In this document: one piece after another, positions 1-64,000 of the stretch
How the letters are laid out: each line of letters opens with the position of its first letter
Position numbering within the stretch: position 1 is the first letter of the stretch
Origin: Armatimonadota bacterium
GTDB taxonomy: Bacteria; Sysuimicrobiota; Sysuimicrobiia; Sysuimicrobiales; Sysuimicrobiaceae
Assembly (NCBI GenBank): GCA_031432545.1
Contig: JAVKGX010000001.1
Span: 516,411-580,410, forward strand
Length of the DNA: 64,000 bases
Reading direction: 5' to 3'
Position numbers and translations under genes: made by a program
Notes under the pieces: model-generated
What the model saw: the letters and a program-made list of their open reading frames with translations, nothing else
Told to the model about the DNA's origin: nothing
Database searches by the model: none

Positions 1-2543
1 ATCAGCTCGTCGCCCGGCAGCACGCGGTGGGCGCCGGTCTCGCAGCCGCTGCAGACGACGAGTGAGGCCGGCGTGCGCGCGTCCAGCAAATCGGCCGCGC
101 TGACCGGCCCGTCCGTCAGGTGGATGGCCGACAGCAGCGGCACGTCGCGGTCAAACCGGCAGTGCGCCGCCACGTGCACCACCCCCGCGCCGGCGAGCGC
201 CGCCAGGAACCGATCTCGACCGGGGGACACGAGGACCTCCGCTCCCACGAGGGCCCCGATCTCCTCGGCCTCCGACTGGGCCTCCGGCAGCCTTCCACCG
301 AGCGTGTCGGCGACGGCCACGGCACGGGCGGGGGTGTGCCGGCGCCGGCTGTGCAACAGTGACAGCACGGCACCGGAAGGCACGTAGCAGACCTGGTGCG
401 AACTCCACACCGGTTCGCCGCCGACTGTCAGCGCATGGAACGGGACGCCGTGCAGCGCTCCGTGGGGCGCCACGATCAGGCGGGGGCGCTGGGCGATCGC
501 GTCGCGCAGAGGTTCGAGGAGGGCGGCGCCGAGGTGTTCGAGCGCGCGGTTGGCCGCGCGCTCTGCCTGCCCGGGGACCGACCTCCCGGCGGCGTAGGCC
601 CGCATCCCCAGGGCCAGGAGCCCGACTCGGGTGTGGATCCGGTCGAGCGAGGCCACCTCTCGGAAGACACACAGGCCGTCGGAGGTCAGTACGAACGCGA
701 CGACCTCGTCGCCGACGCAGAACCACTCGACGAGCGCGGTGTCCGGGTCGAGGGCGGGCCGCTGGGGCTTCCAGCGGGCGCCCAGCAGCGACGCCTCTTC
801 TGCGTAGGCGGCGTTGTGCGCCTGCAGCTGCCAGATCCGGTCCTGGAGGACAGCGGCGACGTGCGCCGGGGCATCGTCGGGGCCGTCCGGATGGAACTCC
901 GACCGGTGGACCGTGCGGCGATGTGCGTCCAGCAGGCGGTTGATCTCCTCCACCAGGGGTTCGTCGGCCGCAGACCGAGCCGACAGCTGCACAGCCGCCG
1001 CCCCGGCTACGATCTCCGCCATGCCGCGGCCCTTCGCGCGCTGGACAGCCTCCCACGCCCGGGCGGTCTCCTTCGCCTCGCACAACGCGGCCACCGCGCC
1101 CTCGAAGAGGGCGCGGGTTTCGGAGAAGTAACCGGACCGCAGATCCGCGGGAATCGCGTCCAGGTTCCTGTCTGCCGCGCGAACCCCGCACAACAGGTGG
1201 CACAGACGACGCCGGCCCGTGCTGAGGTCGGCCATCCGGCGGTGGGCGGCGGCGGCCAGCCAGTCCAAACCCAGCCGCCGCGCCACCCGCCAACCGCGGC
1301 GCGCCGCACGCATGGCCCGATCGGGCACCCCGGCCATCCGGTGCAGATCCGAGGCGATCAGCCAGGCGCGTCCTCCGTCGACGGTGTCCTCCGTCGCTGC
1401 CAGCGCACCCTGTGCCTGAACCAGCAGCCGCTCGGCGACGGTGGGCTGACCGGACCGGACGTGGACCGACACGAGCGCAAGTCGCGCCCGGATCGCCCAG
1501 TCGCGCCGCCCGGACTCCTCGAACCTCTCCAGCGCTTCCTGCAGGCACTCTCTCGCGCAAGCCAGGTCGCCGGCCTGCCGGTGTGCCAGCCCCAACAGGT
1601 AGGTGAGGACGCCGGACTCCGCAGCCGACAGGTGCGGGCCGGCGCGCTCGAGGATCCGTGGCGCTTCGAACTGGACGCGCCGCGCGTGCCCCAGGTACAG
1701 CCAGCACTCCACAGAACACGTCCTGAACACGGCGCCCTCGCCCATCAGACCGGCGCGCTCGAACAGGTCTGCGGCGCGGTCGAAGTGGTGCAGCGCCCGC
1801 GTGTACCGGCCGGTGCGTAGGTAGGCGTGGCCCGCGGCTCCTTCCGCCCGAGCGGCCACCAGCGGTCGGCCGGCGCGCAACGCTGCGTCGCGCGCACCCT
1901 CCAGTACGGCGACGGCCTCGCGGTGGCGCCCGACCGTCGCCAGCAGAAAGCCCTGGTTGGTGAGGACCGTCGCCAGGTCGGCAACACCCGCCTCGCCGAT
2001 CTGTCGCAGGACTGCCGCGGCACACTCGTACCGAGCGAGCGCACCCGGGTAGTCCCCCAGGTGGCGGAGGGCCACCGCCGCCTGGCCGTCGACGCGGGCG
2101 GCCAGCAGCCGCGACGCGCCGTCGGCGGCCAGCACCGGTTGGATGGCGTCGGCGAGCGCCAGCGCTTGGGCGTAACGAGAAAGTCGCACGAGTGCACCGA
2201 TCCTGCCGATCCCGCAGCGCGCGGCCAGCACGGGGTCTGAGGCTTCGCGCGCGATCCGCTCGGCCTGGTCGTAGACTTCCAAGGCATCTTCGTATCGTTC
2301 GTTCCACAACAGCGCGTTGCCCAGACAGATCCGCGCCACGGCCCGGTGCTCAGGGTCTGGGGAGCGGTCCGCGTACACCACGAGTTCACGGGCGCGATCG
2401 ATCGCCTCCGACGGAGCGGTGTGCGCGAGGTCGTCGACGGCCGACTTAAGCGCCTCGATCAGTGTCCCGTCGGGCGGCGGACATCCTTGAAGGAAGGACA
2501 CGCCCCACCCCTGGCGCGCGGCGCGCATCCATGCCTCCAGCAT
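1..2543 (-). CDS. TPR-repeat CHAT-domain protein (caspase-like peptidase), C-terminus cut by window edge
   Basis: The reverse strand is open from ATG 2543 to base 1 (847 codons) with no stop. The first ~400 residues are Ala/Leu-rich helical repeats like TPRs, for example [20 protein letters not shown] and [19 protein letters not shown]. The C-terminal part reads as a CHAT domain: HVAAH at residues 790-794, then VVCSGCETG near 829-837. His794 and Cys834 sit where CHAT proteins (PF12770, separase/caspase clan) have the catalytic His and the Cys of the usual S-A-C-E-T motif. The gene is divergent from tkt and the 120-base gap should hold both promoters. There is no signal peptide, so it should be cytoplasmic. 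TPR-CHAT proteins act as proteases in some immune or cell-death systems, but many have no known role. Any partner would lie left of base 1. Start uncertain: GTG 2558 is also in frame. Confidence 0.85.
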
Positions 2544-2571
2544 CTGCGGTGCGTCCACGCCCTCGGCGTTC

Positions 2572-2601
2572 TTGGACCGTATGCGGGGATCCTGCTATCG
2601 T
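2572..2601 (+). promoter_or_regulatory. Probable sigma-70 promoter of tkt
   Basis: TTGGAC (2572-2577), an 18-base spacer and TATCGT (2596-2601) lie about 60 bases before the tkt ATG. A GGAGG at 2654-2658 is the ribosome binding site. Found by eye from consensus only. Confidence 0.4.
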
Positions 2602-2663
2602 GGACACGAACGAGCACGCCGTCCCGCGCGCCGTCCGGCAGCCCGGCAGCCCCGGAGGGTTCG

Positions 2664-4742
2664 ATGGCCCGAGAGTCTACGTCTTTGGACCAGCTGTGCA
2701 TCAACACGATCCGTACGCTGGCGATGGACGCGGTGCAGCACGCCGACTCCGGCCATCCCGGGGCGCCGATGGGTTTCGCGCCGGCGGCCTACGTCCTATG
2801 GACCCGCTTTTTGCGGCACAACCCGCGCAACCCACGCTGGGTGGACCGCGACCGGTTCGTGCTGTCGGCCGGCCACGCTTCGATGCTGCTGTACGCGCTG
2901 CTGCACCTCACCGGCTACGACCTGTCCCTGGAGGAGATCCGCAACTTTCGGCAATGGGGCAGCCGCACGCCGGGCCACCCTGAGTTCGGCCTGACTCCCG
3001 GTGTGGAGGCGACCACGGGGCCCCTAGGCCAGGGGTTCGCCAACGGCGTGGGGATGGCGATCGCCGAGCGGCACCTGGCCGCGACGTTCAACCGTCCCGG
3101 GCACGAGATCGTCGACCACTACACCTACGCGATGGTCTCCGACGGCGACCTGATGGAAGGCGTTTCCTCCGAAGCCGCGTCGATGGCCGGTCACCTGCAG
3201 CTGGGGAAGCTCATCTACCTGTACGACCGCAATCGGGTTACGCTGGCGGCCGGTGTCGACGTGACGTTCACCGAGGACGTCGCAAGACGCTTCGAGGCGT
3301 TGGGCTGGCACACCCAGGACGTGGACGACGGAAATGATCTGGACGCCATCGAGCAGGCCATACGGCGGGCCCGGGAAGAGATCGACCGCCCCTCGTTGAT
3401 CCTCGTGCGCACCGAGATCGCCTACGGCAGTCCCCACAAGCAGGGCACCTACCAGGCCCACGGCTCGCCGCTGGGCGAAGAGGAAGTGCGGCTGACCAAG
3501 GAGCGCCTGGGCTGGCCGTACTCGGAGCCGTTTGCGATCCCCGAAGACGCCCTGCGCCACTTCCGGAGGGCCGTAGAACGTGGGGCGCAACTGGAAGCCG
3601 AGTGGAACGCGCGCTTTGAGGTCTACGCGCGCGAGCATCCCGAGCTGGCCGAGACGTGGCGGCGCGCGTGGTCGAACGACTTGCCGCCGGACTGGGACGC
3701 GGACGTTCCGACCTTCGAGCCGGGTGAGAGGATCGCCACGCGCGTCGCTTCGGGCAGGGTGCTGAACGCGATCGCCGCACGGGTGTCGTGGCTGGTGGGC
3801 GGATCGGCGGACCTCAACCCCTCGACCAACACCGCGCTGAAGGGGGCGGGCGACTTTCTGAGCCCGCGGCGCCGGATCTCCGATCGTCAGGGCACCAGCG
3901 GCGGTCCGCTGGACTACACCGGCAGAAACTTGCACTTCGGTGTGCGCGAGCACGCGATGGGCGCGGCGTGCAACGGCATCGCCTACCACGGCGGGCTGAG
4001 GCCGTACGCCGCGACGTTTCTTCAGTTCTCCGACTACGAGCGGCCGGCACTGCGCATCGCCGCACTGTCGGAGCTCCCGGTGATCCACGTGTTCACGCAC
4101 GATTCGGTGTTCTTGGGCGAAGACGGCCCGACCCACCAGCCGGTCGAGCACCTGCCGTCCCTGCGCGCGATCCCCAACCTGGTCGTCATCCGCCCGGCCG
4201 ACGCGAACGAGACCGCGGTGGCGTGGCGGGTCGCGATGGAGCACACGCACGGCCCGGTCGCGCTGATCCTCACGCGGCAGGCGGTGCCGACCCTCGACCG
4301 GACGCGGTACGCACCGGCCGAGGGGCTGCGCCGCGGGGCGTACGTCCTTGCCGATCCGCCAGAGGGTGAGCCGGACGTCGTGCTGATGGCCTCCGGCTCC
4401 GAGGTCGCGCTGTGCGTCGAAGCCTACGAGAAGTTGGGCTCAGTCGGCGTGCGCGCGCGTGTGGTGAGTTTCCCGTCGTGGGAGTTGTTCGAAGCACAGC
4501 CCCGCGACTACCGGGATGCGGTCCTGCCGCCGGGCATCCGCAAGCGCCTGGCGGTCGAGGCCGCACGCCCGCTGGGGTGGGAACGCTACACGGGGTGCGA
4601 GGGGCGCGTGTTCGGGATCGACCGGTTCGGCGCCTCGGCCCCCTATGCGCGCATCGCCCGCGAGCTGGGGTTCACCGCCGGAAACGTCATGCGGATGGCG
4701 TTGGATCTGGTGGAGGACGGAGATCAGAGGGCAAGGCGATAG
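2664..4742 (+). CDS. tkt: Transketolase
   Basis: Thiamine-diphosphate enzyme moving two-carbon ketol units between sugar phosphates in the non-oxidative pentose phosphate pathway; it supplies ribose 5-phosphate for the prs and purine/pyrimidine genes further on. The 692-residue length is normal for the family. The N-terminal TPP domain has the Gly-Asp-Gly motif followed by LMEGVSSEA and YDRN. The middle pyrimidine-binding domain has RYxP-type sequence around [20 protein letters not shown], and the usual C-terminal domain follows. ATG 2664 is chosen because GGAGG lies five bases upstream; an in-frame opening extends further 5-prime but would run over the divergent CHAT gene. The downstream helicase starts three bases after the stop. 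Confidence 0.95.
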
Positions 4743-4745
4743 GGA

Positions 4746-6665
4746 ATGGGAGGCGGCCTGGCAGTTCGGGTGGAAGGGATCTTCGGCAGCGCCCTGCCGA
4801 CCCGGCTGGCGGGTTACGAGCCCCGGCCGGCGCAGGTGGAGATGGCCGGCCGCGTCGCACGGGCGATCGAACGCCGACAGCACCTAATCGCCGAGGCCGG
4901 AACCGGCACCGGCAAGAGCCTCGCCTACCTGGTGCCCGCCGCGCTGCACGCGCTGCAGGAAGGGGAAGTTGCCGTCGTCTCGACCGCAACCCACAACCTG
5001 CAAGAGCAGCTGATGCGCAAGGACCTGCCGGTGGTGCGCGACCTCCTCGGGGGCGACCTGGTCTTCGCCGCGATCAAGGGGTTGGCGAACTACCTGTGCG
5101 TGTGGCGGCTGGATCGCGAGATCGAGCGGTTCGGGTTCGCGCGCGACGAGTTCGTCGACGCGATCGCGCGTTGGGCGCAGACGACGCAGACGGGCGACCG
5201 CTCCGAGCTGCCGTTCGTCGCGCGCGGATGGCACCAGGTCAACGCGGATCCCGACCACTGCATCGGGCTGGACCGTTGCCGGGTCCCGCGCTGCTTTATG
5301 ATCGAGGCGCGCCGTGCGGCGGCGTCCGCGCACGTGGTTGTCGCCAACCACCACCTCGTACTCGCCGACTTGCTGCTCAAGGACACCATGGGACCGAACG
5401 GGGGCATTCTTCCGGCGTACTCGGTCATGGTGTTCGACGAAGCGCACATGCTGGAGGAGGCGGCCACACAGGTCTTCGGGCTGGAGATCGGCCACGTCCG
5501 CGTGCAGCGGATCGCCGCCGAGGCGGCCCGCCGGGGGTGGGTGAGCGCACGGATCACCGATGCCCTGCTGAGCGCCTCGCAGGCGTTCTTCGCCCAGGTC
5601 GGCACCCACCGGCCGGCGGTCCTGCCGTCGCTGCCGCAGGCCGCTGCGGACGCGCTCGTCGCAGCGCTGAAGGCGGTGCGCGACGCCCTGGAGGACGTTG
5701 TCGGCGACGACGAGGCAACTTCCGAGGAGGTGAGGAAGCTCGCCGGCCGCACCGAGCGGGTCGTGCGCGAGTTGCGCCAGATCCGCGAGGGGTCGGGTGA
5801 CGCGTACGTCGTGTGGGTGGCACCGGACGAGCGCAACCCCGCCCTGCGCGCCTCTTTGGTGTGGGTGGGCGATCGGTTCGCCTCGCTGCTGGCCTCCCAC
5901 GTCCCGACCGCCGTGTTCACCAGTGCGACCCTCGCCGTCGCCGGGACGCTCGCCCACTTCGCCTCCCGCATCGGGTTGGGCCCGGACGAGTTCGACACCC
6001 TGGTTGCGCCCTCGCCGTTCGCCTTCGGCGAGCAAGCCGCGCTGTACGTTCCGCCGCATTTACCGGATCCCTCTTCGGAGGACTTCCTGCCAGCGGCGGT
6101 CGACGAGATCGAGCGCGTGCTGCGGTTCGTCGGCGGACGCACCTTGGTGCTGTTCACCTCCTACCGCAACCTGGACTCCGCATACCTGGCGCTGTCCGGC
6201 CGCGTGCCCTATCCGCTCCTGCGCCAGGGGGACGCGCCGCGCGATCGGCTGCTGCGTGAGTTCGCCGAGCGCACAGACTCGGTGCTGCTGGGCACGGAGT
6301 CGTTCTGGCAGGGCGTCGACGTCCCCGGGGAGTCCCTCTCTTGCGTCGTCATCGACAGGCTGCCGTTCGACGTCCCCGACGACCCGGTCACGCAGGCGCG
6401 GATGCAGGCGGTGGTGCGCGAAGGCGGCGACGCGTTCTGGGACTTCCAGCTGCCCCAGGCGGTGCTGCGGTTGCGGCAGGGCGTGGGCCGGCTGATCCGT
6501 CACAGTACCGACCGAGGGCTGGTGGTCATCCTAGATGGGCGGATCCTGCGCCGCCGTTACGGGAGCGTCTTTCTGGCTTCCCTGCCTCCGATGCGGAGGA
6601 TAAAGAAGCTGGAGGAGGCAGACCGCGTGTCAGCCTGTCCAGGCCGCGACGAGGATGCCATGTAG
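4746..6665 (+). CDS. dinG: DinG/XPD-type ATP-dependent DNA helicase with 4Fe-4S cluster
   Basis: Superfamily 2 helicase of the DinG/Rad3 group, which unwinds 5-prime to 3-prime and is usually linked to repair of R-loops or stalled forks. Residues 51-58 (AGTGTGKS) form Walker A and DEAH is at 231-234. Four cysteines at 118, 172, 178 and 183 sit between motifs Ia and II, the position of the iron-sulphur cluster in XPD/DinG. The C-terminal half has the ATP-binding QGVDVPGE and GVGRLIRH motifs. No nuclease domain is fused, unlike the Firmicutes DinG/DnaQ fusions. The ATG lies three bases after the tkt stop, suggesting co-transcription. The 3-prime end overlaps the convergent membrane-protein gene by 36 bases. 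Confidence 0.9.
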   Translation: MGGGLAVRVEGIFGSALPTRLAGYEPRPAQVEMAGRVARAIERRQHLIAEAGTGTGKSLAYLVPAALHALQEGEVAVVSTATHNLQEQLMRKDLPVVRDLLGGDLVFAAIKGLANYLCVWRLDREIERFGFARDEFVDAIARWAQTTQTGDRSELPFVARGWHQVNADPDHCIGLDRCRVPRCFMIEARRAAASAHVVVANHHLVLADLLLKDTMGPNGGILPAYSVMVFDEAHMLEEAATQVFGLEIGHVRVQRIAAEAARRGWVSARITDALLSASQAFFAQVGTHRPAVLPSLPQAAADALVAALKAVRDALEDVVGDDEATSEEVRKLAGRTERVVRELRQIREGSGDAYVVWVAPDERNPALRASLVWVGDRFASLLASHVPTAVFTSATLAVAGTLAHFASRIGLGPDEFDTLVAPSPFAFGEQAALYVPPHLPDPSSEDFLPAAVDEIERVLRFVGGRTLVLFTSYRNLDSAYLALSGRVPYPLLRQGDAPRDRLLREFAERTDSVLLGTESFWQGVDVPGESLSCVVIDRLPFDVPDDPVTQARMQAVVREGGDAFWDFQLPQAVLRLRQGVGRLIRHSTDRGLVVILDGRILRRRYGSVFLASLPPMRRIKKLEEADRVSACPGRDEDAM

Positions 6666-7073
6666 GAGATGGGCGGCTAGGGCAAGCCAGGCGAAACCGC
6701 CGGCGGCCAGCGCCGAACCCAGAACTCCGGCCCCAACCATCGGTAGGACGGCGAACACGGTGATCGACCAGGGCAAGAACGCGTACAGCGCGCCGCACAG
6801 CCAGGGCCGGGCGGCCAGCGCCTCCACCCGGTAGAGCACGGGAGCCACGGCCACCGCGTACAGGTACGCGTAGCCCACCCCGGTGACGAGGAACGCAAGG
6901 CCGCTGTACACCAGCGCACCGCGCGTGCGGTCGACGACAAGGTTGTCCCACAGCCCGGCGAACCACCGCGTCAGGAAATCCGCCCCCTGGGGATTGGATG
7001 CGGCGCGCCCCAGACCCCACGCCAGGACCAGCAGCGAGACGAACAGGGCCGCGACGGTGGCGGCCAGCCCCAT
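6630..7073 (-). CDS. Small integral membrane protein of unknown function
   Basis: Encodes 147 residues with about four hydrophobic segments: roughly 3-22, 52-80, 92-114 and 117-143. It begins MGLAATVAALFVSLLVLAWG and ends in a small loop with two His (AHLLHGILVAAW). I do not recognise a named family. The gene lies convergent to dinG and divergent from the cupredoxin-CtaAB pair, so a link to the respiratory chain is possible but is only inferred from position. Several GTG codons upstream could extend the N-terminus by a few residues. Hydrophobicity is strong and continuous in this frame, which supports it as the coding frame. Confidence 0.65.
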   Translation of the reverse strand: MGLAATVAALFVSLLVLAWGLGRAASNPQGADFLTRWFAGLWDNLVVDRTRGALVYSGLAFLVTGVGYAYLYAVAVAPVLYRVEALAARPWLCGALYAFLPWSITVFAVLPMVGAGVLGSALAAGGFAWLALAAHLLHGILVAAWTG

Positions 7074-7260
7074 GACGACGATGTGTCGTGTCGTGTGAAC
7101 CTGACTCGTAGCAGGTGCGGTCAACGCCGGCCTCCGTCGTCGCGTGGAATCGGACGTTACAATGGATGTTGGGGACGTTCCCGCCGCGGGGAACGGTCCC
7201 CTTTGGAGTTTGTCGGAAAGGACCGTACCGCGCAAGGACCCAAGCCGTACGGGAGGCGAA

Positions 7261-7683
7261 GTGCCGAACACCTTAACCCCAGCCCGCCCGACCTCTCGCG
7301 TCGCAACCGCCGCTCTCCTGCTCGCGGTGGGGTTGATCGTTTGGGGCGCGGTGGTTGCGGCGGCGCCCGCCGTGCACCGCATCGAGATCGTGCTCCGTGA
7401 GGAAGCAGGCAGCCCCTGGACCATCCGCCCGCAGGTGGTCGACCTGCCCCAGGGCGTTCGTGTCGCGGTGCGGCTGCACAACCGTGGGAGACTGCCCCAC
7501 GACCTCAAGATCGGGGGGCCGTATGCGCTCGCCACGCCGCTGGTCCGTCCGGGCGGGACGTACGAGTTCACCTTCGTGGCCGCGCACCCCGGCGTGTTCG
7601 AGTTCTGGTGCAACGTCCCCGGCCACCGGATCTTGGGCATGCACGGGAGGCTGATCGTGCGCAGGCCGCACGGCGGACCATGA
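7261..7683 (+). CDS. Membrane-anchored or exported cupredoxin-like protein
   Basis: 140 residues from GTG 7261, chosen because GGGAGG lies four bases upstream; the open frame extends to 7144 but without a site. Residues 12-35 form a hydrophobic signal or anchor. The rest is a plastocyanin-like beta-sandwich with the full type 1 copper set: His80 (PHDLKIG), Cys117 (FWCNVPGH), His122 and Met127. It should carry electrons or copper on the outer face of the membrane. Its stop overlaps the ATG of the CtaA-CtaB fusion (ATGA), so a role with cytochrome oxidase, as electron donor or copper carrier, is a reasonable inference. Confidence 0.85.
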   Translation: MPNTLTPARPTSRVATAALLLAVGLIVWGAVVAAAPAVHRIEIVLREEAGSPWTIRPQVVDLPQGVRVAVRLHNRGRLPHDLKIGGPYALATPLVRPGGTYEFTFVAAHPGVFEFWCNVPGHRILGMHGRLIVRRPHGGP

Positions 7684-9461
7684 GCCGCTTTTCGCGTTAC
7701 GTCTCGTTGCTGATCGTGCTGACGTTCGCGCTCATCGTGCTCGGCGGCGTCGTGCGCACGACGGGTGCGGGCGACGCCTGCCCGGACTGGCCGCTGTGCC
7801 ACGGCCGTTGGATCCCGCCGCCCGACCCGCTGGTCTGGGTGGAGTGGTCCCACCGGTTGTTGGCCGCCGGGGTGGGTGCGCTGACGATCGGCGCAGTGGT
7901 CTGGACGCACCGGCTGGGGCCGGCCGGGGCCGCGCTGCGGCCCGTGGCGTGGACGGCCCTGGGGCTGGTCGTGTTCCAAGGGATGTTGGGCGGTGCCGTC
8001 GTCCTGCGGTCACTGCAGGCGTGGCTGGTCGTCGCCCACCTCGGGGCGGCCCTGTTGTTCTTCGCCGCGTTGGTGGCCTTGCACTTCCGAACGAAGCCGA
8101 CCGTGCTGGAGGGCGTCGCGGGCGGCCGGCAACGTGCGTTCCGCAGTCTGGTGCTGACCACACTGATCGCTCTGTACGCCTTGATCCTGCTCGGCGGGTA
8201 CGTGGGCGCGTCGGGTGCTGGGCTGGCCTGCCCCGACTGGCCGCTGTGTCGCGGTGAGGTCTTCCCGCCTCTGGAGCCGGGGGTGCCGGTGCACTACGCG
8301 CACCGCCTGTGGGCGGTGCTGCTGGCTGCGCTGCTGGGGATCGTGGTGGTGCGCGCCCGACGCGACCGGCCCGATGTGCGGAGTCTGGTGCACGCGGCAG
8401 CCGGACTGTATGGACTGCAGATCCTGGTCGGTCTGCTCAACGTCGTCACGTTCCTCCACCCGGCGGTGGTCTCCGCCCACCTAGGCCTGGCGGCGCTGAT
8501 CTGGGGCCTGCTCATCGCCGCCTACGTCGGCGCGGGCATGCCCCTGGCCGTGAACGAACGGATCTCAGCACCGGAAGCCCCCAAGCGCGGCGTGCGGCAG
8601 ACGGTGTTCGACTATGTGTCGCTCACCAAGCCACGGATCATCGTGTTGCTGCTCGTCACGACGGCCGCCACGATGTTCGTCGCCGCCGGCGGACGGCCGT
8701 CGGCCGTACTGGTGGCGGCGACCATCTTCGGCGGCGCGCTCGCAGCGGCGGCGGCCAACGCGATCAACTGCGTGCTGGACCGCGACATCGACGCGGTCAT
8801 GCGCAGGACGCGCCGCCGCCGCCCCATCCCCGCCGGCCGCGTCTCGGTCCGGTCGGCCCTGCTGTTCGGGGTGGTGCTGGCTGCGGCTTCGTTCGCGGTG
8901 CTGAGCCGGGCGGTGAATCCCCTGAGTGCCTGGCTGGCCCTTGCCGGGATCGCGTTCTACGTCTTCGTCTACACGATGTGGTTGAAGCGCACCACGCCGC
9001 AGAACATCGTGATCGGCGGGGCGGCCGGCGCGGTGCCGCCGCTGGTCGCTTGGGCCGCGGTCACCGGTCGGGTGGAGTGGCCGGCGGTGTTGCTGTTTGC
9101 GATCGTGTTCTTTTGGACGCCGCCGCACTTCTGGGCGCTGGCCCTCAACCTGCGGGACGACTACGCGGCGGCGGGGATCCCGATGCTGCCGGTGGTCAGC
9201 GGCGCCGCACAGACACACCGGCAGATGTTCTGGTATGCGCTCGTGACGGTGGCCCTCACGATCGCGCTCGTGCCGGTGGCGCGGATGGGTGTGGTGTACG
9301 CGGTGGCGGCGGCGGCGCTGGGGACGGTATTCTTGCGCAGGGTCTGGGGGCTGTGGCGCGGGCAGCCGGCGGCGAGCGCGATGGGAGTCTACCGCTACTC
9401 CCTCCTGTACCTCGCGCTGCTGTTCGGTGCCATGGTCGCCGACCGGGTCGTCGTTCTGTGA
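7680..9461 (+). CDS. ctaAB: Fused heme A synthase (CtaA) - protoheme IX farnesyltransferase (CtaB)
   Basis: One 593-residue membrane protein carrying both steps from heme B to heme A for cytochrome oxidase. Residues 1-~285 are CtaA/Cox15: two similar four-helix halves, each with the cysteine pair motif CPDWPLC (34-40 and 184-190), and heme-ligand histidines His58, His120, His208 and His267. From ~305 the protein is CtaB, a UbiA-type prenyltransferase, with the Asp-rich motif NCVLDRDID (363-371) and a second one in LRDDYAAAG. Normally these are two genes; fusions occur in a few lineages. Translation is coupled to the cupredoxin by a 4-base overlap. No oxidase subunit genes are in the window. 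Confidence 0.93.
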   Translation: MSRFSRYVSLLIVLTFALIVLGGVVRTTGAGDACPDWPLCHGRWIPPPDPLVWVEWSHRLLAAGVGALTIGAVVWTHRLGPAGAALRPVAWTALGLVVFQGMLGGAVVLRSLQAWLVVAHLGAALLFFAALVALHFRTKPTVLEGVAGGRQRAFRSLVLTTLIALYALILLGGYVGASGAGLACPDWPLCRGEVFPPLEPGVPVHYAHRLWAVLLAALLGIVVVRARRDRPDVRSLVHAAAGLYGLQILVGLLNVVTFLHPAVVSAHLGLAALIWGLLIAAYVGAGMPLAVNERISAPEAPKRGVRQTVFDYVSLTKPRIIVLLLVTTAATMFVAAGGRPSAVLVAATIFGGALAAAAANAINCVLDRDIDAVMRRTRRRRPIPAGRVSVRSALLFGVVLAAASFAVLSRAVNPLSAWLALAGIAFYVFVYTMWLKRTTPQNIVIGGAAGAVPPLVAWAAVTGRVEWPAVLLFAIVFFWTPPHFWALALNLRDDYAAAGIPMLPVVSGAAQTHRQMFWYALVTVALTIALVPVARMGVVYAVAAAALGTVFLRRVWGLWRGQPAASAMGVYRYSLLYLALLFGAMVADRVVVL

Positions 9462-9517
9462 CGTAACCCCCGAGTTCCAACAGCGGGTGAGTGTTCCGAC
9501 GGAGGCAGTGCGTCGCC

Positions 9518-10009
9518 ATGCCCAGACCCCCCAACGCCCCCGTGCGGGTGCTCTTCGTGTGCACGGGAAACATCTGCCGTTCTCCGATGGCGGAGGCCGT
9601 CCTCCGGCACATGGCCGAGGCGGAGGGCGTCGCGGTGGAGGTCGACTCGGCCGGCACCTCCCGGTACCACTTGGGTGAGCCGCCGCACCCCGGCACCCTC
9701 CGCGTGCTCGCCGAGCGAGGGATTCGACTGTCGCGCCGCGCGCGCGCGGTCCGTCCCGAAGACCTGGCCGACTTCGACCTGGTCGTCGCGCTCGACCGCT
9801 CCCACCGGGCGGCGCTGCGCGCCATCGCACCGCCGGGGACGGAGTCGAAGATCCGCCTGCTGTCCGACTTCGGCCCTCCCGCAACCCCGGTCGACATACC
9901 CGATCCGTACTACGACGGCAGTCACGCTCAGGTATATCCCTACATCGAAGCCTGCTGCCGCGGTCTGCTCCGCCACCTGGCCCGGCAGACTGCGCGTCCG
10001 CAAGACTGA
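9518..10009 (+). CDS. Low-molecular-weight protein phosphatase
   Basis: 163-residue cytoplasmic phosphatase of the LMW-PTP family. The P-loop CTGNICRS (Cys15 to Arg21) is the catalytic CX5R motif, and Asp129 in IPDPYYDG is the general acid. YwlE-type protein-arginine phosphatases have Thr in the loop (CTGNTCRS). Here the residue is Ile, which points to phosphotyrosine rather than phosphoarginine; that is inference from the known specificity residue. GGAGG lies 12 bases before the ATG. The gene is followed after 12 bases by the broken fructosamine kinase. LMW-PTPs often partner with tyrosine kinases of polysaccharide export, but none is visible here. Confidence 0.9.
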   Translation: MPRPPNAPVRVLFVCTGNICRSPMAEAVLRHMAEAEGVAVEVDSAGTSRYHLGEPPHPGTLRVLAERGIRLSRRARAVRPEDLADFDLVVALDRSHRAALRAIAPPGTESKIRLLSDFGPPATPVDIPDPYYDGSHAQVYPYIEACCRGLLRHLARQTARPQD

Positions 10010-10021
10010 TCCCGCGGACCC

Positions 10022-11413
<1,392 letters not shown>

Positions 11414-11469
11414 CGGCCGCCCCGGGCAGCTCGTGTGCCGGACGAAATGAACGCGGCGGTGGGCGTGTG

Positions 11470-11934
11470 CTACGTCTGCGCGAAGTCGCCGATGGTCGGC
11501 TGGACCAGCCGCTTGAAGTCAGTGTAGGGGATCCGCATCGTCTCGCGGTGCGATCCGCACCGGAAGACGATCTCCGGGTCGGCCTCCAGCGCGCGGTCGG
11601 CGTAGACCGGGATGCCGTAGAGGTTGCCAAAAGGGGGCTGGGCGCCGACCTCACAGTCCGGGAAGGCCGGCGCGAACTCCGCCTCCTCGGCCAAGCGGGT
11701 CGGTTTGCCGGTGGCCTGTTGGAGCTTGGCCAGATCCAGCCGCTGCGGCGCGGTCAGCACGACCATGACCATCTGGTCTCCCGCCCACGCCATGACGGGC
11801 TTGGCCACGAGGTAGCCCGAGACGTGCTCGGCCGCCGCCACCTCTTGGGCGGTGTAGGCAATCGGGTGCCACGTCACCTGGAACGGAACGTGGTTCTCAC
11901 GGAAGTACGCCTCCAGACGCTCCCGGCACGTCAT
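11470..11934 (-). CDS. YbaK/ProX-type aminoacyl-tRNA deacylase domain protein
   Basis: 154 residues, a stand-alone YbaK/EbsC editing domain (PF04073) that hydrolyses mischarged tRNAs such as Cys- or Ala-tRNA(Pro). Visible family features are the N-terminal TAQEVAAAEHVSG, the nucleotide-facing VAKPVMAWAGDQMVMVVL, LAKLQQATGK with the conserved Lys, and the central VGAQPPFGNLYGIPVYAD, equivalent to the Gly-rich substrate loop. ATG 11934 is preceded by GGAGG eight bases upstream. It is divergent from the next gene; TACAAT on the reverse strand (11977-11982) could be its -10 box. Which tRNA is edited cannot be told. Confidence 0.85.
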   Translation of the reverse strand: MTCRERLEAYFRENHVPFQVTWHPIAYTAQEVAAAEHVSGYLVAKPVMAWAGDQMVMVVLTAPQRLDLAKLQQATGKPTRLAEEAEFAPAFPDCEVGAQPPFGNLYGIPVYADRALEADPEIVFRCGSHRETMRIPYTDFKRLVQPTIGDFAQT

Positions 11935-12041
11935 CCCTCCACCTCCCCGGCGAGTCGCGACCGCCTGCGCGATTTCATTGTAGCGCCGCCGCACGAGGGA
12001 AGGATGGGTTGCGCGTCGAAATGTCACCGAGGAGGGTTGCG

Positions 12042-12482
12042 ATGCCGGCAGGCAAGGGGCTCGAGGCGGCTGATAAGCGCTATCTGGCGGGGATCATCCA
12101 CCAGGTCTGGCGCGCCTGCCAGGGGTTCGTCACCGTAGTCATGGAGCGCGGTCCCGAGGACGCGTTCTTCGTCTTGGACGAACTCAACGAGTGGGCGTCC
12201 CAGCAGCGGCGGCGACTGGCCGCACGCAGCGGTCGGCGCCCCGTGGGGGTGACCCCCCACGGGATGCGGGTCGGTCGCGAGCTGCTGGACGACGTGAGCG
12301 CGTTCTGCGTGGCGATCGGAGACATGGTGGCCCGGCTCCAGTACGGGCCCCTGGGGCCCGACGAAGTCGAAGAGGAGTGCCTGGCAATCATCGACGGTTT
12401 CGTCGCCTGGACCAACCGCATGGCCACCCAGCTGGGCGTGTCTCGCACTTTGCGACCGCAGGCCATCTGGGATCGGCGGTAG
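12042..12482 (+). CDS. Hypothetical helical protein
   Basis: 146 residues from ATG 12042, with GGAGGG five bases upstream. Composition and pattern suggest an all-helical soluble protein: YLAGIIHQVWRACQGFVTVV, then FVLDELNEWASQQRRRLAAR, then LLDDVSAFCVAIGDMVARLQ, then CLAIIDGFVAWTNRMA. No signal peptide, membrane segment or known motif is seen. I do not recognise it. It is convergent with the next hypothetical gene, the stops being only eight bases apart. Confidence 0.6.
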   Translation: MPAGKGLEAADKRYLAGIIHQVWRACQGFVTVVMERGPEDAFFVLDELNEWASQQRRRLAARSGRRPVGVTPHGMRVGRELLDDVSAFCVAIGDMVARLQYGPLGPDEVEEECLAIIDGFVAWTNRMATQLGVSRTLRPQAIWDRR

Positions 12483-12490
12483 TCCGCCCG

Positions 12491-13108
12491 CTAGTGCGTT
12501 CCCTGGGCTTCCGGTACGGGGTGGGTCGCCCGCTGGATCTGCTCTTCGGCCTCGTCCAGAAACCGGCGGCACACCGATCGGGCGCCGGGGATGCCGTCGT
12601 GAGCAGCCTTTCGCAGCAGCCACGCGAGGTGGTCGTACAGGTGCCACGCGTCGTCGTCCCTTAGGCGCTGCTCCGACGTCGCCAACTTCAGGAATCCGCC
12701 CACCGCGGACGTGACGGCCTCGGCGTAGTTCGCCGGATCGAGCACGTAGTGTTTGGCGCCCTGCAGCGTGTGCAGGACGACCCGACCGTCGCGGTGCTGG
12801 ACGCTGAAGTCGTGGAAGCCGCAGCAGTCCATCCCGCAGTCGGCGACGAACAGCGGGGCCGCGTGAGGATCATCGGGGTCGGTCAGCTCCCGGTGGTCGG
12901 CCAGCAGCGTGAGCACCATTGCCTGGACTCCTTCGAACAGCGCGTACGCCGAGTAGGAGGCATCATGGGACGGGATCCCCAGCGGCCGCGCGCTCTCCCC
13001 CAGCAGCAAGAAGGGGTTGCCGTCGATTTCGAGGGCAAAGAGGCAGGGCAGTGCGTCCAAATCCTCTCCGGTATCGGTGATCTCAAGCGTCGCCCGGATG
13101 CGGTTCAT
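12491..13108 (-). CDS. Hypothetical protein
   Basis: 205 residues, soluble and without a signal peptide. The centre holds a Cys-rich patch, VADCGMDCCGFHDFSVQHRD, which could bind metal; the N-terminal half is beta-rich (RATLEITDTG, LFALEIDGNPFLLLGES) and the C-terminal half helical (DDDAWHLYDHLAWLLRKAAH). I do not recognise the family. ATG 13108 is preceded by only a 31-base gap to terC. TAACAT on the reverse strand 11 bases before the ATG could be a -10 box, which would give an almost leaderless transcript. Confidence 0.6.
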   Translation of the reverse strand: MNRIRATLEITDTGEDLDALPCLFALEIDGNPFLLLGESARPLGIPSHDASYSAYALFEGVQAMVLTLLADHRELTDPDDPHAAPLFVADCGMDCCGFHDFSVQHRDGRVVLHTLQGAKHYVLDPANYAEAVTSAVGGFLKLATSEQRLRDDDAWHLYDHLAWLLRKAAHDGIPGARSVCRRFLDEAEEQIQRATHPVPEAQGTH

Positions 13109-13139
13109 CCCATTTGTATGTTACGCGCCGACGCCGCGT

Positions 13140-14105
13140 TCAACCACCCGTCTTGGGAGCGTCCGCGGATTCCGGGACGTTGAGCGTCGCCTCCGCCGGT
13201 TTGGGGACGAAGATCGAAGCGAGCACGCTGACCGCGAGGATCAGCGCCACCACGCCCAGCGAGACGCCGACGTGGATCTTGTAGACGTCGGAGATCAACA
13301 TCTTCGCTCCGATGAACATCAGCACGACCGACAGGCCGTACTTGAGGAACCGGAACATGTCCAGGATCCCGGCCAGCAGGAAGAACATCGCCCGCAGACC
13401 CAAGATCGCGAAGATGTTCGAGGTGTAGACGATGAACGGGTCGCGTGTGATTGCGAAGATCGCGGGGATCGAGTCCAGGGCGAACACCAGGTCGGTGGTC
13501 TCGATGGCCACCAGCACCAGCACCAGGGGAGTCACCCAAAGCCGCCCGCCCCGCTGCTCGAAGAACGCGCCGCGCCCGTAGTCCTCGGTTACCGGCCAGA
13601 AGCGCCGGACGAACAGCAGGGCCCGGTTTCTGGACGGATCCACCGTCTCGTGGGTGTGACGCAGGAGTTTGAACCCCGTGTAGACGAGGAAGGCACCGAA
13701 CAGGTAGAGGATCCAGTGGAACCGGTGCACCAGCACAGCCCCAATCGCGATCAGGCTCGCCCGCATCAGCACGGCGCCCAGGATCCCCCACTTGAGCACC
13801 CGCGGCTGCAGGTGGGCCGGGACGGCGAAGTAGGTGAAGATGACCAGGAAAACGAAGAGGTTATCGACGCTGAGCGCCTTCTCGATGAGGTAGCCGGTGA
13901 GCCACTCCAGTCCGGCCTGCGACCCGCGCAGCCACCACACGCCGGCGTTGAAGACCAGGGCCGTGCCCACCCACACCACGCTCCAGACCGCGGCCTCCCG
14001 GATGGAGATCCGGTGCGCGTGGCGCTGGAAGATCCCCAGGTCGATCGCCAGCATGCCCGCGACCAGAACGTGGAAGCCGATCCACAGCCAGACCTCGGTG
14101 CCCAT
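13140..14105 (-). CDS. terC: TerC/Alx-family membrane protein, probable manganese exporter
   Basis: 321-residue TerC family protein (PF03741) with about nine hydrophobic segments. Family hallmarks are the acidic LSVDNLFVFLVIF in the N-terminal half and the matching FALDSIPAIFAIT in the C-terminal half, the two metal-site repeats. Related proteins (MeeF, MeeY, Alx) export Mn2+, in part to metallate secreted enzymes. The upstream leader on the same strand looks like a yybP-ykoY manganese riboswitch, which independently supports a manganese role. ATG 14105 is chosen because AAGGGG precedes it by nine bases; an in-frame start 36 bases upstream has no site. The C-terminal tail is a charged soluble extension. 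Confidence 0.9.
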   Translation of the reverse strand: MGTEVWLWIGFHVLVAGMLAIDLGIFQRHAHRISIREAAVWSVVWVGTALVFNAGVWWLRGSQAGLEWLTGYLIEKALSVDNLFVFLVIFTYFAVPAHLQPRVLKWGILGAVLMRASLIAIGAVLVHRFHWILYLFGAFLVYTGFKLLRHTHETVDPSRNRALLFVRRFWPVTEDYGRGAFFEQRGGRLWVTPLVLVLVAIETTDLVFALDSIPAIFAITRDPFIVYTSNIFAILGLRAMFFLLAGILDMFRFLKYGLSVVLMFIGAKMLISDVYKIHVGVSLGVVALILAVSVLASIFVPKPAEATLNVPESADAPKTGG

Positions 14106-14141
14106 CGTGCCTGACCCCTTTGCATCGGCCTGGGCGGACAC

Positions 14142-14184
14142 AACAAAAGACCCCCGCCCACAGCGCGTGGTGGCTCGGAGGTCT
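14142..14184 (-). terminator. Rho-independent terminator of the terC riboswitch leader
   Basis: On the reverse strand AGACCTCCG pairs with GGGGGTCT and is followed by TTTTGTT, before the terC ATG. The 5-prime arm overlaps the conserved GUGAGACC end of the aptamer, so ligand binding should compete with hairpin formation. That is the expected layout for an ON switch at high Mn2+. Confidence 0.7.
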
Positions 14185-14295
14185 CACCGTGGGGCTGTGC
14201 CTCAGGACAGGCCGGGTCGCCACACCCTTCGTGCGGCTCACCGTACTGACGACCTGCCCGCAGCCTGTCGTCGGCTGCCAGTTACTCCCCTCGGT
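14178..14295 (-). promoter_or_regulatory. yybP-ykoY manganese riboswitch (probable)
   Basis: The terC leader, read on the reverse strand, contains both signature blocks of this class: GGGGAGTAAC (14281-14290) near the 5-prime end and GGTGAGACCTC (14178-14188) near the 3-prime end. The intervening ~90 bases have paired arms (GGCAGCCGACGAC with GTCGTCAG, and a GC-rich second arm). GAGG just before the first block can pair with CCTC in the second to close the stem. Genes of the TerC family are a known target of this riboswitch. A separate perfect 7-bp hairpin (14294-14312) abuts the 5-prime side. Exact boundaries are estimated by eye. Confidence 0.78.
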
Positions 14296-14366
14296 CCCGG
14301 TGCGGCCGGGACGGACACCACCATAGCAGCACCGGGCGGTGCGGTCAAACGGGAGGGGCGCGGGCC

Positions 14367-15740
14367 ATGAGTGTCGCGGCCGTCGTACTCGCCGCAGGCC
14401 TGGGCAAGCGCATGCGATCGGCCCGCCCCAAGGTCGTGCATCCCGTCGGGGGCCGCCCGATGCTCCTGTACGTCCTCGACGCCGTGCGCGCCGTCGCCAC
14501 GCGCTCGCCGATCGTGGTGGTGGGTCACGGGGCGGAGGCGGTACGGGCCGTGTTGCCCGCGGATGTCCAGGTCGCGGTCCAGGGCGAGCCGCGCGGGACT
14601 GCGGACGCCGTCCGCGCGGCCATGCCGCTGCTGGAGGGTTTTCAGGGCGCGGTGGTCGTCGCCTTCGGGGACACGCCGCTGGTCAGCGCGCAGACCTTTC
14701 GGGCCCTCGTCGCCGCGCACCTAGATCAGGGCAACGCCGCGACGCTGGTTACCGCTCGGCTGCACGACCCCCACGGCTACGGCCGGATCGTGCGGGACGG
14801 GGCGGGAGCGTTCGTGCGCATCGTCGAGGAGCCCGACTGCGACGAGCGCGAGCGTGCCATCCAGGAGATCAACACGGGCATCGCCTGCTTCCGGGCCGAC
14901 ATGCTGCACAACGCGCTGGCGCGCGTGCGGCCGGACAACGCGCAGGGCGAATACTACCTGACCGACGTCTTCCGCCTGCTGCAACAGGCGGGCGCGCGCA
15001 TCGGGACTGTGTCCGCAACGGAGGTGACGGAGATCATGGGCATCAACTCGCGGCGCGACCTCGCCTCCGCCGAAGCAGCGATGCGGCGGCGCACCCTCCA
15101 GCGGCTGATGGACGAAGGGGTCACGGTCGTCGATCCCGACACGACGTTCGTGGATGCGGCAGCGCGGATCGAACCCGACACCGTGCTCCACCCGTTCACC
15201 GTGATCGAAGGGGAGACCACCATCGGCCGGGGGTGCGCGATCGGGCCCGGCGCCCATCTTGTCGGCGCGCGCGTCGCCGACGGCGTGCAGATTCGGTGGT
15301 CGGTCGTCGAGCACAGCGAGATCGGGGAAGGCTCCTACGTGGGCCCGTACGCTCACCTGCGGCCCGGCACTCGCCTGGGTCGGAGGGTAGAGGTCGGAAA
15401 CTTCGCGGAGATCAAGAACTCCCAGGTGGGCGACGGAACCCGCATCCACCACGTGTCGTATCTGGGCGACGCGACCGTCGGCCGAGAGGTCAACATCGGC
15501 GCGGGCACGATCACCTGCAACCTGCGCTACGGGGTGCGCGGCAAGCAACCGACGGTGATCGAGGACGGAGCGTTCATCGGCAGCGACACGATGCTCCAGG
15601 CACCGGTGCGGATCGGCGCGGGCGCGGTGACGGGCGCAGGGTCAGTGGTGACCAAAGACGTACCGGCCGGCAAGGTCGCCGTCGGGGTGCCGGCCCGAGT
15701 GATCCGCGCCGCCAAACCGGATGGGGAGGGCCAGCCGTGA
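14367..15740 (+). CDS. glmU: Bifunctional GlmU: glucosamine-1-phosphate acetyltransferase / N-acetylglucosamine-1-phosphate uridylyltransferase
   Basis: 457-residue cytoplasmic enzyme making UDP-GlcNAc, the shared precursor for peptidoglycan, lipid A and the WecA/WecB glycan encoded nearby. The N-terminal pyrophosphorylase has LAAGLGKRMRS and Lys in RPKVVHPVGG, with QGEPRGTADAV for uracil and GlcNAc contacts. From ~250 on, hexapeptide repeats (IGRGCAIGPG, VGPYAHLRPG, EIKNSQVGDG) form the left-handed beta-helix with the acetyltransferase site NIGAGTITCN. Length is standard. GGGAGGGG lies eight bases before the ATG. The stop overlaps the GTG of prs. Confidence 0.96.
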   Translation: MSVAAVVLAAGLGKRMRSARPKVVHPVGGRPMLLYVLDAVRAVATRSPIVVVGHGAEAVRAVLPADVQVAVQGEPRGTADAVRAAMPLLEGFQGAVVVAFGDTPLVSAQTFRALVAAHLDQGNAATLVTARLHDPHGYGRIVRDGAGAFVRIVEEPDCDERERAIQEINTGIACFRADMLHNALARVRPDNAQGEYYLTDVFRLLQQAGARIGTVSATEVTEIMGINSRRDLASAEAAMRRRTLQRLMDEGVTVVDPDTTFVDAAARIEPDTVLHPFTVIEGETTIGRGCAIGPGAHLVGARVADGVQIRWSVVEHSEIGEGSYVGPYAHLRPGTRLGRRVEVGNFAEIKNSQVGDGTRIHHVSYLGDATVGREVNIGAGTITCNLRYGVRGKQPTVIEDGAFIGSDTMLQAPVRIGAGAVTGAGSVVTKDVPAGKVAVGVPARVIRAAKPDGEGQP

Positions 15741-16708
15741 ACACCTCCCCCAAGCTCTTCGCCGGCACCGCCAACCCGCCGCTGGCGCGCAGGGTGGCCG
15801 CGTGCCTGGACGTCCCCCTGGCGGAGGCGCACGTCGCGCGCTATCCGGATGGCGAGATCGAGGTGCGCCTGGACGAGAGCGTCCGCGGCCAGGACTGCTT
15901 CGTGCTGCAGCCCACCTGCCCGCCGGTGAACGAGAACCTGGTCGAGCTGCTGGCGATCGTCGACGCGCTGCGCCGGGCGTCGGCGTCGAGCATCACGGCG
16001 GTCGTCCCCTACTTCGGGTACGCGCGTCAGGACCGCAAGGCCGGGCCGCGCGAGCCGGTGACCGCCAAGCTCGTGGCCAACCTCCTGACGCGTGCCGGTG
16101 TGGACCACCTCCTGGCCATGGACCTGCACGCTGGCCAGATCTCCGGCTTCTTTGACATCCCACTGGACCACCTCAGCGCCCGCATGCTGCTGGCCGACTA
16201 CTTCGCGCACAAGGAGCTGCACAACCCCGTCGTGGTCTCGCCGGACATCGGCGGCGTCCGAAGGGCCCGCGAGTTCGCCCAGGCGCTGGGCGCACCGCTG
16301 GCGATCATCGACAAACGGCGGGACCGGCCCAACCAGGTCGCGGAGGTCGTGCACGTGATCGGCAAGGTCTACCGTCGGACGGCGATTTTGGTGGACGACA
16401 TCGTGGACACCGCGGGCACGCTGGTCATGGCGGCGCAGGCGCTGGTGCGCCGCGGGGTCGTCGAGGTCTATGCATGCTGCTCGCACGCCGTGCTGTCCGG
16501 TCCGGCGGTGGAGCGCATCGCCGCGTCGGCGATCCGCGAGCTCGTGGTCACCGACTCGATCCCCCTGCGTCCGTCCCGGCGGCTGGACAAGATCCGCGTG
16601 ATCTCGGTGGCGCGGCTGCTGGCCGACGCGATCGCGCGGATGCACGCGAAGACGTCGGTGAGCGAACTGGTGACCGAGCGCCTGGTGGCGGAGGTCGTCG
16701 AGGGCTGA
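15737..16708 (+). CDS. prs: Ribose-phosphate pyrophosphokinase (PRPP synthase)
   Basis: 323-residue enzyme converting ribose 5-phosphate and ATP to PRPP, substrate for PyrE, Hpt and purine synthesis encoded elsewhere in this window. Motifs: RYPDGEIEVRL, the flexible-loop YFGYARQDRK, MDLHAGQISGFFD, and the PRPP-binding loop ILVDDIVDTAGTL. GTG 15737 overlaps the glmU stop by four bases (GTGA) and GGGGAGGG lies seven bases upstream. The pairing glmU-prs is common in Gram-positive and other Terrabacterial genomes. Confidence 0.96.
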   Translation: MNTSPKLFAGTANPPLARRVAACLDVPLAEAHVARYPDGEIEVRLDESVRGQDCFVLQPTCPPVNENLVELLAIVDALRRASASSITAVVPYFGYARQDRKAGPREPVTAKLVANLLTRAGVDHLLAMDLHAGQISGFFDIPLDHLSARMLLADYFAHKELHNPVVVSPDIGGVRRAREFAQALGAPLAIIDKRRDRPNQVAEVVHVIGKVYRRTAILVDDIVDTAGTLVMAAQALVRRGVVEVYACCSHAVLSGPAVERIAASAIRELVVTDSIPLRPSRRLDKIRVISVARLLADAIARMHAKTSVSELVTERLVAEVVEG

Positions 16709-16724
16709 CCGGCCCCACGGATGC

Positions 16725-16730
16725 TAGAAT
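16725..16730 (+). promoter_or_regulatory. Possible -10 box before the wecA-like gene
   Basis: TAGAAT, identical to the -10 of the strong porin promoter in this window, lies 39 bases before ATG 16770. No good -35 is seen at 16-18 bases, so the call is weak. Confidence 0.3.
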
Positions 16731-16769
16731 GGCTGACGGTGGGCCCTCGCCCGCCGACCGCCATTTGCC

Positions 16770-17891
16770 ATGTTCATTCCGCCTTACGTCTTGGCCGCGG
16801 TCCTCGCGTGGTTCGTCACCTACTGGACGACGCCCACCGCGCGTTGGGTCGCGCGGCGCGTGGGCGCAGTGGACTTCCCCGGCGGCCGGCGAATCAACCG
16901 CAGGCCCCTGCCGCGTCTGGGCGGCATCGCCCTGTTTGCGGGCATCCTCGGGGCCGCGCTGCTCACGCTGCCGATCCGGGGCGACATCGCCGTCGTGCGC
17001 GAACCCCGCTACCTGGTTCTGGCTGTCCCCTACGCCGCGATCGCGCCGGAGTACGTCGGGGTGCTGCTGGGCGCCGTGGCGATCAGCTTGCTGGGGCTGT
17101 ACGACGACGTCCGTCCGCTGTCCGGCGCGGTGAAGTTCCCCCTCATCTATCTGGCGGCGGCGATCCCGACGCTGTTCGGGGTGAGCGCCTCGTTCGTCAC
17201 CAACCCGATCAGCGGCCAGCTGCTGCCGCTGGGCGTGTACGGGCAGATCTTCACCGTGCTGTGGATCGGCTCGGTGGCGATCGCGATGAACCTGATCGAC
17301 GGCGTGGACGGTCTGGCAGCCGGCATCGCGGCCATCGTGAGCGCCACGCTGTTCGCGGCGACTTTGGCCAGGCCGAACCTGCCGATGATGATCCTGTGCG
17401 CGGCGGTGGTCGGCAGCGCCGTCGGCTTCCTGCGCTACAACTTCAACCCAGCGCGCATCATCATGGGGGACGGCGGCGCGATGCTGCTGGGTTACCTGCT
17501 GGGCGCGATGTCGGTGCTGGGCGTGTTCAAGACCATCACGGCCCTATCGCTGGCCGTGCCCCTGCTGGCGATGGGCGTGCCGATCTTCGACACGGCGTTT
17601 GCGATCCTGCGGCGGGCGCGGCGCGGCCTGCCGATCTTCCACCCGGACCGCGGGCACCTGCACCACCGACTGCTGGATCGAGGCCTGACGCAGCGGCAGA
17701 CCGTCTTTTTGCTCTATGGCGCCACGGGGCTGCTGGGGACGCTGGCCCTGATCGTCGCCGACAGCGTGGACCGGCACATCTCAGTCGGCCTGGCGGTCAT
17801 CCTCACGGTGACGCTGCTGGTCTTCGCCCGCCGCCTGGGACTGATGGCGCCCGCACGCGGTCCGCTCGCCGGCGGCCCTCCGTCTCCGTGA
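16770..17891 (+). CDS. wecA: Undecaprenyl-phosphate GlcNAc-1-phosphate transferase (WecA/TagO family)
   Basis: 373-residue polytopic membrane protein of the MraY/WecA superfamily with about ten helices. It transfers a HexNAc-1-phosphate from a UDP-sugar to undecaprenyl phosphate, starting a cell-surface glycan. Motifs: LLGLYDDVRPLSG (Asp-Asp magnesium motif), MNLIDGVDGLAAG (nucleophile region), RIIMGDGGAM, and HPDRGHLHHRLLDRG, whose HxHH marks the WecA/TagO subgroup rather than MraY. The next gene, overlapping by four bases, is the UDP-GlcNAc 2-epimerase; the pair suggests a glycan with GlcNAc and ManNAc such as a teichoic-acid-like linkage or an enterobacterial-common-antigen-like polymer. 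Confidence 0.92.
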   Translation: MFIPPYVLAAVLAWFVTYWTTPTARWVARRVGAVDFPGGRRINRRPLPRLGGIALFAGILGAALLTLPIRGDIAVVREPRYLVLAVPYAAIAPEYVGVLLGAVAISLLGLYDDVRPLSGAVKFPLIYLAAAIPTLFGVSASFVTNPISGQLLPLGVYGQIFTVLWIGSVAIAMNLIDGVDGLAAGIAAIVSATLFAATLARPNLPMMILCAAVVGSAVGFLRYNFNPARIIMGDGGAMLLGYLLGAMSVLGVFKTITALSLAVPLLAMGVPIFDTAFAILRRARRGLPIFHPDRGHLHHRLLDRGLTQRQTVFLLYGATGLLGTLALIVADSVDRHISVGLAVILTVTLLVFARRLGLMAPARGPLAGGPPSP

Positions 17892-19060
17892 CCCGCAGCG
17901 CTGCGATCCCCGTGCTCGCCATCGTGGGCACGCGTCCGGACGCCGTCAAGATGGCGCCGGTCGTCCAGGCGCTGCGAGGCGATCCGGCCTTTCGTACCAT
18001 CCTCGTCGCTACCGCCCAGCACCGGGAGATGCTGGACCAGGTGCTCCCTCTGTTCGATCTCGCTCCGGACGTCGACCTGGACGTGATGCGCCCGCATCAA
18101 ACCCTCACGGAAATCACCACGCGGACGCTGGACCGCCTCGACGAGGTGTTCGCAAGGACCCGTCCGGAAATGGTTCTCGTGCAGGGGGACGCGGCGCCGA
18201 GCTTCTGCGGCGCCCTCGTCGCTTTCTACCACCGCGTCGCCATCGGGCACGTCGAGGCCGGGCTGCGCACCTACGACAAGTACCATCCGTTCCCGGAGGA
18301 GATGTACCGGCACATGACCGGCGTGCTGGCTGACCTGCACTTCGCCCCGACGGCGGCGGCACGCGAGAACCTGCTGCGCGAGGGCATCCCCGCGGACCGC
18401 ATCTTCGTCACCGGCAACACCGTCATCGACGCGCTGCATCAAATCTCCGCTCGGCCGATTGCCGCCGACGCCCTGCCGGAGGTTCCATCAGACCGCCGGA
18501 TCGTTTTGGTGACCGCGCACCGGCGAGAGAACTGGGGCGAGCCGATGCGCCGCATCTGCGCGGCCTTGCGGACGCTCGTGGAGCGCTTCCCCGACATCGA
18601 GGTGGTGTTTTCGGTGCACCGCAACCCGATCGTACGTGAGGTCGTATACGAGGCGCTGGGTGGCTTGCAGCGCGTGCACCTGATCGAGCCACCTGACTAC
18701 GGGCCCTTCGTGCACCTGCAAAAGCGCTCCTACTTGATCCTCACCGATTCCGGCGGCGTGCAGGAAGAAGCGCCCGGGCTGGGGACTCCGGTGCTCGTCA
18801 TGCGGGAGACGACCGAAAGACCAGAGGGTGTCGCCGCCGGCGTCGTGCGCGTGGTCGGCACGGACGAGGAGGTACTGGTGCGAGAGGCCTCCCGGCTCCT
18901 AAGCGACGCCGAGGCCCATCGGGCGATGGCGAACGCCGTGAATCCCTACGGGGACGGGCGCGCGAGCGCGCGCATCGTGCAGGCGCTCCGTTTTCACTTC
19001 GGCCTCGCATCCGGACCGCCCGAGGCGTTCGATCCCCCTGCCCCTCGCGGAACCTTTTGA
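17888..19060 (+). CDS. wecB: UDP-N-acetylglucosamine 2-epimerase (non-hydrolysing)
   Basis: 390-residue cytoplasmic epimerase converting UDP-GlcNAc to UDP-ManNAc. GT-B fold motifs are present: GTRPDAVKMAPV at the N-terminus, ATAQHREMLDQVL, GHVEAGLRTYDKYHPFPEE, VTAHRRENWGEP, and LTDSGGVQEEAPGLGTPVLV for UDP binding. The loop after VQGD reads AAPSF where most homologues have TTTT-type residues, a small variation near the active site. Start GTG 17888 forms a GTGA overlap with the wecA-like stop, so the two should be translated together. Confidence 0.95.
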   Translation: MTRSAAIPVLAIVGTRPDAVKMAPVVQALRGDPAFRTILVATAQHREMLDQVLPLFDLAPDVDLDVMRPHQTLTEITTRTLDRLDEVFARTRPEMVLVQGDAAPSFCGALVAFYHRVAIGHVEAGLRTYDKYHPFPEEMYRHMTGVLADLHFAPTAAARENLLREGIPADRIFVTGNTVIDALHQISARPIAADALPEVPSDRRIVLVTAHRRENWGEPMRRICAALRTLVERFPDIEVVFSVHRNPIVREVVYEALGGLQRVHLIEPPDYGPFVHLQKRSYLILTDSGGVQEEAPGLGTPVLVMRETTERPEGVAAGVVRVVGTDEEVLVREASRLLSDAEAHRAMANAVNPYGDGRASARIVQALRFHFGLASGPPEAFDPPAPRGTF

Positions 19061-19083
19061 GCCCTCCCGCACGTAGCGGTAGC

Positions 19084-19395
19084 ATGACGGTAGGGATGCG
19101 ACGCCACTGGCCGCTTGCCGCTGTCGTGCTGCTGGCGCTGGGGGCTGCCGTCCTGGCGGCTCCTGCGCCCGACCCCAACCTCGTGCGCGCCACGATCGGC
19201 GGCGTGGTCGTCCAGACGGTCGCCGTCGGAGACGCCGTCGAGGAGGGCGTCCCCCTGGTGTTCGTCCGAACCGCCACCAAGCCTCGGGAGGTCGCCGCCC
19301 GCGCTCCACGGGACGCCGAGGTCGCAGACGTGCTGGTCCGCGTGGGCGAGCGCATTCGGGTTGGCGACCCCGTCGTCCGCCTGACCGCTCCGTAG
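19084..19395 (+). CDS. Small exported biotinyl/lipoyl-like domain protein
   Basis: 103 residues from ATG 19084; ATG 19096 is an alternative and neither has a good ribosome site. A signal peptide (LAAVVLLALGAAVLAAPA) precedes a ~75-residue domain with the two-fold hammerhead pattern of biotinyl/lipoyl domains and HlyD-type adaptor hairpins: IGGVVVQTVAVGDAVEEGVP, then PREVAARAPRDAEVADVLVR, then VGERIRVGDPVVRL. The modified-Lys motif (MKM or DKA) is absent, so it is not expected to carry biotin or lipoate. It may be a free-standing periplasmic hairpin of the type found in membrane-fusion proteins. It lies 23 bases behind wecB. Confidence 0.6.
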   Translation: MTVGMRRHWPLAAVVLLALGAAVLAAPAPDPNLVRATIGGVVVQTVAVGDAVEEGVPLVFVRTATKPREVAARAPRDAEVADVLVRVGERIRVGDPVVRLTAP

Positions 19396-19504
19396 CGCCT
19401 CCAGCCCGTCCGACCCTGGCTTCCGGCCGCGGGCATGCGGCTTTGCCTGCCCGGCAAGGAGGACTCCACGCGACATCGTTACGGTGCGCGCACACTGCTT
19501 GTGA

Positions 19505-19510
19505 TAGCAT
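19505..19510 (+). promoter_or_regulatory. Possible -10 box before the S55 peptidase gene
   Basis: TAGCAT lies in the 165-base gap before ATG 19561; the same hexamer forms the -10 of the promoter before the skp cluster. The -35 is not convincing (TTACGG at 20 bases). This is the only visible promoter candidate for the start of the envelope gene block. Confidence 0.3.
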
Positions 19511-19560
19511 GTTTCCGCGTGCTCCCCGAAGTTCGAGTCTGGGTAGCAGGGGTGTCTTGT

Positions 19561-21351
19561 ATGAATCGGAAGGCCTGGGTCCAGGTTTCCTACGCTGTCC
19601 TGATCATCGCGCTCGTGCTCCCAGCGAGCGCAGCGGTGGCGCAGGACGACCCCGCGATCCTGCCCGTGGACGCGATTCGGCCAGGGATGCGGGGCGTGGG
19701 CCGCACCGTGATTCGCGGCACACGCATCGAGGAGTTCCCGTTCGAGGTGCTCGGCGTCACCCAGGGACCGCCGGGCAAGCTGGTTTTGTTCCGGGCCGGC
19801 GGTGAGGTGATCCGCCGCAGCGGAGGCACGGCTGCGGGCATGAGCGGCAGCCCGATGTACATCGGCGGGCGGATGGCCGGCGCGCTCTCGTACGGGTACG
19901 TCTTCGCCGGACCGGACAGCGACTTGGGGCTGTTCACGCCGATCGAGGCAATGCTCGCCGTCCTGCGCGGCGGTCGCGGCGCCGGTCGGCCGTCGGGGGT
20001 GGTGGCGCTGGATCGCCCGCAGCGCATCGGCGGACGCGTCGTGCATGCGATCGCTCTCACCGCCAGCGCCGAAGAAGCACAGCGCATCGAGGCGGGGCGC
20101 GGACCCGTCGCGGCGATGGCGCCGGTCGCCGTCCCGCTGCTGGTCTCGGGGGCCAGCCCGCGCGCTTTCCGCATGCTGGAAGAGACTTTGCGTTCGGCCA
20201 ACGTCGTCCCGATCCAGAGCTACGGGGGCACCCGCACGTTTCCCGAAGCACCGCTGGTGCCCGGCAGCGCGGTCGGCGTGGCACTCGTTCGGGGCGACCT
20301 GACGGTCGCCTCGATCGGCACGCTGTCCTACCGGAGGGGTCGCGAGTTCTTGGCCTTCGGCCACCCGATGTTCGGATTCGGGGAGTCCGACTACATGCTG
20401 ACGACCGCCTACGTGCACACCGTTGTGCGCGCCCAGCGACTGCCCTTCAAGGAGGGCGACATCGGTTCGGTCGTCGGTGTGGTCTCGCAAGACCGGATCG
20501 CCGCCATCGGAGGGGAGGTCGGTCGGCTGCCGCGCGTGTTCAACGTCATGGTGACGGTGAACGACCAGGAAACCGGTCGTCGGGTCGAGCTGAGCGCGCA
20601 GATGATCCGGCGAGAGGACCTGGCGCAGCTGCTGGCGCCGCAGGTCGCCCTGGCGGCGCTGGACCGCGCGTGGGACGCAGTCGGCGCCGGCACCGCCGAG
20701 GTCAAACTTACGCTGCGCGGTGGCGGCTTGCCGCGTCCGGTGGAACGCACCAATCTCTTCTACAGCGGCCGCGACGTGGCCGTCGCCTCGGTCCTCGACA
20801 TCCCGGACGCCATCAGGCTGCTGTTCAACAACGAGTACGCACCCATCAGGGCGACCGACCTGAGGGTGGAGGTGACGCTCACGCGCCGCCGGGTCACGGC
20901 GACGATCGCCGAGGCCCAGGTCGAGAGCCGTACGGTGCCGCAGGGCGGCCAGCTGCGGGTGCGGCTGCGCGTGCGACCCTACCAGGAGGAGGATCAGCTG
21001 TCGCGCGTCGTTGAGGTCGCAATCCCTCGCAACTTCCCGAAGGGGCCGACGCTGCTGGTCGTCAGCGGCGCCGGCAGCATGCGCGACGACGTGCCCCCGG
21101 ACGTCCAGTTCGTGCAGAAGCTGCGCAGCGAGCCGCCGGCGTCGCCGTTCGACAAACTCGACGACGCCCTGCGGTTCTTCCAGGAGTTCGGACGCAACAC
21201 CGACATCCTGATCCAGCTGATCCCGTTCGGGGTGCCGCCCAGCGACGATCCGACCAAACGCTTCATCTACTTCGACCAGTTCGCGGGACGGCTCGTGCGG
21301 ACACCCTGGGTCGTCAAGGGCGAAGTGGTGATCCCGATCGTCGTGGACTGA
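19561..21351 (+). CDS. SpoIVB-type (S55) serine peptidase domain protein, exported
   Basis: 596 residues with a Sec signal peptide ending ASAAVAQ. The N-terminal ~300 residues read as an S55 peptidase domain: IRPGMRGVGRTVIRGTRIEE, FEVLGVTQG, then GGTAAGMSGSPMYIGGRMAG, whose GMSGSP (residues 93-98) supplies the serine, and later FLAFGHPMFGFGESDYMLTT. SpoIVB itself triggers sigma-K processing in Bacillus spores, but proteins of this longer form occur in non-sporulating diderms where their role is unknown. The C-terminal half is beta-rich with no recognised domain. The gene stands directly before tamB and the sigma factor, so a part in envelope signalling or outer-membrane protein processing is possible; that is inference. 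GGGG nine bases before the ATG supports the start. Confidence 0.8.
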   Translation: MNRKAWVQVSYAVLIIALVLPASAAVAQDDPAILPVDAIRPGMRGVGRTVIRGTRIEEFPFEVLGVTQGPPGKLVLFRAGGEVIRRSGGTAAGMSGSPMYIGGRMAGALSYGYVFAGPDSDLGLFTPIEAMLAVLRGGRGAGRPSGVVALDRPQRIGGRVVHAIALTASAEEAQRIEAGRGPVAAMAPVAVPLLVSGASPRAFRMLEETLRSANVVPIQSYGGTRTFPEAPLVPGSAVGVALVRGDLTVASIGTLSYRRGREFLAFGHPMFGFGESDYMLTTAYVHTVVRAQRLPFKEGDIGSVVGVVSQDRIAAIGGEVGRLPRVFNVMVTVNDQETGRRVELSAQMIRREDLAQLLAPQVALAALDRAWDAVGAGTAEVKLTLRGGGLPRPVERTNLFYSGRDVAVASVLDIPDAIRLLFNNEYAPIRATDLRVEVTLTRRRVTATIAEAQVESRTVPQGGQLRVRLRVRPYQEEDQLSRVVEVAIPRNFPKGPTLLVVSGAGSMRDDVPPDVQFVQKLRSEPPASPFDKLDDALRFFQEFGRNTDILIQLIPFGVPPSDDPTKRFIYFDQFAGRLVRTPWVVKGEVVIPIVVD

Positions 21352-21465
21352 ATGGCGCAGACGGGCGAACCTTTCCCCCGTATGGGTCCGTAGGACCAGG
21401 CAGGACCGGGCCCCTGCCGGGCGACGTTGCATGCGTCGGCGGGGCCGACCAGATGCCGTGTGCGC

Positions 21466-24400
21466 ATGCGAAGGGCCATTTCGATCGCAGCACTCGCACT
21501 CTTCGTCGCACTCTTGCTCGCGACCGCCACGGCGCTGTACCTGCTGCGCACCGGGGCAGTCGCCGACCGCATCCGCGGCGAAATGATGCGCGCCCTGCAA
21601 GACGCGCTCGGCCGCGATGTGTCCGTGGGGCGGCTGCGGGGCGACCCGTGGAGGGGGATCGTCCTGGAGGACATCCGGATCGCGCGCCACGAGCACCTGG
21701 CCGAGGGGGCGTTGCTGCGCGCCCGTTCGGCGACCATCACGTTCGACTTCGGCGCGCTGCTCGTTGACCTGTGGTCGGGCAGCCGCACCACCATCCCCGC
21801 GATCCGGCGTGTGGCCGTGGACGCTCCCATCCTCGCCCTGGTGCGCGGGGCGGACGGTCGGTGGAACGTGGAAGACCTCTTCCGTCCGCCACCGCCCGAA
21901 GCCCCGCCGACGCCGCCACCACCTGCGTTTCGCGGTGAGATCCACATCGCCCAAGGCGTGGTGCACTATCTGGATCGGTTCACCAGCCCGCACCTCGACT
22001 TCCGGGCCCTGCTGACCAACGTCGAGGCGACGTTCTCGCTGCGCGACAACCCGTTGCTGCGCGTCGCCGGGCGCGGCCGCGCCGCTGCCGGTGGGCCCTC
22101 GGACGTCGAGGTGCGCGGCTGGGTGCAGATCGAAGACGGCACACTCGATGTGGACCTGCGCGCCGACGGGTTTCCGGTGAGCACGTGGGGGAACTACTTG
22201 CTGCCGAGCCCGCGCGTGCGCTGGGAACGCGGCGCCGCGTCGGCGGCGCTGCATCTGTACAGCGTCCCGCACGCCGCCGGACCGACCCTGGACTTCCAGG
22301 GTACGGTGGATTTGCACGGCGCCGCAGTGCGACTGCTGCCGGAGGGGATTTCGCTGACCGGGCTGGTGGGTCGCATGCAGGTCGAAACGACGGCGCTGCG
22401 GACGGATGCGCTGCGGGTCCAGGCCGGCCGCGGCTCCGCCCGGGTGCGGGGTGAGGTGCTGCTGGCCGGCAGGGGGCAGCTGGATCTGGAGGTGGACGCA
22501 CAGCGCCTCGACCTGGCGGTGGTGCGCCGCCTGTTCTTCCCGAACGCCGTGGCGATGCGGGGAGAGGCGACTGGCAGGCTGCGTCTTTTCGGACCGATGG
22601 ACGCGGTGCGCATCCAGGGCAGCGTGCGCTCACCTCGGGCGGTGATCGAGGAGGTTGCTGTCCACAACGTGGCGACGGATCTGCACTATGCCGGCGGCAT
22701 GCTGGCGCTGACGAACCTGCACGCGGCCGCCGCCGGTGGGATGCTTCGCGCCGACCTCGTCTTGGGCACCGAGGACGCGCGGTACTTCGCGGCGGCGACC
22801 GTCGAGCGCCTGCCGACCGATCTGGCCGGGGGGTTCGGCTTGGTGCTGCCGGTGCAGACACGGGCGAGCGGCTCTCTCATTGTGGGCGGCGGCCCCGATG
22901 GTCAACGGGTGGTCGGTGCCCTCGCCGGCGAGGGCGGTTCGGCATTCGGGTTTCCGATCGACACCCTGCGCGCCAGTTTCGCCTACGACGGTGGCCGCCT
23001 GCGTCTGCACAGCGCCGTGGCACGGCGCGGTCCGATGTCACTGGCGGCGTCGGGGACCGTCTTCGAGGGCGGCGATCTGGACGTCTTCGCCGTTGCACGC
23101 GGCGTGCCGCTGCGGCTGGTGACGGACCGCATCGGGAGTGCCGACCAGCTCGGCGGAACGCTCGGCTACGCGGGGCGCATCCGTGGCAGTTCTCAGATGC
23201 CGGTGCTCGACGGCACCGTACTCCTCACCGACGGTTTCGTGGGTCCGCTTGCGTTCGACGACTGGGTGGGGGAGCTGACCCTGTCTTTTGCACAACTGGA
23301 CGTGCGGTGGTCGACCCTGCGCGACGGCACCGATCTGTACGGCATCGCCGGTCAGGCGCGCTGGGGTGCTGACCCGCGGCTTGCCCTCACGATGCGGACC
23401 GAGGGTGTGCGCGCGTCGCGCCTGGCCGAACTGGCACTGCTGCCCGTCCCGGTGGACGGACGCGTGGAGGGGGCGCTGCGGGTCACGGGGACGCCGCAAC
23501 GCCCACGGGTGGACGGCGACGTGCGCCTGCTGCGCGGGGCGGTCGCCGGCCAGCGGGTAGACGAAGCGCGCGCGCGTTTCGTCTGGCAATCCGGCCGGCT
23601 ACACCTGCAGGAGGCGACCGGGCGCGCCAACAGTTCCACGCTGCGGCTGGCCGGCACGGTCGACGAGCGGGGCGGGCTGCGGCTGTCGCTGCTAGCCGAC
23701 CGCATCCGGCTGGAGGAGATTGGCGCACTGGCCAACCCGTACTTACGCGTCCGGGGCGACGTGAGCCTGGAAGGATCGCTGACCGGAACCGTCGGCGACC
23801 CGGTGATCGACGCCCGGGTGAACTCCAGCCGCATCGTCTTGAACGGGCAGGTCTTCGACGGCGTCGACGGGCGCGCGCGGTGGCGGTCGGGTGTGCTGTC
23901 GCTGCTGCCGCTGCGTCTGCACCAAGGCCGTTCCACCTACGTCGCCGAGGGCTGGTTGAGGCCTGTGGGCACGCCGACGGCGCAGCTCTCGTTGGATGTC
24001 CGCGATGGACGGCTGGCCACACTGCTGGCCATCTCCGACAGCCCGCTGGACATGGACGGCCTGCTGGAGGGCCGCCTGGCGCTGTCCGGACCGCTGGCCA
24101 ATCCGCGCGCGGAGTTGAACCTGTCGATGCGCGACGGACATTACAACCGGTACCCGATTCGATCGGCGATCGGGCGGTTGGTCCTGAGCGACCGGAGGAT
24201 CACGATCCGCGATCTGGAGGTGGTGCCCAAGCAGGGGCGCCTGCGGGCCGAGGGGTTCGTGGACCTGGACGGTGCAAGCGAGATCGAAATCGGCGGCGAG
24301 GGACTGGAGGTCGACGCGCTGCGACCCGTGCTGCGTCTGCGCCACCCGCTGGCCGGCACCATGGACTTTACGCTGCAGATGTCCGGTCCGCTGTCCGAGC

Positions 24401-25815
24401 CCGTCGTCGGACTCTCGCTGCAGGCTGCGGAGTTCGGTGTGGGCGCCCCGGCCGTCGATCGCGTGCTGGGACAGGTCTTCTACCGGGAGGGAACGATCAA
24501 CATCCAGCAGATCCTGCTCGAAGCGCACGGACAGCGGGCCCGGATCGAAGGCCAGATTCCCGCGCGCGCCGACAGACTGTCGCTGGATCCGACACGGCCG
24601 CTGTCCCTGCGGCTGTCCGCGGACGGGACGGACCTGAGCCTGCTCCGGCTACTGACCCCTTCCGTGGAGGAGGCAACCGGCACCCTAGAGTTCCAGGTGG
24701 ACGTGACCGGCACGACCGCCGAGCCTGCGATGGCAGGGTTCGCGCGCGTGCGCTCGGGCGGGTTGCGGATCGGCGGGCTGAACCAGCCGATCGAGGACCT
24801 CCAGCTCGATCTGCGCTTCGACCAAAGCCGCGCCGTCTTGGAGCGCCTGCACGCAGACGTCGGCGGCGGGCGGCTGGCGGCCAACGGGCAGGTGACGTTC
24901 CGAGACCTGCGTCCGGATGCAGCGGACCTGCGGATGGGTGCAACTGGGATCCGGATCGAGGTCCCGCCCGTCTACCGAGGCCGGGTCGACGGCGAGATCC
25001 GGTTGGACGGCCCCCTATCCGCCTTGCGCCTGAGCGGCCGCATCACGCTGGGTGCAGGCGAGTTGCTGCTGGCTCTGCCTGCCGCCACCACGAGTGCGAA
25101 CCGGGCCGCCTTTCCGCTCTCATTCGCCCTCGACCTGGTCGCCGGCGACGACCTGTTCGTGGTCGCTGGTCCCGTCCGGCTGGGTGTGAGCGGCCAGCTG
25201 CGGTTGGGCGGCACGCTGGCGCGGCCCACGCTCGCCGGGACCGTGTCTGCAGGAGCGGGGGAGTTCCACGCGTTCGGGACCACGTTCGTGCTGGAGGAAG
25301 GCACGGCCACGTTCCAGGAGTTCCGCGGCGTAGAGCCGATGATCACGGCGCGGGCGCGGACGCGCGTGGGGGACACCACGGTCTTCGTGCACATCCGAGG
25401 CACACCGGGCGACATGCAGCTGTCGCTGTCGAGCGATCCGCCGCTGCCGCACGATCGCATCGTGGCGTTGCTGGCAGCGCAGACGGGAATCTCTCAGGCA
25501 CTGGAGGGGAACGTCGAGGCGCTGCTGCGTCAGCAGTTGACGCGCCTGCTGTTCGGCGAGTTCGAAGCGCGGTTGCGTCAGGCGCTGGGGTTGAGCGAGC
25601 TGCGGATCGAGTATGATTTCGAGAGTCCGCTGCGGCTGCGGCTGGGTCAGTTGCTGGTTGAGAACCTGTACCTGACCCTGACGACGATCTTCGATGCGCA
25701 GACACGGTTCATCTGGGCGCTGGAGTACCGGTTCTCTCCCAGCGTCGCGTTGGCGTTCACGTACGACCAGCGAGGTCTGTGGCTGCTCTTGCTGCGTGCC
25801 CGGTTCGCATGGTAG
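21466..25815 (+). CDS. tamB: TamB/AsmA-like translocation and assembly protein
   Basis: 1449 residues. One N-terminal transmembrane anchor (ISIAALALFVALLLATATAL) is followed by >1300 residues of repeating short amphipathic beta strands, the beta-taco groove of TamB/AsmA-like proteins that carries lipid between membranes. The C-terminal DUF490 domain is well kept: AGEFHAFGTTFVLEEGTATF, then ITARARTRVGDTTVFVHIRG, SSDPPLPHDRIVALL and FRFSPSVALAFTYDQRG at the end. ATG 21466 is chosen because the anchor starts there; no strong ribosome site is seen. BamA is encoded two genes later and TamA is absent, the usual arrangement in diderm Terrabacteria, where TamB works with BamA. Confidence 0.9.
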   Translation: MRRAISIAALALFVALLLATATALYLLRTGAVADRIRGEMMRALQDALGRDVSVGRLRGDPWRGIVLEDIRIARHEHLAEGALLRARSATITFDFGALLVDLWSGSRTTIPAIRRVAVDAPILALVRGADGRWNVEDLFRPPPPEAPPTPPPPAFRGEIHIAQGVVHYLDRFTSPHLDFRALLTNVEATFSLRDNPLLRVAGRGRAAAGGPSDVEVRGWVQIEDGTLDVDLRADGFPVSTWGNYLLPSPRVRWERGAASAALHLYSVPHAAGPTLDFQGTVDLHGAAVRLLPEGISLTGLVGRMQVETTALRTDALRVQAGRGSARVRGEVLLAGRGQLDLEVDAQRLDLAVVRRLFFPNAVAMRGEATGRLRLFGPMDAVRIQGSVRSPRAVIEEVAVHNVATDLHYAGGMLALTNLHAAAAGGMLRADLVLGTEDARYFAAATVERLPTDLAGGFGLVLPVQTRASGSLIVGGGPDGQRVVGALAGEGGSAFGFPIDTLRASFAYDGGRLRLHSAVARRGPMSLAASGTVFEGGDLDVFAVARGVPLRLVTDRIGSADQLGGTLGYAGRIRGSSQMPVLDGTVLLTDGFVGPLAFDDWVGELTLSFAQLDVRWSTLRDGTDLYGIAGQARWGADPRLALTMRTEGVRASRLAELALLPVPVDGRVEGALRVTGTPQRPRVDGDVRLLRGAVAGQRVDEARARFVWQSGRLHLQEATGRANSSTLRLAGTVDERGGLRLSLLADRIRLEEIGALANPYLRVRGDVSLEGSLTGTVGDPVIDARVNSSRIVLNGQVFDGVDGRARWRSGVLSLLPLRLHQGRSTYVAEGWLRPVGTPTAQLSLDVRDGRLATLLAISDSPLDMDGLLEGRLALSGPLANPRAELNLSMRDGHYNRYPIRSAIGRLVLSDRRITIRDLEVVPKQGRLRAEGFVDLDGASEIEIGGEGLEVDALRPVLRLRHPLAGTMDFTLQMSGPLSEPVVGLSLQAAEFGVGAPAVDRVLGQVFYREGTINIQQILLEAHGQRARIEGQIPARADRLSLDPTRPLSLRLSADGTDLSLLRLLTPSVEEATGTLEFQVDVTGTTAEPAMAGFARVRSGGLRIGGLNQPIEDLQLDLRFDQSRAVLERLHADVGGGRLAANGQVTFRDLRPDAADLRMGATGIRIEVPPVYRGRVDGEIRLDGPLSALRLSGRITLGAGELLLALPAATTSANRAAFPLSFALDLVAGDDLFVVAGPVRLGVSGQLRLGGTLARPTLAGTVSAGAGEFHAFGTTFVLEEGTATFQEFRGVEPMITARARTRVGDTTVFVHIRGTPGDMQLSLSSDPPLPHDRIVALLAAQTGISQALEGNVEALLRQQLTRLLFGEFEARLRQALGLSELRIEYDFESPLRLRLGQLLVENLYLTLTTIFDAQTRFIWALEYRFSPSVALAFTYDQRGLWLLLLRARFAW

Positions 25816-25837
25816 GAAGCACAGTCCGGAGGTCGCG

Positions 25838-26485
25838 GTGTTCGACGACTACCTGAAAGAGCTTCGTAAGGTCCGCACCCTAACCGCTCCACAGGAACGT
25901 CGGCTGTGGGAGCGGTACAAGCTGCGGGGCGACCTCCGCGCGCGGAGGCGGCTCATCGAGGCGTACCAGCCGCTGGTGTTCAAGACGGTCATGGCGCTGC
26001 GCCTTCCGCCCGCGGTGCTCATGGACATGATCCAAGAGGGTACCGTGGGGCTGATCGAGGCGGTGGAGCGCTTCGATCCGGCGCGCGGTTTTCGGTTCTC
26101 GACGTTCGCCACCTACCGCATCCGAGGAAACGTGCTCAACGCACTGCGCAGGGAAAAGGGCGGGGTGCTGTCGCTGGAACAGGAACTGATGGCGCACACC
26201 GATCTGCCCGTGGCGACGCGGCTCGCGGACCCGGCTGCCCTGGAGGCGCTGGGCGCGGTGGAAGACGGGGTGTTCCTTGAGCAGGTCCTGCAAGCCATCG
26301 GCCGCTTGCCGGCCCGTGAGCGCGCGATCCTCTACGCGTTCTTCTTCGAGTCCAAAGAGCCGCAGGTGGTCGCACAGGAGATGCAGATCAGCGTCTCGCA
26401 CATGTACCGGCTGCAGAAGCAGGCGATCGCGCGCGTTCGCGAGATCCTCTTCCCGCCGCCGTCGCCGGGGCCGCAACAGGTTTGA
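25838..26485 (+). CDS. Sigma-70 family RNA polymerase sigma factor
   Basis: 215 residues from GTG 25838, with GGAGG five bases upstream. Region 2 is clear: LIEAYQPLVFKTVMALRLPP, DMIQEGTVGLIEAVERFDPA, RFSTFATYRIRGNVLNALRR, including the core-binding and -10 melting segments. Region 4 lies at the C-terminus: IGRLPARERAILYAFFFESK then VAQEMQISVSHMYRLQKQAI, a helix-turn-helix for the -35 box. A short linker replaces most of region 3. It is larger than a typical ECF factor and resembles the SigB/SigF/FliA class. It sits in an unbroken run between tamB and bamA, 22 bases after tamB, so it may control envelope genes; this is inferred from position only. Confidence 0.88.
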   Translation: MFDDYLKELRKVRTLTAPQERRLWERYKLRGDLRARRRLIEAYQPLVFKTVMALRLPPAVLMDMIQEGTVGLIEAVERFDPARGFRFSTFATYRIRGNVLNALRREKGGVLSLEQELMAHTDLPVATRLADPAALEALGAVEDGVFLEQVLQAIGRLPARERAILYAFFFESKEPQVVAQEMQISVSHMYRLQKQAIARVREILFPPPSPGPQQV

Positions 26486-26507
26486 CAGGGGCTGGATACT
26501 AGAAACC

Positions 26508-27059
26508 GTGAATCCCGTCGATCCCGCCGGGCGCGTGCTGCTCCACATGGTGGATGCCGAGGCGTGGCTGCGCCGCGCCCGGAGGGAGTGGCGACGGGGC
26601 GCGCGCGCGCGGACGCTGCTCACCCTCTCGCTGGCGGAAGCGGAGGTGCGCGTCGCGCGGCAGGAGGCGCTGTCGGCACCGCTGCCCACCCGTCGGACCT
26701 CCGCGGCGCGGCTGGCCGTCGCGGCGGCCTGTGCGGCCCTGGTCGGGATCCTCGGAGCCGGTGTCTGGTCGGGCATGCAGTGGGACGACTCCGACGGGAC
26801 CGCCCGCGGCGTGATCGCCCGTCCTACTGAGGCGCGGATGCTGTCGCTGGGGTACGTGCCCGGCGTTGTCCTCCGACTCGTCGCTCCCGCGCGCGACGCC
26901 CTGTCCTCCGACCCGCGCCCGGCGCCGCTGGGCGGGCGGGACGGCGTTTTGACCCCCCTCCTGGTCGGCAGCGACGGGTGGACCCTGGAGCGGGGCGGCT
27001 TTGGGGAACCCTCGCTCCCCTGGTGGCTCCCCGACCCTGGGGGGACGGAGACGCCCTAG
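26508..27059 (+). CDS. Single-pass membrane protein of unknown function, next to sigma factor
   Basis: 183 residues from GTG 26508, 22 bases after the sigma factor stop. A charged helical cytoplasmic N-terminus (AEAWLRRARREWRRGARART, then LLTLSLAEAEVRVARQEA) is followed by one transmembrane helix (about 67-89) and an extracytoplasmic tail of ~90 residues that is Pro/Gly-rich and ends LPWWLPDPGGTETP. The layout (soluble helices, one membrane pass, outer domain, directly behind a sigma gene) is that of an anti-sigma factor, but no ZAS or RsbW-type motif is visible. I do not recognise a family. The next gene, bamA, starts 51 bases later. Confidence 0.6.
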   Translation: MNPVDPAGRVLLHMVDAEAWLRRARREWRRGARARTLLTLSLAEAEVRVARQEALSAPLPTRRTSAARLAVAAACAALVGILGAGVWSGMQWDDSDGTARGVIARPTEARMLSLGYVPGVVLRLVAPARDALSSDPRPAPLGGRDGVLTPLLVGSDGWTLERGGFGEPSLPWWLPDPGGTETP

Positions 27060-27110
27060 GTCTCAGGATGGGGTCCCGCGGCCAGACCTGTTGTGTTGGC
27101 GGAGGTGCGC

Positions 27111-28931
27111 GTGTGGCGGCGTAGTCGTCGGGTCGTGTTCGCGTGGTTGGTGATCGCCGCAGTGGCGGCGGCCCAGGGTGCGCTCGCGCAGACGCCCGCG
27201 CCCACCCCTTCACCCGCACCCACCCCGTCGCCGTCGCCCACGCCCGCGACCACCCCCACGCCGGCGCCGACGCCGGAGCGCCCGGTGCGGATCACCGAGA
27301 TCCTCGTCCGCGGTACCGAACGCGTCTCCCCGGAGGTCGTGTTCGGTGCGATCGGGTCGCGCGTGGGTGAGTTCCTGGATCGGGACCGTGTGCGCCAGGA
27401 CGTCGAGCAGATCCTGGCCCTCGGCCTGTTCGCGGACGTCGTCGTGCGCATCGAGGCCACCGCCGAGGGCGTGCAGATCGTCTTCATCGTCATCGAGAAC
27501 CCGGTGGTCGAGCGGGTCGAGATCACGGGCAACACCGTCGTCTCCACGGAAGACATCCGACGGGTGCTGGGCGTGAGGGAAGGTGAGGTCCTCAACACCG
27601 TGGACCTGCGTGCCGGGGCGCGGAACGTCGAGAGGGTCTACCAGGACCGGGGCTACGTCCTGGTGCGGGTGTCCGACCTGGAGTTCCGGCCGGACGGCAC
27701 GCTGCGGGTGGAGATCCGGGAGGGCGTGCTGGAGAGGATCGAACTGCGCGGACTGCGCAGGACCCGGCCGGCACTTGTGCACCGCGTGCTGGCGATTCGG
27801 GAAGGCGAGGTCTTCAACATCAACCGGGTCAACCGCGACCTCCAGGAGGTGTTCGAGACTGGCGTGTTCGAGAACGTTCGGGCGACCCCGCAGCCGGGCT
27901 CGGACCCGGACAAAGTCCTGCTGGTCATCGAGTTCGAAGAGCGCCAGAGCCGCGAGTTCGGTTTCGGCGTCGGGTACAGCCCGGAGGCGGGATTCCTGGG
28001 CAACGTCCAGTTCACGGAGCGCAACCTGCACGGGATGGGCCGCACGATCACCCTGTCTTACAACCGCAACGTCAGCTCGCTGATCGGAGGGATCGGGGAG
28101 TCGCCGATCACAGGGCAGCCGGCAGAGAACATCGTGATCCAGTACCGTGACCCGTGGTTCTTGGAGCGGGGCCAGTCGCTGGCCCTCGAGCTGCACGACA
28201 CGACGCAGACCGTCGATGATCCGGTGCTGGGCGTGAAGTACGCGCAGACGCTACTGGGCGGCTCGGCGACGCTTTCGCGCAGGTGGACGAACGAGCTCAG
28301 CGGGGCGCTCACGTTGCGCACCGAGCAGACCAGCTTCGCGGTGCTCGAGGGTACCTCTCCGGTGCCGCTGACACCGGGTCTGGTGAACGCGCTGAAGGTG
28401 GACGCGCTGTTCGACCTGCGCGACGACCCGCGCGATGCCCGGCGGGGCTTCCGAGCCAGCGGGTCGGTCGAGTACGCCTTCCGGTTCCTGGGGGGGGACT
28501 TCGAGTTCCTCAAGTACCAGGCCGAGTACGTCCACTACTTCCCGCTGTGGGAGGGTACGCTGGTCGGGCGAATCCGCGCGGCCGCGTCCACCGGATTCTT
28601 GCCCCTGCAGGAGCAGTATTTCCTGGGCGGCCAGAACAGCGTCCGCGGCCTGCCCGGCGGCGCGTTTCGCGGCAACAGCATGGCGTTGGCCACCCTCGAG
28701 TACCGCCTGCCGCTGGCGGCCGTCTTCCCCGACCTGCGGGACATCACCGCGATCCTGTTCGCGGACGCCGGTGGCATCTCCGCGTCGGGGTTCGGCTTCG
28801 TCGAGACCGTGCAGTTCTCGTACGGCGTCGGGGTGCTGATCCGATCCCCGATCGGTCCCATCCGCGTCGACTACGCGTTCGGCCCCAACGGCCGGACGCA
28901 GACATGGCTGTACTTCGGGCATCCGTTTTGA
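27111..28931 (+). CDS. bamA: BamA-family outer membrane protein assembly factor
   Basis: 606 residues from GTG 27111, chosen because GGAGG lies six bases upstream. After a signal peptide ending GALAQ comes a ~27-residue Pro/Thr/Ser linker of PTPSP-type repeats, unusual for BamA. Then three POTRA domains follow (ITEILVRGTERVSPEVV..., VERVEITGNTVVSTEDIRRV, LERIELRGLRRTRPALVHRV), fewer than the five of E. coli. The 16-strand barrel begins near residue 285 and carries the conserved lid-loop motif NSVRGLPGG (VRGF/Y equivalent) and ends in Phe, the outer-membrane signal. It inserts beta-barrel proteins such as the SLH-porin, BtuB and, elsewhere, LptD. Confidence 0.95.
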   Translation: MWRRSRRVVFAWLVIAAVAAAQGALAQTPAPTPSPAPTPSPSPTPATTPTPAPTPERPVRITEILVRGTERVSPEVVFGAIGSRVGEFLDRDRVRQDVEQILALGLFADVVVRIEATAEGVQIVFIVIENPVVERVEITGNTVVSTEDIRRVLGVREGEVLNTVDLRAGARNVERVYQDRGYVLVRVSDLEFRPDGTLRVEIREGVLERIELRGLRRTRPALVHRVLAIREGEVFNINRVNRDLQEVFETGVFENVRATPQPGSDPDKVLLVIEFEERQSREFGFGVGYSPEAGFLGNVQFTERNLHGMGRTITLSYNRNVSSLIGGIGESPITGQPAENIVIQYRDPWFLERGQSLALELHDTTQTVDDPVLGVKYAQTLLGGSATLSRRWTNELSGALTLRTEQTSFAVLEGTSPVPLTPGLVNALKVDALFDLRDDPRDARRGFRASGSVEYAFRFLGGDFEFLKYQAEYVHYFPLWEGTLVGRIRAAASTGFLPLQEQYFLGGQNSVRGLPGGAFRGNSMALATLEYRLPLAAVFPDLRDITAILFADAGGISASGFGFVETVQFSYGVGVLIRSPIGPIRVDYAFGPNGRTQTWLYFGHPF

Positions 28932-28956
28932 AGACGACAGCGGGCAGTGATAGCAT
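28928..28956 (+). promoter_or_regulatory. Internal sigma-70 promoter before the skp cluster
   Basis: TTGAAG (28928-28933), 17 bases, TAGCAT (28951-28956). The -35 overlaps the last codons of bamA, and the predicted start is about 57 bases before GTG 29020. It would let the chaperone and lipid A genes be transcribed apart from tamB-bamA. Confidence 0.5.
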
Positions 28957-29019
28957 TCGCTGGGCGCGTGCTTGAGATCTACGGGGCAGCCGGTCGGGCC
29001 GGCTGAGGAGGGGACGAAG

Positions 29020-29472
29020 GTGGACCGCAAGACCAAGATCCTCATGATCGCGGTCGGAGCACTCGTCGCCGTGGCGCTCGCCGTGTGGGGTCTGATGGTG
29101 ACGGGCGGAACGGCGATCGGCCAGCAGCTCACGATCGGGTACGTGGACATGCAGCGGGCGCTGGACAGCCATCCGAGGAAGGCCAGTTCGGAGGAAGCTC
29201 TGAATCAGTTCGCTCGCGCGCGCATGACGCAGGCGCAGCAGCAGGCGCGCGGCAGGTCGCAGGCGGAGCAGACGCGCCTGATGCAGCAGGCGCAGCAGGA
29301 GATCCTCCGCCGGCGGACCGAGCTGCTGTCGGCCCTGGACAAGGACATCCGGGCCGCGGTCGAAAAGGTGGCGCGTGAAGCGGGCGTCATGATCGTCCTG
29401 GATCGTTCCGTCGTGCTGTACGGAGGCACGGACCTGACGGAACCCGTGATTCGGGAACTGAAGGGGAACTGA
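29020..29472 (+). CDS. Skp/OmpH-family periplasmic chaperone, first of three
   Basis: 150 residues from GTG 29020, with GAGGAGGGG a few bases upstream. An N-terminal hydrophobic segment (ILMIAVGALVAVALAVWGLM) acts as signal or anchor. The OmpH fold follows: the edge strand IGYVDMQRALDSHP, a helical arm rich in Gln and Arg (ARMTQAQQQARGRSQAEQTR), and the closing segment AREAGVMIVLDRSVVLYGGT with DLTEPVIRELK at the end. Skp trimers hold unfolded outer-membrane proteins on their way to BamA. Two further members follow within six bases each. Confidence 0.85.
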   Translation: MDRKTKILMIAVGALVAVALAVWGLMVTGGTAIGQQLTIGYVDMQRALDSHPRKASSEEALNQFARARMTQAQQQARGRSQAEQTRLMQQAQQEILRRRTELLSALDKDIRAAVEKVAREAGVMIVLDRSVVLYGGTDLTEPVIRELKGN

Positions 29473-29477
29473 TCCGG

Positions 29478-30674
29478 ATGCACGTGCTTCGGCTCGCCGC
29501 TGCGCTGTCGGCGGCGCTCTTGCTGACCGGTTGCGCCGGCACCCCGCGGTCGGTACCCTCGCCGAGCCCGGTGGCGGCGACCCCGCGCGCCACGCGCGTG
29601 GGACTGGTCGACCTGGACCGCGTCGCCGAGCAGCATCCCCGGGCGCAGGAGCTGGCGGCGCTGCGCCGCAGGGTCGCCGAGACCGAGGTGGCAATGCGCA
29701 TCCCGCTCGCGCCGCCCCAGATCGCGCAGCCGCAGATCCGCGACCTCGGACCGCGCCTGCAGGCCCGCACCCGGGAACTGCTCGAACAGCAGGCGGCGGA
29801 GCTCCGCCGGACATACCAGGAAGAACTCCGCGTGCTCGAGCGGCAGGGCAAAGAGGAGGTCGAGCGGTTCGCCCGGCAGGTCCAGGCCGAGCAGCAGGAA
29901 AAGCTCACCCAGCGGCAGGAGGCGCTGCAGGCGGAACTCCACGCGCGTGCGGAGGCCAAGCGCAAGGAGATGGAGCCCAAGCTCCGCGCCTACGAGGGGG
30001 AGGTCGCGCGGGAGTACCGGATCCCGCTGCTCAACCTGCGCCTGAAACTCGAGGCCGTGCAGCACACCGATCGGCAGCAGTTCGAGAGGCTGGTGGCCGA
30101 GTACGAGAGGCTGCAGCGAGAGCGCGAGGCGAAGGTCGCTGCCTTCCAGGCCGAGCAGCAAAAGGAGTTCGAGGCGTTCGTCAAGGAAAGCGAGGAGCAG
30201 GCGCGCTCGCAGATGGAAGCCTACCGCGCGGAGCTGGAAGCCGAGGCGCGTCGGCGCATCGAAGAGCGCGAGGCCATCGTGCGCAACCGTCTGCGCGAGG
30301 CGGCGGCGGCGCGAGAGCGCCAGTTCCGGGAGGTCATGCGCGCCAGGGAGCGCGAGCTCGTCAGTGGTGCGCAGGGAGAGGCCCGGGACGCGGTGGCGGC
30401 TGCGCGGCGCGAGCTGGAGCGGATCGTCGAGGAGGCCCGCGCGAAGTATGTGGCAGAAGAACGCGCGCGCCAGGAGCAGTTGCAGAGCCAGCTGGTGGCC
30501 CTGCGCACCCAGCAGGCGAACCTGGAGACCGCGATCCTCGCGGAGGTCCGCATAGAGGTGGCCGCGATCGCTCTGGAGCAGAACCTGGACGTTGTGCTGG
30601 TGCGCTACGTCTCCCACATCGGTGGCGTCGACATCACCGACCAGGTGCTGCGTCGATTGAGGAACAAGAGGTAG
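29478..30674 (+). CDS. Large OmpH-like lipoprotein with long coiled-coil arm
   Basis: 398 residues, more than twice the usual Skp length. A lipobox LLLTGC puts the modified Cys at 19. The OmpH body is split: the first strand is TRVGLVDLDRVAEQHPRAQE (residues ~38-58), and the closing part is LEQNLDVVLVRYVSHIGGVD and ITDQVLRRLRNK at the C-terminus. Between them lie ~280 residues of charged heptad-like sequence very rich in Glu, Arg, Gln and Ala (LARQVQ, QEALQAELHARAEAKRK, ARRRIEEREAIVRNRLREA). If it folds like Skp, the arms would be unusually long and could span much of the periplasm. The lipid anchor fixes one end in a membrane. Function otherwise as for Skp; inferred. Confidence 0.8.
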   Translation: MHVLRLAAALSAALLLTGCAGTPRSVPSPSPVAATPRATRVGLVDLDRVAEQHPRAQELAALRRRVAETEVAMRIPLAPPQIAQPQIRDLGPRLQARTRELLEQQAAELRRTYQEELRVLERQGKEEVERFARQVQAEQQEKLTQRQEALQAELHARAEAKRKEMEPKLRAYEGEVAREYRIPLLNLRLKLEAVQHTDRQQFERLVAEYERLQREREAKVAAFQAEQQKEFEAFVKESEEQARSQMEAYRAELEAEARRRIEEREAIVRNRLREAAAARERQFREVMRARERELVSGAQGEARDAVAAARRELERIVEEARAKYVAEERARQEQLQSQLVALRTQQANLETAILAEVRIEVAAIALEQNLDVVLVRYVSHIGGVDITDQVLRRLRNKR

Positions 30675-30680
30675 TTCTGG

Positions 30681-31151
30681 ATGTCGTGTGTCGGACGCCG
30701 TGTGTTTGCGGTCGGTCGTCGGTCCTCTGTGCGCGCGACCCGTCGCCTCCGGTTCGCCGTCGGAGGGTTGGCGGCGCTGATCGTCGCGCTCGTGTCGGTG
30801 GGCTGCCAGCGGCCCCAGATCGGTGTCGTGGACACGCAGCGCATCCTGGAGGAGAGCGTGCTGGCGCTGTCGCTGCAAAAGCAACTCAACGACCGCGAGA
30901 AGTTGATGGCGGCCGACCTGGCCGTCGCCGCCCAGCGCCTGGACCGCAGGGCGCTGGAGGAGCAGCGGTTGCTGTACCTGCGCGAACTCGAGCAGATGCG
31001 CGCCGACTTCGAGGAGCGGCTGAACCGAAGGCTGCGGGAGGTGGTCCAGGAGGTCGCGCGCGAAGAGAGGATCCGCGTGGTCCTCGCGAAGGGCCCTTCG
31101 GTCTACGGCGGGAGGGACCTGACGAATCGGGTGATCGAGAGGTTGAAGTAG
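30681..31151 (+). CDS. Skp/OmpH-like lipoprotein, third of three
   Basis: 156 residues from ATG 30681. A long basic N-terminus leads to a lipobox VSVGC (Cys42); GTG 30729 would give a more usual signal length. The mature part is a short Skp: [20 protein letters not shown], helical arm ([20 protein letters not shown]), closing segment [20 protein letters not shown] and [10 protein letters not shown]. The C-terminal pattern V-YGG-DLT is shared with the first copy, so these two are the closer relatives. Six bases separate it from the preceding gene and 67 from lpxD. Confidence 0.82.
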
Positions 31152-31218
31152 CGGGCCCAGCGCACTCCGCGGGGGTGGGGTCGCCGTGGCGGCCCCTTTC
31201 GCATATCTGGGGGCGGCG

Positions 31219-32211
31219 ATGAGGCTGAGCGAGATCGCAGGCCGGCTCGGCGGCGAACTCCGGGGCGACGGTGACATTGAGATCGTCCGGGTCGCCCAGC
31301 CGGACCGAGCCGGACCGGACGCGATCGCGGTCTGCGCCACGCCGCGCGCGCTGGACGAGGCGATCGCGGCTGGGGCGGGCGCGGTTGTGGTGCGTTCTGG
31401 GGAGGAACTGCCGGTTCCCTCGGTCCGGGTCGCCGACACCCGGCTGGCGCTGGCCGTGCTGCTGGAGATGTTCGGGCCCGCTCCGCACCGTCCCCTAGGT
31501 GTGCATCCCACGGCGGTGGTCGCGCCCACCGCGCAGCTCGGGCCGCAGGTCGCGATCGGCGCCCACGCGGCCATCGGCGAGGGTGCGCGGGTCGGCGCGG
31601 GCACGGTCATCCACGCCCACGTCTGCGTCGGCCCCGAGGCGACCGTCGGCGAGCGGTGCGTGCTCTACCCACACGTCGTGGTGGGCGAGCGCGTGCGGGT
31701 GGGCGACCGCGTGATCCTGCATGCAGGTGTGGTCCTGGGAGCGGACGGGTTCGGGTTCGTGGCGGGGCCGCACGGCCATCGCAAGATCCCGCAGGTCGGC
31801 ACCGTGGTGGTCGAAGACGACGTGGAGATCGGGGCCAACACCACGGTCGATCGGGCCACGCTGGGGGAGACGCGAATCGGTGAGGGGACGAAGATCGACA
31901 ACTTGGTCCAGATCGCGCACAACGTCCAGATCGGGCGGCGCTGTCTGATCGCCGCTCAGGTCGGGATCGCGGGCAGCTCTGTGATCGAAGACGGGGTCGT
32001 CCTCGCCGGCCAGGCGGGGGTCTCCGATCACGTGCGGATCGGCGCCGGCGCGGTGGTGCTGGGGAAGGCGGGCGTGACGAAGGACGTCCCGCCGGGGGCG
32101 ACCGTCTCCGGCTTTCCCGCCCGGGCGCACCGCGAGGAACTCCACGAACAGGCCATGCGCCGGCGCCTGCCCGAGCTGCTGCGCCTGCTGCAGCAGCGCC
32201 GGCGCCCTTGA
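31219..32211 (+). CDS. lpxD: UDP-3-O-acylglucosamine N-acyltransferase
   Basis: Third enzyme of lipid A synthesis; it adds the N-linked hydroxyacyl chain from acyl-ACP. 330 residues from ATG 31219, preceded by GGGGG at five bases and fitting the family start ([19 protein letters not shown]); GTG 31186 is an alternative. After the ~95-residue uridine-binding domain come hexapeptide repeats forming a left-handed beta-helix. ADGFGFV and the catalytic His234 in [10 protein letters not shown] match the family. The C-terminal helices bind ACP. The gene leads the lipid A part of the block. Confidence 0.95.
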
Positions 32212-32244
32212 CCCGTGGGGCCGCCCGTGCGCGATGGAGTCCTG

Positions 32245-34017
32245 ATGGTGGCGAAATCGGCGTGGTGGTTGTGGGTGATTGTCCCGATGGCGCTGGGGTT
32301 GCCCCCGGCGCACGCGCAGCTGCCCACGGTCGTGGTTGTTCCGGCCGCCTCGTCGGCCGCCATCACCGTCAACGGGATGCACGTGATGCGGCTGCACGGC
32401 CCCGACGCGGAATCCCGTGCCCAGGCGGTGGCGCACCGTCTGCGCGCTGTGCTTTCCGTCGCGCCGGTGCGCATCGAGGTGCAGCCGGATCGGACCGGCG
32501 TCCACCTGGTCGTGAACGGCCACCGGGCGGTGACCGCGGACACCGCTCAGGCGCGGGCAAACAACACCTCTCCGTACTTTCTAGCCCTGGCCTGGGCAAA
32601 GGCGCTGCGGCGAGCGCTGGACTTCCGGCAGATGTGGCTGCGCCCGTCTGCCGTGGCGGTGGCGCCGGGAGCCGAGGCGACGGTCGAGGTGCTGACCGTC
32701 CCGCGCGGCGCGGTCCACATCGGCGATCACGACCGCGGGGTGGCAGAGGTGCGTGCCGACGGCACCGACCGGTTGGTCGTGCGGGGCGTGTCGGCCGGGA
32801 CGGTCCGCGTCCCGATCTCCTACGAGGGGATACGGCGTGAACTCGTCGTCTCCGTGCGGCCGCTGGCCGGCGGCCTGCCCGCCTCGGTCCGTGTCGTCGT
32901 CACCGGCAATCCGGCGGGCGCCGACGTCGTGCAGGAGGCCGTCGCCCGCAGGCTCGAGCAGGAGGCCCACCTGGGCCCGGGCGCGTTCGTAGAAGTCCCG
33001 GCGGTACTGGCCGGACCGCTGGCGGAGGGTCGGCGGCACGTCGCGGCTGTGCCGGTGCGTGTCCGCAGCCCGTTCGCGTTGCCGGTCGAGGGGATCGTAC
33101 GGATCGTGGTCGACAACGAGCGCGCGACTCTCGCGCAACCCTCGCGCCTGTACGTCAGCAACAACCCCGAGCGGCTCGCCATGGACGGTACTGTGTTCCG
33201 CGAGACGATCGAGCCCGATACGGCGATCCGCATGCTGTACCACCACAAGAACGGGTCCGACAAAGACAAGGTCGTCACCGTCCGCATCCGCAACCCGAAC
33301 GGACAGCCCGCGCGGGTGCACCTCCAGGTGGCCACACCGAGGGCATGGCACGACACGATGGCCGTCGGCCACGCCGCGGCCCGCCGCTTTTTGGAGATGC
33401 TGATCTCGGGTGCAGGATACGTCCTGGAGATCCCCGCCGGCGGGGAGCACACGTTCACCGCCCAGCGGATGCCACCCGCATTCGTCGTGTCGGGTCTGCT
33501 CCAGGCGCAGCTGCTCGCCGGTGGACCGTTGGAGATCGCGGTCGCGGTCCGCGCCGCATACCTGCTGGAGCGCACCGTCACGCGCGACGTCGATCCGACG
33601 CCGCTGAGCCACCCGCGGGGTATCTTCTGCACGCCGGAGGTCGAGATCCGCAAGACGCTGGCGGTCGGGTCTGACGAAGTGGTCGAAATCGGGTCCAGCG
33701 GGCGCCTTGCGGATCTGCGCACCGGCAGGCTCCTCGCGGGCGACTACGGGGTGCTGTACCGGCTGCGCCTGGAGCTCCACAACCCCGGGGAGACGGAGGT
33801 GGAGGCGGATCTGTGGTTGCGTGCGGCCGGCGGTCCCGCCTACGCGACGTTCGTCGTCGACGGGCGCTTGGTCGATCTGTCCTATCTGGCGCCCCACCGT
33901 GAGGTGGCGCTGGTGTCGGTCCGATTGGCTCCCGGGCAGTCGGTCCCGGTGGAGCTGCTGACGATGCCGGAGGCGGCGTCGTCTTATCCGCTGAAGATCA
34001 CGTTGAGGGCGAGGTGA
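32245..34017 (+). CDS. Exported protein of unknown function inside the lipid A operon
   Basis: 590 residues from ATG 32245, with GGAG six bases upstream. Signal peptide with cleavage near PAHA-Q (24/25). Residues ~30-130 hold a small alpha/beta unit (AVAHRLRAVLSVAPVRIEVQ, then VHLVVNGHRAVTADTAQARA, then SPYFLALAWAKALRRALDF). Residues ~135-206 resemble the T2SS/T3SS pilus-formation N-domain (VAVAPGAEATVEVLTVPRGA, VHIGDHDRGVAEVRADG, LVVRGVSAGTVRVPI). Residues ~310-590 are beta-rich, Ig-like in feel, with GHAAARRFLEMLISGAGYVL and VSGLLQAQLLAGGPLEIAVA. No barrel signature and no C-terminal Phe. The stop overlaps lpxC by four bases, so it is made with the lipid A enzymes. I do not recognise a named family; a periplasmic envelope factor is the cautious reading. 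Confidence 0.7.
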   Translation: MVAKSAWWLWVIVPMALGLPPAHAQLPTVVVVPAASSAAITVNGMHVMRLHGPDAESRAQAVAHRLRAVLSVAPVRIEVQPDRTGVHLVVNGHRAVTADTAQARANNTSPYFLALAWAKALRRALDFRQMWLRPSAVAVAPGAEATVEVLTVPRGAVHIGDHDRGVAEVRADGTDRLVVRGVSAGTVRVPISYEGIRRELVVSVRPLAGGLPASVRVVVTGNPAGADVVQEAVARRLEQEAHLGPGAFVEVPAVLAGPLAEGRRHVAAVPVRVRSPFALPVEGIVRIVVDNERATLAQPSRLYVSNNPERLAMDGTVFRETIEPDTAIRMLYHHKNGSDKDKVVTVRIRNPNGQPARVHLQVATPRAWHDTMAVGHAAARRFLEMLISGAGYVLEIPAGGEHTFTAQRMPPAFVVSGLLQAQLLAGGPLEIAVAVRAAYLLERTVTRDVDPTPLSHPRGIFCTPEVEIRKTLAVGSDEVVEIGSSGRLADLRTGRLLAGDYGVLYRLRLELHNPGETEVEADLWLRAAGGPAYATFVVDGRLVDLSYLAPHREVALVSVRLAPGQSVPVELLTMPEAASSYPLKITLRAR

Positions 34018-34844
34018 CGCGCAACGCCGTGCAGGGCGGGGTTCCGCACAGGACCATCCGCCGGGCGGTGGAGATCTCTGGCGTTGGCATCCACAGCGGC
34101 CGGCCTGCGCGCGTACGGATCCATCCCTCGCAGCGGCCCGGCATCGTGCTGGTACGCGGCCACGTCGAGACGCGCGCGGATCTGGATGCTGTGACCGAGA
34201 CCTCTCGTCGCACTGTGCTGGCCGGTGTGGCCACAGTGGAACACCTCATGGCCGCGGCGTTCGCGCTGGGCATCACCGCGCTGCGGGTCGAAGTCGCCGG
34301 CGACGAGGTCCCGATCGCCGACGGCAGCGCGAAGCCCTTCGCCGACGCCCTTGCCGACGCCGGTATCCGCGACCTCCCGGAGGTGATGCCGCGACTGCGT
34401 GTGGTCTGCCCCGTGTGGGTGGCCCGGGGTGACGCCCTGGCGGCGGCGTTCCCCGCGGACGCGTTGCGTGTCACGTACGTCGTCGCGCTGCGCGACGCGG
34501 GCTTCCAGGTGTGGGATGGGGACATCACACCCCAGACCTTCATGCACGACCTGGCACCTGCGCGGACATGGGGGTATGCGGACGAAGCCGACGGGCTGCG
34601 GGCGGCCGGACTGGCCACCGGGGCCGACGCACACAACACCTTGATCCTCGAGGGCGGCGGATACCGGAACGCGCCGCGTTTTTCCGACGAGCCGGTCCGC
34701 CACAAGGTCGTCGACCTGATCGGCGACCTCGCGCTGCTCGCCGCCGGGCTGGAGGCGCACGTCGTCTGTCTGCGCGGCGGGCACGGGCTCCATCTGGCGC
34801 TGGCCCGGAAGATCCGAGAGGCGGTCGGCCCCCCGGCGTCGTAA
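34014..34844 (+). CDS. lpxC: UDP-3-O-acyl-N-acetylglucosamine deacetylase
   Basis: Zinc amidase for the committed step of lipid A synthesis. 276 residues, about 25 shorter than E. coli LpxC. Conserved features: ISGVGIHSG at the N-terminus, VEHLMAAAFALGI with Glu76 and the zinc ligand His77, APARTWGY in the second domain, and HKVVDLIGDLAL with zinc ligands His230 and Asp234; His257 in GGHGLH is the general acid-base. The shortening lies mainly between the two domains. GTG 34014 overlaps the stop of the preceding exported protein (GTGA). In many diderm Terrabacteria lpxC is fused to fabZ; here the two are separate, 42 bases apart. Confidence 0.94.
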   Translation: MTRNAVQGGVPHRTIRRAVEISGVGIHSGRPARVRIHPSQRPGIVLVRGHVETRADLDAVTETSRRTVLAGVATVEHLMAAAFALGITALRVEVAGDEVPIADGSAKPFADALADAGIRDLPEVMPRLRVVCPVWVARGDALAAAFPADALRVTYVVALRDAGFQVWDGDITPQTFMHDLAPARTWGYADEADGLRAAGLATGADAHNTLILEGGGYRNAPRFSDEPVRHKVVDLIGDLALLAAGLEAHVVCLRGGHGLHLALARKIREAVGPPAS

Positions 34845-34886
34845 CCAGTACGCAGCATACGACCGTGGGGCCGTCCGGAGGTGGCG

Positions 34887-35333
34887 ATGGAGCTGTCGAT
34901 CCGTGAGATCCTTCGATATCTGCCGCACCGCTACCCGTTCCTGCTCGTCGACCGGATCGTCGAGATGGACGTCGAGGCGGGCCGGATCGTTGCCCTGAAG
35001 AACGTGACGATCAACGAGGAGTTCTTCACCGGCCACCTCCCCGGCAGGCCGGTCATGCCCGGGGTGCTTATCATCGAAGCGCTGGCGCAGACGGCCGGCA
35101 TTCTGGCGCTGCACAGGCTGGGCCAGCCGGGTCGGGTCGCGTACTTCGCTGCTGTGGACGGTCTTCGGTTTCGCCGGCCGGTGCTCCCGGGCGACCAGCT
35201 GCGCCTGGAAGTCACGCTGGACTGGATCCGCGGGCGGCTCGTGAGGGTCCAGGGGCGCGCGCGGGTGGACGGCCAGCTGGCGGCCGAAGGGACGCTGACC
35301 TTCTCCTTGAGCAACGACGAGGAAGAAGCTTGA
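34887..35333 (+). CDS. fabZ: 3-hydroxyacyl-ACP dehydratase FabZ
   Basis: 148-residue hot-dog fold dehydratase of fatty-acid synthesis, here placed with lipid A genes because both draw on 3-hydroxyacyl-ACP. Catalytic His50 in FFTGHLPGRPVMPG and Glu64 in LIIEALAQTAG are both present; LPHRYPFLLVDRI is the typical N-terminal motif. GGAGG lies five bases before ATG 34887. The stop overlaps the TTG of lpxA by four bases. Confidence 0.96.
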   Translation: MELSIREILRYLPHRYPFLLVDRIVEMDVEAGRIVALKNVTINEEFFTGHLPGRPVMPGVLIIEALAQTAGILALHRLGQPGRVAYFAAVDGLRFRRPVLPGDQLRLEVTLDWIRGRLVRVQGRARVDGQLAAEGTLTFSLSNDEEEA

Positions 35334-36148
35334 ACAGGGTGGTCGACGACGAGCGGGTGCATCCCACGGCGCTGGTGGATCCCCGCGCGCGTGTCCATCC
35401 CAGCGTGCGCATCGGTCCGTACGCGGTGATCGGCCCCGACGTGGAGATCGGCGAGGACACCGTCGTGGGCCCGCACGTCGTGGTCGAAAGGTACGTGCGG
35501 ATCGGGCGGCGGAACCGCATCTGCACCGGCGCGGTGATTGGGTGCGAGCCGCAGGACAAGACCTTTCGCGGCGAGCGCAGCCACGTCCTGATCGGTGACG
35601 ACAACGTGGTGCGCGAGTACGCACAGATCAGCCGTGCCACCGGAGAGGGCGCGGCGACGGTCGTCGGCGACCGCAACTACATCATGTCCACGGTGCACGT
35701 CGCCCACAACTGCCGGCTCGGGTCGGACATCGTGATTGTGACCGGCACCGGGCTGGCCGGACACGTACAGGTCGGTGACGGTGCCCAGGTCGGCGGGATC
35801 ACCGGCGTGCACCAGCACGTGCGGATCGGGCGGCTTGCGATGGTGGGGGGCAAGACCGCGCTGACCCAAGACCTGCCCCCGTTCCTACTCGCCAGCGGGG
35901 TGCCGGCCCGCGTGCGGGGACTGAACCGCATCGGCCTCCAGCGGGCGGGCATCGCGCAAGAGGAGATCGAGCGCCTGCGCGGCGCGTTCCGCATCCTGTA
36001 CCGGATGGGTCTGACCCCCCGCCGCGCCGCTGAGCGCATCGCAGCGGAGATCGGCGAGGAGGGCTTGGTTGGCGAACTCCTGGCGTTCTTGCGCGAAAAC
36101 GAGACGTCGCGCCGCGGGCTGACGCGCTTCCACCGGGAAGCACGTTGA
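35330..36148 (+). CDS. lpxA: UDP-N-acetylglucosamine O-acyltransferase
   Basis: First enzyme of lipid A synthesis, cytoplasmic trimer. 272 residues. The left-handed beta-helix is built of hexapeptide repeats from VHPTALVDPRARVHPSVRIG on; the catalytic His126 lies in TVHVAHNCRLG, and IGCEPQDKTFRGE and GLNRIGLQRAGI are family signatures, the latter in the C-terminal helical part that binds ACP. The start is TTG 35330, in a TTGA overlap with the fabZ stop; no other in-frame start fits the family N-terminus. Confidence 0.95.
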   Translation: MNRVVDDERVHPTALVDPRARVHPSVRIGPYAVIGPDVEIGEDTVVGPHVVVERYVRIGRRNRICTGAVIGCEPQDKTFRGERSHVLIGDDNVVREYAQISRATGEGAATVVGDRNYIMSTVHVAHNCRLGSDIVIVTGTGLAGHVQVGDGAQVGGITGVHQHVRIGRLAMVGGKTALTQDLPPFLLASGVPARVRGLNRIGLQRAGIAQEEIERLRGAFRILYRMGLTPRRAAERIAAEIGEEGLVGELLAFLRENETSRRGLTRFHREAR

Positions 36149-37002
36149 TGTCTGGATCCCTGCCCCTCCCAGACCACGGGTGGACGCCTACCGGCCTCGG
36201 CGGTGCCGAGCCGGTGGGTCTGGTGGCCGGCGCCGGAGCGCTGCCGCGCGCGATCGCCGAGGGCATTCGCCGCGCCGGCCACAGGATCGTCTGCGTCCAG
36301 GTGGCCGGAGATCCCGGGCCGCTGATCGATGTGTGCGATGCGCACATCCCGCTCGCACCGGGCGACGCCGCGCGCGCGATGGCAGCCCTGCGGGAAACCG
36401 GGGTTCGGCACCTGGTGCTGGCCGGCAAGGTGGACAAGTTGGCCGCGCTGGGCGGGGCGCTGGACGACGTCGCGCGCCACATCCTCCGCCAGGCCCCGGA
36501 CCGACGGGACGGTACCCTATGGCGTCTGGTGGCCGGGCTGCTGGAGGAGGAGGGCTTTCGGATCCTCCCGCAGAGCCACTTCGCCCCCGAGATGATCGCG
36601 CCGGCCGGTTTGATCGGTGGCCGGGATCCCTCTGCGGCCGAGCGAGACGACCTGACGCTGGCCTTCGCGTTGGCCCGGCGTGTGGCAGAGCTGGACATCG
36701 GGCAGGCGGTGGCGGTGCGCGACGGGGTGGTGCTGGCGGTCGAGGCCGCGGAAGGCACCGACGAGATGATCCGGCGCTGCGCGGCCTTCGGCGGCGGTGC
36801 GGTCGTGGCGAAGGTCAGCCGCCCCGATCAGGACCCGCGGTTTGACCTGCCGGCCGTCGGACCGGACACCGTCACCGCGATGCGGGACGCCCGTGCGGTG
36901 GCGCTGGGCGTGGAAGCCGGCCGGACGATCATCGTGGACCGCGCCGCGTTGGCCCGAACGGCGGAGGCGGCGGGGCTCGCGGTCATCGGGCTCCGATCCT
37001 GA
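36148..37002 (+). CDS. lpxI: UDP-2,3-diacylglucosamine pyrophosphatase LpxI
   Basis: 284 residues, DUF1009/LpxI family, which makes lipid X from UDP-2,3-diacylglucosamine. It replaces LpxH of Proteobacteria and attacks the other phosphorus. Features: VGLVAGAGALPRAIAEGIRR at the N-terminus, HLVLAGKVDKLA, QSHFAPEMIAPAG, the conserved AVRDGVVLAVEAAEGTDEMI, and VAKVSRPDQDPRFDLPAVGP in the catalytic domain. ATG 36148 shares its A with the lpxA stop. The order lpxD, lpxC, fabZ, lpxA, lpxI, lpxB matches gene order in several non-proteobacterial diderms. Confidence 0.93.
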   Translation: MSGSLPLPDHGWTPTGLGGAEPVGLVAGAGALPRAIAEGIRRAGHRIVCVQVAGDPGPLIDVCDAHIPLAPGDAARAMAALRETGVRHLVLAGKVDKLAALGGALDDVARHILRQAPDRRDGTLWRLVAGLLEEEGFRILPQSHFAPEMIAPAGLIGGRDPSAAERDDLTLAFALARRVAELDIGQAVAVRDGVVLAVEAAEGTDEMIRRCAAFGGGAVVAKVSRPDQDPRFDLPAVGPDTVTAMRDARAVALGVEAGRTIIVDRAALARTAEAAGLAVIGLRS

Positions 37003-37009
37003 CCGGGCG

Positions 37010-38164
37010 GTGCCAGGCACGGGCCCAGCTCCAACCATCTTCTTGCTGGCCGGCGAGGTCTCCGGCGACGTGCAGGCCGCGCATCTGGCGCGGGCCATCG
37101 GCAGGCTCGCCCCACACGCGCGCCTGTTCGGTGCGGGGGGACCGCGCATGGCCGAGGCGGGTGTCGAGATCCTCGAGGACACTGCCCAGTGGGGTATCGT
37201 CGGGTATCTCGAGGCGTACCTACGCATCCCCCTGTTCGCCCGCCGTCTGCGGGTCATCCTCCGCCGGATCGTGGACAGCCGGCCCGACGTCTTGGTGCTC
37301 GTGGACTTCCCGGGGTTCAACCTGCGGGTCGCCGGGCGCCTGAGCCGTCGCATCCCCACCGTGTACCACTTCCCGCCGATGGCCCACGGCCGACGCGGCA
37401 ACCGCGCCGCCGTGCTGGCCCGCCTGCCGGTGCGCGTGCTGGCGCCGTTCGCGTTCGAGTTCGAGAGATACCGGGCGGCGGGGGCGGATGTTACGTTCGT
37501 GGGTCACCCTGCTGTGGATCTGGTGCACCCGGGAGTCCCCCGCGAAGAGTTCTGCCGGCAGGTCGGGTTGGACCCCCTCCGGCCGCTCGTGGCGCTGTTG
37601 CCGGGCAGCCGCCGCCAAGAGGTCGAGGCGCTGCTGCCGGTGATGCTGCGGGCCGCGGAGGTTGCGGCGGCGCGCCTGCCCGGCGTGCAGACCTCGGTTG
37701 CGCTGGCATCGGAGCGGCTGGAGCCCCACGTCTTGGGGGCGCTGCGGTCAACGCGGGTGGACGCACCGGTGGTCAGGGGTCGCACCTACGACCTGTTGGC
37801 CGCCTCCGATGCGGCCGTCGTGGCCTCCGGCACGGCCACGCTGGAGGCGGCGCTGCTGGGCGTACCGATGGTCATCGCCTACCGCGTGTCCCGCGCGACG
37901 GAGTGGATTGCCCGTCGGGTGGCGACGCTGCCGTGGATCGGGATGCCCAACATCCTAGCGGGTCGGTACATCGTCCCCGAGCTGCTGCAGGAAGACTGCC
38001 GCGCCGATCGCGTCTGCGAGGAACTCGTCGGCTTGCTTACCGACCGCGAACGCGCCGAGCGAATGCGCCGTGATATGAAGGAGGCGACGCGTGCCCTCGG
38101 CCCGCCGGGAGCCCTGCATCGGGCGGCCGTCGAGGTCCTGGCCGCGATCCACGCTCGGCGATGA
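37010..38164 (+). CDS. lpxB: Lipid-A-disaccharide synthase
   Basis: 384-residue GT19 glycosyltransferase joining lipid X and UDP-diacylglucosamine into the lipid A disaccharide at the inner membrane. Motifs: LLAGEVSGDVQAAHLARAI, GAGGPRMAEAGVEIL, DFPGFNLRVA, GHPAVDLV, ALLPGSRRQEVEALLPVML, and ASGTATLEAALLGVPMVIAY for UDP binding, then PNILAGRYIVPELLQ. GTG 37010 is a best guess: it lies seven bases after lpxI and leaves only an eight-residue lead before the first strand. LpxK, which would act next, is not in the window. Confidence 0.94.
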   Translation: MPGTGPAPTIFLLAGEVSGDVQAAHLARAIGRLAPHARLFGAGGPRMAEAGVEILEDTAQWGIVGYLEAYLRIPLFARRLRVILRRIVDSRPDVLVLVDFPGFNLRVAGRLSRRIPTVYHFPPMAHGRRGNRAAVLARLPVRVLAPFAFEFERYRAAGADVTFVGHPAVDLVHPGVPREEFCRQVGLDPLRPLVALLPGSRRQEVEALLPVMLRAAEVAAARLPGVQTSVALASERLEPHVLGALRSTRVDAPVVRGRTYDLLAASDAAVVASGTATLEAALLGVPMVIAYRVSRATEWIARRVATLPWIGMPNILAGRYIVPELLQEDCRADRVCEELVGLLTDRERAERMRRDMKEATRALGPPGALHRAAVEVLAAIHARR

Positions 38165-38179
38165 GCGGCCTCTGCTACG

Positions 38180-38749
38180 ATGACAGCGATGCGCGCGCAC
38201 TGCGTCCTGCTGACCGTGGCGCTGGTCTTCCTGACGGCTGCGGCGTGCGCGGGCCCCGGTGCGCCGGCGCAGACGCCCCCGCCGCCGGCTGCCGCGTCCC
38301 CGACACCGGTACCCTTCCTCGAAATGAGCGGGAGTCGGCTGGTCGGCACGGACGCGCAGGGGCGAAAGGTGTGGGAGCTGCAGGCCGAAGGCGTGGTCGT
38401 AGACGACGCGCAGCAGAACGTGACGCTCCAGCGTCTGAGCGGGTACTTCTTCGCCGAGGACGGGCTGGCCGTGCGCTTCGAGGCCGCACGCGCCAGCTAC
38501 AGCGTTCCCGACCGCGTCATCCGGCTGGAGGGCGCGGTGCGTACGGTCGCGGCGGACGACCGCTGGTTCGCAGCCGACCGTGTGATCTACGTAGCTGCGG
38601 ACAACCGGGTCGTGGCCAGCGGCAACGTCCGGTTCCGGTACGGTACCATGACGGTCCAAGGCAGCGAGTTGCGCGCGGACGTCGCGCTGCGCCGCGCACG
38701 GTTGACGGGTGCGGTGCGCGCCACGGTGCGCGAGGGAGAACGACCGTGA
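38180..38749 (+). CDS. lptC: LPS export system protein LptC (lipoprotein form)
   Basis: 189 residues. The N-terminus is a lipoprotein signal (LTVALVFLTAAAC) followed by a Pro/Ala linker, instead of the transmembrane anchor of E. coli LptC. The mature part is a beta-jellyroll: RKVWELQAEGVVVDDAQQNV, LQRLSGYFFAEDG, FEAARASYSVPDRVIRLEGA, ADRVIYVAADNRVVASGNVR. It links the LptBF(G) pump to the LptA bridge. ATG 38189 is an alternative start; either follows lpxB within 25 bases. Four-base overlap with lptA. Confidence 0.88.
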   Translation: MTAMRAHCVLLTVALVFLTAAACAGPGAPAQTPPPPAAASPTPVPFLEMSGSRLVGTDAQGRKVWELQAEGVVVDDAQQNVTLQRLSGYFFAEDGLAVRFEAARASYSVPDRVIRLEGAVRTVAADDRWFAADRVIYVAADNRVVASGNVRFRYGTMTVQGSELRADVALRRARLTGAVRATVREGERP

Positions 38750-39555
38750 GGGGCGCAGCACGCCTGGTGGCGTCACTGGCCTGCGCGGGGATGCTGGCGG
38801 TACCGGCCGCCCCGTCCGTGGCGCAACCTGCCGGCCCGATCGAAGTCCGCGACGCGCGCAGCGCACAGTACGACGCCGGGACGGCGACCTGGCTGCTGGA
38901 AGGCCGGCCGGTGCGGGTGCGCCGAGGGGACTTCGAGATCGCCGCGGCCCGAATCCTGTACCGGGAGAAGGAGCGCCTGGCCATCGCCCAGGACGGGGTG
39001 CGGGCCCGGCACAAGGGCCAGACGGTCACTGCGGACCGGGCGCGTGCAGACATGGTTCAGCAGGCGGTCGCGCTGGAAGGCAACGTCGTGCTGGAATACC
39101 AGACGGCCGAGGGTCTGGCGGTGCTGCGGGCGCCGGCGGCCGACGCGGACCTGCGCGTCGGACGGGTGCTGGCCCGGGGCGGGGTGCATGCGACCTGGGG
39201 CCGGGTGGAGTTGCGCTGCGAGAGCGCCGCCGCGGATCTGCGCGCGCAGACCGTCACCGCGACCGGGGGCCCGGTGGCGATCGTGGAGGGAGTCCGCGTG
39301 GAGGCAGATCGGATGCAGGCGGATCTGGTGCCTCAAGTGCTCTACGGTACGGGCGGGGTGCGGGTTGCCGATCCGCGGCTCGTCGCCACCGCCCACGAAC
39401 TGGAGATCGGCTGGGGGGAGCGCGTCGCCATGCTGCGCGGCGACGTGGTCGCGCGGCACGGCCCCGACGTGCTGCGCGCCGCCGCGGTGCGCTACGAGTT
39501 CGCAACCGGAAGAATGGTGGCGACGGGGAGGCCACGGGTTGTCGTCCATCCCTGA
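38746..39555 (+). CDS. lptA: LptA/OstA-type LPS transport periplasmic protein
   Basis: 269 residues with a signal peptide ending PSVAQP. The rest is a run of OstA-type beta repeats, longer than the ~185 residues of E. coli LptA: EVRDARSAQYDAGTATWLLE, FEIAAARILYREKERLAIAQ, VTADRARADMVQQAVALEGN, VEADRMQADLVPQVLYGTGG, LRAAAVRYEFATGRMVATGR. The extra repeats could lengthen the periplasmic bridge. GTG 38746 overlaps the lptC stop (GTGA), with GAGGGAGA just upstream. Confidence 0.88.
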   Translation: MRGAARLVASLACAGMLAVPAAPSVAQPAGPIEVRDARSAQYDAGTATWLLEGRPVRVRRGDFEIAAARILYREKERLAIAQDGVRARHKGQTVTADRARADMVQQAVALEGNVVLEYQTAEGLAVLRAPAADADLRVGRVLARGGVHATWGRVELRCESAAADLRAQTVTATGGPVAIVEGVRVEADRMQADLVPQVLYGTGGVRVADPRLVATAHELEIGWGERVAMLRGDVVARHGPDVLRAAAVRYEFATGRMVATGRPRVVVHP

Positions 39556-39568
39556 ACCGACCGGCCAG

Positions 39569-40327
39569 ATGCGACCGCCGGTGGCCCCAGCGGCCGGCGA
39601 GGTCGCCCCGACGCTGCGCGCCGAGGGGTTGGTCAAGCGCTACGGGTCCCGCACGGTCGTCAACGGTGTGAACCTGGAACTCCGCCCGGGCGAAGTGATG
39701 GGTTTGCTGGGGCCGAACGGCGCGGGCAAGACCACTTCGTTCTACATTATCGTCGGCCTGGTGAGGCCCAACGCGGGAGAGGTCTACCTGGGCGGTCGAC
39801 GGATTACGCACCTGCCGGTCCACCTCCGCGCGCGCGCGGGCATCAACTATTTGGCGCAGGAACCGTCGGTGTTCCGAAAGCTCACGGCGGGGGAGAACAT
39901 CGAACTGATCCTCGAACAGCAGGGGATGCCGAGGGCGCGCCGGAGGGAGAGGACGGACGAGTTGCTCGCGGAGTTCCACGTGCTGCACCTGCGCGACCAG
40001 CCCGCCTATACCCTCTCCGGGGGAGAGCGCCGGCGGGTGGAGATCGCGCGCGCGCTGGCCAACCGGCCGCGCTTTCTGCTGCTCGACGAGCCATTCACCG
40101 GCGTGGATCCGAAGGCGATCCAGGACATCCAGGACGTGATCGCCTACCTGCGCGGCCAGGGGATCGGGATCATGATCTCCGACCACAACGTGCGCGAGAC
40201 TCTGGCGATCACCGACCGTGCAGCGATCATCTACGAGGGGCAGATCCTCTTCGAGGGCACCTCGGAGGAGCTGGCGCGCAGCGAGGAAGCCCGACGCTTC
40301 TACCTGGGCGATCGCTTCCGGATGTGA
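39569..40327 (+). CDS. lptB: LPS export ABC transporter ATP-binding protein LptB
   Basis: 252-residue ATPase powering lipopolysaccharide extraction from the inner membrane. Walker A is GPNGAGKTT, Q-loop in INYLAQEPSVFRKLTAGENI (the QE-P-SVFRKL stretch is typical of LptB), signature LSGGERRRVEIARAL, Walker B FLLLDEPFTGVDP and H-loop ISDHNVRETL. ATG 39569 is 13 bases after lptA; TTG 39539 is an in-frame alternative overlapping lptA. The permease lptF starts one base after the stop. Confidence 0.96.
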   Translation: MRPPVAPAAGEVAPTLRAEGLVKRYGSRTVVNGVNLELRPGEVMGLLGPNGAGKTTSFYIIVGLVRPNAGEVYLGGRRITHLPVHLRARAGINYLAQEPSVFRKLTAGENIELILEQQGMPRARRRERTDELLAEFHVLHLRDQPAYTLSGGERRRVEIARALANRPRFLLLDEPFTGVDPKAIQDIQDVIAYLRGQGIGIMISDHNVRETLAITDRAAIIYEGQILFEGTSEELARSEEARRFYLGDRFRM

Positions 40328-40328
40328 G

Positions 40329-41483
40329 ATGGCCGGGTCTCCGCTGACTTCCGCCGAACGCGGTGTGGCGTCGCGCGCCCGGGACGCCGGCCGCATATGG
40401 CCCGGTGCGACCCTGCTCGACCGGTACGTGGCGGGTGAACTCATCGGGGCGCTCGCCTTCGGCGTGGCGGTGTTCGGGTTGTTGCTGGTCGCCAATCAGT
40501 TCTTCTACCTGGCGCGCGTCGTCATCGAATACAACTTCCCGAGCTCCCAGCTGCTGCCGTTGATGGTGTACAAGTTGCCCGTGTTGCTCTCGTTCAGCCT
40601 GCCGATGGCGATGCTGCTGGCGACGATCCTGTCGTTCGGCCGGCTGTCGGAGGGCCGCGAGATCGAGGCGATGCAGACCAGCGGCATCGGGTTGCACCGC
40701 ATCGCACTCCCGGCCGTCGTCCTGGCCGCGGCGGTGTCGGTCGCGGCCTTCGCGGTGAACGAGACGATCGTCCCGGCGTCGGAGATCCGCTACCGAGAGG
40801 CGTGGGGGCGCTTCGCCGGCCAGCCCGTGAACTGGGGGCAGCGGTGGAACGTCCTGTTCCGCGACCGGGCCGCGGACGGCAGTGAGGTGGTCGTCACCGC
40901 GCAGGTCCTCGACCTCGAGGAGGGAACGCTGCGCAACGTGGTCGTCCAGCAGCACGTCTCCGAGCGGCTCAGCCGGATCATCGAGGCCGAGCACGCTCGG
41001 TGGGACCGCGACGGCTGGGTCTTCGAACGGGGCCGGTTGATCGTGGTGCAGGACGGGGCGGTCATGAGCGACTTCCAGACGATGCGGTTGCGCCTGGAAC
41101 GCAGCCCGCGCGAGGTCGCCCCGCCGATCCGGACGCCGGCGGAGATGAGTACGGCCGAGATCCGCCGCGAGATCGCTCGCCGGGAACGGGACGGCCAGCC
41201 CACACGGGGGCTGCACGTGGACCTGCACGGCAAGTTAGCGCTGCCCGCAGCGTCGGTGGCGTTCGTCGTGCTGGGGATTCCGCTCGCGCTGCTCCCTCAC
41301 CGTGCGGGCCGGCGTGGCATCGGCTTTGGGCTCACCGTCGTGGCGCTGCTCGGCTATTATGCTCTGATGACCGGAAGCACAGTCATGGGGCAGGCGGGCC
41401 AGCTGCCTTCGATCGTGGCCGCCTGGCTCCCCAACGCCGTCACCGCAGGGGTCGGCGTCTGGCTGATCCGCCGGCGGCGATGA
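40329..41483 (+). CDS. lptF: LptF/LptG-family LPS export permease
   Basis: 384 residues, YjgP/YjgQ family. N-terminal helices (LIGALAFGVAVFGLLLVANQ; LLPLMVYKLPVLLSFSLPMA; MLLATILSFGRLSEGREIEA, whose last part is the LptB-coupling helix) are followed by a ~150-residue periplasmic jellyroll (ETIVPASEIRYREAWGRF onward) and three C-terminal helices (LALPAASVAFVVLGIPLALL; GFGLTVVALLGYYALMTG; AAWLPNAVTAGVGVWLI). E. coli uses an LptF-LptG heterodimer; only one such gene is here, so the partner is elsewhere or the protein pairs with itself. ATGA overlap with the next glycosyltransferase. Confidence 0.92.
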   Translation: MAGSPLTSAERGVASRARDAGRIWPGATLLDRYVAGELIGALAFGVAVFGLLLVANQFFYLARVVIEYNFPSSQLLPLMVYKLPVLLSFSLPMAMLLATILSFGRLSEGREIEAMQTSGIGLHRIALPAVVLAAAVSVAAFAVNETIVPASEIRYREAWGRFAGQPVNWGQRWNVLFRDRAADGSEVVVTAQVLDLEEGTLRNVVVQQHVSERLSRIIEAEHARWDRDGWVFERGRLIVVQDGAVMSDFQTMRLRLERSPREVAPPIRTPAEMSTAEIRREIARRERDGQPTRGLHVDLHGKLALPAASVAFVVLGIPLALLPHRAGRRGIGFGLTVVALLGYYALMTGSTVMGQAGQLPSIVAAWLPNAVTAGVGVWLIRRRR

Positions 41484-43156
41484 GTTCCTGGGTGGCCCGG
41501 ACGGAAGGCAACGCGCTCGCGCGGGAAGGCACGAACGCCGCGGCCGCCCACGAGCGCCTGTGGGCCGCAGCACTGACCGTGCTGGTCGGATTGCTATTCT
41601 TCTACGACCTGGGCGCGGCCGCGCTGTGGGACCAGGACGAGTCCAAGTACACCGGCGTCGCGCAGGCGATGCTCCGAACCGGCGACTGGCTCACGCTACA
41701 CTGGAACGGCGAGCCGTGGTTCGTCCATCCTCCGCTGTACATGTGGCTGGTGGCAGCCACCGGCGCGCTGGTGGGCTTCAGCGAGTTCGTCGCGCGCTTC
41801 TGGTCGGCGTTCTTCGCCGCAGCCGGCGTCGGTCTGACGGCCGTGCTCGGGCGGGCGATGTTCTCACCTCGGACGGGTCTGCTCGCGGGGTTCGTGCTCG
41901 CCACGACGCTGCAGTGGTTCGCCCAAGCCCGCATCGCGGTCTTCGACTCCATGCTGGCGTTCTGGATCCTCGGCGTGGTCTACGCCTTCTGGCTGGGCTA
42001 CCGGGGACGGCGGGCCGCCTACCTCTGGGCATTCGTCTGCGCGGCGCTGGGGACGATGACCAAGGGACCGGTCGCAGCCGTCCTGCCGGGGTTGGGCCTG
42101 TTGGTCTTCCTGTGGCGGCGCGGCCAGCTGGATCGGCTGCGCGAGATCCCGTGGGGCAGTGGGCTTACCCTGTACGCCGTGCTCGGCCTGGGGTGGTACG
42201 CCGCCAGCTACGCGCTCCACGGGGAGCCGTTCGCGCGGACGGTGTTCGGCTACTACACGGTGAACCGCTACGTCGGCGTGGTCGAGGGGCAGTCGGGTCC
42301 CCTCTGGTACTACGTGCCGGTGCTGCTGCTCGGTGCCCTTCCGTGGGCGGCATTCTTCCCCGCCGCGTGGGCACACCACGTCCGCCACCGATCCGATGCG
42401 GCGAGCGACCTGGTCGTCACGTGGTGCGTCTTCGTGGTGGTGTTCTTTTCGCTGGCGGGGACCAAACTCCCGAACTACGTCCTCAGCGTGTACCCGATCG
42501 CCGCGATCGCCATTGGCCGCACGTGGGAGGTCGCGATCACAGACGACCGCCCGCAGGCCCTGCGGTCCGGGTGGGCCCTGCTGGGCGTGGTGTTCGTCCT
42601 GCTGATCGTCGGGGTCGCCGCCTACGGGTTGGTGCTGTACCCGCAGGAGTTCCGCCGCGTCGCCCCCGCGTTGGTTCCGACGGTCGGCGCGCTGCTTGTA
42701 GGGGGCGCGACGTCGGCGGTGTTGGGACTGCGGGGCTCGCAGCGGGCGGCGATCCCCGTGCTGGGAGCGTCGGTGGTGGCGTTCTTGCTGCTGCTGATCG
42801 TGCGGGTCGCCCCCGAGATCGAGCGCCAGCGGTTCCATAGGGAGGTCGCCCGCGCGGCGGCCGCGGCGGCGCGGGCGGGCGAGGTGCGGATCAGCCTGTG
42901 GACGTGGAACAGCCTGATCTACTACGGGAACATGGAGTGGCGGTATGCCTGGGACGTATACGAGTTTCGCCGGCTGCTGTGCCGTGTCCATCCTCGTCAG
43001 ACCGCGGTGGTCGTCATGCCGCTTTGGGCCTGGGAGGAATCCATCCGGCCCCTGGCCGGCCGAGCGCTCGTCGTCGAACGCGTCGTGGCCGACCACGTGA
43101 TCCTGCGCAAGCCGTACGGACGCAGCGCGCGCTGCGGCTTCGAACAGGCCATGTGA
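41480..43156 (+). CDS. ArnT-like membrane glycosyltransferase (GT83/PMT_2)
   Basis: 558 residues with about twelve transmembrane helices. The first periplasmic loop carries ALWDQDESKYTGVAQAML, the acidic motif where GT-C enzymes such as ArnT bind the polyprenyl-phosphate sugar and metal; FVHPPLYMWLVAATGAL and FARFWSAFFAAAGVG follow as in the family, with KGPVAAVLPGLGLLVFLW and GTKLPNYVLSVYP further on. A small soluble C-terminal domain closes the protein. It should transfer a sugar from a polyprenyl phosphate to lipid A or another outer acceptor. Position directly after lptF and before a polyprenol-phosphate sugar synthase supports lipid A or LPS modification, but the sugar is unknown. Confidence 0.88.
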   Translation: MSSWVARTEGNALAREGTNAAAAHERLWAAALTVLVGLLFFYDLGAAALWDQDESKYTGVAQAMLRTGDWLTLHWNGEPWFVHPPLYMWLVAATGALVGFSEFVARFWSAFFAAAGVGLTAVLGRAMFSPRTGLLAGFVLATTLQWFAQARIAVFDSMLAFWILGVVYAFWLGYRGRRAAYLWAFVCAALGTMTKGPVAAVLPGLGLLVFLWRRGQLDRLREIPWGSGLTLYAVLGLGWYAASYALHGEPFARTVFGYYTVNRYVGVVEGQSGPLWYYVPVLLLGALPWAAFFPAAWAHHVRHRSDAASDLVVTWCVFVVVFFSLAGTKLPNYVLSVYPIAAIAIGRTWEVAITDDRPQALRSGWALLGVVFVLLIVGVAAYGLVLYPQEFRRVAPALVPTVGALLVGGATSAVLGLRGSQRAAIPVLGASVVAFLLLLIVRVAPEIERQRFHREVARAAAAAARAGEVRISLWTWNSLIYYGNMEWRYAWDVYEFRRLLCRVHPRQTAVVVMPLWAWEESIRPLAGRALVVERVVADHVILRKPYGRSARCGFEQAM

Positions 43157-43178
43157 GGCCAGCCGGCGCCGGCACCCG

Positions 43179-43943
43179 ATGACCACAGGCCGAACGCCGA
43201 AATCCGAACCGCTGGCCGTCGGCCCCCAGCTCTCGACCCGTGAAGGGACCGCGCCCACCGTCTCCATCATCGTTCCCACATACAACGAGCACGACACACT
43301 GCCCGAGCTGGTCGCTCGTCTGCAGGCGGCTGCCGGGCCGGGCATCGAGATCGTGGTCGTGGACGACGCCTCGCCGGATGGGACCGCAGAGGTCGCCGAG
43401 CAGCTGGCGCGCGAGGGTGTTCCGGTTCGGGTCGTGCGAAGGCCACACAAGCAAGGACTCGCGACAGCCGTCCTGGCGGGCGTCGCGGCGAGCCGGGGCG
43501 AGATCCTCGTCGTGATGGACGCAGACCTGTCACACCCTCCGGAGACCGTCCCGGCGCTGATCGCGACCATCGGGACCGGCGCCGACATCGCGGTCGGCTC
43601 GCGCTACGTCCCGGGCGGATCCGTGCGGGATTGGCCGATGCGGCGCCGGCTGATGAGCCGGGTTGCGGTGTGGCTGGCCAGGACGATCCTGCGGGAGCCC
43701 ACGCGGGATCCGGTCTCCGGTTTCTTCGCCGCGCGCCGACGGTGCCTGGCACACAGGCGGCTGCGGGGGCTGGGTTTCAAGATCCTCGTGGAGGTCCTCG
43801 CGCATGCCAGGGGCGCGCGCATCGTCGAGGTGCCGTACACGTTCACCGATCGGCGGGGCGGGGCGAGCAAGCTGGGACCGGCAGAGGTGTGCAACTACCT
43901 TCGGCTGCTGTGGCGCCTGAGGAAGGAGCGGGGATCCCTTTGA
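43179..43943 (+). CDS. Polyprenol-monophosphate sugar synthase (DPM1-like GT2)
   Basis: 254-residue family 2 glycosyltransferase: SIIVPTYNEHDTLPELVARL, VVDDASPDGTAEVAEQLA, HKQGLATAVLAGVAASRGE, VMDADLSHPPE (metal-binding DAD), AVGSRYVPGGSVRDWPMRRR, DPVSGFFAARR and GFKILVEVLAHA. These match dolichol/polyprenol phosphate mannose synthases. Without membrane helices it is the soluble bacterial Ppm type. It would make the lipid-linked sugar used by the ArnT-like enzyme 22 bases upstream. Its stop lies only three bases from the stop of the convergent DUF3084 gene. Confidence 0.88.
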   Translation: MTTGRTPKSEPLAVGPQLSTREGTAPTVSIIVPTYNEHDTLPELVARLQAAAGPGIEIVVVDDASPDGTAEVAEQLAREGVPVRVVRRPHKQGLATAVLAGVAASRGEILVVMDADLSHPPETVPALIATIGTGADIAVGSRYVPGGSVRDWPMRRRLMSRVAVWLARTILREPTRDPVSGFFAARRRCLAHRRLRGLGFKILVEVLAHARGARIVEVPYTFTDRRGGASKLGPAEVCNYLRLLWRLRKERGSL

Positions 43944-43946
43944 CCC

Positions 43947-44861
43947 TCACGGCGCCTCGAACCCCAGGATCAGCGGCCCGTTCGTGTAGGTATCGGCCAG
44001 CGCGATGACGCGCACCCGGTGTTGGCGCGCGGGGCCGGCGGCGATCTGATCGGTGACCCGGCGGCCGGAGTCGAGGTCGAGCACGAAGAACGGCGGTCCG
44101 CCGACCCGCTGCCGCGGGGCGGAGAGGATCTTGCCCTCCGCGGCACGAACAGCGGTCGCGGCAAGTTCCAGCAGGGCGTGCTGGATGTCCTCCCGTGAGC
44201 CGCGGCGCACCGTTCCCTCTGCGATCGTCCTCCCGCGCGGATAGACAAGCTCGTTGTTCACCAGGATCACCTCGACCGGGACCGGCGTGCCGGCGAGGAC
44301 GTTCTTCGTACTGACCAGGCGCACCACGACCTCACGGTTGCGCTGGCCGATGATCCGCTCCCACGCTTCCCATGTCTGCCCGGGCGGATCCGGCAGGATG
44401 ACGTTGCCCGCGCCGTCCGGCCCGGCACCCTGGCTGGAGGCGAACTCGACCGCTTCCTGGCGCACCCGGAAGAAGACGTTGCGTATCGTCGACAGCGGAG
44501 CCCGTCCGTCCACGATGCCGCGGGCGACTTCTTGGCCACGCAGCACCGCGATGTCACCCTGCTCGAGCGCGCGGATCTCGCGCCGCAGGGCGTCCGCACG
44601 GCGCTCGAGGGCATCGAGCGTTTCCCGCAGCTCGAACAGCGCGATGCGTGCGTCGCGCGAGAACGCGAGCACGGCGCCTACGGTGACGACGTTGATCAGG
44701 ATCCCCGCCAGTACGGTCACGATCTGCGCGGTGGTCCGCGGCCGCAGGCCGAACAGGCTGAGTCGCTGCTTGCCCGCGCGGCGGCCGACGAGGTTTCCGA
44801 CGAACGCGATCAGGCCGCTGACGACCAGCAGGATGGGGACGAGTATGAAGCCGATGTCCAT
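43947..44861 (-). CDS. DUF3084-domain membrane protein
   Basis: 304 residues. Two N-terminal transmembrane helices (IGFILVPILLVVSGLIAFVG and IVTVLAGILINVVTVGAVLA) flank RRAGKQRLSLFGLRPRTTA, the signature of DUF3084 proteins found in Cyanobacteria, Deinococcus and other Terrabacteria. A ~40-residue coiled coil follows (LFELRETLDALERRADALRR) and then a soluble alpha/beta part with VVRLVSTKNVLAGTPVPVEV. Function unknown; the layout suggests a membrane-tied structural protein. It is divergent from the cobalamin riboswitch and convergent with the preceding operon. Confidence 0.8.
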   Translation of the reverse strand: MDIGFILVPILLVVSGLIAFVGNLVGRRAGKQRLSLFGLRPRTTAQIVTVLAGILINVVTVGAVLAFSRDARIALFELRETLDALERRADALRREIRALEQGDIAVLRGQEVARGIVDGRAPLSTIRNVFFRVRQEAVEFASSQGAGPDGAGNVILPDPPGQTWEAWERIIGQRNREVVVRLVSTKNVLAGTPVPVEVILVNNELVYPRGRTIAEGTVRRGSREDIQHALLELAATAVRAAEGKILSAPRQRVGGPPFFVLDLDSGRRVTDQIAAGPARQHRVRVIALADTYTNGPLILGFEAP

Positions 44862-44941
44862 GTGATTCCAGCATACCGTCGGAGGCCGAACCCCGACAGT
44901 GGCGCGCCGGGATCCGGATGTCGGTCTTTGCCTGACGCTGC

Positions 44942-44947
44942 TATACT
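44942..44947 (+). promoter_or_regulatory. -10 box of the btuB riboswitch transcript
   Basis: TATACT lies about eight bases before the first paired arm of the cobalamin aptamer, as expected if transcription begins near 44954. The -35 at 17 bases (TGTCGG) is weak. Confidence 0.45.
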
Positions 44948-44954
44948 GGTGCTC

Positions 44955-45126
44955 GCGCAGGCGTCAGGGAAGCCGGTGCGACTCCGGCGCGGTTCCCGCC
45001 GCTGTAACCGGCGAGCCTGCCTCCGCAGATCTTCGGATCACCCACTGGGCCGCAGAGGTCCGCAGCCGGCGGCCTGGGAAGGGAGGAGGCCGGTGAGGAC
45101 CCGGAAGCCAGAAGACCTGCCTGTGC
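44955..45126 (+). promoter_or_regulatory. Cobalamin (B12) riboswitch
   Basis: The leader of btuB carries the class hallmarks in order: AGGGAAGCCGGTGCGACTCC (about 44966-44985), then CGGTTCCCGCCGCTGTAACC, and near the 3-prime end the B12 box GCCAGAAGACCTGC (45107-45120). GCGCAGG (44955-44961) pairs with CCTGTGC (45120-45126) to close the aptamer. Downstream, CCCAC (45131-45135) can pair with GTGGG (45159-45163) within the GGAGGTGGG ribosome site of btuB, so translation is the likely level of control: with B12 bound the site would be hidden and uptake reduced. That last step is inference. Confidence 0.92.
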
Positions 45127-45168
45127 AGATCCCACACCCCTTCGGGTGGAAAGCGGAGGTGGGAAATC

Positions 45169-47004
45169 ATGCCGTCTTATCTGCCTCGGTTCTGCCGAGG
45201 CATTTTGCTGTTGGCCGCCCTCCTCGGACCGGCCCTCCCCGCAGCAGCTCAGTCCCCACAGCCAACCCCCACGCCACCGGCCTTCGAGGGCGACGAGGTC
45301 ACCGTCGTCGGCCGGCGCCCGCAGCCGGTGATCACCAGCCCCGCGTACGTGACCGTGATCGACGGCACCGAGCTGCGCCGCCTCGGGTTCGTCACCGTGG
45401 CAGACGCACTTGAGTTTCTCGCCGAGGTGTACGTGCGGACGAGTGTGGCGGGCCCCGGCGGATTGCAGCAGGCCTCGATACGCGGGACGACGCCCCAGCA
45501 GGTACTCGTGCTGCTGGACGGGGTGCTGCTGAACGCCACCGCGCAGTTCGGCGTGAACCTCGCGACGATCTCCCTGGCCGAAGTCGAACGGATCGAGGTT
45601 CTGCGCGGTCCGTACTCCGCGATCCACGGCAGCGGCGCGCTGGGCGGGGTGATCCAGATCGTCACGCGCCGCCGCGCGGAGCGCGTCGCCTACGGTGCAT
45701 TCGGCGCGCACGGCACCGCGCACGCTGGGCTGACGTTGGGGGGTGGCGGACCGGTCCTGCTGTACACTGCCGGTGCCGAGTACCTGTCCACCGCGGGCGA
45801 TCGCCCCAACTCCGACGCCATCCGGTGGACTGCCGCGGGCCGGTTCGTGCTGAACTACAGCGGCCCCAGCACCCTCACCCTGTCGGTGCACCACACGGCC
45901 GGCCGCGCCGGGCTGCCGGGCACGACCTACTTCCCGAGCGCGGACGACCGGTTGGCCGACGGGCGCACGGTGGTGACGCTGACCTGGACGCACGCTGGGG
46001 GCGGCGAGGTTGAGCAGCAGGCGCGGGTCTGGTGGTTTAATGAAAGATTAGGCTACACGTCGCCCGGATATGCATCGGACAGCGAGGGCAGCGCGCACGG
46101 TGCGCAGTGGCAGCGGGTGGCGCGCCTGGAAGGCGGGGGCATCCTCACCTTGGGTGTGGAGTGGCAGTGGGCGCGGTACAGGTTCGACAGCACCTTCGGC
46201 GGGTTCGCCGCCGAGTCGCACAACGGGACGGCCTATGCGCAGTACGACTTCCCGTGGGATGGGCGTACCCTGGTCGGCGTCGGGTTGCGGTACGACCTGC
46301 ACTCCTTGTACGGGCCCCAACTCAACCCGCGCCTGGGGTTCGTCCACTTCCTCGGTGCCGACCTGCGGCTGCGGGGCGGGATCGGTCGCACCTTCCGAGG
46401 CCCGACGTTCGGGGAGCTGACCTTTCCCGGATGCAGCAACCCGAACCTCAAGCCTGAGACGGCGTGGTCGGCGGACCTCGGGTTGGAGTACGCTCCGGCG
46501 GGATGGGGCGCGGTGGTCCGCCTGAACGGCTTCTACACCGACGCGCAGAACCTCATCGTTGGAGGCTGCGACCCGCACAACGTGGGCTCTGCGCGCGTGG
46601 CGGGTTTGTCGGCCGAAGTCGTGGGCCGGATCGACGAACGATGGATGGTCCGCGCGAACGCGACCTGGTCCGACGCCATCGACCGGCAGACCGGGCTGGC
46701 GCTGCTGCGGCTCCCCCGGTGGACGGCGAGCTTGATCGCGCGCTACGAGATCGACCGCGGCGCGGCGGTGTCCCTGCTCACGCACTATGTCGGCGAGCGA
46801 GACGACCTTGACTTCTCGACCTTCCCGGCCAAGCGCGTGACGCTCGGCGGCTACTGGACGTTCGGAGCGCGGTACGAGCACTCCTGGTCCGGGTGGACGC
46901 TGCGGCTGGGCGTGGACAACCTGTTCGACGCGAGGTACGAGACGCTGCGCGGCTATCCCGCTGCCGGGCGTACGTACTTCGTGTACGTATCGTCGTCGTT
47001 TTGA
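45169..47004 (+). CDS. btuB: TonB-dependent receptor, BtuB-like vitamin B12 transporter
   Basis: 611 residues with a signal peptide ending PAAAQ. A TonB box (DEVTVVGRR) follows, then the plug domain: VTVIDGTELRRLGFVTVADA, IRGTTPQQVLVLLDGVLLN, VERIEVLRGPYSAIHGSGAL, GGVIQIVTRR. The rest is a 22-strand barrel, with FRGPTFGELTFPGCSNPNLK, ETAWSADLGLEYA and the C-terminal LGVDNLFDARYETLRGYPAA, RTYFVYVSSSF ending in Phe. The substrate call (cobalamin) rests on the riboswitch and BtuB-like plug. ATG 45169 is preceded by GGAGG. Partner TonB starts seven bases after the stop; a BtuCDF transporter and ExbB/ExbD are not here. Confidence 0.92.
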   Translation: MPSYLPRFCRGILLLAALLGPALPAAAQSPQPTPTPPAFEGDEVTVVGRRPQPVITSPAYVTVIDGTELRRLGFVTVADALEFLAEVYVRTSVAGPGGLQQASIRGTTPQQVLVLLDGVLLNATAQFGVNLATISLAEVERIEVLRGPYSAIHGSGALGGVIQIVTRRRAERVAYGAFGAHGTAHAGLTLGGGGPVLLYTAGAEYLSTAGDRPNSDAIRWTAAGRFVLNYSGPSTLTLSVHHTAGRAGLPGTTYFPSADDRLADGRTVVTLTWTHAGGGEVEQQARVWWFNERLGYTSPGYASDSEGSAHGAQWQRVARLEGGGILTLGVEWQWARYRFDSTFGGFAAESHNGTAYAQYDFPWDGRTLVGVGLRYDLHSLYGPQLNPRLGFVHFLGADLRLRGGIGRTFRGPTFGELTFPGCSNPNLKPETAWSADLGLEYAPAGWGAVVRLNGFYTDAQNLIVGGCDPHNVGSARVAGLSAEVVGRIDERWMVRANATWSDAIDRQTGLALLRLPRWTASLIARYEIDRGAAVSLLTHYVGERDDLDFSTFPAKRVTLGGYWTFGARYEHSWSGWTLRLGVDNLFDARYETLRGYPAAGRTYFVYVSSSF

Positions 47005-47011
47005 GGGAGGC

Positions 47012-47920
47012 ATGCACCCTTCGGCAGGAAACGCGAAGCAGGTGTCCGGTCACCGACTGGGGCGGCTCGTTGTCGTGCTGGTCGGTCTGGCGGTCGTCTT
47101 CGCATGGGCGCATTTCCACCGTGTGCAGGCACCGCACGCCGGATCGACGGTGCCGCCGGTCGGCACCGGAGCGCCGACCGCAGAGGACGAAGGGGATCCG
47201 TGGTGGGGCCGGAGGACGACGGACGAGATCCGGACCCCACAGCCGGCAGCCGCGGGTTCCACCCCACGGATGCAGCGCAGCCCACGACCACCACAGGAGC
47301 GACGCGCCGGTCACACGCGGTCTTCGGGGGCGGTCGGATCGGCCCCATCGGCCGCCGCGGTTACCGCTCGGCCGTCGCCGTCCGCCCGGCCCGCGGGTGG
47401 TCGGATGCCGTCTGTCCCAAACTCGCCCGCTTCGGTTCTTCCTCCCGACGGGGACAGGACGGTAGGCCCGGTGCAAGCCCGAAAGGTGCCCGCGCCCGAA
47501 GAAGACGACCCGCAGCTCCCTCCCCCGTCCCCCCCCAGCCGGGAGGAAACCACCCCTCACACGGAGCAGACAGTCGATGCAAGCCAGGACCCCACCCCTG
47601 TCCTGACGCCACCGCGTCCGCTCTTCCACCTCTCACCGGACCATCCGGACCCAGCCACCGTGGTCGTGCGGCGGGGCGAGCTGGGCACGGGTGCGGCGGT
47701 GGCGGTCCGGGAGGGCCGGGTACGCCTGCGGTTGCTCGTGTTGTCCGACGGCAGCGTCGGCGCGGTGGACATCGTGGTCTCGTCGGGGTACGGTGAGCTC
47801 GACCGCGCCGCCGCCGCGGCTCTCGCGGTCTGGCGGTTTGCGCCCGCGACCCGCGACGGGGTGCCGATCGACGCCTACTACCTGGTGTGGGTCACCTTCC
47901 GCGTGGAGGACGGGCGATAG
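47012..47920 (+). CDS. tonB: TonB energy-transducing protein
   Basis: 302 residues. One N-terminal anchor (LGRLVVVLVGLAVVFAWAHF), ~185 residues of Pro/Ser/Arg-rich linker with low complexity, and a C-terminal TonB domain of ~80 residues: AVREGRVRLRLLVLSDGSVG, VDIVVSSGYGELDRAAAAAL, VWRFAPATRDGVPID. The last motif (W-F-P-A-G-P) is the family signature. It passes proton-motive energy from ExbBD to BtuB across the periplasm. The linker is unusual in having more basic than the common Pro-Lys/Pro-Glu repeats. Directly downstream of btuB, so it falls under the same riboswitch. Confidence 0.9.
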   Translation: MHPSAGNAKQVSGHRLGRLVVVLVGLAVVFAWAHFHRVQAPHAGSTVPPVGTGAPTAEDEGDPWWGRRTTDEIRTPQPAAAGSTPRMQRSPRPPQERRAGHTRSSGAVGSAPSAAAVTARPSPSARPAGGRMPSVPNSPASVLPPDGDRTVGPVQARKVPAPEEDDPQLPPPSPPSREETTPHTEQTVDASQDPTPVLTPPRPLFHLSPDHPDPATVVVRRGELGTGAAVAVREGRVRLRLLVLSDGSVGAVDIVVSSGYGELDRAAAAALAVWRFAPATRDGVPIDAYYLVWVTFRVEDGR

Positions 47921-47935
47921 CCTGCCGGGGCGGGG

Positions 47936-48400
47936 ATGGAGATCCAAGACCGGGAACGTCGAATCCGTGACAGTACTGGACGGTCCGTCGACGGCCGGGC
48001 CCGGGTGGTGCTCGCCGTCGATCCGGGCCGCGACAAGTGCGGGCTGGCGGTCTGCACCACCGAACAAGTGTTGCACCGCGAGGTCCTGCCGACCGGAGAG
48101 CTGGTCGAGCGCGTGCGCTCGTTGGTCAGCCACCACGGGGTCGACGCGATCCTGGTGGGCGACCAGACGGGCTCGGAGCCCGTCGTGGCTGCGCTGTCGG
48201 GACTCGGCAAGCCTGTGAGGGTCGTGGCCGAGCGCGGCTCGACGCTGGCGGCTCGGCGCCGTTACTTCCAGGACCACCCGCCCCGCGGCATCGCCCGATT
48301 GTTGCCGCCCGGGATGCGTGTCCCCCCGGTCCCCTACGACGACTACGTGGCTGTCTGGCTAGCCGAGCGGTATCTGGAACACCAGGGCAAATGGGGGTAG
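47936..48400 (+). CDS. YqgF/RuvX-like RNase H-fold protein
   Basis: 154 residues. VVLAVDPGRDKCGLAVC (Asp29 in the first strand) is the RNase H-fold nuclease motif of YqgF/RuvX, the pre-16S rRNA processing or Holliday-junction resolvase-like family. VDAILVGDQTG, RVVAERGSTLAARRRY and YDDYVAVWLAERYLE supply the later strand and the acidic C-terminal helix. It differs from housekeeping RuvX (no TPLG-type motif), resembling the cyanobacterial-type second family. Start uncertain: ATG 47936 gives a 24-residue charged lead, and GTG 48007 (VLAVDPG) would remove it. It follows tonB after 15 bases. Confidence 0.7.
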   Translation: MEIQDRERRIRDSTGRSVDGRARVVLAVDPGRDKCGLAVCTTEQVLHREVLPTGELVERVRSLVSHHGVDAILVGDQTGSEPVVAALSGLGKPVRVVAERGSTLAARRRYFQDHPPRGIARLLPPGMRVPPVPYDDYVAVWLAERYLEHQGKWG

Positions 48401-48534
48401 GTGCGTACCGGTCGGATCTCCGGCAGGACTTGTGGCCCGTACGGCGTATCTAACAAGCACGGGCGCTTGCTTGGACTCCCGACGGTCGCGTCAGGTCGGG
48501 GAGGCTAGAAGCGCCGATTTCATGGTATTTTTCG

Positions 48535-48563
48535 TTGACACGAGGTCCGCGGATCCATAGAAT
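48535..48563 (+). promoter_or_regulatory. Strong sigma-70 promoter of the SLH-porin gene
   Basis: TTGACA (48535-48540), exactly 17 bases, TAGAAT (48558-48563): a perfect -35 and a near-perfect -10. A/T-rich bases just upstream (about 48518-48533, CATGGTATTTTTCG) in an otherwise GC-rich region look like an UP element. The predicted start near 48570 gives a leader of ~240 bases. Confidence 0.85.
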
Positions 48564-48569
48564 CGATCC

Positions 48570-48811
48570 TGCAAGAGCGGACTCTGTCATAGTTGCACGT
48601 CTAAGGCGTGGCGGCCATCGTCTCGCAACACAGGGCCGACGGGGCGGAAAGGAGGTGTGTCCCCCAAGCCGCCAAAGGCTGTTCTAGACGATGGAACGCG
48701 CGAGAGAGCGGAAGGCCGAAGGGAAGGTAGAGGAGGCAACGAGGATACTCTGCTGCCGATCCCCCAGGTCGGACGCTCGCAACCCATCTCTGACAAGAGG
48801 GGGATCCAACC
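48570..48811 (+). other. Long structured 5-prime leader of the SLH-porin mRNA
   Basis: About 240 bases with no convincing gene. CCATCGTCT (48615-48623) is perfectly complementary to AGACGATGG (48686-48694), and inside that loop GGCGG can pair with CCGCC, so nested stems are likely. I see no known riboswitch signature. Long stable leaders are common for abundant porin and S-layer mRNAs. The 134 bases before the promoter (48401-48534) hold only a short GC hairpin (CTCCCGAC with GTCGGGGAG near 48476-48503). Confidence 0.45.
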
Positions 48812-50299
48812 TTGCAGACGAAGAAGGTCGCAGTAAGCATCGTCGCGGCCCTCGTCCTCGCTCTGGTTGCCCCGGTCTTTGCCCAGCCCTTCGCGGACGT
48901 GCCCACCGACCACTGGGCGTACGACGCGATCGCGGAGCTGGCCGCCAAGGGCCTGATCGAGGGCTATCCGGACGGGACGTTCAAGGGCAACCAGCCTCTG
49001 ACGCGCTACGAGATGGCTATGGTGGTCGCGCGGATCATCGCGCGGATCGAGGCCATCCCTGCTCCCACGCCGCCGCCGGCTCCGCCGCCGCCGCAGGTCA
49101 CGCGGCGCGACATCGAGACGCTGCAGCGGCTGATCAACGAGTTCCGGGCCGAACTGCAGGCCCTCGGTGTGCGGGTTACCGCACTCGAGGAGGAACTCGC
49201 CGCCCTGCGGGCCAGGCTGGACAACACCCGCATCACGGGCGTCTTCCAGTACCTGTACTGGGGCCTGCAGGAGCCCGCTCAGGCTCCGCGGCACGGTCTG
49301 AATCGGGTTCAGTTGACCTACGCTGGGACGATCACGCCGGATCTGAGCGCCACGCTGCGGGTCCGCCACCAGACCGCCGGCAACCCGAACACCGGCACCG
49401 GCACGACCGGCGATCCTGGCACGCCGGTTCCGCCGGTTCTTGCGACCACTGGCACGATCTTCTTCGATCGTGCCTACCTCGACTGGCGCAACGCGCTCGG
49501 CGTCAGCGGTCTGAGCCTCCGTCTGGGCCGCGACGCGGTCGCGCTGGGGCCGATCGGTCTGCTGCTGGACGCCGTCTACTGGAACGAACGGCGCGAGGGA
49601 TTGCAGGCGCGCTGGACGGTCGGACCGGTTGCGCTACTCGGGGCCGTGCAGTGGGCGACTCTCGCCCAGAACACCACGGCGTACATGGCGGTTGCGCGCG
49701 CTTCGTTCGACCCGATCCCGGGCTGGACGCTGGGCGTGAACGTGCGCAGCGACACGGACCCGTGGGTCGCCGCCTACGGCGGACTGGGCTTCAGCGTCGA
49801 CCTGCGCGCTTCGGTCCTGGCCGGGGTGACGCTGACGGCCGAGTACGCGAGCTACACGCCGACGGGCACCTTCGCGCGGAACTACATCTTCGCCAGCGCC
49901 GCGCTCGACCTCGGCCGGCTGGCCGGGATCGAGATGCTGGCACCGAGGCTCACGGTCTGGTACAAGAACCTCGACCCTGTGACCGGCGTGTTCCCTGCTG
50001 GCGCGCCGCGGCCCAACCCGCGGACGGTGGACACGATCCTCGGCCTCACGCCGTCCTTCGTGGGGGACATCCAGGCGTTCGGCGGACAGCTTGATCTGAC
50101 GCTGTTCGAGAACGTCGCCATGTGGGGCATGTACGAGACGGGTAACCAGAAGAGCACCAACCTGGCGTACTCCGGATGGGAAGTGGGTGCCCGCTGGGCC
50201 TTCGCCGCGCGCTCGAACCTCTGGCTGTTCTACGGCAGCCAGACCCTGGGGGCCACCACCTTGACCCACTGGGGCGCGTTCGTCTCGACCAGCTGGTAG
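48812..50299 (+). CDS. SLH-domain outer membrane porin (OmpM-like)
   Basis: 495 residues, start TTG 48812 with AGAGGGGG eight bases upstream. Signal peptide ends PVFAQ. One S-layer homology domain covers residues ~27-77 (FADVPTDHWAYDAIAELAAK, then GLIEGYPDGTFKGNQPLTRY); SLH domains bind modified peptidoglycan or secondary polymers. A Pro-rich link and coiled coil follow (~98-137, RDIETLQRLINEFRAELQAL), then ~350 residues of amphipathic strands forming a barrel and ending HWGAFVSTSW with an aromatic last residue. This is the OmpM design that tethers the outer membrane to the wall in diderm Terrabacteria. Consensus promoter, long leader and strong terminator suggest a major envelope protein. 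Single-gene transcript. Confidence 0.92.
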   Translation: MQTKKVAVSIVAALVLALVAPVFAQPFADVPTDHWAYDAIAELAAKGLIEGYPDGTFKGNQPLTRYEMAMVVARIIARIEAIPAPTPPPAPPPPQVTRRDIETLQRLINEFRAELQALGVRVTALEEELAALRARLDNTRITGVFQYLYWGLQEPAQAPRHGLNRVQLTYAGTITPDLSATLRVRHQTAGNPNTGTGTTGDPGTPVPPVLATTGTIFFDRAYLDWRNALGVSGLSLRLGRDAVALGPIGLLLDAVYWNERREGLQARWTVGPVALLGAVQWATLAQNTTAYMAVARASFDPIPGWTLGVNVRSDTDPWVAAYGGLGFSVDLRASVLAGVTLTAEYASYTPTGTFARNYIFASAALDLGRLAGIEMLAPRLTVWYKNLDPVTGVFPAGAPRPNPRTVDTILGLTPSFVGDIQAFGGQLDLTLFENVAMWGMYETGNQKSTNLAYSGWEVGARWAFAARSNLWLFYGSQTLGATTLTHWGAFVSTSW

Positions 50300-50335
50300 A
50301 CGGAGCCTCGCTCCGCAACCAGAGCACTTAGACCC

Positions 50336-50371
50336 ACGACGGCCCCCGGGAGACCGGGGGCCGTCGTATTT
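50336..50371 (+). terminator. Strong rho-independent terminator after the SLH-porin
   Basis: A perfect 14-bp stem (ACGACGGCCCCCGG at 50336-50349 with its complement at 50354-50367) with a GAGA tetraloop, followed by ATTTG. It ends the porin transcript 36 bases after the stop. Confidence 0.85.
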
Positions 50372-50429
50372 GCGGCGCCACTCACCGGCCCTGCTGAAAC
50401 GACGGAGCCGAACGGGACGTGGGGCTCGT

Positions 50430-50459
50430 TTGACGAAGGCGTGCGATCCGTGGTAGCAA
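50430..50459 (+). promoter_or_regulatory. Promoter of the pyr operon
   Basis: TTGACG (50430-50435), 18 bases, TAGCAA (50454-50459). Predicted start near 50466, about 140 bases before pyrB; the leader holds the hairpin and attenuator described separately. Confidence 0.6.
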
Positions 50460-50482
50460 TGACCTGATGGGTGCACCTTTAA

Positions 50483-50502
50483 GTCGGTCCGGAGAGGCCG
50501 GC
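50483..50502 (+). promoter_or_regulatory. PyrR-type RNA binding hairpin in the pyr leader
   Basis: GTCGG (50483-50487) and CCGGC (50498-50502) enclose a loop TCCGGAGAGG. This matches the PyrR binding loop of Bacillus pyr mRNA (TCCAGAGAGG) at nine of ten bases. UMP-bound PyrR would hold this hairpin and favour the terminator 22 bases downstream. No pyrR gene is in the window. Confidence 0.72.
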
Positions 50503-50524
50503 AAGGGGCGCGACGACTGCGACC

Positions 50525-50556
50525 AGCCTTCTTGCCGGCGGCAGGAAGGCTTTCTT
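50525..50556 (+). terminator. Attenuator terminator of the pyr leader
   Basis: AGCCTTCTTGCC (50525-50536) pairs with GGCAGGAAGGCT (50540-50551; one T-G wobble) over a GGC loop and is followed by TTTCTT. It ends 50 bases before pyrB, after the PyrR-type hairpin, giving a classic transcription attenuator. Confidence 0.8.
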
Positions 50557-50606
50557 GATGCCTGCCGCCCGTGGCCGGCGCCTCATCCCTTCCTCGGAGG
50601 TGTCGG

Positions 50607-51584
50607 ATGAGCATCCTCCGCAAGCACCTGCTCGGCCTGCACGGGATGTCCGAAGCCCAGATCTATGCCCTGCTGGACCTAGCTGCCACCGACGCCCAGA
50701 TCCCCCGGGATGCGTTGCGCGGGCGTACCGTCGTCAACGTCTTCTATGAGCCCAGCACACGTACGCGTATCTCCTTCGAGCTCGCGGCCAGACGTCTTGG
50801 GGCTGCGGTCGTAAACTTCGACGTCGCCACAAGCGCGGTCCAGAAGGGCGAGTGTCTGGTCGACACGGTCCGCACGCTGGAGGCGATGGGAGCCGACGCG
50901 ATCGTGATCCGCCACCCCCACTCGGGCGCTCCGCACCTCGCCGCGCGCCACGTCCGGTGCGCGGTCGTCAATGCGGGCGACGGCATGCACGAACACCCCA
51001 CGCAGGCGCTGCTCGACCTGCTGACGATCCGCGAGGCCAAGGGCGGCGTCGGAGGATTGCGGGTCGCGATCGTGGGCGACGTCGCCCACAGCCGTGTGGC
51101 CCGCTCCGCGACGTACGGGCTGACGACCCTGGGGGCCAGCGTCGTGCTGTGCGGTCCGTCGACGCTCGTCCCACCGAATCTGGCAGGGCCGGGGGTCGAG
51201 GTCACCCACCGATTGGAAGACGCCCTATGCGAGGCGGACGTCGTGATGCCGCTGCGGATGCAGATGGAACGGGCCGCGGGCGGGTACGTGCCGTCGCTTT
51301 CGGAATATCATCGGCTGTACGCGATCACGCCTCAGCGCCTGCGTCTGGCGCGACCCGATGCGGTCGTGATGCACCCCGGACCCATGAACCTCGGGGTGGA
51401 GATCGTCCCGGAGGTCGCCTACGGCGACCGGTCGGTCGTGCTGCGCCAGGTGCGCCACGGCATCGGCGTGCGGATGGCGGTGCTGTACGACCTGCTCGCG
51501 GCACGGGCGGACCTCGTGCAGACCGCGCCCATCGCGCGGCGAGCCGTGGGGGCGGGGCGGGCCCCCGCGGGCACCCGGTCGTAG
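50607..51584 (+). CDS. pyrB: Aspartate carbamoyltransferase catalytic subunit
   Basis: 325 residues, first committed step of pyrimidine synthesis. Carbamoyl-phosphate motif FYEPSTRTRISFE, then ATSAVQKGECLVDTVRTLEA, GDGMHEHPTQALLDLLTI and the aspartate-binding PLRMQMER. ATG 50607 has GGAGG six bases upstream. No regulatory subunit PyrI is encoded next to it, as usual where control is by attenuation. First gene of pyrB-pyrC-pyrD-pyrF-pyrE. Confidence 0.96.
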   Translation: MSILRKHLLGLHGMSEAQIYALLDLAATDAQIPRDALRGRTVVNVFYEPSTRTRISFELAARRLGAAVVNFDVATSAVQKGECLVDTVRTLEAMGADAIVIRHPHSGAPHLAARHVRCAVVNAGDGMHEHPTQALLDLLTIREAKGGVGGLRVAIVGDVAHSRVARSATYGLTTLGASVVLCGPSTLVPPNLAGPGVEVTHRLEDALCEADVVMPLRMQMERAAGGYVPSLSEYHRLYAITPQRLRLARPDAVVMHPGPMNLGVEIVPEVAYGDRSVVLRQVRHGIGVRMAVLYDLLAARADLVQTAPIARRAVGAGRAPAGTRS

Positions 51585-51600
51585 GGGAGGAGGCCAAAGA

Positions 51601-52962
51601 GTGGATCCGGTCGACCGGACCGCCGACCGACTCCTGATCCACGGAGGCCGCGTCGTCGACCCCGCATCCGGGCGCGACGAGGTCGCCGACGTGCTGATCG
51701 AGCAAGGGCGGGTCGTCGCGGTCGGGCCGGCTCTGGGCGAAGCTGTCGGCTCGCGGACAGAGGGCCTCCAGATCCTCGACGCCGCCGGGCTCGTCGTCGC
51801 CCCCGGCCTGGTGGACATCCACGTCCACTTGCGCGAACCGGGGCAGACCCACAAGGAAGACGTCGCCACGGGCACGGCGGCGGCGGTTCGCGGCGGTGTG
51901 ACGACCGTCGTGTGCATGGCCAACACGACGCCTCCGGTCGACGACCCGACGATCGTCGCGGCCATCCTGGACCGGGCGCGAGCCGCCGGAGGCGCCAGCG
52001 TCTTCCCCGTCGGGGCGATCACCCGGCGCCTGGAAGGCAGGGACCTCAGCCCCATCGCGGCCCTCGCGGCGGCGGGGGTCGTTGGGCTCTCCGACGACGG
52101 CCGCACCGTGGCCGACGCCGGGGTGCTGCGCAGGGCGATGACGTACGCGAAGATGTTCGATCTCCCCATCCTGGAGCACTGCGAGGATCCGAACCTCTGC
52201 GCAGGCGGTGTCGCCCACGAAGGCGAGGTCGCCGCCCGGCTGGGGCTGCGCGGCATGCCCCGCAGCGCCGAGGAGACGATCGTGGCGCGCGATCTGATCC
52301 TGGCCGAGGAGACGGGCGCGAGGCTGCACGTCCAGCACGTCAGCACGGCGGGATCGGTGCGTCTGATCCGCCAGGCCAAAGACCGAGGCGTCCGTGTCAC
52401 CGCCGAAGTCACGCCGCACCACATCACGCTCACGGACGACGCCCTCGAGGGCTACGACACCAACTTCAAGGTGAACCCGCCGCTGCGGGCCGAAGACGAC
52501 GTCGCGGCGCTGGTCGAGGGATTGCAGGACGGCACGATCGACTGCATCGCCACCGATCACGCTCCCCACGCCGACTACGAGAAGGTGGTCGAGTTCGACC
52601 GCGCACCGTTCGGCGTCGTGGGGCTGGAGACGCTGCTCGGGGTGGTGCTGACCCGACTCGTCCACCAGGCCGGCTGGCCGCTGTGGCGCGCGCTCAATTG
52701 TGTGACCTCCAACCCGGCCCGCGTCCTGGGCCTGGACAAGGGGACGCTGCGCCCGGGCTCAGACGCCGACGTCGTGCTCCTCGACCCGCAAGCGGACTGG
52801 CGTGTGGACCCTGCGACGTCGTTGTCGAAGTCGCGCAACACGCCGTTTGGAGGCTGGACGCTGCGCGGCAGGGCGCTGGCGACGCTCGTCGGGGGCCAGA
52901 TCGTGTGGCAGGACCAATCGGTACCCATCCGGTCACCGTCGCGGGTCGGGACGAGGGCGTGA
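51601..52962 (+). CDS. pyrC: Dihydroorotase
   Basis: 453-residue amidohydrolase (type I, PyrC-like of Gram-positives) closing carbamoyl aspartate to dihydroorotate. Metal motif DIHVHLREPGQTHKEDV near residues 74-90, later HCEDPNLC, HVQHVSTAGSV, and the catalytic Asp in CIATDHAPH; the C-terminal small beta domain has LRPGSDADVVLLDP and NTPFGGWTLRGR. GTG 51601 follows GGGGAGGAGG. The stop overlaps the ATG of pyrD. Confidence 0.95.
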   Translation: MDPVDRTADRLLIHGGRVVDPASGRDEVADVLIEQGRVVAVGPALGEAVGSRTEGLQILDAAGLVVAPGLVDIHVHLREPGQTHKEDVATGTAAAVRGGVTTVVCMANTTPPVDDPTIVAAILDRARAAGGASVFPVGAITRRLEGRDLSPIAALAAAGVVGLSDDGRTVADAGVLRRAMTYAKMFDLPILEHCEDPNLCAGGVAHEGEVAARLGLRGMPRSAEETIVARDLILAEETGARLHVQHVSTAGSVRLIRQAKDRGVRVTAEVTPHHITLTDDALEGYDTNFKVNPPLRAEDDVAALVEGLQDGTIDCIATDHAPHADYEKVVEFDRAPFGVVGLETLLGVVLTRLVHQAGWPLWRALNCVTSNPARVLGLDKGTLRPGSDADVVLLDPQADWRVDPATSLSKSRNTPFGGWTLRGRALATLVGGQIVWQDQSVPIRSPSRVGTRA

Positions 52963-53969
52963 TGGACCGCAATCCGGGCGCGACGGCACAGGCAACACAC
53001 CCAGGTCCGAGCGCGGAGCCGGCGATGCCGGATCTGTCCGTGGACATCGCCGGCGTCCGCTTCCCCAACCCGGTCCTCTGCGCAGCCGGCCCCTTGGGGC
53101 ACGGGCGGGAGGCGTCCGGGGCATACGACCTGCGTGCATTCGGCGGCTTCGTGACGAAGTCGATCACCCTCCAACCGCGCGAGGGCAATCCGAGGCCGCA
53201 CGTCGTGCAGACCGACGCCGGTTGGCTCAACTCCGTAGGCCTGAAGAACCCCGGTCTCGCCGCCTTCCTCACCAGAGACCTTCCGTTTTTGCGGACCCTC
53301 GGCATCCCCATCGTGGCCAGCATCGCCGCGCACTCCGTCGCCGAGTATTGCACGCTGGTCGAGTGGCTGTCGGAGGCCGAGGGGATTGCGGCGATCGAAG
53401 TGAACATCTCCTGCCCCAACGTCGCCAACGGGATGATCTTCGGGACGTCTGCGTCTGCGACCGCACAACTCGTCGGGCGGCTGCGCGGCGTGACCCCTCG
53501 GCCGCTGTTCGTGAAACTGTCGCCGAACGTGACGGACGTCGTGGCGATCGCGCGCGGCGCGGCCGACGCCGGCGCCGATGCCGTCGTGGCGGTCAACACC
53601 TTGGCGGGGATGGCGATCGACCCGACGACGCGGAAGCCCAGACTGGGCAGCGTCACCGGCGGGCTGTCGGGTCCGGCGATCCGTCCGGTGGCCCTCCGCA
53701 TGGTGTGGGAGATCGCGGGCGCGCTGCCGGTTCCGGTGATCGGGACGGGAGGGATTGCGACCGCCGAGCACGCCGTGGAGTTCTTCCTGGCGGGTGCGTC
53801 GGCAGTCGGGATCGGATCGGCCTTGCTCACGGACCCGGCCACGCCCGGCCGAATCGTCGAGGACCTGCGCGCCTACCTGCGCGCGCAGGGGATGTCTTCG
53901 GTCCGGGAGCTGGTCGGCGCGCTGGAGGTCCCGTCCCCCAGCGAGGCACCGAGTTGCGGTGACTACTGA
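52962..53969 (+). CDS. pyrD: Dihydroorotate dehydrogenase, class 1B type catalytic subunit
   Basis: FMN enzyme oxidising dihydroorotate to orotate. The core starts LSVDIAGVRFPNPVLCAAGP; LGHGREASGAYDLRAFGGFV, KSITLQPREGNPRPH and the active-site NISCPNVANG with Cys mark class 1 (class 2 has Ser). GTGGIATAEHAVEFFLAGAS binds FMN phosphate. 335 residues from ATG 52962, which overlaps the pyrC stop; ATG 53025 with GGAG upstream gives 314 residues, closer to the family, and may be the true start. Class 1B normally needs the iron-sulphur flavoprotein PyrK, which is not encoded in this operon. Confidence 0.93.
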   Translation: MDRNPGATAQATHPGPSAEPAMPDLSVDIAGVRFPNPVLCAAGPLGHGREASGAYDLRAFGGFVTKSITLQPREGNPRPHVVQTDAGWLNSVGLKNPGLAAFLTRDLPFLRTLGIPIVASIAAHSVAEYCTLVEWLSEAEGIAAIEVNISCPNVANGMIFGTSASATAQLVGRLRGVTPRPLFVKLSPNVTDVVAIARGAADAGADAVVAVNTLAGMAIDPTTRKPRLGSVTGGLSGPAIRPVALRMVWEIAGALPVPVIGTGGIATAEHAVEFFLAGASAVGIGSALLTDPATPGRIVEDLRAYLRAQGMSSVRELVGALEVPSPSEAPSCGDY

Positions 53970-53979
53970 GGAGCGCTTT

Positions 53980-54708
53980 GTGCCGCGCCTGATCGTGGCG
54001 CTCGACCTGCCCGATCTCGCGTCCGCGCGGCGCGTCCTGGTCGCGCTGCGCCCGGCGGTGGACTTTTTCAAAGTCGGCTCGCAGCTGTTCACCGCATGCG
54101 GACCGGACGCCGTACGGCTGGTCCGCGACCACGGCGCCGAGGTCTTCTTGGACCTCAAGTTCCACGACATCCCCCAGACCGTCGAGGCCGCGGCAGCCGC
54201 TGCCGCGCGGCTGGGGGTGCGCATGTTCAACGTGCACGCGCTTGGCGGGGTGGAGATGATGGTGCGCGCGCGCCGCGGTGCGCACGAAGGCGCCGCCGAC
54301 ACAAAGCCTCCGATCGTGCTGGGCGTGACGGTGCTGACCAGCGCGAACACCGCGGCGCTCCGTTCCGTGGGGGTCGCCGGCGACGTGCCGGAGGCCGCTG
54401 TGCGGCTGGCGAGCCTCAGCCGCGACGCGGGCCTGGACGGCGTCGTCTGCTCCGTGCACGAGGTCGCCGCGATCAAGGCGGCCTGCGGGAGCGACTTCGT
54501 CGCCGTGGTGCCCGGGATCCGGCCGAGGGAGGTGTGCGACGACGACCAGTCCCGCACCGGCAATCTGCGCTCGGCGGTCCTGGCAGGTGCGGACTATGTT
54601 GTTGTCGGCAGGCCGATCCTGCAGGCCCCGGATCCCCCCGCGGTGGCGCGGGCGACGATCGAAGCCCTCGACATGATCGCGCTGAAGATAAGCCACAGGA
54701 GGCCGTGA
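53980..54708 (+). CDS. pyrF: Orotidine 5-phosphate decarboxylase
   Basis: 242 residues from GTG 53980, with TGAGGAG six bases upstream; GTG 53959, inside pyrD, is in frame but lacks a site. TIM-barrel decarboxylase making UMP from OMP. Substrate motif VALDLPDLASARRVL with the first Asp, VDFFKVGSQLF, the catalytic DLKFHDIPQTV (Asp-Lys-Asp tetrad), VVPGIRP and the phosphate-binding AGADYVVVGRPIL. It is the short bacterial type of ~240 residues. Confidence 0.95.
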   Translation: MPRLIVALDLPDLASARRVLVALRPAVDFFKVGSQLFTACGPDAVRLVRDHGAEVFLDLKFHDIPQTVEAAAAAAARLGVRMFNVHALGGVEMMVRARRGAHEGAADTKPPIVLGVTVLTSANTAALRSVGVAGDVPEAAVRLASLSRDAGLDGVVCSVHEVAAIKAACGSDFVAVVPGIRPREVCDDDQSRTGNLRSAVLAGADYVVVGRPILQAPDPPAVARATIEALDMIALKISHRRP

Positions 54709-55341
54709 GTGCCCTCGACGGAAAACTCCACCGATCCGATCCTGCGGCTGCTGCGAGAATACGGCGCCATCCAACAAGGGCACTTTCTGCTCGCCTCGGG
54801 CCTGCACAGTCCGCACTACGTACAGTGCGCGCTCGTGCTCCAGTACCCGCACGTCGCCGCGCGCCTGGCGGCCGAGATCGCCGACCGATTCCGCCCGCAT
54901 CGCGTGCAGACGGTGGTCGGCCCGGCCATCGGCGGGATCACGTTGGCCTACGAGGTGGCACGGCAGCTGGGCGCCCGCGCCATCTGGGCCGAGCGCGCCG
55001 ACGGAAAGATGACGCTGCGGAGGTCGTTTGCGGTTTCACCCCAGGAGATCGTGCTGGTCGCCGAGGACGTCGTCACCACTGGCGGATCGGCGAACGAGGT
55101 GGTGGAGTTGGTGCAGCATGCCAGAGCGCACGTCGTCGGTGTGGGCGCGGTCGTCGACCGCTCCGGCGGCGCCCACGCCCTGACGGTCCGGTTCGAACCG
55201 CTGGTGCGGCTGAGCGTGCAGGTCTACCCCGCAGCTGCGTGCCCGCTGTGTCAGGCCGGCGTGCCGCTGACCAAACCGGGCAGCCGCGCCGCCGTCCCCC
55301 TTGCCTCCGAGCGGCGAGGGGAATACAGTTTTTCCGAATGA
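54709..55341 (+). CDS. pyrE: Orotate phosphoribosyltransferase
   Basis: 210 residues, joins orotate and PRPP. GTG 54709 directly follows the pyrF stop, with GGAGG six bases upstream. HFLLASGLHSPHYVQCALVL is the N-terminal substrate hood; GPAIGGITLAYEVARQLGAR and IWAERADGKMTLRRSFAV carry the Lys loop; VLVAEDVVTTGGSANEVVEL is the PRPP-binding loop. Two C-terminal Cys pairs (CPLC) are typical of a PyrE subgroup. Last gene of the operon; no clear terminator was found in the 64 bases before the next promoter. Confidence 0.95.
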   Translation: MPSTENSTDPILRLLREYGAIQQGHFLLASGLHSPHYVQCALVLQYPHVAARLAAEIADRFRPHRVQTVVGPAIGGITLAYEVARQLGARAIWAERADGKMTLRRSFAVSPQEIVLVAEDVVTTGGSANEVVELVQHARAHVVGVGAVVDRSGGAHALTVRFEPLVRLSVQVYPAAACPLCQAGVPLTKPGSRAAVPLASERRGEYSFSE

Positions 55342-55405
55342 TAATAGCATCCCGCCGCGGCTCCGTTCGGTTTTCAGAGACGACATCTCCGGCTCGAACC
55401 GCGGT

Positions 55406-55434
55406 TTGACAGGCTTTTCGGGCTTCCCTATAAT
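55406..55434 (+). promoter_or_regulatory. Consensus sigma-70 promoter of the hpt-guaB-guaA operon
   Basis: TTGACA (55406-55411), exactly 17 bases, TATAAT (55429-55434): a full consensus match. Predicted start near 55441, giving a leader of ~27 bases before GTG 55468. Confidence 0.92.
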
Positions 55435-55467
55435 CGCCACAACTACCTCCCCCGGGAGGCTTGCGCG

Positions 55468-56010
55468 GTGGCGCTGGTGGACGACATCGAGGAAGTCCTA
55501 ATCTCCGAGGAGAGGCTGCGCACGAGGGTGGGTGAACTCGGGCGCCGCATCTCCTCGGACTACGAGGGCAAAGAGCCCCTGTTGGTCGGGATCCTGACAG
55601 GGGCCGTTTTCTTTGTGTCGGACCTCATGCGCGCCATCACGATCCCGTGCCATCTGGACTTCATGGCGACCAGTTCGTACGGGCACGGCACCGAGAGCTC
55701 CGGGATCGTCCGCATTCTCAAAGACCTCAACGAAACCATCGAGGGGCGGCACGTGATCGTCGTGGACGACATCGTCGATACGGGCCTGACGATGGACTAC
55801 CTGCTGACGACGCTGAAGGCGCGCTATCCGGCGAGTCTTTCCGTCTGCGCCCTGCTCGACAAGGTCGAGCGCCGCAGGCGCCAGGTGCCCCTGCGCTACG
55901 TCGGTTTCGAAGTGCCCGACCGGTTCGTCGTGGGCTACGGGATGGACTACGGCGGTCTGTACCGCAACCTCTCGTTCGTATGCGTGCTCAAGCCGGAGGT
56001 GTATCAGTGA
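55468..56010 (+). CDS. hpt: Hypoxanthine (guanine) phosphoribosyltransferase
   Basis: 180-residue purine salvage enzyme making IMP or GMP from base plus PRPP. N-terminal ISEERLRTRVGELGRRIS, LVGILTGAVFFVSDLMRAI, then HVIVVDDIVDTGLTMDYLL as the PRPP loop, and DRFVVGYGMDYGGLYRNLSF as the C-terminal base-binding part, all typical of HPRT and distinct from PyrR. GTG 55468 has GGGAGG eight bases upstream. GTGA overlap with guaB. Confidence 0.95.
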   Translation: MALVDDIEEVLISEERLRTRVGELGRRISSDYEGKEPLLVGILTGAVFFVSDLMRAITIPCHLDFMATSSYGHGTESSGIVRILKDLNETIEGRHVIVVDDIVDTGLTMDYLLTTLKARYPASLSVCALLDKVERRRRQVPLRYVGFEVPDRFVVGYGMDYGGLYRNLSFVCVLKPEVYQ

Positions 56011-57230
56011 AGCCGTCGGCCGTCGAGAGTCAGCAGCCCGGGCTCGCTGGCGTGTTTCCGCCCCTCGATCCGGATACGCACATCGGGATCGGCCGCCCGG
56101 TCCGGCGGGCGTACGGCTACGACGACATCGCGCTCGTGCCGGCGGCGGTGACCGTCGATCCCGAAGACGTGGACGTCTCCTGGGAGGTCGGCGGTCACCG
56201 GCTTGCGCTGCCGGTGCTGGCCGCGGCGATGGACAGCGTCACCGATCCGCGCACCGCGATCCTCATGCACGAACTCGGCGGCGCCGGTGTCCTCAACCTG
56301 GAAGGGTTGCAGACGCGGTATGAGGATCCGTCGGAACCAATCGCGCGGGTGGCGCGTGCTGCCTCTGAGGGGTGCGTGCCGTTGCTCCAGGAACTGTACC
56401 GGCGGCCGGTCCGCGAGGAGTTGGTGGGACGTCGGATCGCCGAGATCAAGCGCGCCGGTGGCCGTGCCTTCGCGTCCGTAACACCCGCGTCGGCGCCGCG
56501 CCTTGGGCCGGTCGCCGAAGAGGCCGGGCTGGATGTGCTCGTGCTGCAATCCACCGTCATCACCGAACGGCATCGCTCCTCGCGCGGGCGTTCGATCTCG
56601 GTTCGGCAGATAGTCGAGCGCTTGCGCATCCCGGTCCTGGCGGGCAACTGCGTCTCCTACGAAGCGGCGGCAGAACTCCTCGAAGCCGGTGTTGCGGGCC
56701 TGTTCGTGGGGGTGGGGCCGGGTGCGGCGTGCACCAGCCGGCGTGTGCTCGGGGTCGGCGTGCCGCAGGTCACCGCGATCTGCGACGTCGCCGCAGCCCG
56801 CGATGCCTATCGGGAGAGGACCGGGCGCCACATCCCGGTGATCGCCGATGGCGGATTGAGCGGGGGCGGCGACATCGCGAAGTCGATCGCCTGCGGGGCC
56901 GATGCCGTGATGCTGGGTTCGGCGCTGGCCCGTGCTGCGGAAGCCCCGGGGCAGGGATTCCACTGGGGGATGGCGACCTCCCACGCGGCGTTGCCGCGCG
57001 GGACGCGCGTGCGGGTCGGAACGACCGGGACGCTGCGGCAGATCCTCCTGGGCCCGGCGGCCACCGACGACGGCAGCCAGAACCTCGTCGAGGCGCTGCG
57101 CACCGCGATGGGGATCTGCGGCGCGCGCACGATCCGCGAGATGCACCGCGCCCAGATCGTCCTGGCCCCCGCCCTGGCGACGGAGGGCAAGGCGGCGCAG
57201 TTTGCGCAGGGCGTGGGCCAGGGGAGGTAG
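56007..57230 (+). CDS. guaB: IMP dehydrogenase family protein, GuaB3/GuaB1-like, no CBS domains
   Basis: 407 residues, TIM barrel of the IMPDH/GMP reductase family. [20 protein letters not shown] at the N-terminus, [20 protein letters not shown], the catalytic loop [20 protein letters not shown] with Cys242, [20 protein letters not shown] for phosphate binding and [14 protein letters not shown]. The two CBS domains of housekeeping GuaB are absent, and the loop reads GAACTSR instead of GSICTTR. This form corresponds to GuaB3 of Actinobacteria and Cyanobacteria. Its place between hpt and guaA strongly suggests it supplies XMP for GMP synthesis. GTG 56007 has GGAGG seven bases upstream. Confidence 0.88.
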
Positions 57231-57244
57231 GTTCAGACGAAACC

Positions 57245-58828
57245 ATGACGCTCGCGGCCGCATCGCCCAGCGTCCAAAGCCAGGCCGCGACCGACGCCGC
57301 GCGCGACACCGTGGTGGTCTTGGACTTCGGCGCGCAGTATGCGCAGCTGATCGCGCGGCGCGTGCGCGAGCTGCGCGTCTACAGCGTGATCCTGCCGTTC
57401 GACGCGCCGGTCGAACGGATCCGCGCGCTGGGGCCCAAGGGCATCATCCTCTCCGGCGGCCCGGCCAGCGTCTACGAGGAGGGCGCACCACAGGCCGATC
57501 CCGCCCTGCTGGAGTTGGGCATCCCGGTTCTGGGGATCTGCTACGGCATGCAGTGGATGGCGCACGCCCTCGGCGGCCGCACCGGACCTGCCGAAGCCCG
57601 CGAGTACGGCCGAACACGGCTGTTCGTCGAAGACCCCGCAGAGCTGTTCGCCGGGCTGGAAGGACGGCTCACGTGCTGGATGAGCCACGGTGACTCGGTC
57701 CACGTGCTGCCGGCGGGCTTCCGGGCGCTGGCCCGCACGGACCGGTCCCCCTACGCCGCGATCGCCGACTCGACCCGGCGCCTGTACGGGCTGCAGTTCC
57801 ACCCCGAGGTGTCGCACACCCCGTGGGGGATGGACGTCCTGCGCAACTTCCTGTTCTCGGTGTGCGGCTGCGCGGCGTCATGGACGATGGCGTCGTTCGT
57901 CGACGATGCCGTCGAGCGGATCCGCGTGCAGGTCGGCGCAGGGCGGGTGCTGTGTGCGCTGAGTGGTGGGATCGATTCCTCCGCGGCCGCCGCGCTGGTG
58001 CACAGGGCCGTCGGCGACCAGCTGACGTGCGTGTTCGTCGACCACGGTTTCCTGCGAAAAGGGGAAGTCCAACAGGTGGTGCGCACGTTCCGCGACCACT
58101 TTCGCGTGGGGTTGGTCCACGTGAACGCCGCCGAGCGCTTCCTCAGGCTCCTGAACGGGGTGACCGACCCGGAACAGAAGCGACGGCGCATCGGCGAGGA
58201 GTTCATCCGCGTCTTCGAGGAGCAGGCGCGCGCGCTGGGACGGGCGGATTTCCTCGTGCAGGGGACCCTGTACCCGGACGTGATCGAGTCGGGCACGCGC
58301 ACCGCCGCACGGATCAAGACGCACCACAACGTCGGCGGGCTGCCCGAACGCATGCGGTTTCGGCTGGTGGAACCTTTCCGCGACCTGTTCAAGGACGAGG
58401 TACGCGAGGTCGCACGAGGGCTGGGATTGCCCGACGAAATGGTGTGGCGACATCCGTTCCCGGGTCCCGGTCTGGCGATCCGCATCCTCGGCGAGGTGAC
58501 GCCCGAACGGCTTCGGATCCTCCGGGAGGCGGATGCAATCCTCCTCGAGGAGGTCCGGCGTGCTGGTCTGCTGCGCGAGCTGTGGCAGGCGTTCTGCGTA
58601 CTGCTGCCCGTCCGCACGGTGGGCGTCGCCGGCGACGCGCGCACCTACGGGTTTGCTGTGGTGGTCCGTGCGGTCACCAGCGAGGACGGAATGACGGCAG
58701 ACTGGGCGCGGTTGCCCGCAGACTTCCTGGAATCGGTCGCCAGTCGGATCACGCGCGAAGTGCCCGAGATCACGCGCGTCACCTACGACGTCACCTCCAA
58801 GCCGCCGGCGACGATCGAGTGGGAGTGA
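57245..58828 (+). CDS. guaA: GMP synthase (glutamine-hydrolysing)
   Basis: 527 residues. N-terminal class I glutamine amidotransferase: [33 protein letters not shown], nucleophile Cys99 in [10 protein letters not shown], and FHPEVSHT with the His/Glu pair. ATP pyrophosphatase domain: [20 protein letters not shown] (PP-loop), [40 protein letters not shown]-terminal dimerisation domain: [17 protein letters not shown] and the end PPATIEWE. Length and order are standard. A 20-residue Ala/Ser-rich lead precedes the first strand. ATG 57245 follows guaB by 14 bases. Confidence 0.97.
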
Positions 58829-58953
58829 GACGCGGCCCCAGCGGCGGTCGACCTCCGCGAAGCAGGCGCGCGGACAGCGCCGCCTTGCGGTGGGGGCAGC
58901 GCTGTTGCAAAATGGTCGCGCCGTACGAGGAGTGCCGCCTGCCGCTTCGGGCG

Positions 58954-58982
58954 TTGGCTGAAAGCGTTCGGCAGACTACGAT
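58954..58982 (+). promoter_or_regulatory. Probable promoter of the PcrA/UvrD helicase gene
   Basis: TTGGCT (58954-58959), 17 bases, TACGAT (58977-58982). Predicted start near 58989, only ~12 bases before ATG 59001. Confidence 0.5.
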
Positions 58983-59000
58983 TCTCCGCCGGGGCAGCCC

Positions 59001-61139
59001 ATGGATCTGCTCTCTGCCCTCAATCCCCAGCAGCGCGAGGCCGTCACCTGTGAGGGTGGGCCGCTGCTCGTGCTGGCCGGTGCCGGCTCGGGGAAGACGC
59101 GCGTGCTGGCCTACCGCGTCGCCTACCTGATCCGGGAGCGCGGCGTCCCGCCGACCCGCATCCTGGCGGTGACGTTCACGAACAAGGCGGCCAACGAGAT
59201 GCGCAACCGGATCGCCGGGCTGACGGGCGAGCCGGTGGCGCGAGCGTTGTGGATCGGTACGTTCCACCGGATCTGCAGCCGCATCCTGCGCCGGGACGGC
59301 GAACGGATCGGGATCTCCTCGCGGTTTTCCGTCTACGACGAGGACGACCAGCGCACCCTGATGCGGGAGGTCCTGCGCGATCTGAACCTCGACGACCGGC
59401 GGTTTCCACCCCCGAGGCTGCTCGCCACGATCTCGGCGGCCAAGAACGAGGGCGTAGACCACGTCGCGTTCGACCTGCGGGCGCAGACCTACTACGAGCG
59501 CATCGTCGCTGGGGTCTGGCGGGAGTATCAGAAGCGGCTGAGCGAACGCGACGCGATGGACTTCGACGACATCCTGCTCCAGACGCTGCGGCTGTTCGAG
59601 GACGCGCCACAAGTCCTCGCAGACTACCAGGAGCGCTTCCTGCATGTCCTGGTCGACGAGTACCAGGATACCAACCCCGTGCAGTTCCGGATCGTGGCGC
59701 GGCTGTCAGAGCGGCACCGCAACCTCTGCGTGGTGGGGGACGCCGACCAGGCCATCTACGCCTGGCGCGGGGCTGACGTGCGCAACATCCTCGAGTTCGA
59801 GCGCGACTTTCCTGACGCCCGAATCGTGAAGTTGGAACAGAACTACCGGTCCACCCAGACGATCCTGCGGGCGGCGGAACACCTGATCGGTCACAACCCT
59901 CACCGGCACCCCAAACGCCTGTGGACGCACAACGCAGCGGGCCATCCGGTCACCCTGTACGTCGCGTTCGACGAGCACGACGAGTCGCGGTTCGTCGCCG
60001 AGCAGCTGCGCCGCCTGCAGGACGAGGGCGTTCCGTTGCGCGCGTGCGCGGTGCTGTACCGCATCAACGCGATGTCGCGGCAGTTCGAGGACCACTTCCT
60101 GCGTGCCGGGATTGCCTACCAGATCGTCGGCGGCGTCCGGTTCTACGAGCGGCGGGAGGTGCGGGACCTGCTCGCCTACCTGCGCGCGGCGACCAACCCG
60201 CGCGACGTGCTGAGCCTGCGCCGGATCGTCAACGTGCCCCGGCGGGGCATCGGAGAGGCCACGCTCGCGAAGATCGAGGCGGCCGCCGGATCGTCGGCAG
60301 GTCCGTTGCTCGACGTGTTGCGCGACCCCAGCGTGCTGGCGGCGATCGCGCCCCAGGTCCGCAGGGCCGTCGGCGAGTTCGTCGCCCTGCTCGACCGGAT
60401 CGCCCAGGCGGCGCGAAGCGCCCGGGTATCCGAGCTGATCGAGCAGGCGATCGAGTGGACCGGGTACCGGGCCGCCCTCGAGGCGGAGGGGACGGACGAA
60501 GCCGCCAGCCGCCTGGAGAACCTTCGCGAGCTCGTTACGGTCGCACAGGAATTTGAGGACGCGACCGGTGAGACCTCCGTCGAGGCGTTCTTGGAACACT
60601 TGTCGCTGATCACCGATATCGACACGTACGACGAAACGGCCGATAGGGCGACGCTGATGACGCTGCACGCGGCGAAGGGCCTGGAGTTCCCGGTGGTCTT
60701 CATGTGCGGGATGGAAGAGGGCGTCTTCCCCCACTTGCGAACGCTGGACGATCCCCGCCAGGTGGAAGAGGAACGGCGGCTGGCCTACGTCGGCATGACG
60801 AGGGCCAAACAGCGGCTGTTTTTGACCTACACGCAGCAGCGGACCCTCTTCGGTCGGACATCGGTGAACGTTCCCTCGCGTTTTCTGTCCGAAATGCCCG
60901 AAGATGCCGTCTGCGAGATCCGGACCGCTCGCACCGCCACCAACGACTGGCAAGACCTCCCGCAGCGGGAAGTCCCGACGCTGGCCGTCGGGGAGCAGGT
61001 CCGCCACAGGCACTTCGGGGTCGGACGGGTGCTCGACGTCGAAGGCGAGGGTGCCCGCACGGTGGCCACCGTGCACTTCCCCCACCTGGGTACGAAGAGA
61101 CTGGCTTTGGGGTATGCACCGCTAGAGAAGGTTCCCTAA
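59001..61139 (+). CDS. pcrA: ATP-dependent DNA helicase PcrA/UvrD
   Basis: 712-residue superfamily 1 helicase, 3-prime to 5-prime, for nucleotide excision repair and transcription-coupled repair. LNPQQREAVTCEGGPLLVLA with GAGSGKTR (Walker A, 27-34), VTFTNKAANEMRNRI, VDEYQDTNPVQF (motif II near 217-228), VVGDADQAIYAWRGAD, EQNYRSTQTIL, VLYRINAMSRQFED, TLMTLHAAKGLEFPVVFM, and EEERRLAYVGMTRAK. The C-terminus has a Tudor-like RNA polymerase contact domain (GEQVRHRHFGVGRVLDVEGE). A short GGTTCCC/GGGAACC hairpin spans the stop codon without a T-run. Confidence 0.96.
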   Translation: MDLLSALNPQQREAVTCEGGPLLVLAGAGSGKTRVLAYRVAYLIRERGVPPTRILAVTFTNKAANEMRNRIAGLTGEPVARALWIGTFHRICSRILRRDGERIGISSRFSVYDEDDQRTLMREVLRDLNLDDRRFPPPRLLATISAAKNEGVDHVAFDLRAQTYYERIVAGVWREYQKRLSERDAMDFDDILLQTLRLFEDAPQVLADYQERFLHVLVDEYQDTNPVQFRIVARLSERHRNLCVVGDADQAIYAWRGADVRNILEFERDFPDARIVKLEQNYRSTQTILRAAEHLIGHNPHRHPKRLWTHNAAGHPVTLYVAFDEHDESRFVAEQLRRLQDEGVPLRACAVLYRINAMSRQFEDHFLRAGIAYQIVGGVRFYERREVRDLLAYLRAATNPRDVLSLRRIVNVPRRGIGEATLAKIEAAAGSSAGPLLDVLRDPSVLAAIAPQVRRAVGEFVALLDRIAQAARSARVSELIEQAIEWTGYRAALEAEGTDEAASRLENLRELVTVAQEFEDATGETSVEAFLEHLSLITDIDTYDETADRATLMTLHAAKGLEFPVVFMCGMEEGVFPHLRTLDDPRQVEEERRLAYVGMTRAKQRLFLTYTQQRTLFGRTSVNVPSRFLSEMPEDAVCEIRTARTATNDWQDLPQREVPTLAVGEQVRHRHFGVGRVLDVEGEGARTVATVHFPHLGTKRLALGYAPLEKVP

Positions 61140-61402
61140 GGGGAACCGGAGTCCAGCAGGACCCGGCCAGCCCGGCAGAGAAAGGACAAGGAGAAGCTGG
61201 GATGTTATAGATCGTAATGGTGCGATTTGGTGTAGTTTGGTATATCGTTGTGTCAAGTCCAGGCCGAAGGGGGGTGTCCGACCAGGAGCGATTCGTGGAG
61301 TGGGGGCTACGGATCCATCCTAGCAGGGATCCATTCGTTCGGTCGCGGAAGTGATATGCGGTTCTGTCGAGCCACCCAGATGATTTCCGAAGGGAGGTAC
61401 AG
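61140..61402 (+). other. Intergenic leader before the ABC binding-protein gene
   Basis: 263 bases without a gene. Positions ~61203-61256 form an A/T-rich island (GTTATAGATCGTAATGG, then TAGTTTGGTATATCGTTGTG) in GC-rich surroundings, most likely the promoter region; TATATC could be a -10 box but no good -35 is seen. The rest is a ~140-base leader ending in GAAGGGAGG before the ATG. Confidence 0.35.
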
Positions 61403-63082
61403 ATGAGCAAAGACAGGTGGACCCGGCGGGGGCTGCTCTTGGCAGCGGCCTTCGCGCTGGCGGTGACGATCGTCCCGTTGTCGCCCGGCGCCTCGCTGGC
61501 GCAGCAGCGCGACCAGGTGGTCATCGGCGCCGCCCAGGAGCCGAGCTGCCTGATCACGTGGTTCGAAGGCTGCACGCTGGCCGTCGGAGCGATGGTGATG
61601 AACTCCGTGTCCGTGGGCATGGTGGACTTCAACGACCAGTGGCGCCTGTTCCCGCGGATCGCGGAGAAGATCCCGACGCTGCGTGACGGCGACTGGCAGC
61701 TGCTGCCCAACAACCGGATGCGCGTGACGTGGCGGCTGAAGCGCACCTATACGTGGCACGACGGGCGGCCGGTGACGGCACTGGATGTCTCATGGACCTA
61801 CCTGATGGCGCGCAACCCGCGCAGCCCGACGGTGTCGCGGTTCGTGCTGCGCAAGATCGAGAACATGCAGGTCCCCAACCCGAATGACCCGTACGCGCTT
61901 GTCGTCAACTGGAACGAGCGCTACCCGTTTGCGAACCTGGGGCACAGCATCCTGCCGCGCCACCGGCTGGAACGGCAGTACCTGCAGGATCCTTCGCGGT
62001 TGAAGGCCCACCCCGAAGCGACGGCTCCGACCGGCAACGGTCCGTACCGGTTCGTCGAGTGGGTGCGTGGGAGCCACATCACCCTCGAGGCATATGACCG
62101 ATTCCCGGAGGGCCGGCCGCAGATCCGGCGCATCGTCTTCCGGTGGATCCTCGACGCGACGGTCCTTCAGGCCAACGCGATCGCAGGCCAGGTGGACGTC
62201 ACGGACATCAACAACTTCGACTGCGTCCAGGTGGCGGAGATCGAACGTCGGAACCCGGACGTGGCGGGCCACTACACGCCGGCGCTGATCTGGGAGCACA
62301 TCGACTTCAACCTGGACAACGAGTGGCTACGCGACGTGAGGGTGCGCCACGCACTGGCACACGCCATCAACCGGGCGCAGCTCGCCGAACTCGCCTGCCC
62401 CGGCGGACGTCAGCCGGTGGCGCACACGTGGCTGCCCCCGCGGCACGAGGCCCACAACCCGAACGTGCGGCAGTACGCCTTCGACCAGGCCCGCGCCCGC
62501 GCGCTGCTCGCCGAGGCTGGGTTCACCCCCGGCCCGGACGGCATCCTGCGCGACCGGCAGGGTCGGCCGTTCTCCATCTCGATCATGACGACGGCTGGCA
62601 ACCGGCTGCGGGAGCAGGTCCAGCAGGTGATGCGCGACCAGCTCCGCCAGGTCGGCGTCGATCTGAGGATCGACAACCGGCCGGCGGCCGTGTTGTTCGG
62701 GCAGATCACGGCGCGGCGTCAGTTCCCGCACCTGGTGATGTACGCCTGGGTGATGAGCCCGGTGACGCTGCCGGCGGGGCTGTGGCACAGCAGCCAGATC
62801 CCGCGTCCCGAGAACAACTGGGAGGGACAGAACAACCCCGGGTGGCGGAACGCGGAGAACGACCGTTTGATCGACCAGATCATGGGCGAGGTCGACACCC
62901 AGCGGCGCATCCAGCTGCTGCGGCGCCAGCAGGAAATCTGGGCGAACGACCTTCCCGCGATCCCGCTGTTCTTCCGGCTGAGCCTGACGACCTCAAGGAA
63001 GTCGTTGCAGAACGTCAAGCCGGCCGGACTGTCGGGCACCTACATCAACTGGAACTCGCACGAGTGGTCGTGGGCCCGATAG
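61403..63082 (+). CDS. ABC transporter substrate-binding protein, peptide/nickel family
   Basis: 559 residues, SBP_bac_5 family. Signal peptide ends GASLAQ. The first strand is DQVVIGAAQEPSCLITWFEG; later RITWRL-type sequence (NRMRVTWRLKRTYTWHDGRP, VTALDVSWTYLMARNPRSPT) is the family signature, followed by TAPTGNGPYRFVEWVRGSHI, then RVRHALAHAINRAQLAELAC and HTWLPPRHEAHNP. It binds a peptide or similar solute outside the cytoplasm and hands it to the permease encoded next. A Cys-containing N-terminal part (PSCLITWFEGCTL) is unusual. GGGAGG lies six bases before ATG 61403. Substrate unknown. Confidence 0.92.
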   Translation: MSKDRWTRRGLLLAAAFALAVTIVPLSPGASLAQQRDQVVIGAAQEPSCLITWFEGCTLAVGAMVMNSVSVGMVDFNDQWRLFPRIAEKIPTLRDGDWQLLPNNRMRVTWRLKRTYTWHDGRPVTALDVSWTYLMARNPRSPTVSRFVLRKIENMQVPNPNDPYALVVNWNERYPFANLGHSILPRHRLERQYLQDPSRLKAHPEATAPTGNGPYRFVEWVRGSHITLEAYDRFPEGRPQIRRIVFRWILDATVLQANAIAGQVDVTDINNFDCVQVAEIERRNPDVAGHYTPALIWEHIDFNLDNEWLRDVRVRHALAHAINRAQLAELACPGGRQPVAHTWLPPRHEAHNPNVRQYAFDQARARALLAEAGFTPGPDGILRDRQGRPFSISIMTTAGNRLREQVQQVMRDQLRQVGVDLRIDNRPAAVLFGQITARRQFPHLVMYAWVMSPVTLPAGLWHSSQIPRPENNWEGQNNPGWRNAENDRLIDQIMGEVDTQRRIQLLRRQQEIWANDLPAIPLFFRLSLTTSRKSLQNVKPAGLSGTYINWNSHEWSWAR

Positions 63083-63109
63083 CGCGAAGAAGGTAACGGG
63101 AACAGAGGA

Positions 63110-63145
63110 CGGGGTGCAGGGCCTGCTCCCTGCACCCCGCCTTTG
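63110..63145 (+). terminator. Intercistronic stem-loop between binding protein and permease
   Basis: CGGGGTGCAGGG pairs perfectly with CCCTGCACCCCG over a CCTGCT loop (63110-63139) and is followed by CCTTTGTG. With a weak T-run, it could act as a partial terminator or 3-prime mRNA stabiliser, giving more binding protein than permease. Confidence 0.65.
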
Positions 63146-63172
63146 TGTGGAATCGGCGGAGAGAGGCTCCGG

Positions 63173-64000
63173 ATGCAGTGGTACCTGCTGCGGCGTGGCG
63201 TCCAGACGGTCGTCATCCTCTTCGGGCTGTCGATCCTGATGTTCACCCTCCTGGTGTTCACGCCGGGAGACCCGGTGGAGCTGCTGGCGACCAGCAACCC
63301 CGACATTCAGCCGGAGGATATCGCCGCGTTGCGCCAGTACTACGGTCTGGACGATCCCTTCTACGTCCGCTACTTCAAGTGGCTGCGCACCGTCGTCCGA
63401 GGCGATCTAGGGTACTCCCGGCAGTACGGGAAGCCCGTGATGGAGATCATGGGCGAGAGGCTGAAGAACACGCTCACGCTGCTGACGGCGGCGGTCGTGG
63501 TCGCCTTCGTGGTCGGGGTGGCGGTCGGCATTTACTCCGCCCTCCACCAGTACTCGACCACCGACTACGCCGTCACCGTCTTCTCGTTCATCGGGCTTTC
63601 GATCCCCAACTTCTGGCAGGGGATCGTCTTCATCCTCATCTTCGCGGTCTGGGCACCGTGGGCGCACATCCCGGGGCTGGCGTGGCTGAAGCTGCCCGCC
63701 GGTGGGATGATGACGCCGGGGGTGTCCGAGGGACTCCCGATGGTGCTCGACCGAGTGCGCCACCTGGTCCTGCCGACGCTGGTCCTGGCCACCAGCGGCA
63801 TGGCGTCATGGGTCCGGTTCACCCGGTCCAGCATGCTGGAGGTGATCCGCCAGGACTACATCCGGACGGCGCATGCCAAGGGCTTGGCGGAGAAGGTGGT
63901 CATCAACAAGCACGCGCTGCGCAACGCGCTGATCCCGCTCATCACGCTGGTCGCCTTGAGCATTCCCAATGTCGTCAGCGGAGCGGTGCTGACCGAGACT
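63173..64000 (+). CDS. ABC transporter permease, DppB/OppB family, cut by window edge
   Basis: 276 codons from ATG 63173 to the end of the window without a stop; GGAGAGAGG lies six bases upstream. Starts MQWYLLRRGVQTVVILFGLS with a first helix, then FTPGDPVELLATSNPD, GLDDPFYVRYFKWLRTVVRG and GDLGYSRQYGKPVMEIMGER, typical of DppB. Further helices include NTLTLLTAAVVVAFVVGVAV and LSIPNFWQGIVFILIFAVWA. The cytoplasmic coupling loop (EAA motif) is RTAHAKGLAEKVVINKHALR, NALIPLITL. About 50 residues are missing at the C-terminus. The second permease and ATPases should follow to the right. Confidence 0.95.
   Translation, partial: MQWYLLRRGVQTVVILFGLSILMFTLLVFTPGDPVELLATSNPDIQPEDIAALRQYYGLDDPFYVRYFKWLRTVVRGDLGYSRQYGKPVMEIMGERLKNTLTLLTAAVVVAFVVGVAVGIYSALHQYSTTDYAVTVFSFIGLSIPNFWQGIVFILIFAVWAPWAHIPGLAWLKLPAGGMMTPGVSEGLPMVLDRVRHLVLPTLVLATSGMASWVRFTRSSMLEVIRQDYIRTAHAKGLAEKVVINKHALRNALIPLITLVALSIPNVVSGAVLTET

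What the first reader, a model, noticed from the sequence alone, without database searches (positions are those of the whole stretch)
25838..27059. Sigma factor plus single-pass membrane protein wedged between tamB and bamA
A SigB/FliA-sized sigma-70 factor and a following one-helix membrane protein (charged helical inside, Pro-rich outside) lie in the envelope operon. An S55 peptidase, whose namesake SpoIVB acts in a sigma-activation cascade, is two genes upstream of the sigma. Together these could form an envelope-stress circuit: protease, membrane anti-sigma, sigma factor. No classical anti-sigma motif is visible, so this is speculative.
Basis: inference. Interest (0 to 1): 0.6.

Follow-up and report, generated by a model that had tools for sequence, protein, structure and literature searches.

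The report
Sigma–membrane regulator pair in outer-membrane operon
Wedged inside the operon that builds the outer membrane of an uncultured bacterium is a transcription switch (a sigma factor) followed by a one-helix membrane protein that probably holds it in check, and this pair has travelled together at nearly the same spot for a very long time in many deep-branching two-membrane bacteria, which points to an outer-membrane control circuit that I did not find described.

Summary
The sigma has regions 2 and 4 but no region-3 match. TMP matches no Pfam family: a confident helical hairpin inside, one membrane helix, a disordered outer tail.

The order tamB-sigma-TMP recurs in CSP1-3/Sysuimicrobiota, Negativicutes, UBP15 and other OM-bearing Bacillota; bamA follows except in UBP15. 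Own order: both genes in 32 of 41 genomes, sigma alone in one (contig end). Negativicutes: both in 204 of 250. Genus g2 of the window's own family lost exactly these two genes from an otherwise intact operon. In one clade the operon split, yet both were kept.

A rare DNA element, GGATAnTA, sits at the sigma/TMP junction and looks like a promoter for TMP-bamA, perhaps read by this sigma.

Best reading: an OM-linked sigma/membrane anti-sigma circuit, analogous but not evidently homologous to sigmaE-RseA. The S55 part is not supported: S55 remains where the pair is gone. Contact, direction of regulation, signal and regulon are inferred.

The parts
25838..26485 (+). Sigma-70 family factor, 215 aa, regions (1.2)-2-linker-4, no region 3 match
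   Evidence: Pfam and NCBIfam; orthologues at 55-63% in 33 of 41 own-order genomes and at 39-62% in 42 named loci
26494..26501 (+). GGATACTA, -10-like element at the sigma/TMP junction
   Evidence: only GGATAYTA in the window, 0.11 expected; 11 GGATACTA in the whole genome; GGATAYTAR at the same junction in 18 of 33 sigma-positive own-order genomes (against places)
26508..27059 (+). One-helix membrane protein (TMP), putative anti-sigma factor, 183 aa
   Evidence: K+R mean 4.6 in the 20 residues before the membrane helix and 1.5 in the 20 after, over 95 relatives
26523..26675 (+). Cytoplasmic helical hairpin of TMP (residues 6-56), the conserved part; W20 L21 A24 L40 E46 invariant in 34 relatives
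   Evidence: pLDDT 97-98 over residues 11-50
26688..26774 (+). Helix with the membrane span of TMP (residues 61-89)
21427..25815 (+). tamB, upstream neighbour
   Evidence: PF04357 1.2e-48
27093..28931 (+). bamA, downstream neighbour and likely co-transcribed with TMP
   Evidence: PF01103 2.3e-36, POTRA repeats
19561..21351 (+). S55-like protein; context only, not part of the proposed circuit
   Evidence: borderline PF05580; kept where the pair is absent

Best explanation
The two genes are a dedicated sigma factor and its membrane-bound regulator, most likely an anti-sigma factor, that adjust outer-membrane assembly. The regulator's cytoplasmic helical hairpin would hold the sigma at the inner membrane; its outer tail, with a conserved C-terminal motif in most lineages, would sense the state of the envelope; release of the sigma would raise transcription from a GGATAnTA promoter at the junction, making more regulator (feedback) and more BamA and chaperones. 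Shown by sequence: the two genes, the predicted membrane topology, the coupling of the pair, its place in the OM operon, the junction element. Inferred: binding, inhibition rather than activation, the signal, that this sigma reads this element, and any wider regulon.
For: (1) Co-occurrence. Own order, 41 genomes searched with both queries: 32 with both, 8 with neither (one of them, G001, has a marginal TMP match, 7.4e-4), 1 with sigma only, cut by a contig end. Negativicutes, 250 genomes: sigma in 206, TMP in 206, both in 204; of the four unpaired, G221 does have a divergent TMP after its sigma and G260's TMP begins at base 351 of its contig; G081 and G193 were not examined. (2) Adjacent, same strand, TMP 3' of sigma in 113 of 114 genomes with both places printed. 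(3) The exception, G182, keeps sigma behind tamB and TMP in front of bamA at separate places. (4) G001 and G003 keep S55-tamB-bamA-skp-lpxD-lpxC-fabZ-lpxA but lack exactly sigma and TMP. (5) Bacillota, 199 genomes: TMP in 14, all among the 49 with an Omp85 barrel and none of the other 150. (6) The sigma tree separates CSP1-3, Negativicutes and UBP15 with 100/100, 100/96 and 100/99 support, so the pair is old and not shuffled between these groups. (7) TMP's conserved part is the cytoplasmic hairpin. (8) GGATAnTA lies within 75 nt upstream of TMP in 24 of 98 loci, against 0 of 98 on the other strand, 0 of 98 upstream of sigma, and 135 of 17,937 random windows.
Against: No contact evidence: the fused model gave good confidence for each part (pLDDT 82-97 in most 10-residue blocks of sigma, 58-69 in its linker; 92-98 in the hairpin) but pTM 0.55, and the tool gives neither coordinates nor predicted aligned error. 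No match to a known anti-sigma family. The pair is dispensable: lost in G001 and G003, and 35 of 49 Omp85-bearing Bacillota lack TMP. GGATAnTA is missing from 74 of 98 junctions in its strict form; family f7 shows none. The window's own -35 region does not fit the TGCACC-like sequence seen in other GC-rich loci. Other genomic copies of the element head no recurrent set of genes. Genomes in each count are related, so they are not independent.
Confidence: 0.62

Rival explanations
1. The membrane protein is a positive partner or anchor: it brings the sigma to the membrane or activates it, rather than inhibiting it.
For: Nothing in the sequence tells sign; no known anti-sigma domain is found. Co-retention and co-loss fit an activator equally well.
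Against: By general knowledge (recalled), one-helix membrane proteins encoded just after a sigma gene are usually anti-sigma factors.
Confidence: 0.18
2. The two genes are neighbours by operon structure only; the sigma and TMP serve different tasks in the envelope operon and do not interact.
For: All evidence is genomic; both sit in a strongly conserved operon.
Against: They are lost together while the operon stays, both remain where the operon split, and in UBP15 the pair follows tamB without bamA after it.
Confidence: 0.1
3. One reading: the S55 protease cleaves the membrane protein and frees the sigma.
For: S55 lies two genes upstream in the window and upstream of tamB in related loci.
Against: S55 present in 40 of 41 own-order genomes, two matches each in G001 and G003 that lack the pair; borderline family score.
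Confidence: 0.06
4. The junction element is an ordinary promoter read by the housekeeping sigma, or a conserved RNA or translation signal, and says nothing about this sigma's specificity. (This concerns one step and is compatible with the best explanation.)
For: GGATACTA shares positions with a loose TATAAT box; no recurrent regulon found at other copies.
Against: It is very rare in these genomes (0-10 GGATAYTAR sites each) and in G004, G005, G007 and G016 the junction is the only one; a similar arrangement recurs across lineages and a like element stays with TMP when it leaves sigma.
Confidence: 0.35

Closest known systems
SigmaE (RpoE)-RseA envelope stress pair of Proteobacteria, and sigmaE of Fusobacterium nucleatum (PMC11005410, passages seen)
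   Same: Sigma factor without region 3, with a one-helix membrane regulator (RseA: recalled); link to OMP assembly: skp and bamA are named as members of the F. nucleatum sigmaE regulon in the passages seen.
   Different: Here the pair is encoded inside the tamB-bamA operon; region 2 also matches RpoS/FliA/WhiG/RpoH models, with a region-1.2-like start; TMP matches no Pfam family, so no RseA domain. No DegS/RseP/RseB-like partner was sought.
WhiG-RsiG of Streptomyces (6pfj, 6pfv)
   Same: The sigma half finds WhiG chains of this complex by sequence and fold; RsiG is, as recalled, a helical-hairpin anti-sigma, as TMP's inner part is predicted to be a hairpin.
   Different: RsiG is soluble (recalled) and the entry titles name c-di-GMP; TMP is membrane-anchored. 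No homology was found between them: the TMP profile gave no RsiG chain at E<=10.
OM gene cluster of diderm Firmicutes (Antunes 2016, PMC5007114; passages seen)
   Same: Same operon (tamB, bamA, skp, lpx genes) and same Negativicutes.
   Different: The main text of that paper has no occurrence of sigma, transcription or RNA polymerase; the pair is not discussed there. Its supplement was not read.

Membership tests
ECF (group 4) sigma factors | Only regions 2 and 4, short linker, no region 3 | tested here: met
   r2 at 39-107, r4 at 153-202, no r3 match; TIGR02937 97 bits over a 42.9 cut-off, a superfamily-level model
ECF (group 4) sigma factors | No region 1.2; ECF-type region 2 | tested here: inconclusive
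   sub-threshold region 1.2 match at residues 4-23; region 2 scores with RpoS, FliA, WhiG and RpoH models. Placement among sigma groups was not tested by a tree.
SigB/SigF/SigG or FliA/WhiG (group 3) | Curated subfamily score | tested here: not met
   TIGR02980 78.2 of 234.35 bits; TIGR02479 78.1 of 189.6
SigB/SigF/SigG or FliA/WhiG (group 3) | Region 3 present | tested here: not met
   no region 3 match even at E<=0.1
RseA-type or other known anti-sigma families | Recognisable anti-sigma domain | tested here: not met
   0 Pfam families at E<=0.01 among 34 members; NCBIfam NF052375 matches 2 of 34 weakly, 16.5 of 100 bits for the window protein
Zinc-binding (ZAS) anti-sigma factors | HxxxCxxC motif (recalled) | tested here: not met
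   no cysteine among invariant or near-invariant columns of 34 sequences
Membrane anti-sigma factors in general | Encoded beside the sigma; N-in single membrane helix | tested here: met
Membrane anti-sigma factors in general | Binds and inhibits its sigma | not testable with these tools
   no coordinates or interface confidence available
SpoIVB/S55 peptidases | PF05580 and TIGR02860 scores | tested here: inconclusive
   PF05580 25.0 bits, equal to the cut-off; TIGR02860 20.3 of 305

The most novel reading that the evidence does not exclude
An ancient envelope-control circuit, independent of sigmaE-RseA, was carried inside the tamB-bamA operon of the common ancestor of diderm Bacillota and Sysuimicrobiota: a sigma without region 3, a membrane regulator of a new family, and an autoregulatory promoter that in many species overlaps the sigma gene's own stop codon (GGA TAC TAA reads Gly-Tyr-stop). 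It was lost repeatedly, in some lineages with the outer-membrane operon left intact.
Probability: 0.42. Interest if true: 0.85.

Novelty: new variant of a known kind. Interest (0 to 1): 0.74.

Why it matters
How diderm Terrabacteria regulate their outer membrane is, to my knowledge, little known, and whether the ancestor of Firmicutes was diderm is debated (PMC5007114, passages). A sigma/membrane-regulator pair locked to tamB-bamA gives a direct handle on both: it is testable in cultured Negativicutes such as Pelosinus and Propionispora, it is missing from Veillonella parvula judging from consecutive tamB and bamA locus tags (PMC5491611, passages), and it offers a genetic marker of outer-membrane control that tracks the envelope rather than the phylum.

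Tried and rejected
S55 as part of the circuit: rejected.

Naming the sigma SigB- or FliA-like: rejected, scores and missing region 3.

Complex by single-chain fusion: the model gives no interface measure; treated as neutral. Fold search with the fused model returned sigma factors only in the 50 rows shown; fold search with TMP alone gave nothing significant (best E 3.1, ferritin-like hairpins).

Regulon by motif: 11 GGATACTA sites in the genome. Seven read GGATACTAC and sit in what looks like coding sequence, and one (L198) is unclear. The other three are the sigma/TMP junction, L192 (upstream of an exported protein with an SLH-like start) and L195 (upstream of an exported Pro-rich protein). 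Scanning GGATAYTAR over 41 relatives and reading many of the sites showed no recurrent downstream genes; 60 stretches were fetched besides the 30 loci, not all sites. A wide regulon is therefore not claimed.

First mixed alignment A4 put TMP-only rows onto the sigma half and was discarded for A5.

Eight own-order genomes lack both genes, but only G001 and G003 were shown to have the intact operon without them; in G012, G019 and G022 the S55 match lies near a contig start or is cut short, so these absences may be assembly gaps; G008, G014 and G040 are undecided.

The likelihood gain of the motif search (237 against 25-27 in three shuffles) is inflated by relatedness and its shuffles keep single-base content only; the counts are the better measure.

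Full report
Observation. The window carries, all on the + strand, S55-like (19561-21351), tamB (21427-25815), sigma (25838-26485), a membrane protein here called TMP (26508-27059), bamA (27093-28931), three OmpH/Skp-like genes or ORFs and lpxD (the third Skp-like ORF, 30681-31151, and lpxD onwards are labelled by my reading and by conserved order). The sigma is 215 aa with regions 2 and 4, a weak region 1.2 match and no region 3 match. TMP has no Pfam family over its cut-off.

Distribution. A scan of one genome per species kept 80 loci. 42 of them (L038-L078, L082; 39-62% identity) are orthologues by context: all 42 have a tamB match upstream of the sigma and 32 have bamA downstream. Of the other ten, five (L038, L039, L042, L063, L072) end soon after the sigma, and five (L065-L069) are UBP15-like loci; in one of these, L067, the ORFs read for 7 kb downstream included a methyltransferase- and a glycosyltransferase-like one, named by eye, and no bamA was seen. 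TMP was found after the sigma in 40 of the 42, the two misses being cut by the contig end. The named organisms include CSP1-3/ANGP1/'Armatimonadetes' assemblies, Pelosinus, Propionispora, Veillonella ratti, V. seminalis, V. intestinalis, Megasphaera and UBP15. NCBI taxonomy files CSP1-3 under Candidatus Sysuimicrobiota; that the window belongs there is inferred from its nearest named relatives. The remaining 38 loci are other sigma factors without tamB or bamA matches.

Co-occurrence. Own order: sigma orthologue (E<=1e-40) in 33 of 41 genomes; TMP in 35 of 43, one of them marginal (G001, 7.4e-4). Over the 41 shared genomes: 32 both, 8 neither (counting the marginal match as absent), 1 sigma only (G032, contig end). 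Negativicutes: sigma 206 of 250 at E<=1e-25, TMP 206 of 250, both 204. Unpaired: G081 and G260 (TMP only), G193 and G221 (sigma only). G221 has a divergent TMP directly after its sigma; G260's TMP lies at base 351 of its contig; G081 and G193 were not examined. Among the 114 genomes for which both places were printed, 113 have TMP directly 3' of sigma on the same strand.

Natural experiments. In G182 sigma follows tamB on one contig and TMP precedes bamA on another; the sigma loci of G122 and G174 (L154, L155) likewise show no TMP after sigma. In G001 and G003, same family as the window, the operon runs S55-tamB-bamA-skp-skp-skp-lpxD-(conserved ORF)-lpxC-fabZ-lpxA with the pair missing. In Veillonella parvula TamB and BamA are Vpar_0526 and Vpar_0527 and a SpoIVB-domain protein, Vpar_0521, is kept (PMC5491611; passages and section 30 read). 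In 199 Bacillota genomes TMP occurs in 14, all within the 49 with an Omp85 barrel. In the phylum of the UBP15 locus, 5 of 7 genomes have TMP. The pair is thus a unit, optional, and in the Bacillota sample confined to cells with an outer-membrane barrel.

TMP. Over 95 relatives of at least 100 aa, length 159-285 aa, membrane helix starting near residue 65 of the aligned part, K+R 4.6 before and 1.5 after it (before exceeds after in 90 of 95), so N-terminus inside. W20, L21, A24, L40 and E46 are invariant in 34 sequences. The predicted structure of the window protein has helices 6-29 and 33-56 at pLDDT 97-98 over most of their length, helix 61-89, and a tail around 50. Most lineages end in a motif like LVxxAxxSLRG; the window's family lacks it in that form.

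Junction element. An expectation-maximisation search in 98 upstream regions found TTnTCnGGATTnTA. GGATAnTA lies within 75 nt upstream of TMP in 24 of 98 loci (18 of 36 with GC above 60%), on the reverse strand in 0 of 98, upstream of sigma in 0 of 98, and in 135 of 17,937 random windows. In many CSP1-3 loci it overlaps the sigma stop and makes the protein end in Gly-Tyr; but in the window (26494-26501, after the stop at 26485) and in L015, L017, L022, L029, L033 and L037 it lies outside or at the edge of the sigma frame, so the constraint is on DNA. In 41 own-order genomes GGATAYTAR occurs 0-10 times each, mostly less often than its reversed control, yet marks the junction in 18 of the 33 sigma-positive genomes; in G004, G005, G007 and G016 it is the only copy. 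In GC-rich loci a TGnAnC-like hexamer precedes it by 17 nt, with G at -22 in 0.91; the window itself does not fit that hexamer. In Sporomusaceae about 50 bp around it are nearly identical between genera. In G182, where TMP has left sigma, an element like that of Veillonella stays in front of TMP. I read it as the TMP-bamA promoter; that this sigma uses it is inference.

Age. A maximum-likelihood tree of 97 sigma proteins puts CSP1-3 (32), Negativicutes (52) and UBP15 (4) each on one side of a branch with 100/100, 100/96 and 100/99 support; the nine other Bacillota need two changes. The group labels were assigned by me from the locus source. This fits vertical descent. The root is a midpoint, so an early transfer between the groups cannot be excluded.

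Structure of the complex. A fused reading of L025 with 37 paired rows gave sigma and hairpin with high pLDDT and pTM 0.55; no interface measure is available.

Literature. Seven searches of the held open-access library listed no paper whose title or abstract start described this pair. PMC5007114 has no occurrence of 'sigma', 'transcription' or 'RNA polymerase' in its main text; in PMC10665443 the 'sigma' passages shown are a supplier's name, and 'anti-sigma' does not occur. Supplements and subscription journals were not seen, so absence from print is not established.

Verdict. The pair and its link to outer-membrane assembly genes are strongly supported; anti-sigma action is the likeliest mechanism; the S55 step is not supported.

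Noticed in passing
window 19561-21351: S55-like protein with a GMSGSP motif at the PF05580 cut-off; many relatives carry two copies, in several genomes side by side. Function unknown, retained without the sigma pair.
   Followed up: partly
L057-L061, L128-L149, within about 100 nt upstream of TMP: Sporomusaceae-type loci show a nearly identical stretch of about 50 bp, in several including the palindrome CCAGAATCTGG, before the -10-like element; may be an operator.
   Followed up: no
L192 and L195 (own genome): Two other GGATACTA sites lie in front of exported proteins, one with an SLH-like start, one Pro-rich with a C-terminal hydrophobic helix.
   Followed up: partly
window 32215-34017: Conserved 600-aa ORF between lpxD and lpxC with a signal-like start, also between them in G001 and G003; not identified.
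   Followed up: no
window 28972-31151: Three consecutive OmpH/Skp-like genes or ORFs, the middle one 398 aa.
   Followed up: no
L067 9638-16600: In this UBP15-like locus the pair follows tamB but is followed by methyltransferase- and glycosyltransferase-like ORFs (named by eye) instead of bamA.
   Followed up: partly

Follow-up and report, generated by a model that had tools for sequence, protein, structure and literature searches.

What could a bacterium do with three adjacent Skp/OmpH genes, two of which encode predicted lipoproteins and one of which carries a giant coiled-coil arm? The genes lie in a window, meaning the whole stretch of DNA analyzed (64,000 nucleotides; contig C1, 516411-580410), from an uncultured bacterium of the phylum Sysuimicrobiota (CSP1-3), its genome of 2.19 Mb lying in 21 contigs with a completeness rating of 100%. 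Three adjacent OmpH/Skp open reading frames, designated Skp1, Skp2, and Skp3, occupy positions 29020-31151 on the plus strand, between BamA and LpxD. An earlier sequence-only reading had described them as tandem paralogues, and their assignment to the OmpH family is supported. A whole-genome search found no OmpH match elsewhere in the same genome, the trio being all three of its OmpH places. The features of the locus, in window coordinates, are as follows.

21427..25815, plus strand: TamB (Pfam TamB, 166.7 bits)
27093..28931, plus strand: BamA (Pfam Omp85 and POTRA; TIGR03303 231.8 bits, under the equivalog cut-off of 297)
28928..28956, plus strand: proposed promoter, at chance level
29020 (GTG)..29472, plus strand: Skp1, short OmpH protein (Pfam OmpH 55.7 bits) with a signal peptide or signal anchor and without a lipobox
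29478..30674, plus strand: Skp2, long-armed OmpH protein with a lipobox, 398 aa (open reading frame, Pfam, AF2, structure superposition)
29532..29534, plus strand: Skp2 predicted lipobox Cys19 (LLLTGC), after which come ~20 residues of Pro/Ser/Ala-rich linker (sequence, ortholog loci)
29598..29699, plus strand: Skp2 OmpH body, N-terminal half (AF2 and VIA-align)
29745..30059, plus strand: Skp2 outgoing arm helix, mature residues 72-176 (AF2)
30003..30143, plus strand: Skp2 arm tip, EYRxPLLNLRLKxE ... ERDxK in the phylum (conservation in the alignment)
30072..30578, plus strand: Skp2 return helix, mature residues 181-349 (AF2)
30480..30671, plus strand: Skp2 OmpH body, C-terminal half (Pfam match 318-394; AF2; superposition)
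30681..31151, plus strand: Skp3, short OmpH protein with a lipobox, 156 aa (Pfam OmpH 47.1 bits; AF2 pLDDT 84.7)
30804..30806, plus strand: Skp3 predicted lipobox Cys42 (VSVGC), 5 residues ahead of the body (Cys in 27/27 aligned rows)
31186..32211, plus strand: LpxD (TIGR01853, 343.9 bits)

The cluster runs from TamB through a sigma-70-family gene, BamA, Skp1-3, LpxD, and a 600-aa open reading frame to the remaining Lpx/Lpt genes, which are LpxC, LpxA, LpxI, LpxB, and an LptA/LptD_N gene. TamB, BamA, and Skp beside lipopolysaccharide (LPS) genes make up the terrabacterial outer-membrane cluster type, described for diderm Firmicutes in the available text of PMC5007114, and this arrangement is found here. 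Judged from gene order, the TamB-BamA-Skp x3-Lpx context would count for a chaperone reading. The phylum now named Sysuimicrobiota is the CSP1-3 of PMC11604079, and a text search of the accessible portion of that paper returned no mention of an outer membrane. The frame of the sigma-70-family gene (25694-26485, between TamB and BamA) overlaps the end of the TamB open reading frame. The 600-aa frame (32215-34017, between LpxD and LpxC) is without a Pfam or NCBIfam match. The promoter that had been proposed just before the trio, TTGAAG-17-TAGCAT, is present but has just 8 of 12 consensus bases, which is chance level: three sites of this type were seen on the plus strand between 27000 and 34000, versus 1.5 (sd 1.2) expected, and no site reached 9/12.

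Skp1 and Skp3 exceed the curated cut-off of Pfam OmpH (PF03938, 32.4 bits) with 55.7 and 47.1 bits, whereas Skp2 of the window falls below it at 21.4 bits; no NCBIfam cut-off was reached by any of the three. The low score of Skp2 fits the alternative that it is no Skp at all, in which case it would be a coiled-coil lipoprotein of other descent that resembles OmpH by chance. A Foldseek search with the Skp2 model points the same way, as it gave no match at E<=0.001 and ranked long coiled coils above Skp (rank 27, probability 0.60). So does the Skp2 profile A1, which among PDB sequences prefers apolipoproteins (best E 0.0006) over OmpH chains (~0.04-0.05); with profiles A2 and A3, OmpH chains come first (E 1e-6 and 3e-5). 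We read the apolipoprotein match, like those to chemoreceptor, SMC, and other long-coil structures, as composition common to long helices rather than kinship.

The sequence-only reading had staked itself on an OmpH body in the second gene, and superposition located this body in the AF2 model. Skp2 superposes on Escherichia coli Skp (1sg2_C) with a Z of 11.1 and an rmsd of 3.8 over 133 of 142 residues, and on Flavobacterium johnsoniae SkpA (8gl8_E) with a Z of 10.8 and an rmsd of 4.3 over 137 of 152, both superpositions running from model residue ~20 through to the end. The residues aligned to 1sg2_C are spread over model positions 19-377, so the superposition passes over the greater part of the arm. 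A chemoreceptor coil heads the superposition list (Z 11.3, model residues 72-283), so Z by itself is not specific for Skp; several further long-coil structures score Z ~10-11, and values below ~13 are frequent for long helices with this tool, so that weight was laid on the near-complete coverage of Skp rather than on Z. The AF2 models of both Skp2 and Skp3 contain the N-terminal strand, helical hairpin, and C-terminal strand plus helix of an OmpH body, in Skp3 as E6-9, the hairpin, E92-95, and H107-114. Chance resemblance is therefore very improbable, indeed nearly refuted, with a model that superposes on Skp from one chain end to the other, long-armed relatives that pass the Pfam cut-off (L053 34.3, L081 35.4, and L083 39.4 bits), and two clear OmpH genes flanking Skp2. 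The short lipoproteins of L081 and L083 score under the cut-off (27.6 and 29.5 bits). Alignments of the Skp1, Skp2, and Skp3 families do not share the same invariant residues.

Mature Skp2 was modeled with AF2 as a monomer from 19 sequences (the window plus the loci of the A1 contig scan; pLDDT 87.4) and Skp3 from 17 sequences (pLDDT 84.7). In mature-residue numbering, the Skp2 model has strand 23-25, helices 28-34 and 38-56, and a Pro-rich break at 57-71, followed by helix 72-176, turn 177-180, helix 181-349, strand 354-356, and helix 369-378. The arm is, in this model, an antiparallel helical (coiled-coil) hairpin. Skp3 helices 19-42 and 48-88 stand where the arm helices of Skp2 do, and the Skp2 return helix exceeds that of Skp3 by 128 residues, a difference of ~19 nm if each residue adds 0.15 nm. 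For comparison, the E. coli periplasm is roughly 20-25 nm wide. On paper, the modeled arm could nearly bridge the gap between the two membranes, and by this length estimate either of the roles suggested earlier, spanning the periplasm or holding barrel proteins near a membrane, would be possible. The giant arm claimed from the sequence is a real and conserved long coiled-coil insert, but it comes to ~246 extra residues and not 280, body plus arm measuring 358 residues in Skp2 versus 112 in Skp1.

The hairpin also has evidence independent of the model. In the alignment of 30 orthologues, the number of residues leading out to the tip covaries with the number leading back to the body (r 0.98, Spearman 0.99), as an antiparallel hairpin predicts, the p-value of this covariation being overstated because the sequences are related. 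There are nine distinct pairs of outgoing and return lengths, such as 122/148, 133/163, and 148/178. Length changes in steps of 11 and 15 residues, and the hydrophobic period is 3.725 in both arm helices; both features are consistent with hendecad/pentadecad packing. Among clades the arm ranges from 122 to 167 residues out and from 148 to 182 back.

Within Sysuimicrobiota, a Skp2 match is found in 40 of the 43 genomes. A synteny survey, suggested as a check on the first reading, bore out the trio as a fixed unit: the order Skp1-Skp2-Skp3-LpxD held in 30/30 loci save at contig ends, which account for the absence of Skp3 from one locus (29 present) and of LpxD from others (27 present). In 13 of these 30 loci, the upstream sequence retrieved reached as far as BamA. 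Elsewhere in the phylum, G005 (rated 97% complete), G006, and G015 show no OmpH at all. A contig scan with the single Skp2 protein gave no match, and one with alignment A1 gave 20 loci, adding little to the matches from the phylum genomes. An extra canonical OmpH of 106 bits (G018:C142:75-494) lies on a contig apart from the cluster of its genome and may be contamination.

Both lipoboxes read from the window, LLLTGC in the second gene and VSVGC in the third, are present and recur across the phylum. The strict lipobox pattern (after PROSITE PS51257) is found in Skp1 at 0/30 loci, in Skp2 at 28/30, and in Skp3 at 28/29, and a Cys precedes the body in 29/30 and 29/29 loci for Skp2 and Skp3, respectively. 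In window Skp3, position -3 of the lipobox is Ser, and the signal would be of more usual length if translation began at a later GTG. By eye, all three proteins have the N-terminal hydrophobic stretch of an export signal. Skp2 and Skp3 are apparently lipoproteins, as predicted from these patterns. Spacing from Cys to body is mostly 22-27 residues in Skp2, with extremes of 16 and 38, and mostly 4-5 residues in Skp3.

The anchor of both probably sits at the inner membrane, a placement made because LolA models gave no match in the window's own genome. BamD models gave no match there either, and a SurA-type match is present. Halanaerobiales, likewise diderm Firmicutes, possess LolA according to the available text of PMC5007114, so a missing LolA match is no proof of an inner-membrane address. 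For Negativicutes, the accessible part of PMC5491611 reports no Lol parts and no lipid found on its candidates, in data that it describes as not conclusive; among the possibilities it raises are proteins tethered to the inner membrane that span the periplasm.

That bacteria usually have one Skp agrees with our counts, which are of matches rather than of individually checked genes: OmpH was found in 64 of 75 genomes outside the phylum, once in 45, twice in 15, and three times in 4. Profile A1, built from Sysuimicrobiota only, was searched against 386 genomes, comprising 43 Sysuimicrobiota and 343 others; it matched 10 of the others, 7 of them in the C-terminal part only. G168 and G304, of one family, match both profile ends in one frame, and G131 matches positions 226-370 in a 426-aa frame; rescored on the fetched DNA, A1 covers 6-364 in G304, 37-370 in G131, and 4-367 in G168, there in two pieces. 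Profile A5 (A1 plus G168, G304, and G131) gave no further full-length match among the 343 others, those three matching by construction.

The phylum of G168, here the second phylum, was represented by 118 genomes taken as a sample of a larger group. A match is present in 108 of them, and in 84 it is one continuous match from profile position <=45 to >=370, a count that includes G168 and G304, themselves part of the profile. The 12 best-scoring loci, which are not a random sample, all hold a fused double Skp1, a long Skp2 with Cys, a short Skp3 with Cys, and LpxD; BamA is present in 11/12, and the strict lipobox is found in 11/12 for both Skp2 and Skp3. Gene content at these loci indicates that the trio is common to Sysuimicrobiota and the second phylum. 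Skp1 of the second phylum (L081:5760-6566, L095-L106) has two OmpH domains fused in one chain. The phylum of G131, the third, has a long protein in 4 of 7 genomes, G131 included. Here a Cys, scored by eye, is on the short neighbor in 4/4, and the long protein has a hydrophobic N terminus without Cys; a third OmpH gene did not appear at any of the loci read. With the lipobox on the short OmpH, the anchor need not sit on the long one. This third lineage (L083, L107-L110) is low in GC (L083 0.27).

A tree was reconstructed with the arm cut out (102 columns, 108 rows), leaving out the L100 Skp2, whose N part was misplaced, and L108, one of four short proteins of the G131 phylum. Skp2 of the first two phyla forms one group with support of 100/99, and by this alignment a common origin of Skp2 in the two phyla, by descent or transfer, is supported. 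Second-phylum Skp2 nests within first-phylum Skp2 with weak support (38-41), and a topology that unites first-phylum Skp2 to the exclusion of the second phylum is not rejected (p-AU 0.414). Skp3 of both phyla is joined at just 76/24. The long proteins of the third phylum are placed away from Skp2, and joining them is not rejected (p-AU 0.443). The tree has few columns; its Skp2 branches are long, and long-branch attraction is possible.

Aligned sequences mark the tip as the best-conserved part of the arm, separately in the first two phyla; its motif is LLNLRLKLE in the window, RLALRTKLS in L081 of the second phylum, and IVNLNLKIS in L083 of the third. In Sysuimicrobiota, conservation is 0.562 at the tip, 0.529 and 0.535 in the body halves, and 0.409 and 0.362 in the shafts. 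Among 25-residue windows of the arm, conservation peaks in the one beginning at residue 176, with 0.598, a value that 0 of 5000 shuffles reach (maximum, 0.562). In the second phylum, aligned on its own (12 sequences), the best window begins one residue ahead of the motif and scores 0.704; 81 of 20000 shuffles reach the tip score, a weaker result, yet in the same place.

As the likeliest reading we tentatively propose, at a probability of roughly 0.42, that Skp2 acts as a chaperone anchored in a membrane, with its conserved tips docking far from the anchor on a partner that may be BamA or TamB. The trio would be the three-part Skp set of an ancient BamA cluster, in which Skp1 is presumably the soluble Skp, Skp3 may be held tight to the membrane by its 5-residue tether, and Skp2 would sit on its ~20-residue linker with its base probably at the inner membrane. 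In the available text of PMC10994853, the Skp trimer is described as tentacles hanging from a body. A putative Skp2 trimer could receive emerging barrel proteins near its base, and its arms, ~20 nm if straight, would extend toward the outer membrane; with the body lipid-tethered, arms of this length would bring the tips near the opposite membrane. There the tips would bind a fixed partner, for which BamA and TamB, encoded in the same cluster, are the likeliest candidates, and the hand-over of clients would thereby be local.

A first alternative is that Skp2 is a repurposed Skp that serves as scaffold or tether, fixing an envelope complex (e.g., BamA-TamB) or spacing the membranes without chaperoning any client. 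A tip better conserved than the shaft that carries it would suit such a docking strut. There is a precedent in F. johnsoniae SkpA, which the accessible text of PMC10994853 presents as a structural component of the type 9 translocon whose contact surfaces are conserved. We consider a scaffold rather unlikely, however, as arm length varies among clades and the partner is putative. The same clade-to-clade variation, as aligned, appears loose for a ruler and would count against the docking chaperone too. Alternatively, the long arms may enclose larger barrels as an enlarged cage, its base at either membrane and its tips meeting each other or the client. Tentacles that trap clients in a cavity are the known Skp mode (PMC10994853, available text), and both arm helices lengthen together; weak, unspecific client binding needs no tip better conserved than the shaft, though, and a cage seems distinctly unlikely. 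A more far-reaching form of the docking chaperone would make Skp2 a trans-periplasmic, lipid-anchored strut that has long partnered BamA in Terrabacteria where neither BamD nor LolA is found. Its base would stand at the inner membrane while its conserved tips contact BamA or TamB, so that barrels travel along a fixed path rather than by diffusion; this we regard as unlikely.

E. coli Skp is soluble, and its tentacles are short. It shares with Skp2 the OmpH body and the helical hairpin between the body halves (1sg2, 1u2m), whereas Skp2 has a lipobox, a far longer arm, and a conserved tip. The BAM lipoproteins BamB-E are tied to BamA, as proposed for Skp2, and a BamD match is absent from the window's genome. 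Their folds differ from that of Skp2. Flavobacterium SkpA/SkpB (8gl8) are likewise more than one Skp at a bamA locus, encoded in one operon and with divergent duties (PMC10994853 and PMC12611786, available text); Bacteroidota have two Skps beside BamA (PMC10994853, same portion). SkpA is extended relative to E. coli Skp, but C-terminally, while Skp2 is extended in the arm, and SkpA serves as a periplasmic marker in the accessible part of PMC12611786, unlike the predicted lipoprotein Skp2. The Negativicutes/Halanaerobiales cluster likewise has TamB, BamA, up to three Skps, and LPS genes (PMC5007114, PMC5491611), with up to three Skps beside BamA in Negativicutes (PMC5007114) and four in Veillonella parvula, three adjoining BamA (PMC5491611). 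Vpar_0530, a Veillonella Skp, is a predicted lipoprotein that may be inner-membrane (PMC5007114, PMC5491611). By description, these Skps differ from Skp2 in that a giant arm goes unmentioned in the available texts of both papers.

Multi-Skp clusters and one predicted Skp lipoprotein, in Veillonella, are thus already known from these excerpts. No report of a long-armed Skp was found in the literature searched, by title and abstract start and with subscription journals mostly outside its scope; as far as this search shows, what is new is the giant arm with its conserved tip, together with a trio that is fixed and occurs in more than one phylum. According to the accessible text of PMC13067283, direct contact of soluble Skp with BAM was never shown, and terrabacterial BamA functions with no lipoprotein subunits added to it. 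The passage of barrel proteins through the periplasm is understood mainly from Proteobacteria with a soluble Skp. A conserved, long-armed, apparently anchored Skp with a conserved far end, encoded beside BamA in two phyla or more, is a testable candidate for a physical link. Skp2 is also a candidate for a lipoprotein that works with BamA in lineages described as lacking such partners.

One smaller observation concerns the neighborhood of the trio. In seven longer loci (L038, L041, L042, L044, L045, L046, and L053), a protein of ~430 aa, whose L044 copy (4013-5305) is without a Pfam match, stands between BamA and Skp1 and carries the motif VRFRS.SIP.

Follow-up and report, generated by a model that had tools for sequence, protein, structure and literature searches.

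The described family that comes closest to the gene studied here is DUF3370 (Pfam PF11850), a cyanobacterial family of unknown function for which a literature search under both names found no paper. We compare this family with a gene, here called X, in a 64,000-nucleotide stretch of bacterial DNA (the window), where X lies between the lipid A genes lpxD and lpxC. The host belongs to the CSP1-3 lineage, since given the name Sysuimicrobiota (PMC11604079), and its near relatives with a name are MAGs that carry the label Armatimonadota or CSP1-3. When the X family is aligned by hhalign with the proteins L179 and L180, the first of which is a genuine DUF3370 member (genome G364, E 3.4e-205), the match reaches 85% over the whole and 96% (E 3.7e-9) over the second of two predicted jelly rolls. 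Both families have the motif order SNSPE...G.L, HH, NP, GNYG..Y...NPT in common. They differ in that X carries N-terminal modules and has jelly rolls free of the long inserts seen in the cyanobacterial family. The Pfam model itself finds weak matches in 20 of 36 X-family members and none in X, even at E 1; the scores of L162 (14.9 bits), L163 (18.5) and L075 (15.3) stay below the 25-bit gathering score. Searching 61 relatives with PF11850 gave no matching genome at E 0.001, and the Synechococcus control alone matched. The common motifs and profile alignments suggest that the X family is a distant relative of cyanobacterial DUF3370.

Gene X occupies an open frame of 590 codons on the + strand (32245-34017), with a Shine-Dalgarno-like GGAG about 5 nt upstream of its ATG. 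We read its N-terminus, MVAKSAWWLWVIVPMALGLPPAHA|QLP, as a type I (Sec-type) signal peptide without a lipobox cysteine, covering residues 1-24 (32245-32316, +) with likely cleavage at AHA|Q; the same stretch has low pLDDT in the structural model. Because of this signal peptide, we place the protein outside the cytoplasm. X is a genuine gene and no chance frame, since homologues in relatives are 35-53% identical over almost the whole length and dN/dS among close relatives is 0.13-0.27, and X is thus under purifying selection. Pfam and NCBIfam searches with the X protein alone return no match, and with them no known Lpx catalytic domain; an LptA/LptD_N-type domain is matched by the neighbour at 38161-39555 and not by X. 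Nor do we see an SLH domain, an outer-membrane anchor, a sorting signal or an autotransporter barrel in X. The only matches of X in a phmmer search of PDB sequences are the entries Ika8 and Ika4 (E 5.5e-8 and 0.0023), which align with residues 137-221 (32653-32907) and are probably a coincidence of repeats or composition.

The neighbours of X are well defined. Upstream lies lpxD (31186-32211, +; Pfam LpxD and Hexapep) and downstream lpxC (34014-34844, +; Pfam LpxC, E 5.8e-72). The TGA of X (34015-34017) overlaps the GTG start of lpxC at 34014, the two forming a 4-nt GTGA (34014-34017, +). Frame, N-terminus and Pfam-named neighbours agree with the original prediction of an exported signal-peptide protein between these genes, and the overlap it described is confirmed. 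A 4-nt overlap is not special by itself, because fabZ/lpxA and lpxA/lpxI overlap by 4 nt in the same operon; that the dose of X is coupled to LpxC is what we would infer from the overlap. Two details of the cluster were corrected. X had been called the only gene without a known role between bamA and lptF, but it is not strictly alone in this, as the middle one of the OmpH-like genes (29478-30674) gives just a weak match to its family; the cluster end had been called lptF, and this last permease gets a higher score for LptG than for LptF. As side observations, three consecutive OmpH-like genes lie between bamA and lpxD (28972-31151), and the open reading frame after lptG (41560-42840), 36-44% identical in relatives, has no Pfam or NCBIfam match.

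What kind of protein does this gene encode? An AlphaFold2 model built with 36 sequences has a pLDDT of 92.4 over the whole protein, and its secondary structure sets the domain borders, all on the + strand. Behind the signal peptide comes a small alpha/beta module (residues 28-128; 32326-32628), a mobile domain found also with MscS, M48 peptidases and BsuPI, followed by a predicted Ig-like all-beta domain (residues about 129-205; 32629-32859) and a predicted beta-alpha-beta-beta linker domain (residues about 209-292; 32869-33120). The model suggests that the C-terminal half consists of two beta jelly rolls in tandem. The first of them, jelly roll 1 (residues 296-444; 33130-33576), carries the motifs SNxPE, R..LYHHxNG, GH..RF and SG..Q and reaches pLDDT 93.4 when modelled alone; jelly roll 2 (residues 446-590; 33580-34014) carries the G(D/N)YGVxY...NP motif and gives the clearest match to cyanobacterial DUF3370. 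The tandem label comes from Foldseek, in which jelly-roll, carbohydrate-binding, collagen-binding, PPC and SIDT structures dominate among many beta-sandwich matches, and from a weak profile similarity (57%) between the two domains. Because the TM-scores are low (best about 0.4-0.47), the fold supports calling the domains jelly rolls without pointing to any one binding function; no Lpt, Lpx or Bam protein is among the top Foldseek results, and a search of BFVD returns scattered Ig-like and tail proteins at low TM. The model of beta-sandwich domains and the cysteine-free end of the signal peptide bear out the earlier statement that X has neither a barrel nor a lipobox.

Two further known families resemble single modules of X. 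The alpha/beta module recurs in the N-terminal region of an MscS-type channel (genome G089), whose channel domain is absent from X; it also occurs in short proteins, and beside BsuPI, M48 peptidase or MscS domains we see it at L134:1111-1947, L211:929-2593, L213:722-2389 and L214:583-2394. The Ig-like domain covers the region (135-206) that had been read as similar to PF13629, the N-terminal domain of pilus formation proteins. An all-beta domain is predicted there (129-204), but X has no match to this family (T2SS-T3SS_pil_N), one of 36 family members does (E 5.9e-5), and a secretin or pilus context is not seen.

We find homologues of X in 33 of 61 genomes searched, and a profile search gives X-family matches in 47 of 386 genomes. 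The adjacency lpxD-X-lpxC, or X-lpxC, occurs in 18 genomes by tblastn of the window proteins: families f1, f3 and f5 and one f2 genome, G019. This count includes G006 and G040, which were judged by coordinates; the contig of G008 starts inside X, with lpxD beyond view, and that of G005 stops short of lpxD and is uninformative for synteny. Each lpx-linked genome has a single copy of X. The proposed search for X between lpxD and lpxC in related genomes thus finds it in place. Among 16 loci compared, its stop overlaps a possible lpxC start by 4 nt in 12, and an identical GTGA is visible in L042 and L043. Yet X does not accompany the lipid A pathway everywhere. In seven f2 genomes (G007, G013, G016, G025, G028, G034, G037) lpxD adjoins lpxC and neither of the two genome searches found a homologue. 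Seven examined f4/f7 genomes, for f7 a sample, likewise have lpxD next to lpxC with no X between them, and core-only homologues elsewhere. Because the seven f2 relatives keep lpxD-lpxC intact with no homologue found, the protein appears dispensable for lipid A production. LpxC is present in 44 of the 47 homologue-carrying genomes as against 326 of the 386 sampled; in a sample so rich in diderms, we do not count this co-occurrence in favour of an LPS role.

A quick IQ-TREE analysis of 71 sequences unites the 16 lpx-linked Sysuimicrobiota copies tested in one clade (SH-aLRT 99). L111, L162, L163, L170 and L049 sit on long branches. Armatimonadota MAGs of Fimbriimonadaceae and Chthonomonas are among those that carry a homologue. 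The majority of Armatimonadota copies are not near lpx genes; two follow lpxD. In L075 the order lpxD-X-fabZ-lpxA continues with a PEMT-like gene and a Kdo transferase, lpxC being absent at the locus, and in L111 the order is lpxD-X. Since both fall on the Armatimonadota side of the tree, lpx linkage requires three changes, and ancestral linkage with subsequent losses and independent gains are both possible. Around the remaining Armatimonadota copies the neighbouring genes vary, with TPR, PfkB, GT9 and tRNA-synthetase genes among them, and no universal conserved partner gene was found among the non-lpx loci examined. Several Armatimonadota-type genomes (L060, L084, L113) have a gene for a TPR-repeat protein immediately 3' of their homologue, and Chthonomonadia-type homologues (L077, L080, L107) adjoin PfkB-family and/or GT9 heptosyltransferase-family genes.

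A second recurrent setting is flagellar. In the phylum of genome G301, 18 of 74 genomes carry an X homologue (L216-L233), and in 17 of the 18 loci tblastn matches to FliP, FliQ and FliR cluster with X in the order fliP-X-fliQ-fliR; the remaining locus, L226, is a shorter stretch in which pieces of FliQ and FliR are seen and FliP is not. Pfam matches identify FliP in both L163 and L173, and FliR (Bac_export_1) in L163; FliQ was assigned by position and size, the candidate in L173 having no Pfam match. These homologues have the two-jelly-roll core and conserved motifs of X and differ from it in lacking most N-terminal modules, in their frames of about 290-440 aa and in standing beside fliP/fliQ/fliR instead of lpx genes; perhaps they form a part of the flagellum or envelope that has yet to be described. 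Recoding of TAG in five homologues was considered and rejected: in all five the TAG stands at the C-terminal end after a shared GSNYP motif and is an ordinary stop. Distant homologues occur also in G094 and G368, where the core is joined to Cu_amine_oxidN1 and PKD domains and neither LpxC nor Omp85 is matched, suggesting that both genomes are monoderm, and in a record labelled Desulfotomaculum. The original prediction had named two patterns that would speak against it, homologues mostly away from lipid A genes and homologues in monoderms without LPS. For the family at large we find the first (Armatimonadota, fliP-X-fliQ) and, as distant versions in two apparently monoderm genomes, the second; for the lpx-linked clade itself we find neither.

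The reading we prefer, to which we give an even chance, is that X is a secreted periplasmic or surface scaffold or binding protein whose gene is expressed together with the lipid A genes in one clade. X would be exported by Sec and be soluble or peripherally bound in the envelope, as a series of beta-rich domains running from the small alpha/beta module through the Ig-like domain and linker to the two jelly rolls. In one Sysuimicrobiota clade the gene is fixed between lpxD and lpxC. Because of this position it probably shares a transcript and translational coupling with the lipid A genes, so that its product would be made in step with outer-membrane synthesis. The periplasmic or surface location follows from the signal peptide, and a scaffold or glycan- or envelope-binding role is suggested by the tandem jelly rolls together with the varied, partly envelope-related settings of the relatives. 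Conserved polar residues (E309, R329, H333, H334, N336, Q420) could instead form a specific pocket or even support an activity.

The main rival, possible though we think it rather unlikely, is that where it is lpx-linked X is a dedicated factor of LPS or outer-membrane biogenesis (periplasmic LPS handling, lipid A modification or regulation of LpxC dose) and that relatives at other loci do different work. The lpxD-X-lpxC order with its overlapping stop and start, held across several families of the order, speaks for such a role, as do the loci of L075 and L111 and the PfkB and GT9 neighbours of the Chthonomonadia-type copies. Set against these are the seven relatives in which no homologue was found, the majority of homologues without lpx linkage, the top fold matches free of Lpt, Lpx and Bam proteins, and an LpxC frequency not clearly above background. 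Of the proposed envelope or LPS factor, the exported protein, its operon and the lpxC junction kept across families in one clade therefore stand, while a specific lipid A or LPS role is not supported; the proposal as a whole is partly supported. A cell-surface or S-layer-like protein that coats the outer membrane, perhaps attached via LPS, would suit a modular build of Ig-like domain and jelly rolls, of a kind typical for surface proteins, and the Cu_amine_oxidN1 and PKD domains of the G094 and G368 homologues, as in cell-wall proteins. We hold it to be unlikely: Pfam is silent on X, the anchors, sorting signals and barrels listed above are missing, and a single copy per lpx-linked genome within a biosynthetic operon is unusual for a coat protein. 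Least probable, and in our view distinctly improbable, is that X entered the operon by chance, was passed down in one clade and has no function connected with lipid A. One event would suffice for a single clade, and other homologues have many unrelated neighbours, but several families retain the junction, and the lpxD-X arrangement appears again in two lineages of Armatimonadota.

A broader reading, tentative and about as doubtful as a dedicated LPS factor, joins lpxD-X-lpxC (Sysuimicrobiota, some Armatimonadota) and fliP-X-fliQ (the G301 phylum) in one uncharacterised two-jelly-roll superfamily related to DUF3370, which different phyla have fixed in operons for different envelope machines; its members may be periplasmic assembly factors or scaffolds with a partner that depends on the operon.

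A position beside lpxC is thus insufficient to name a gene an LPS factor. Because close relatives keep a lipid A operon without X and related proteins stand in other operons, X looks more like a general cell-envelope protein than like a dedicated LPS factor. For an unnamed envelope family found across several phyla, the analysis sets out the domains, gives a distant link to a Pfam family and traces the phylogenetic history, and it marks two operon settings, one for lipid A synthesis and one for the export gate of the flagellum.
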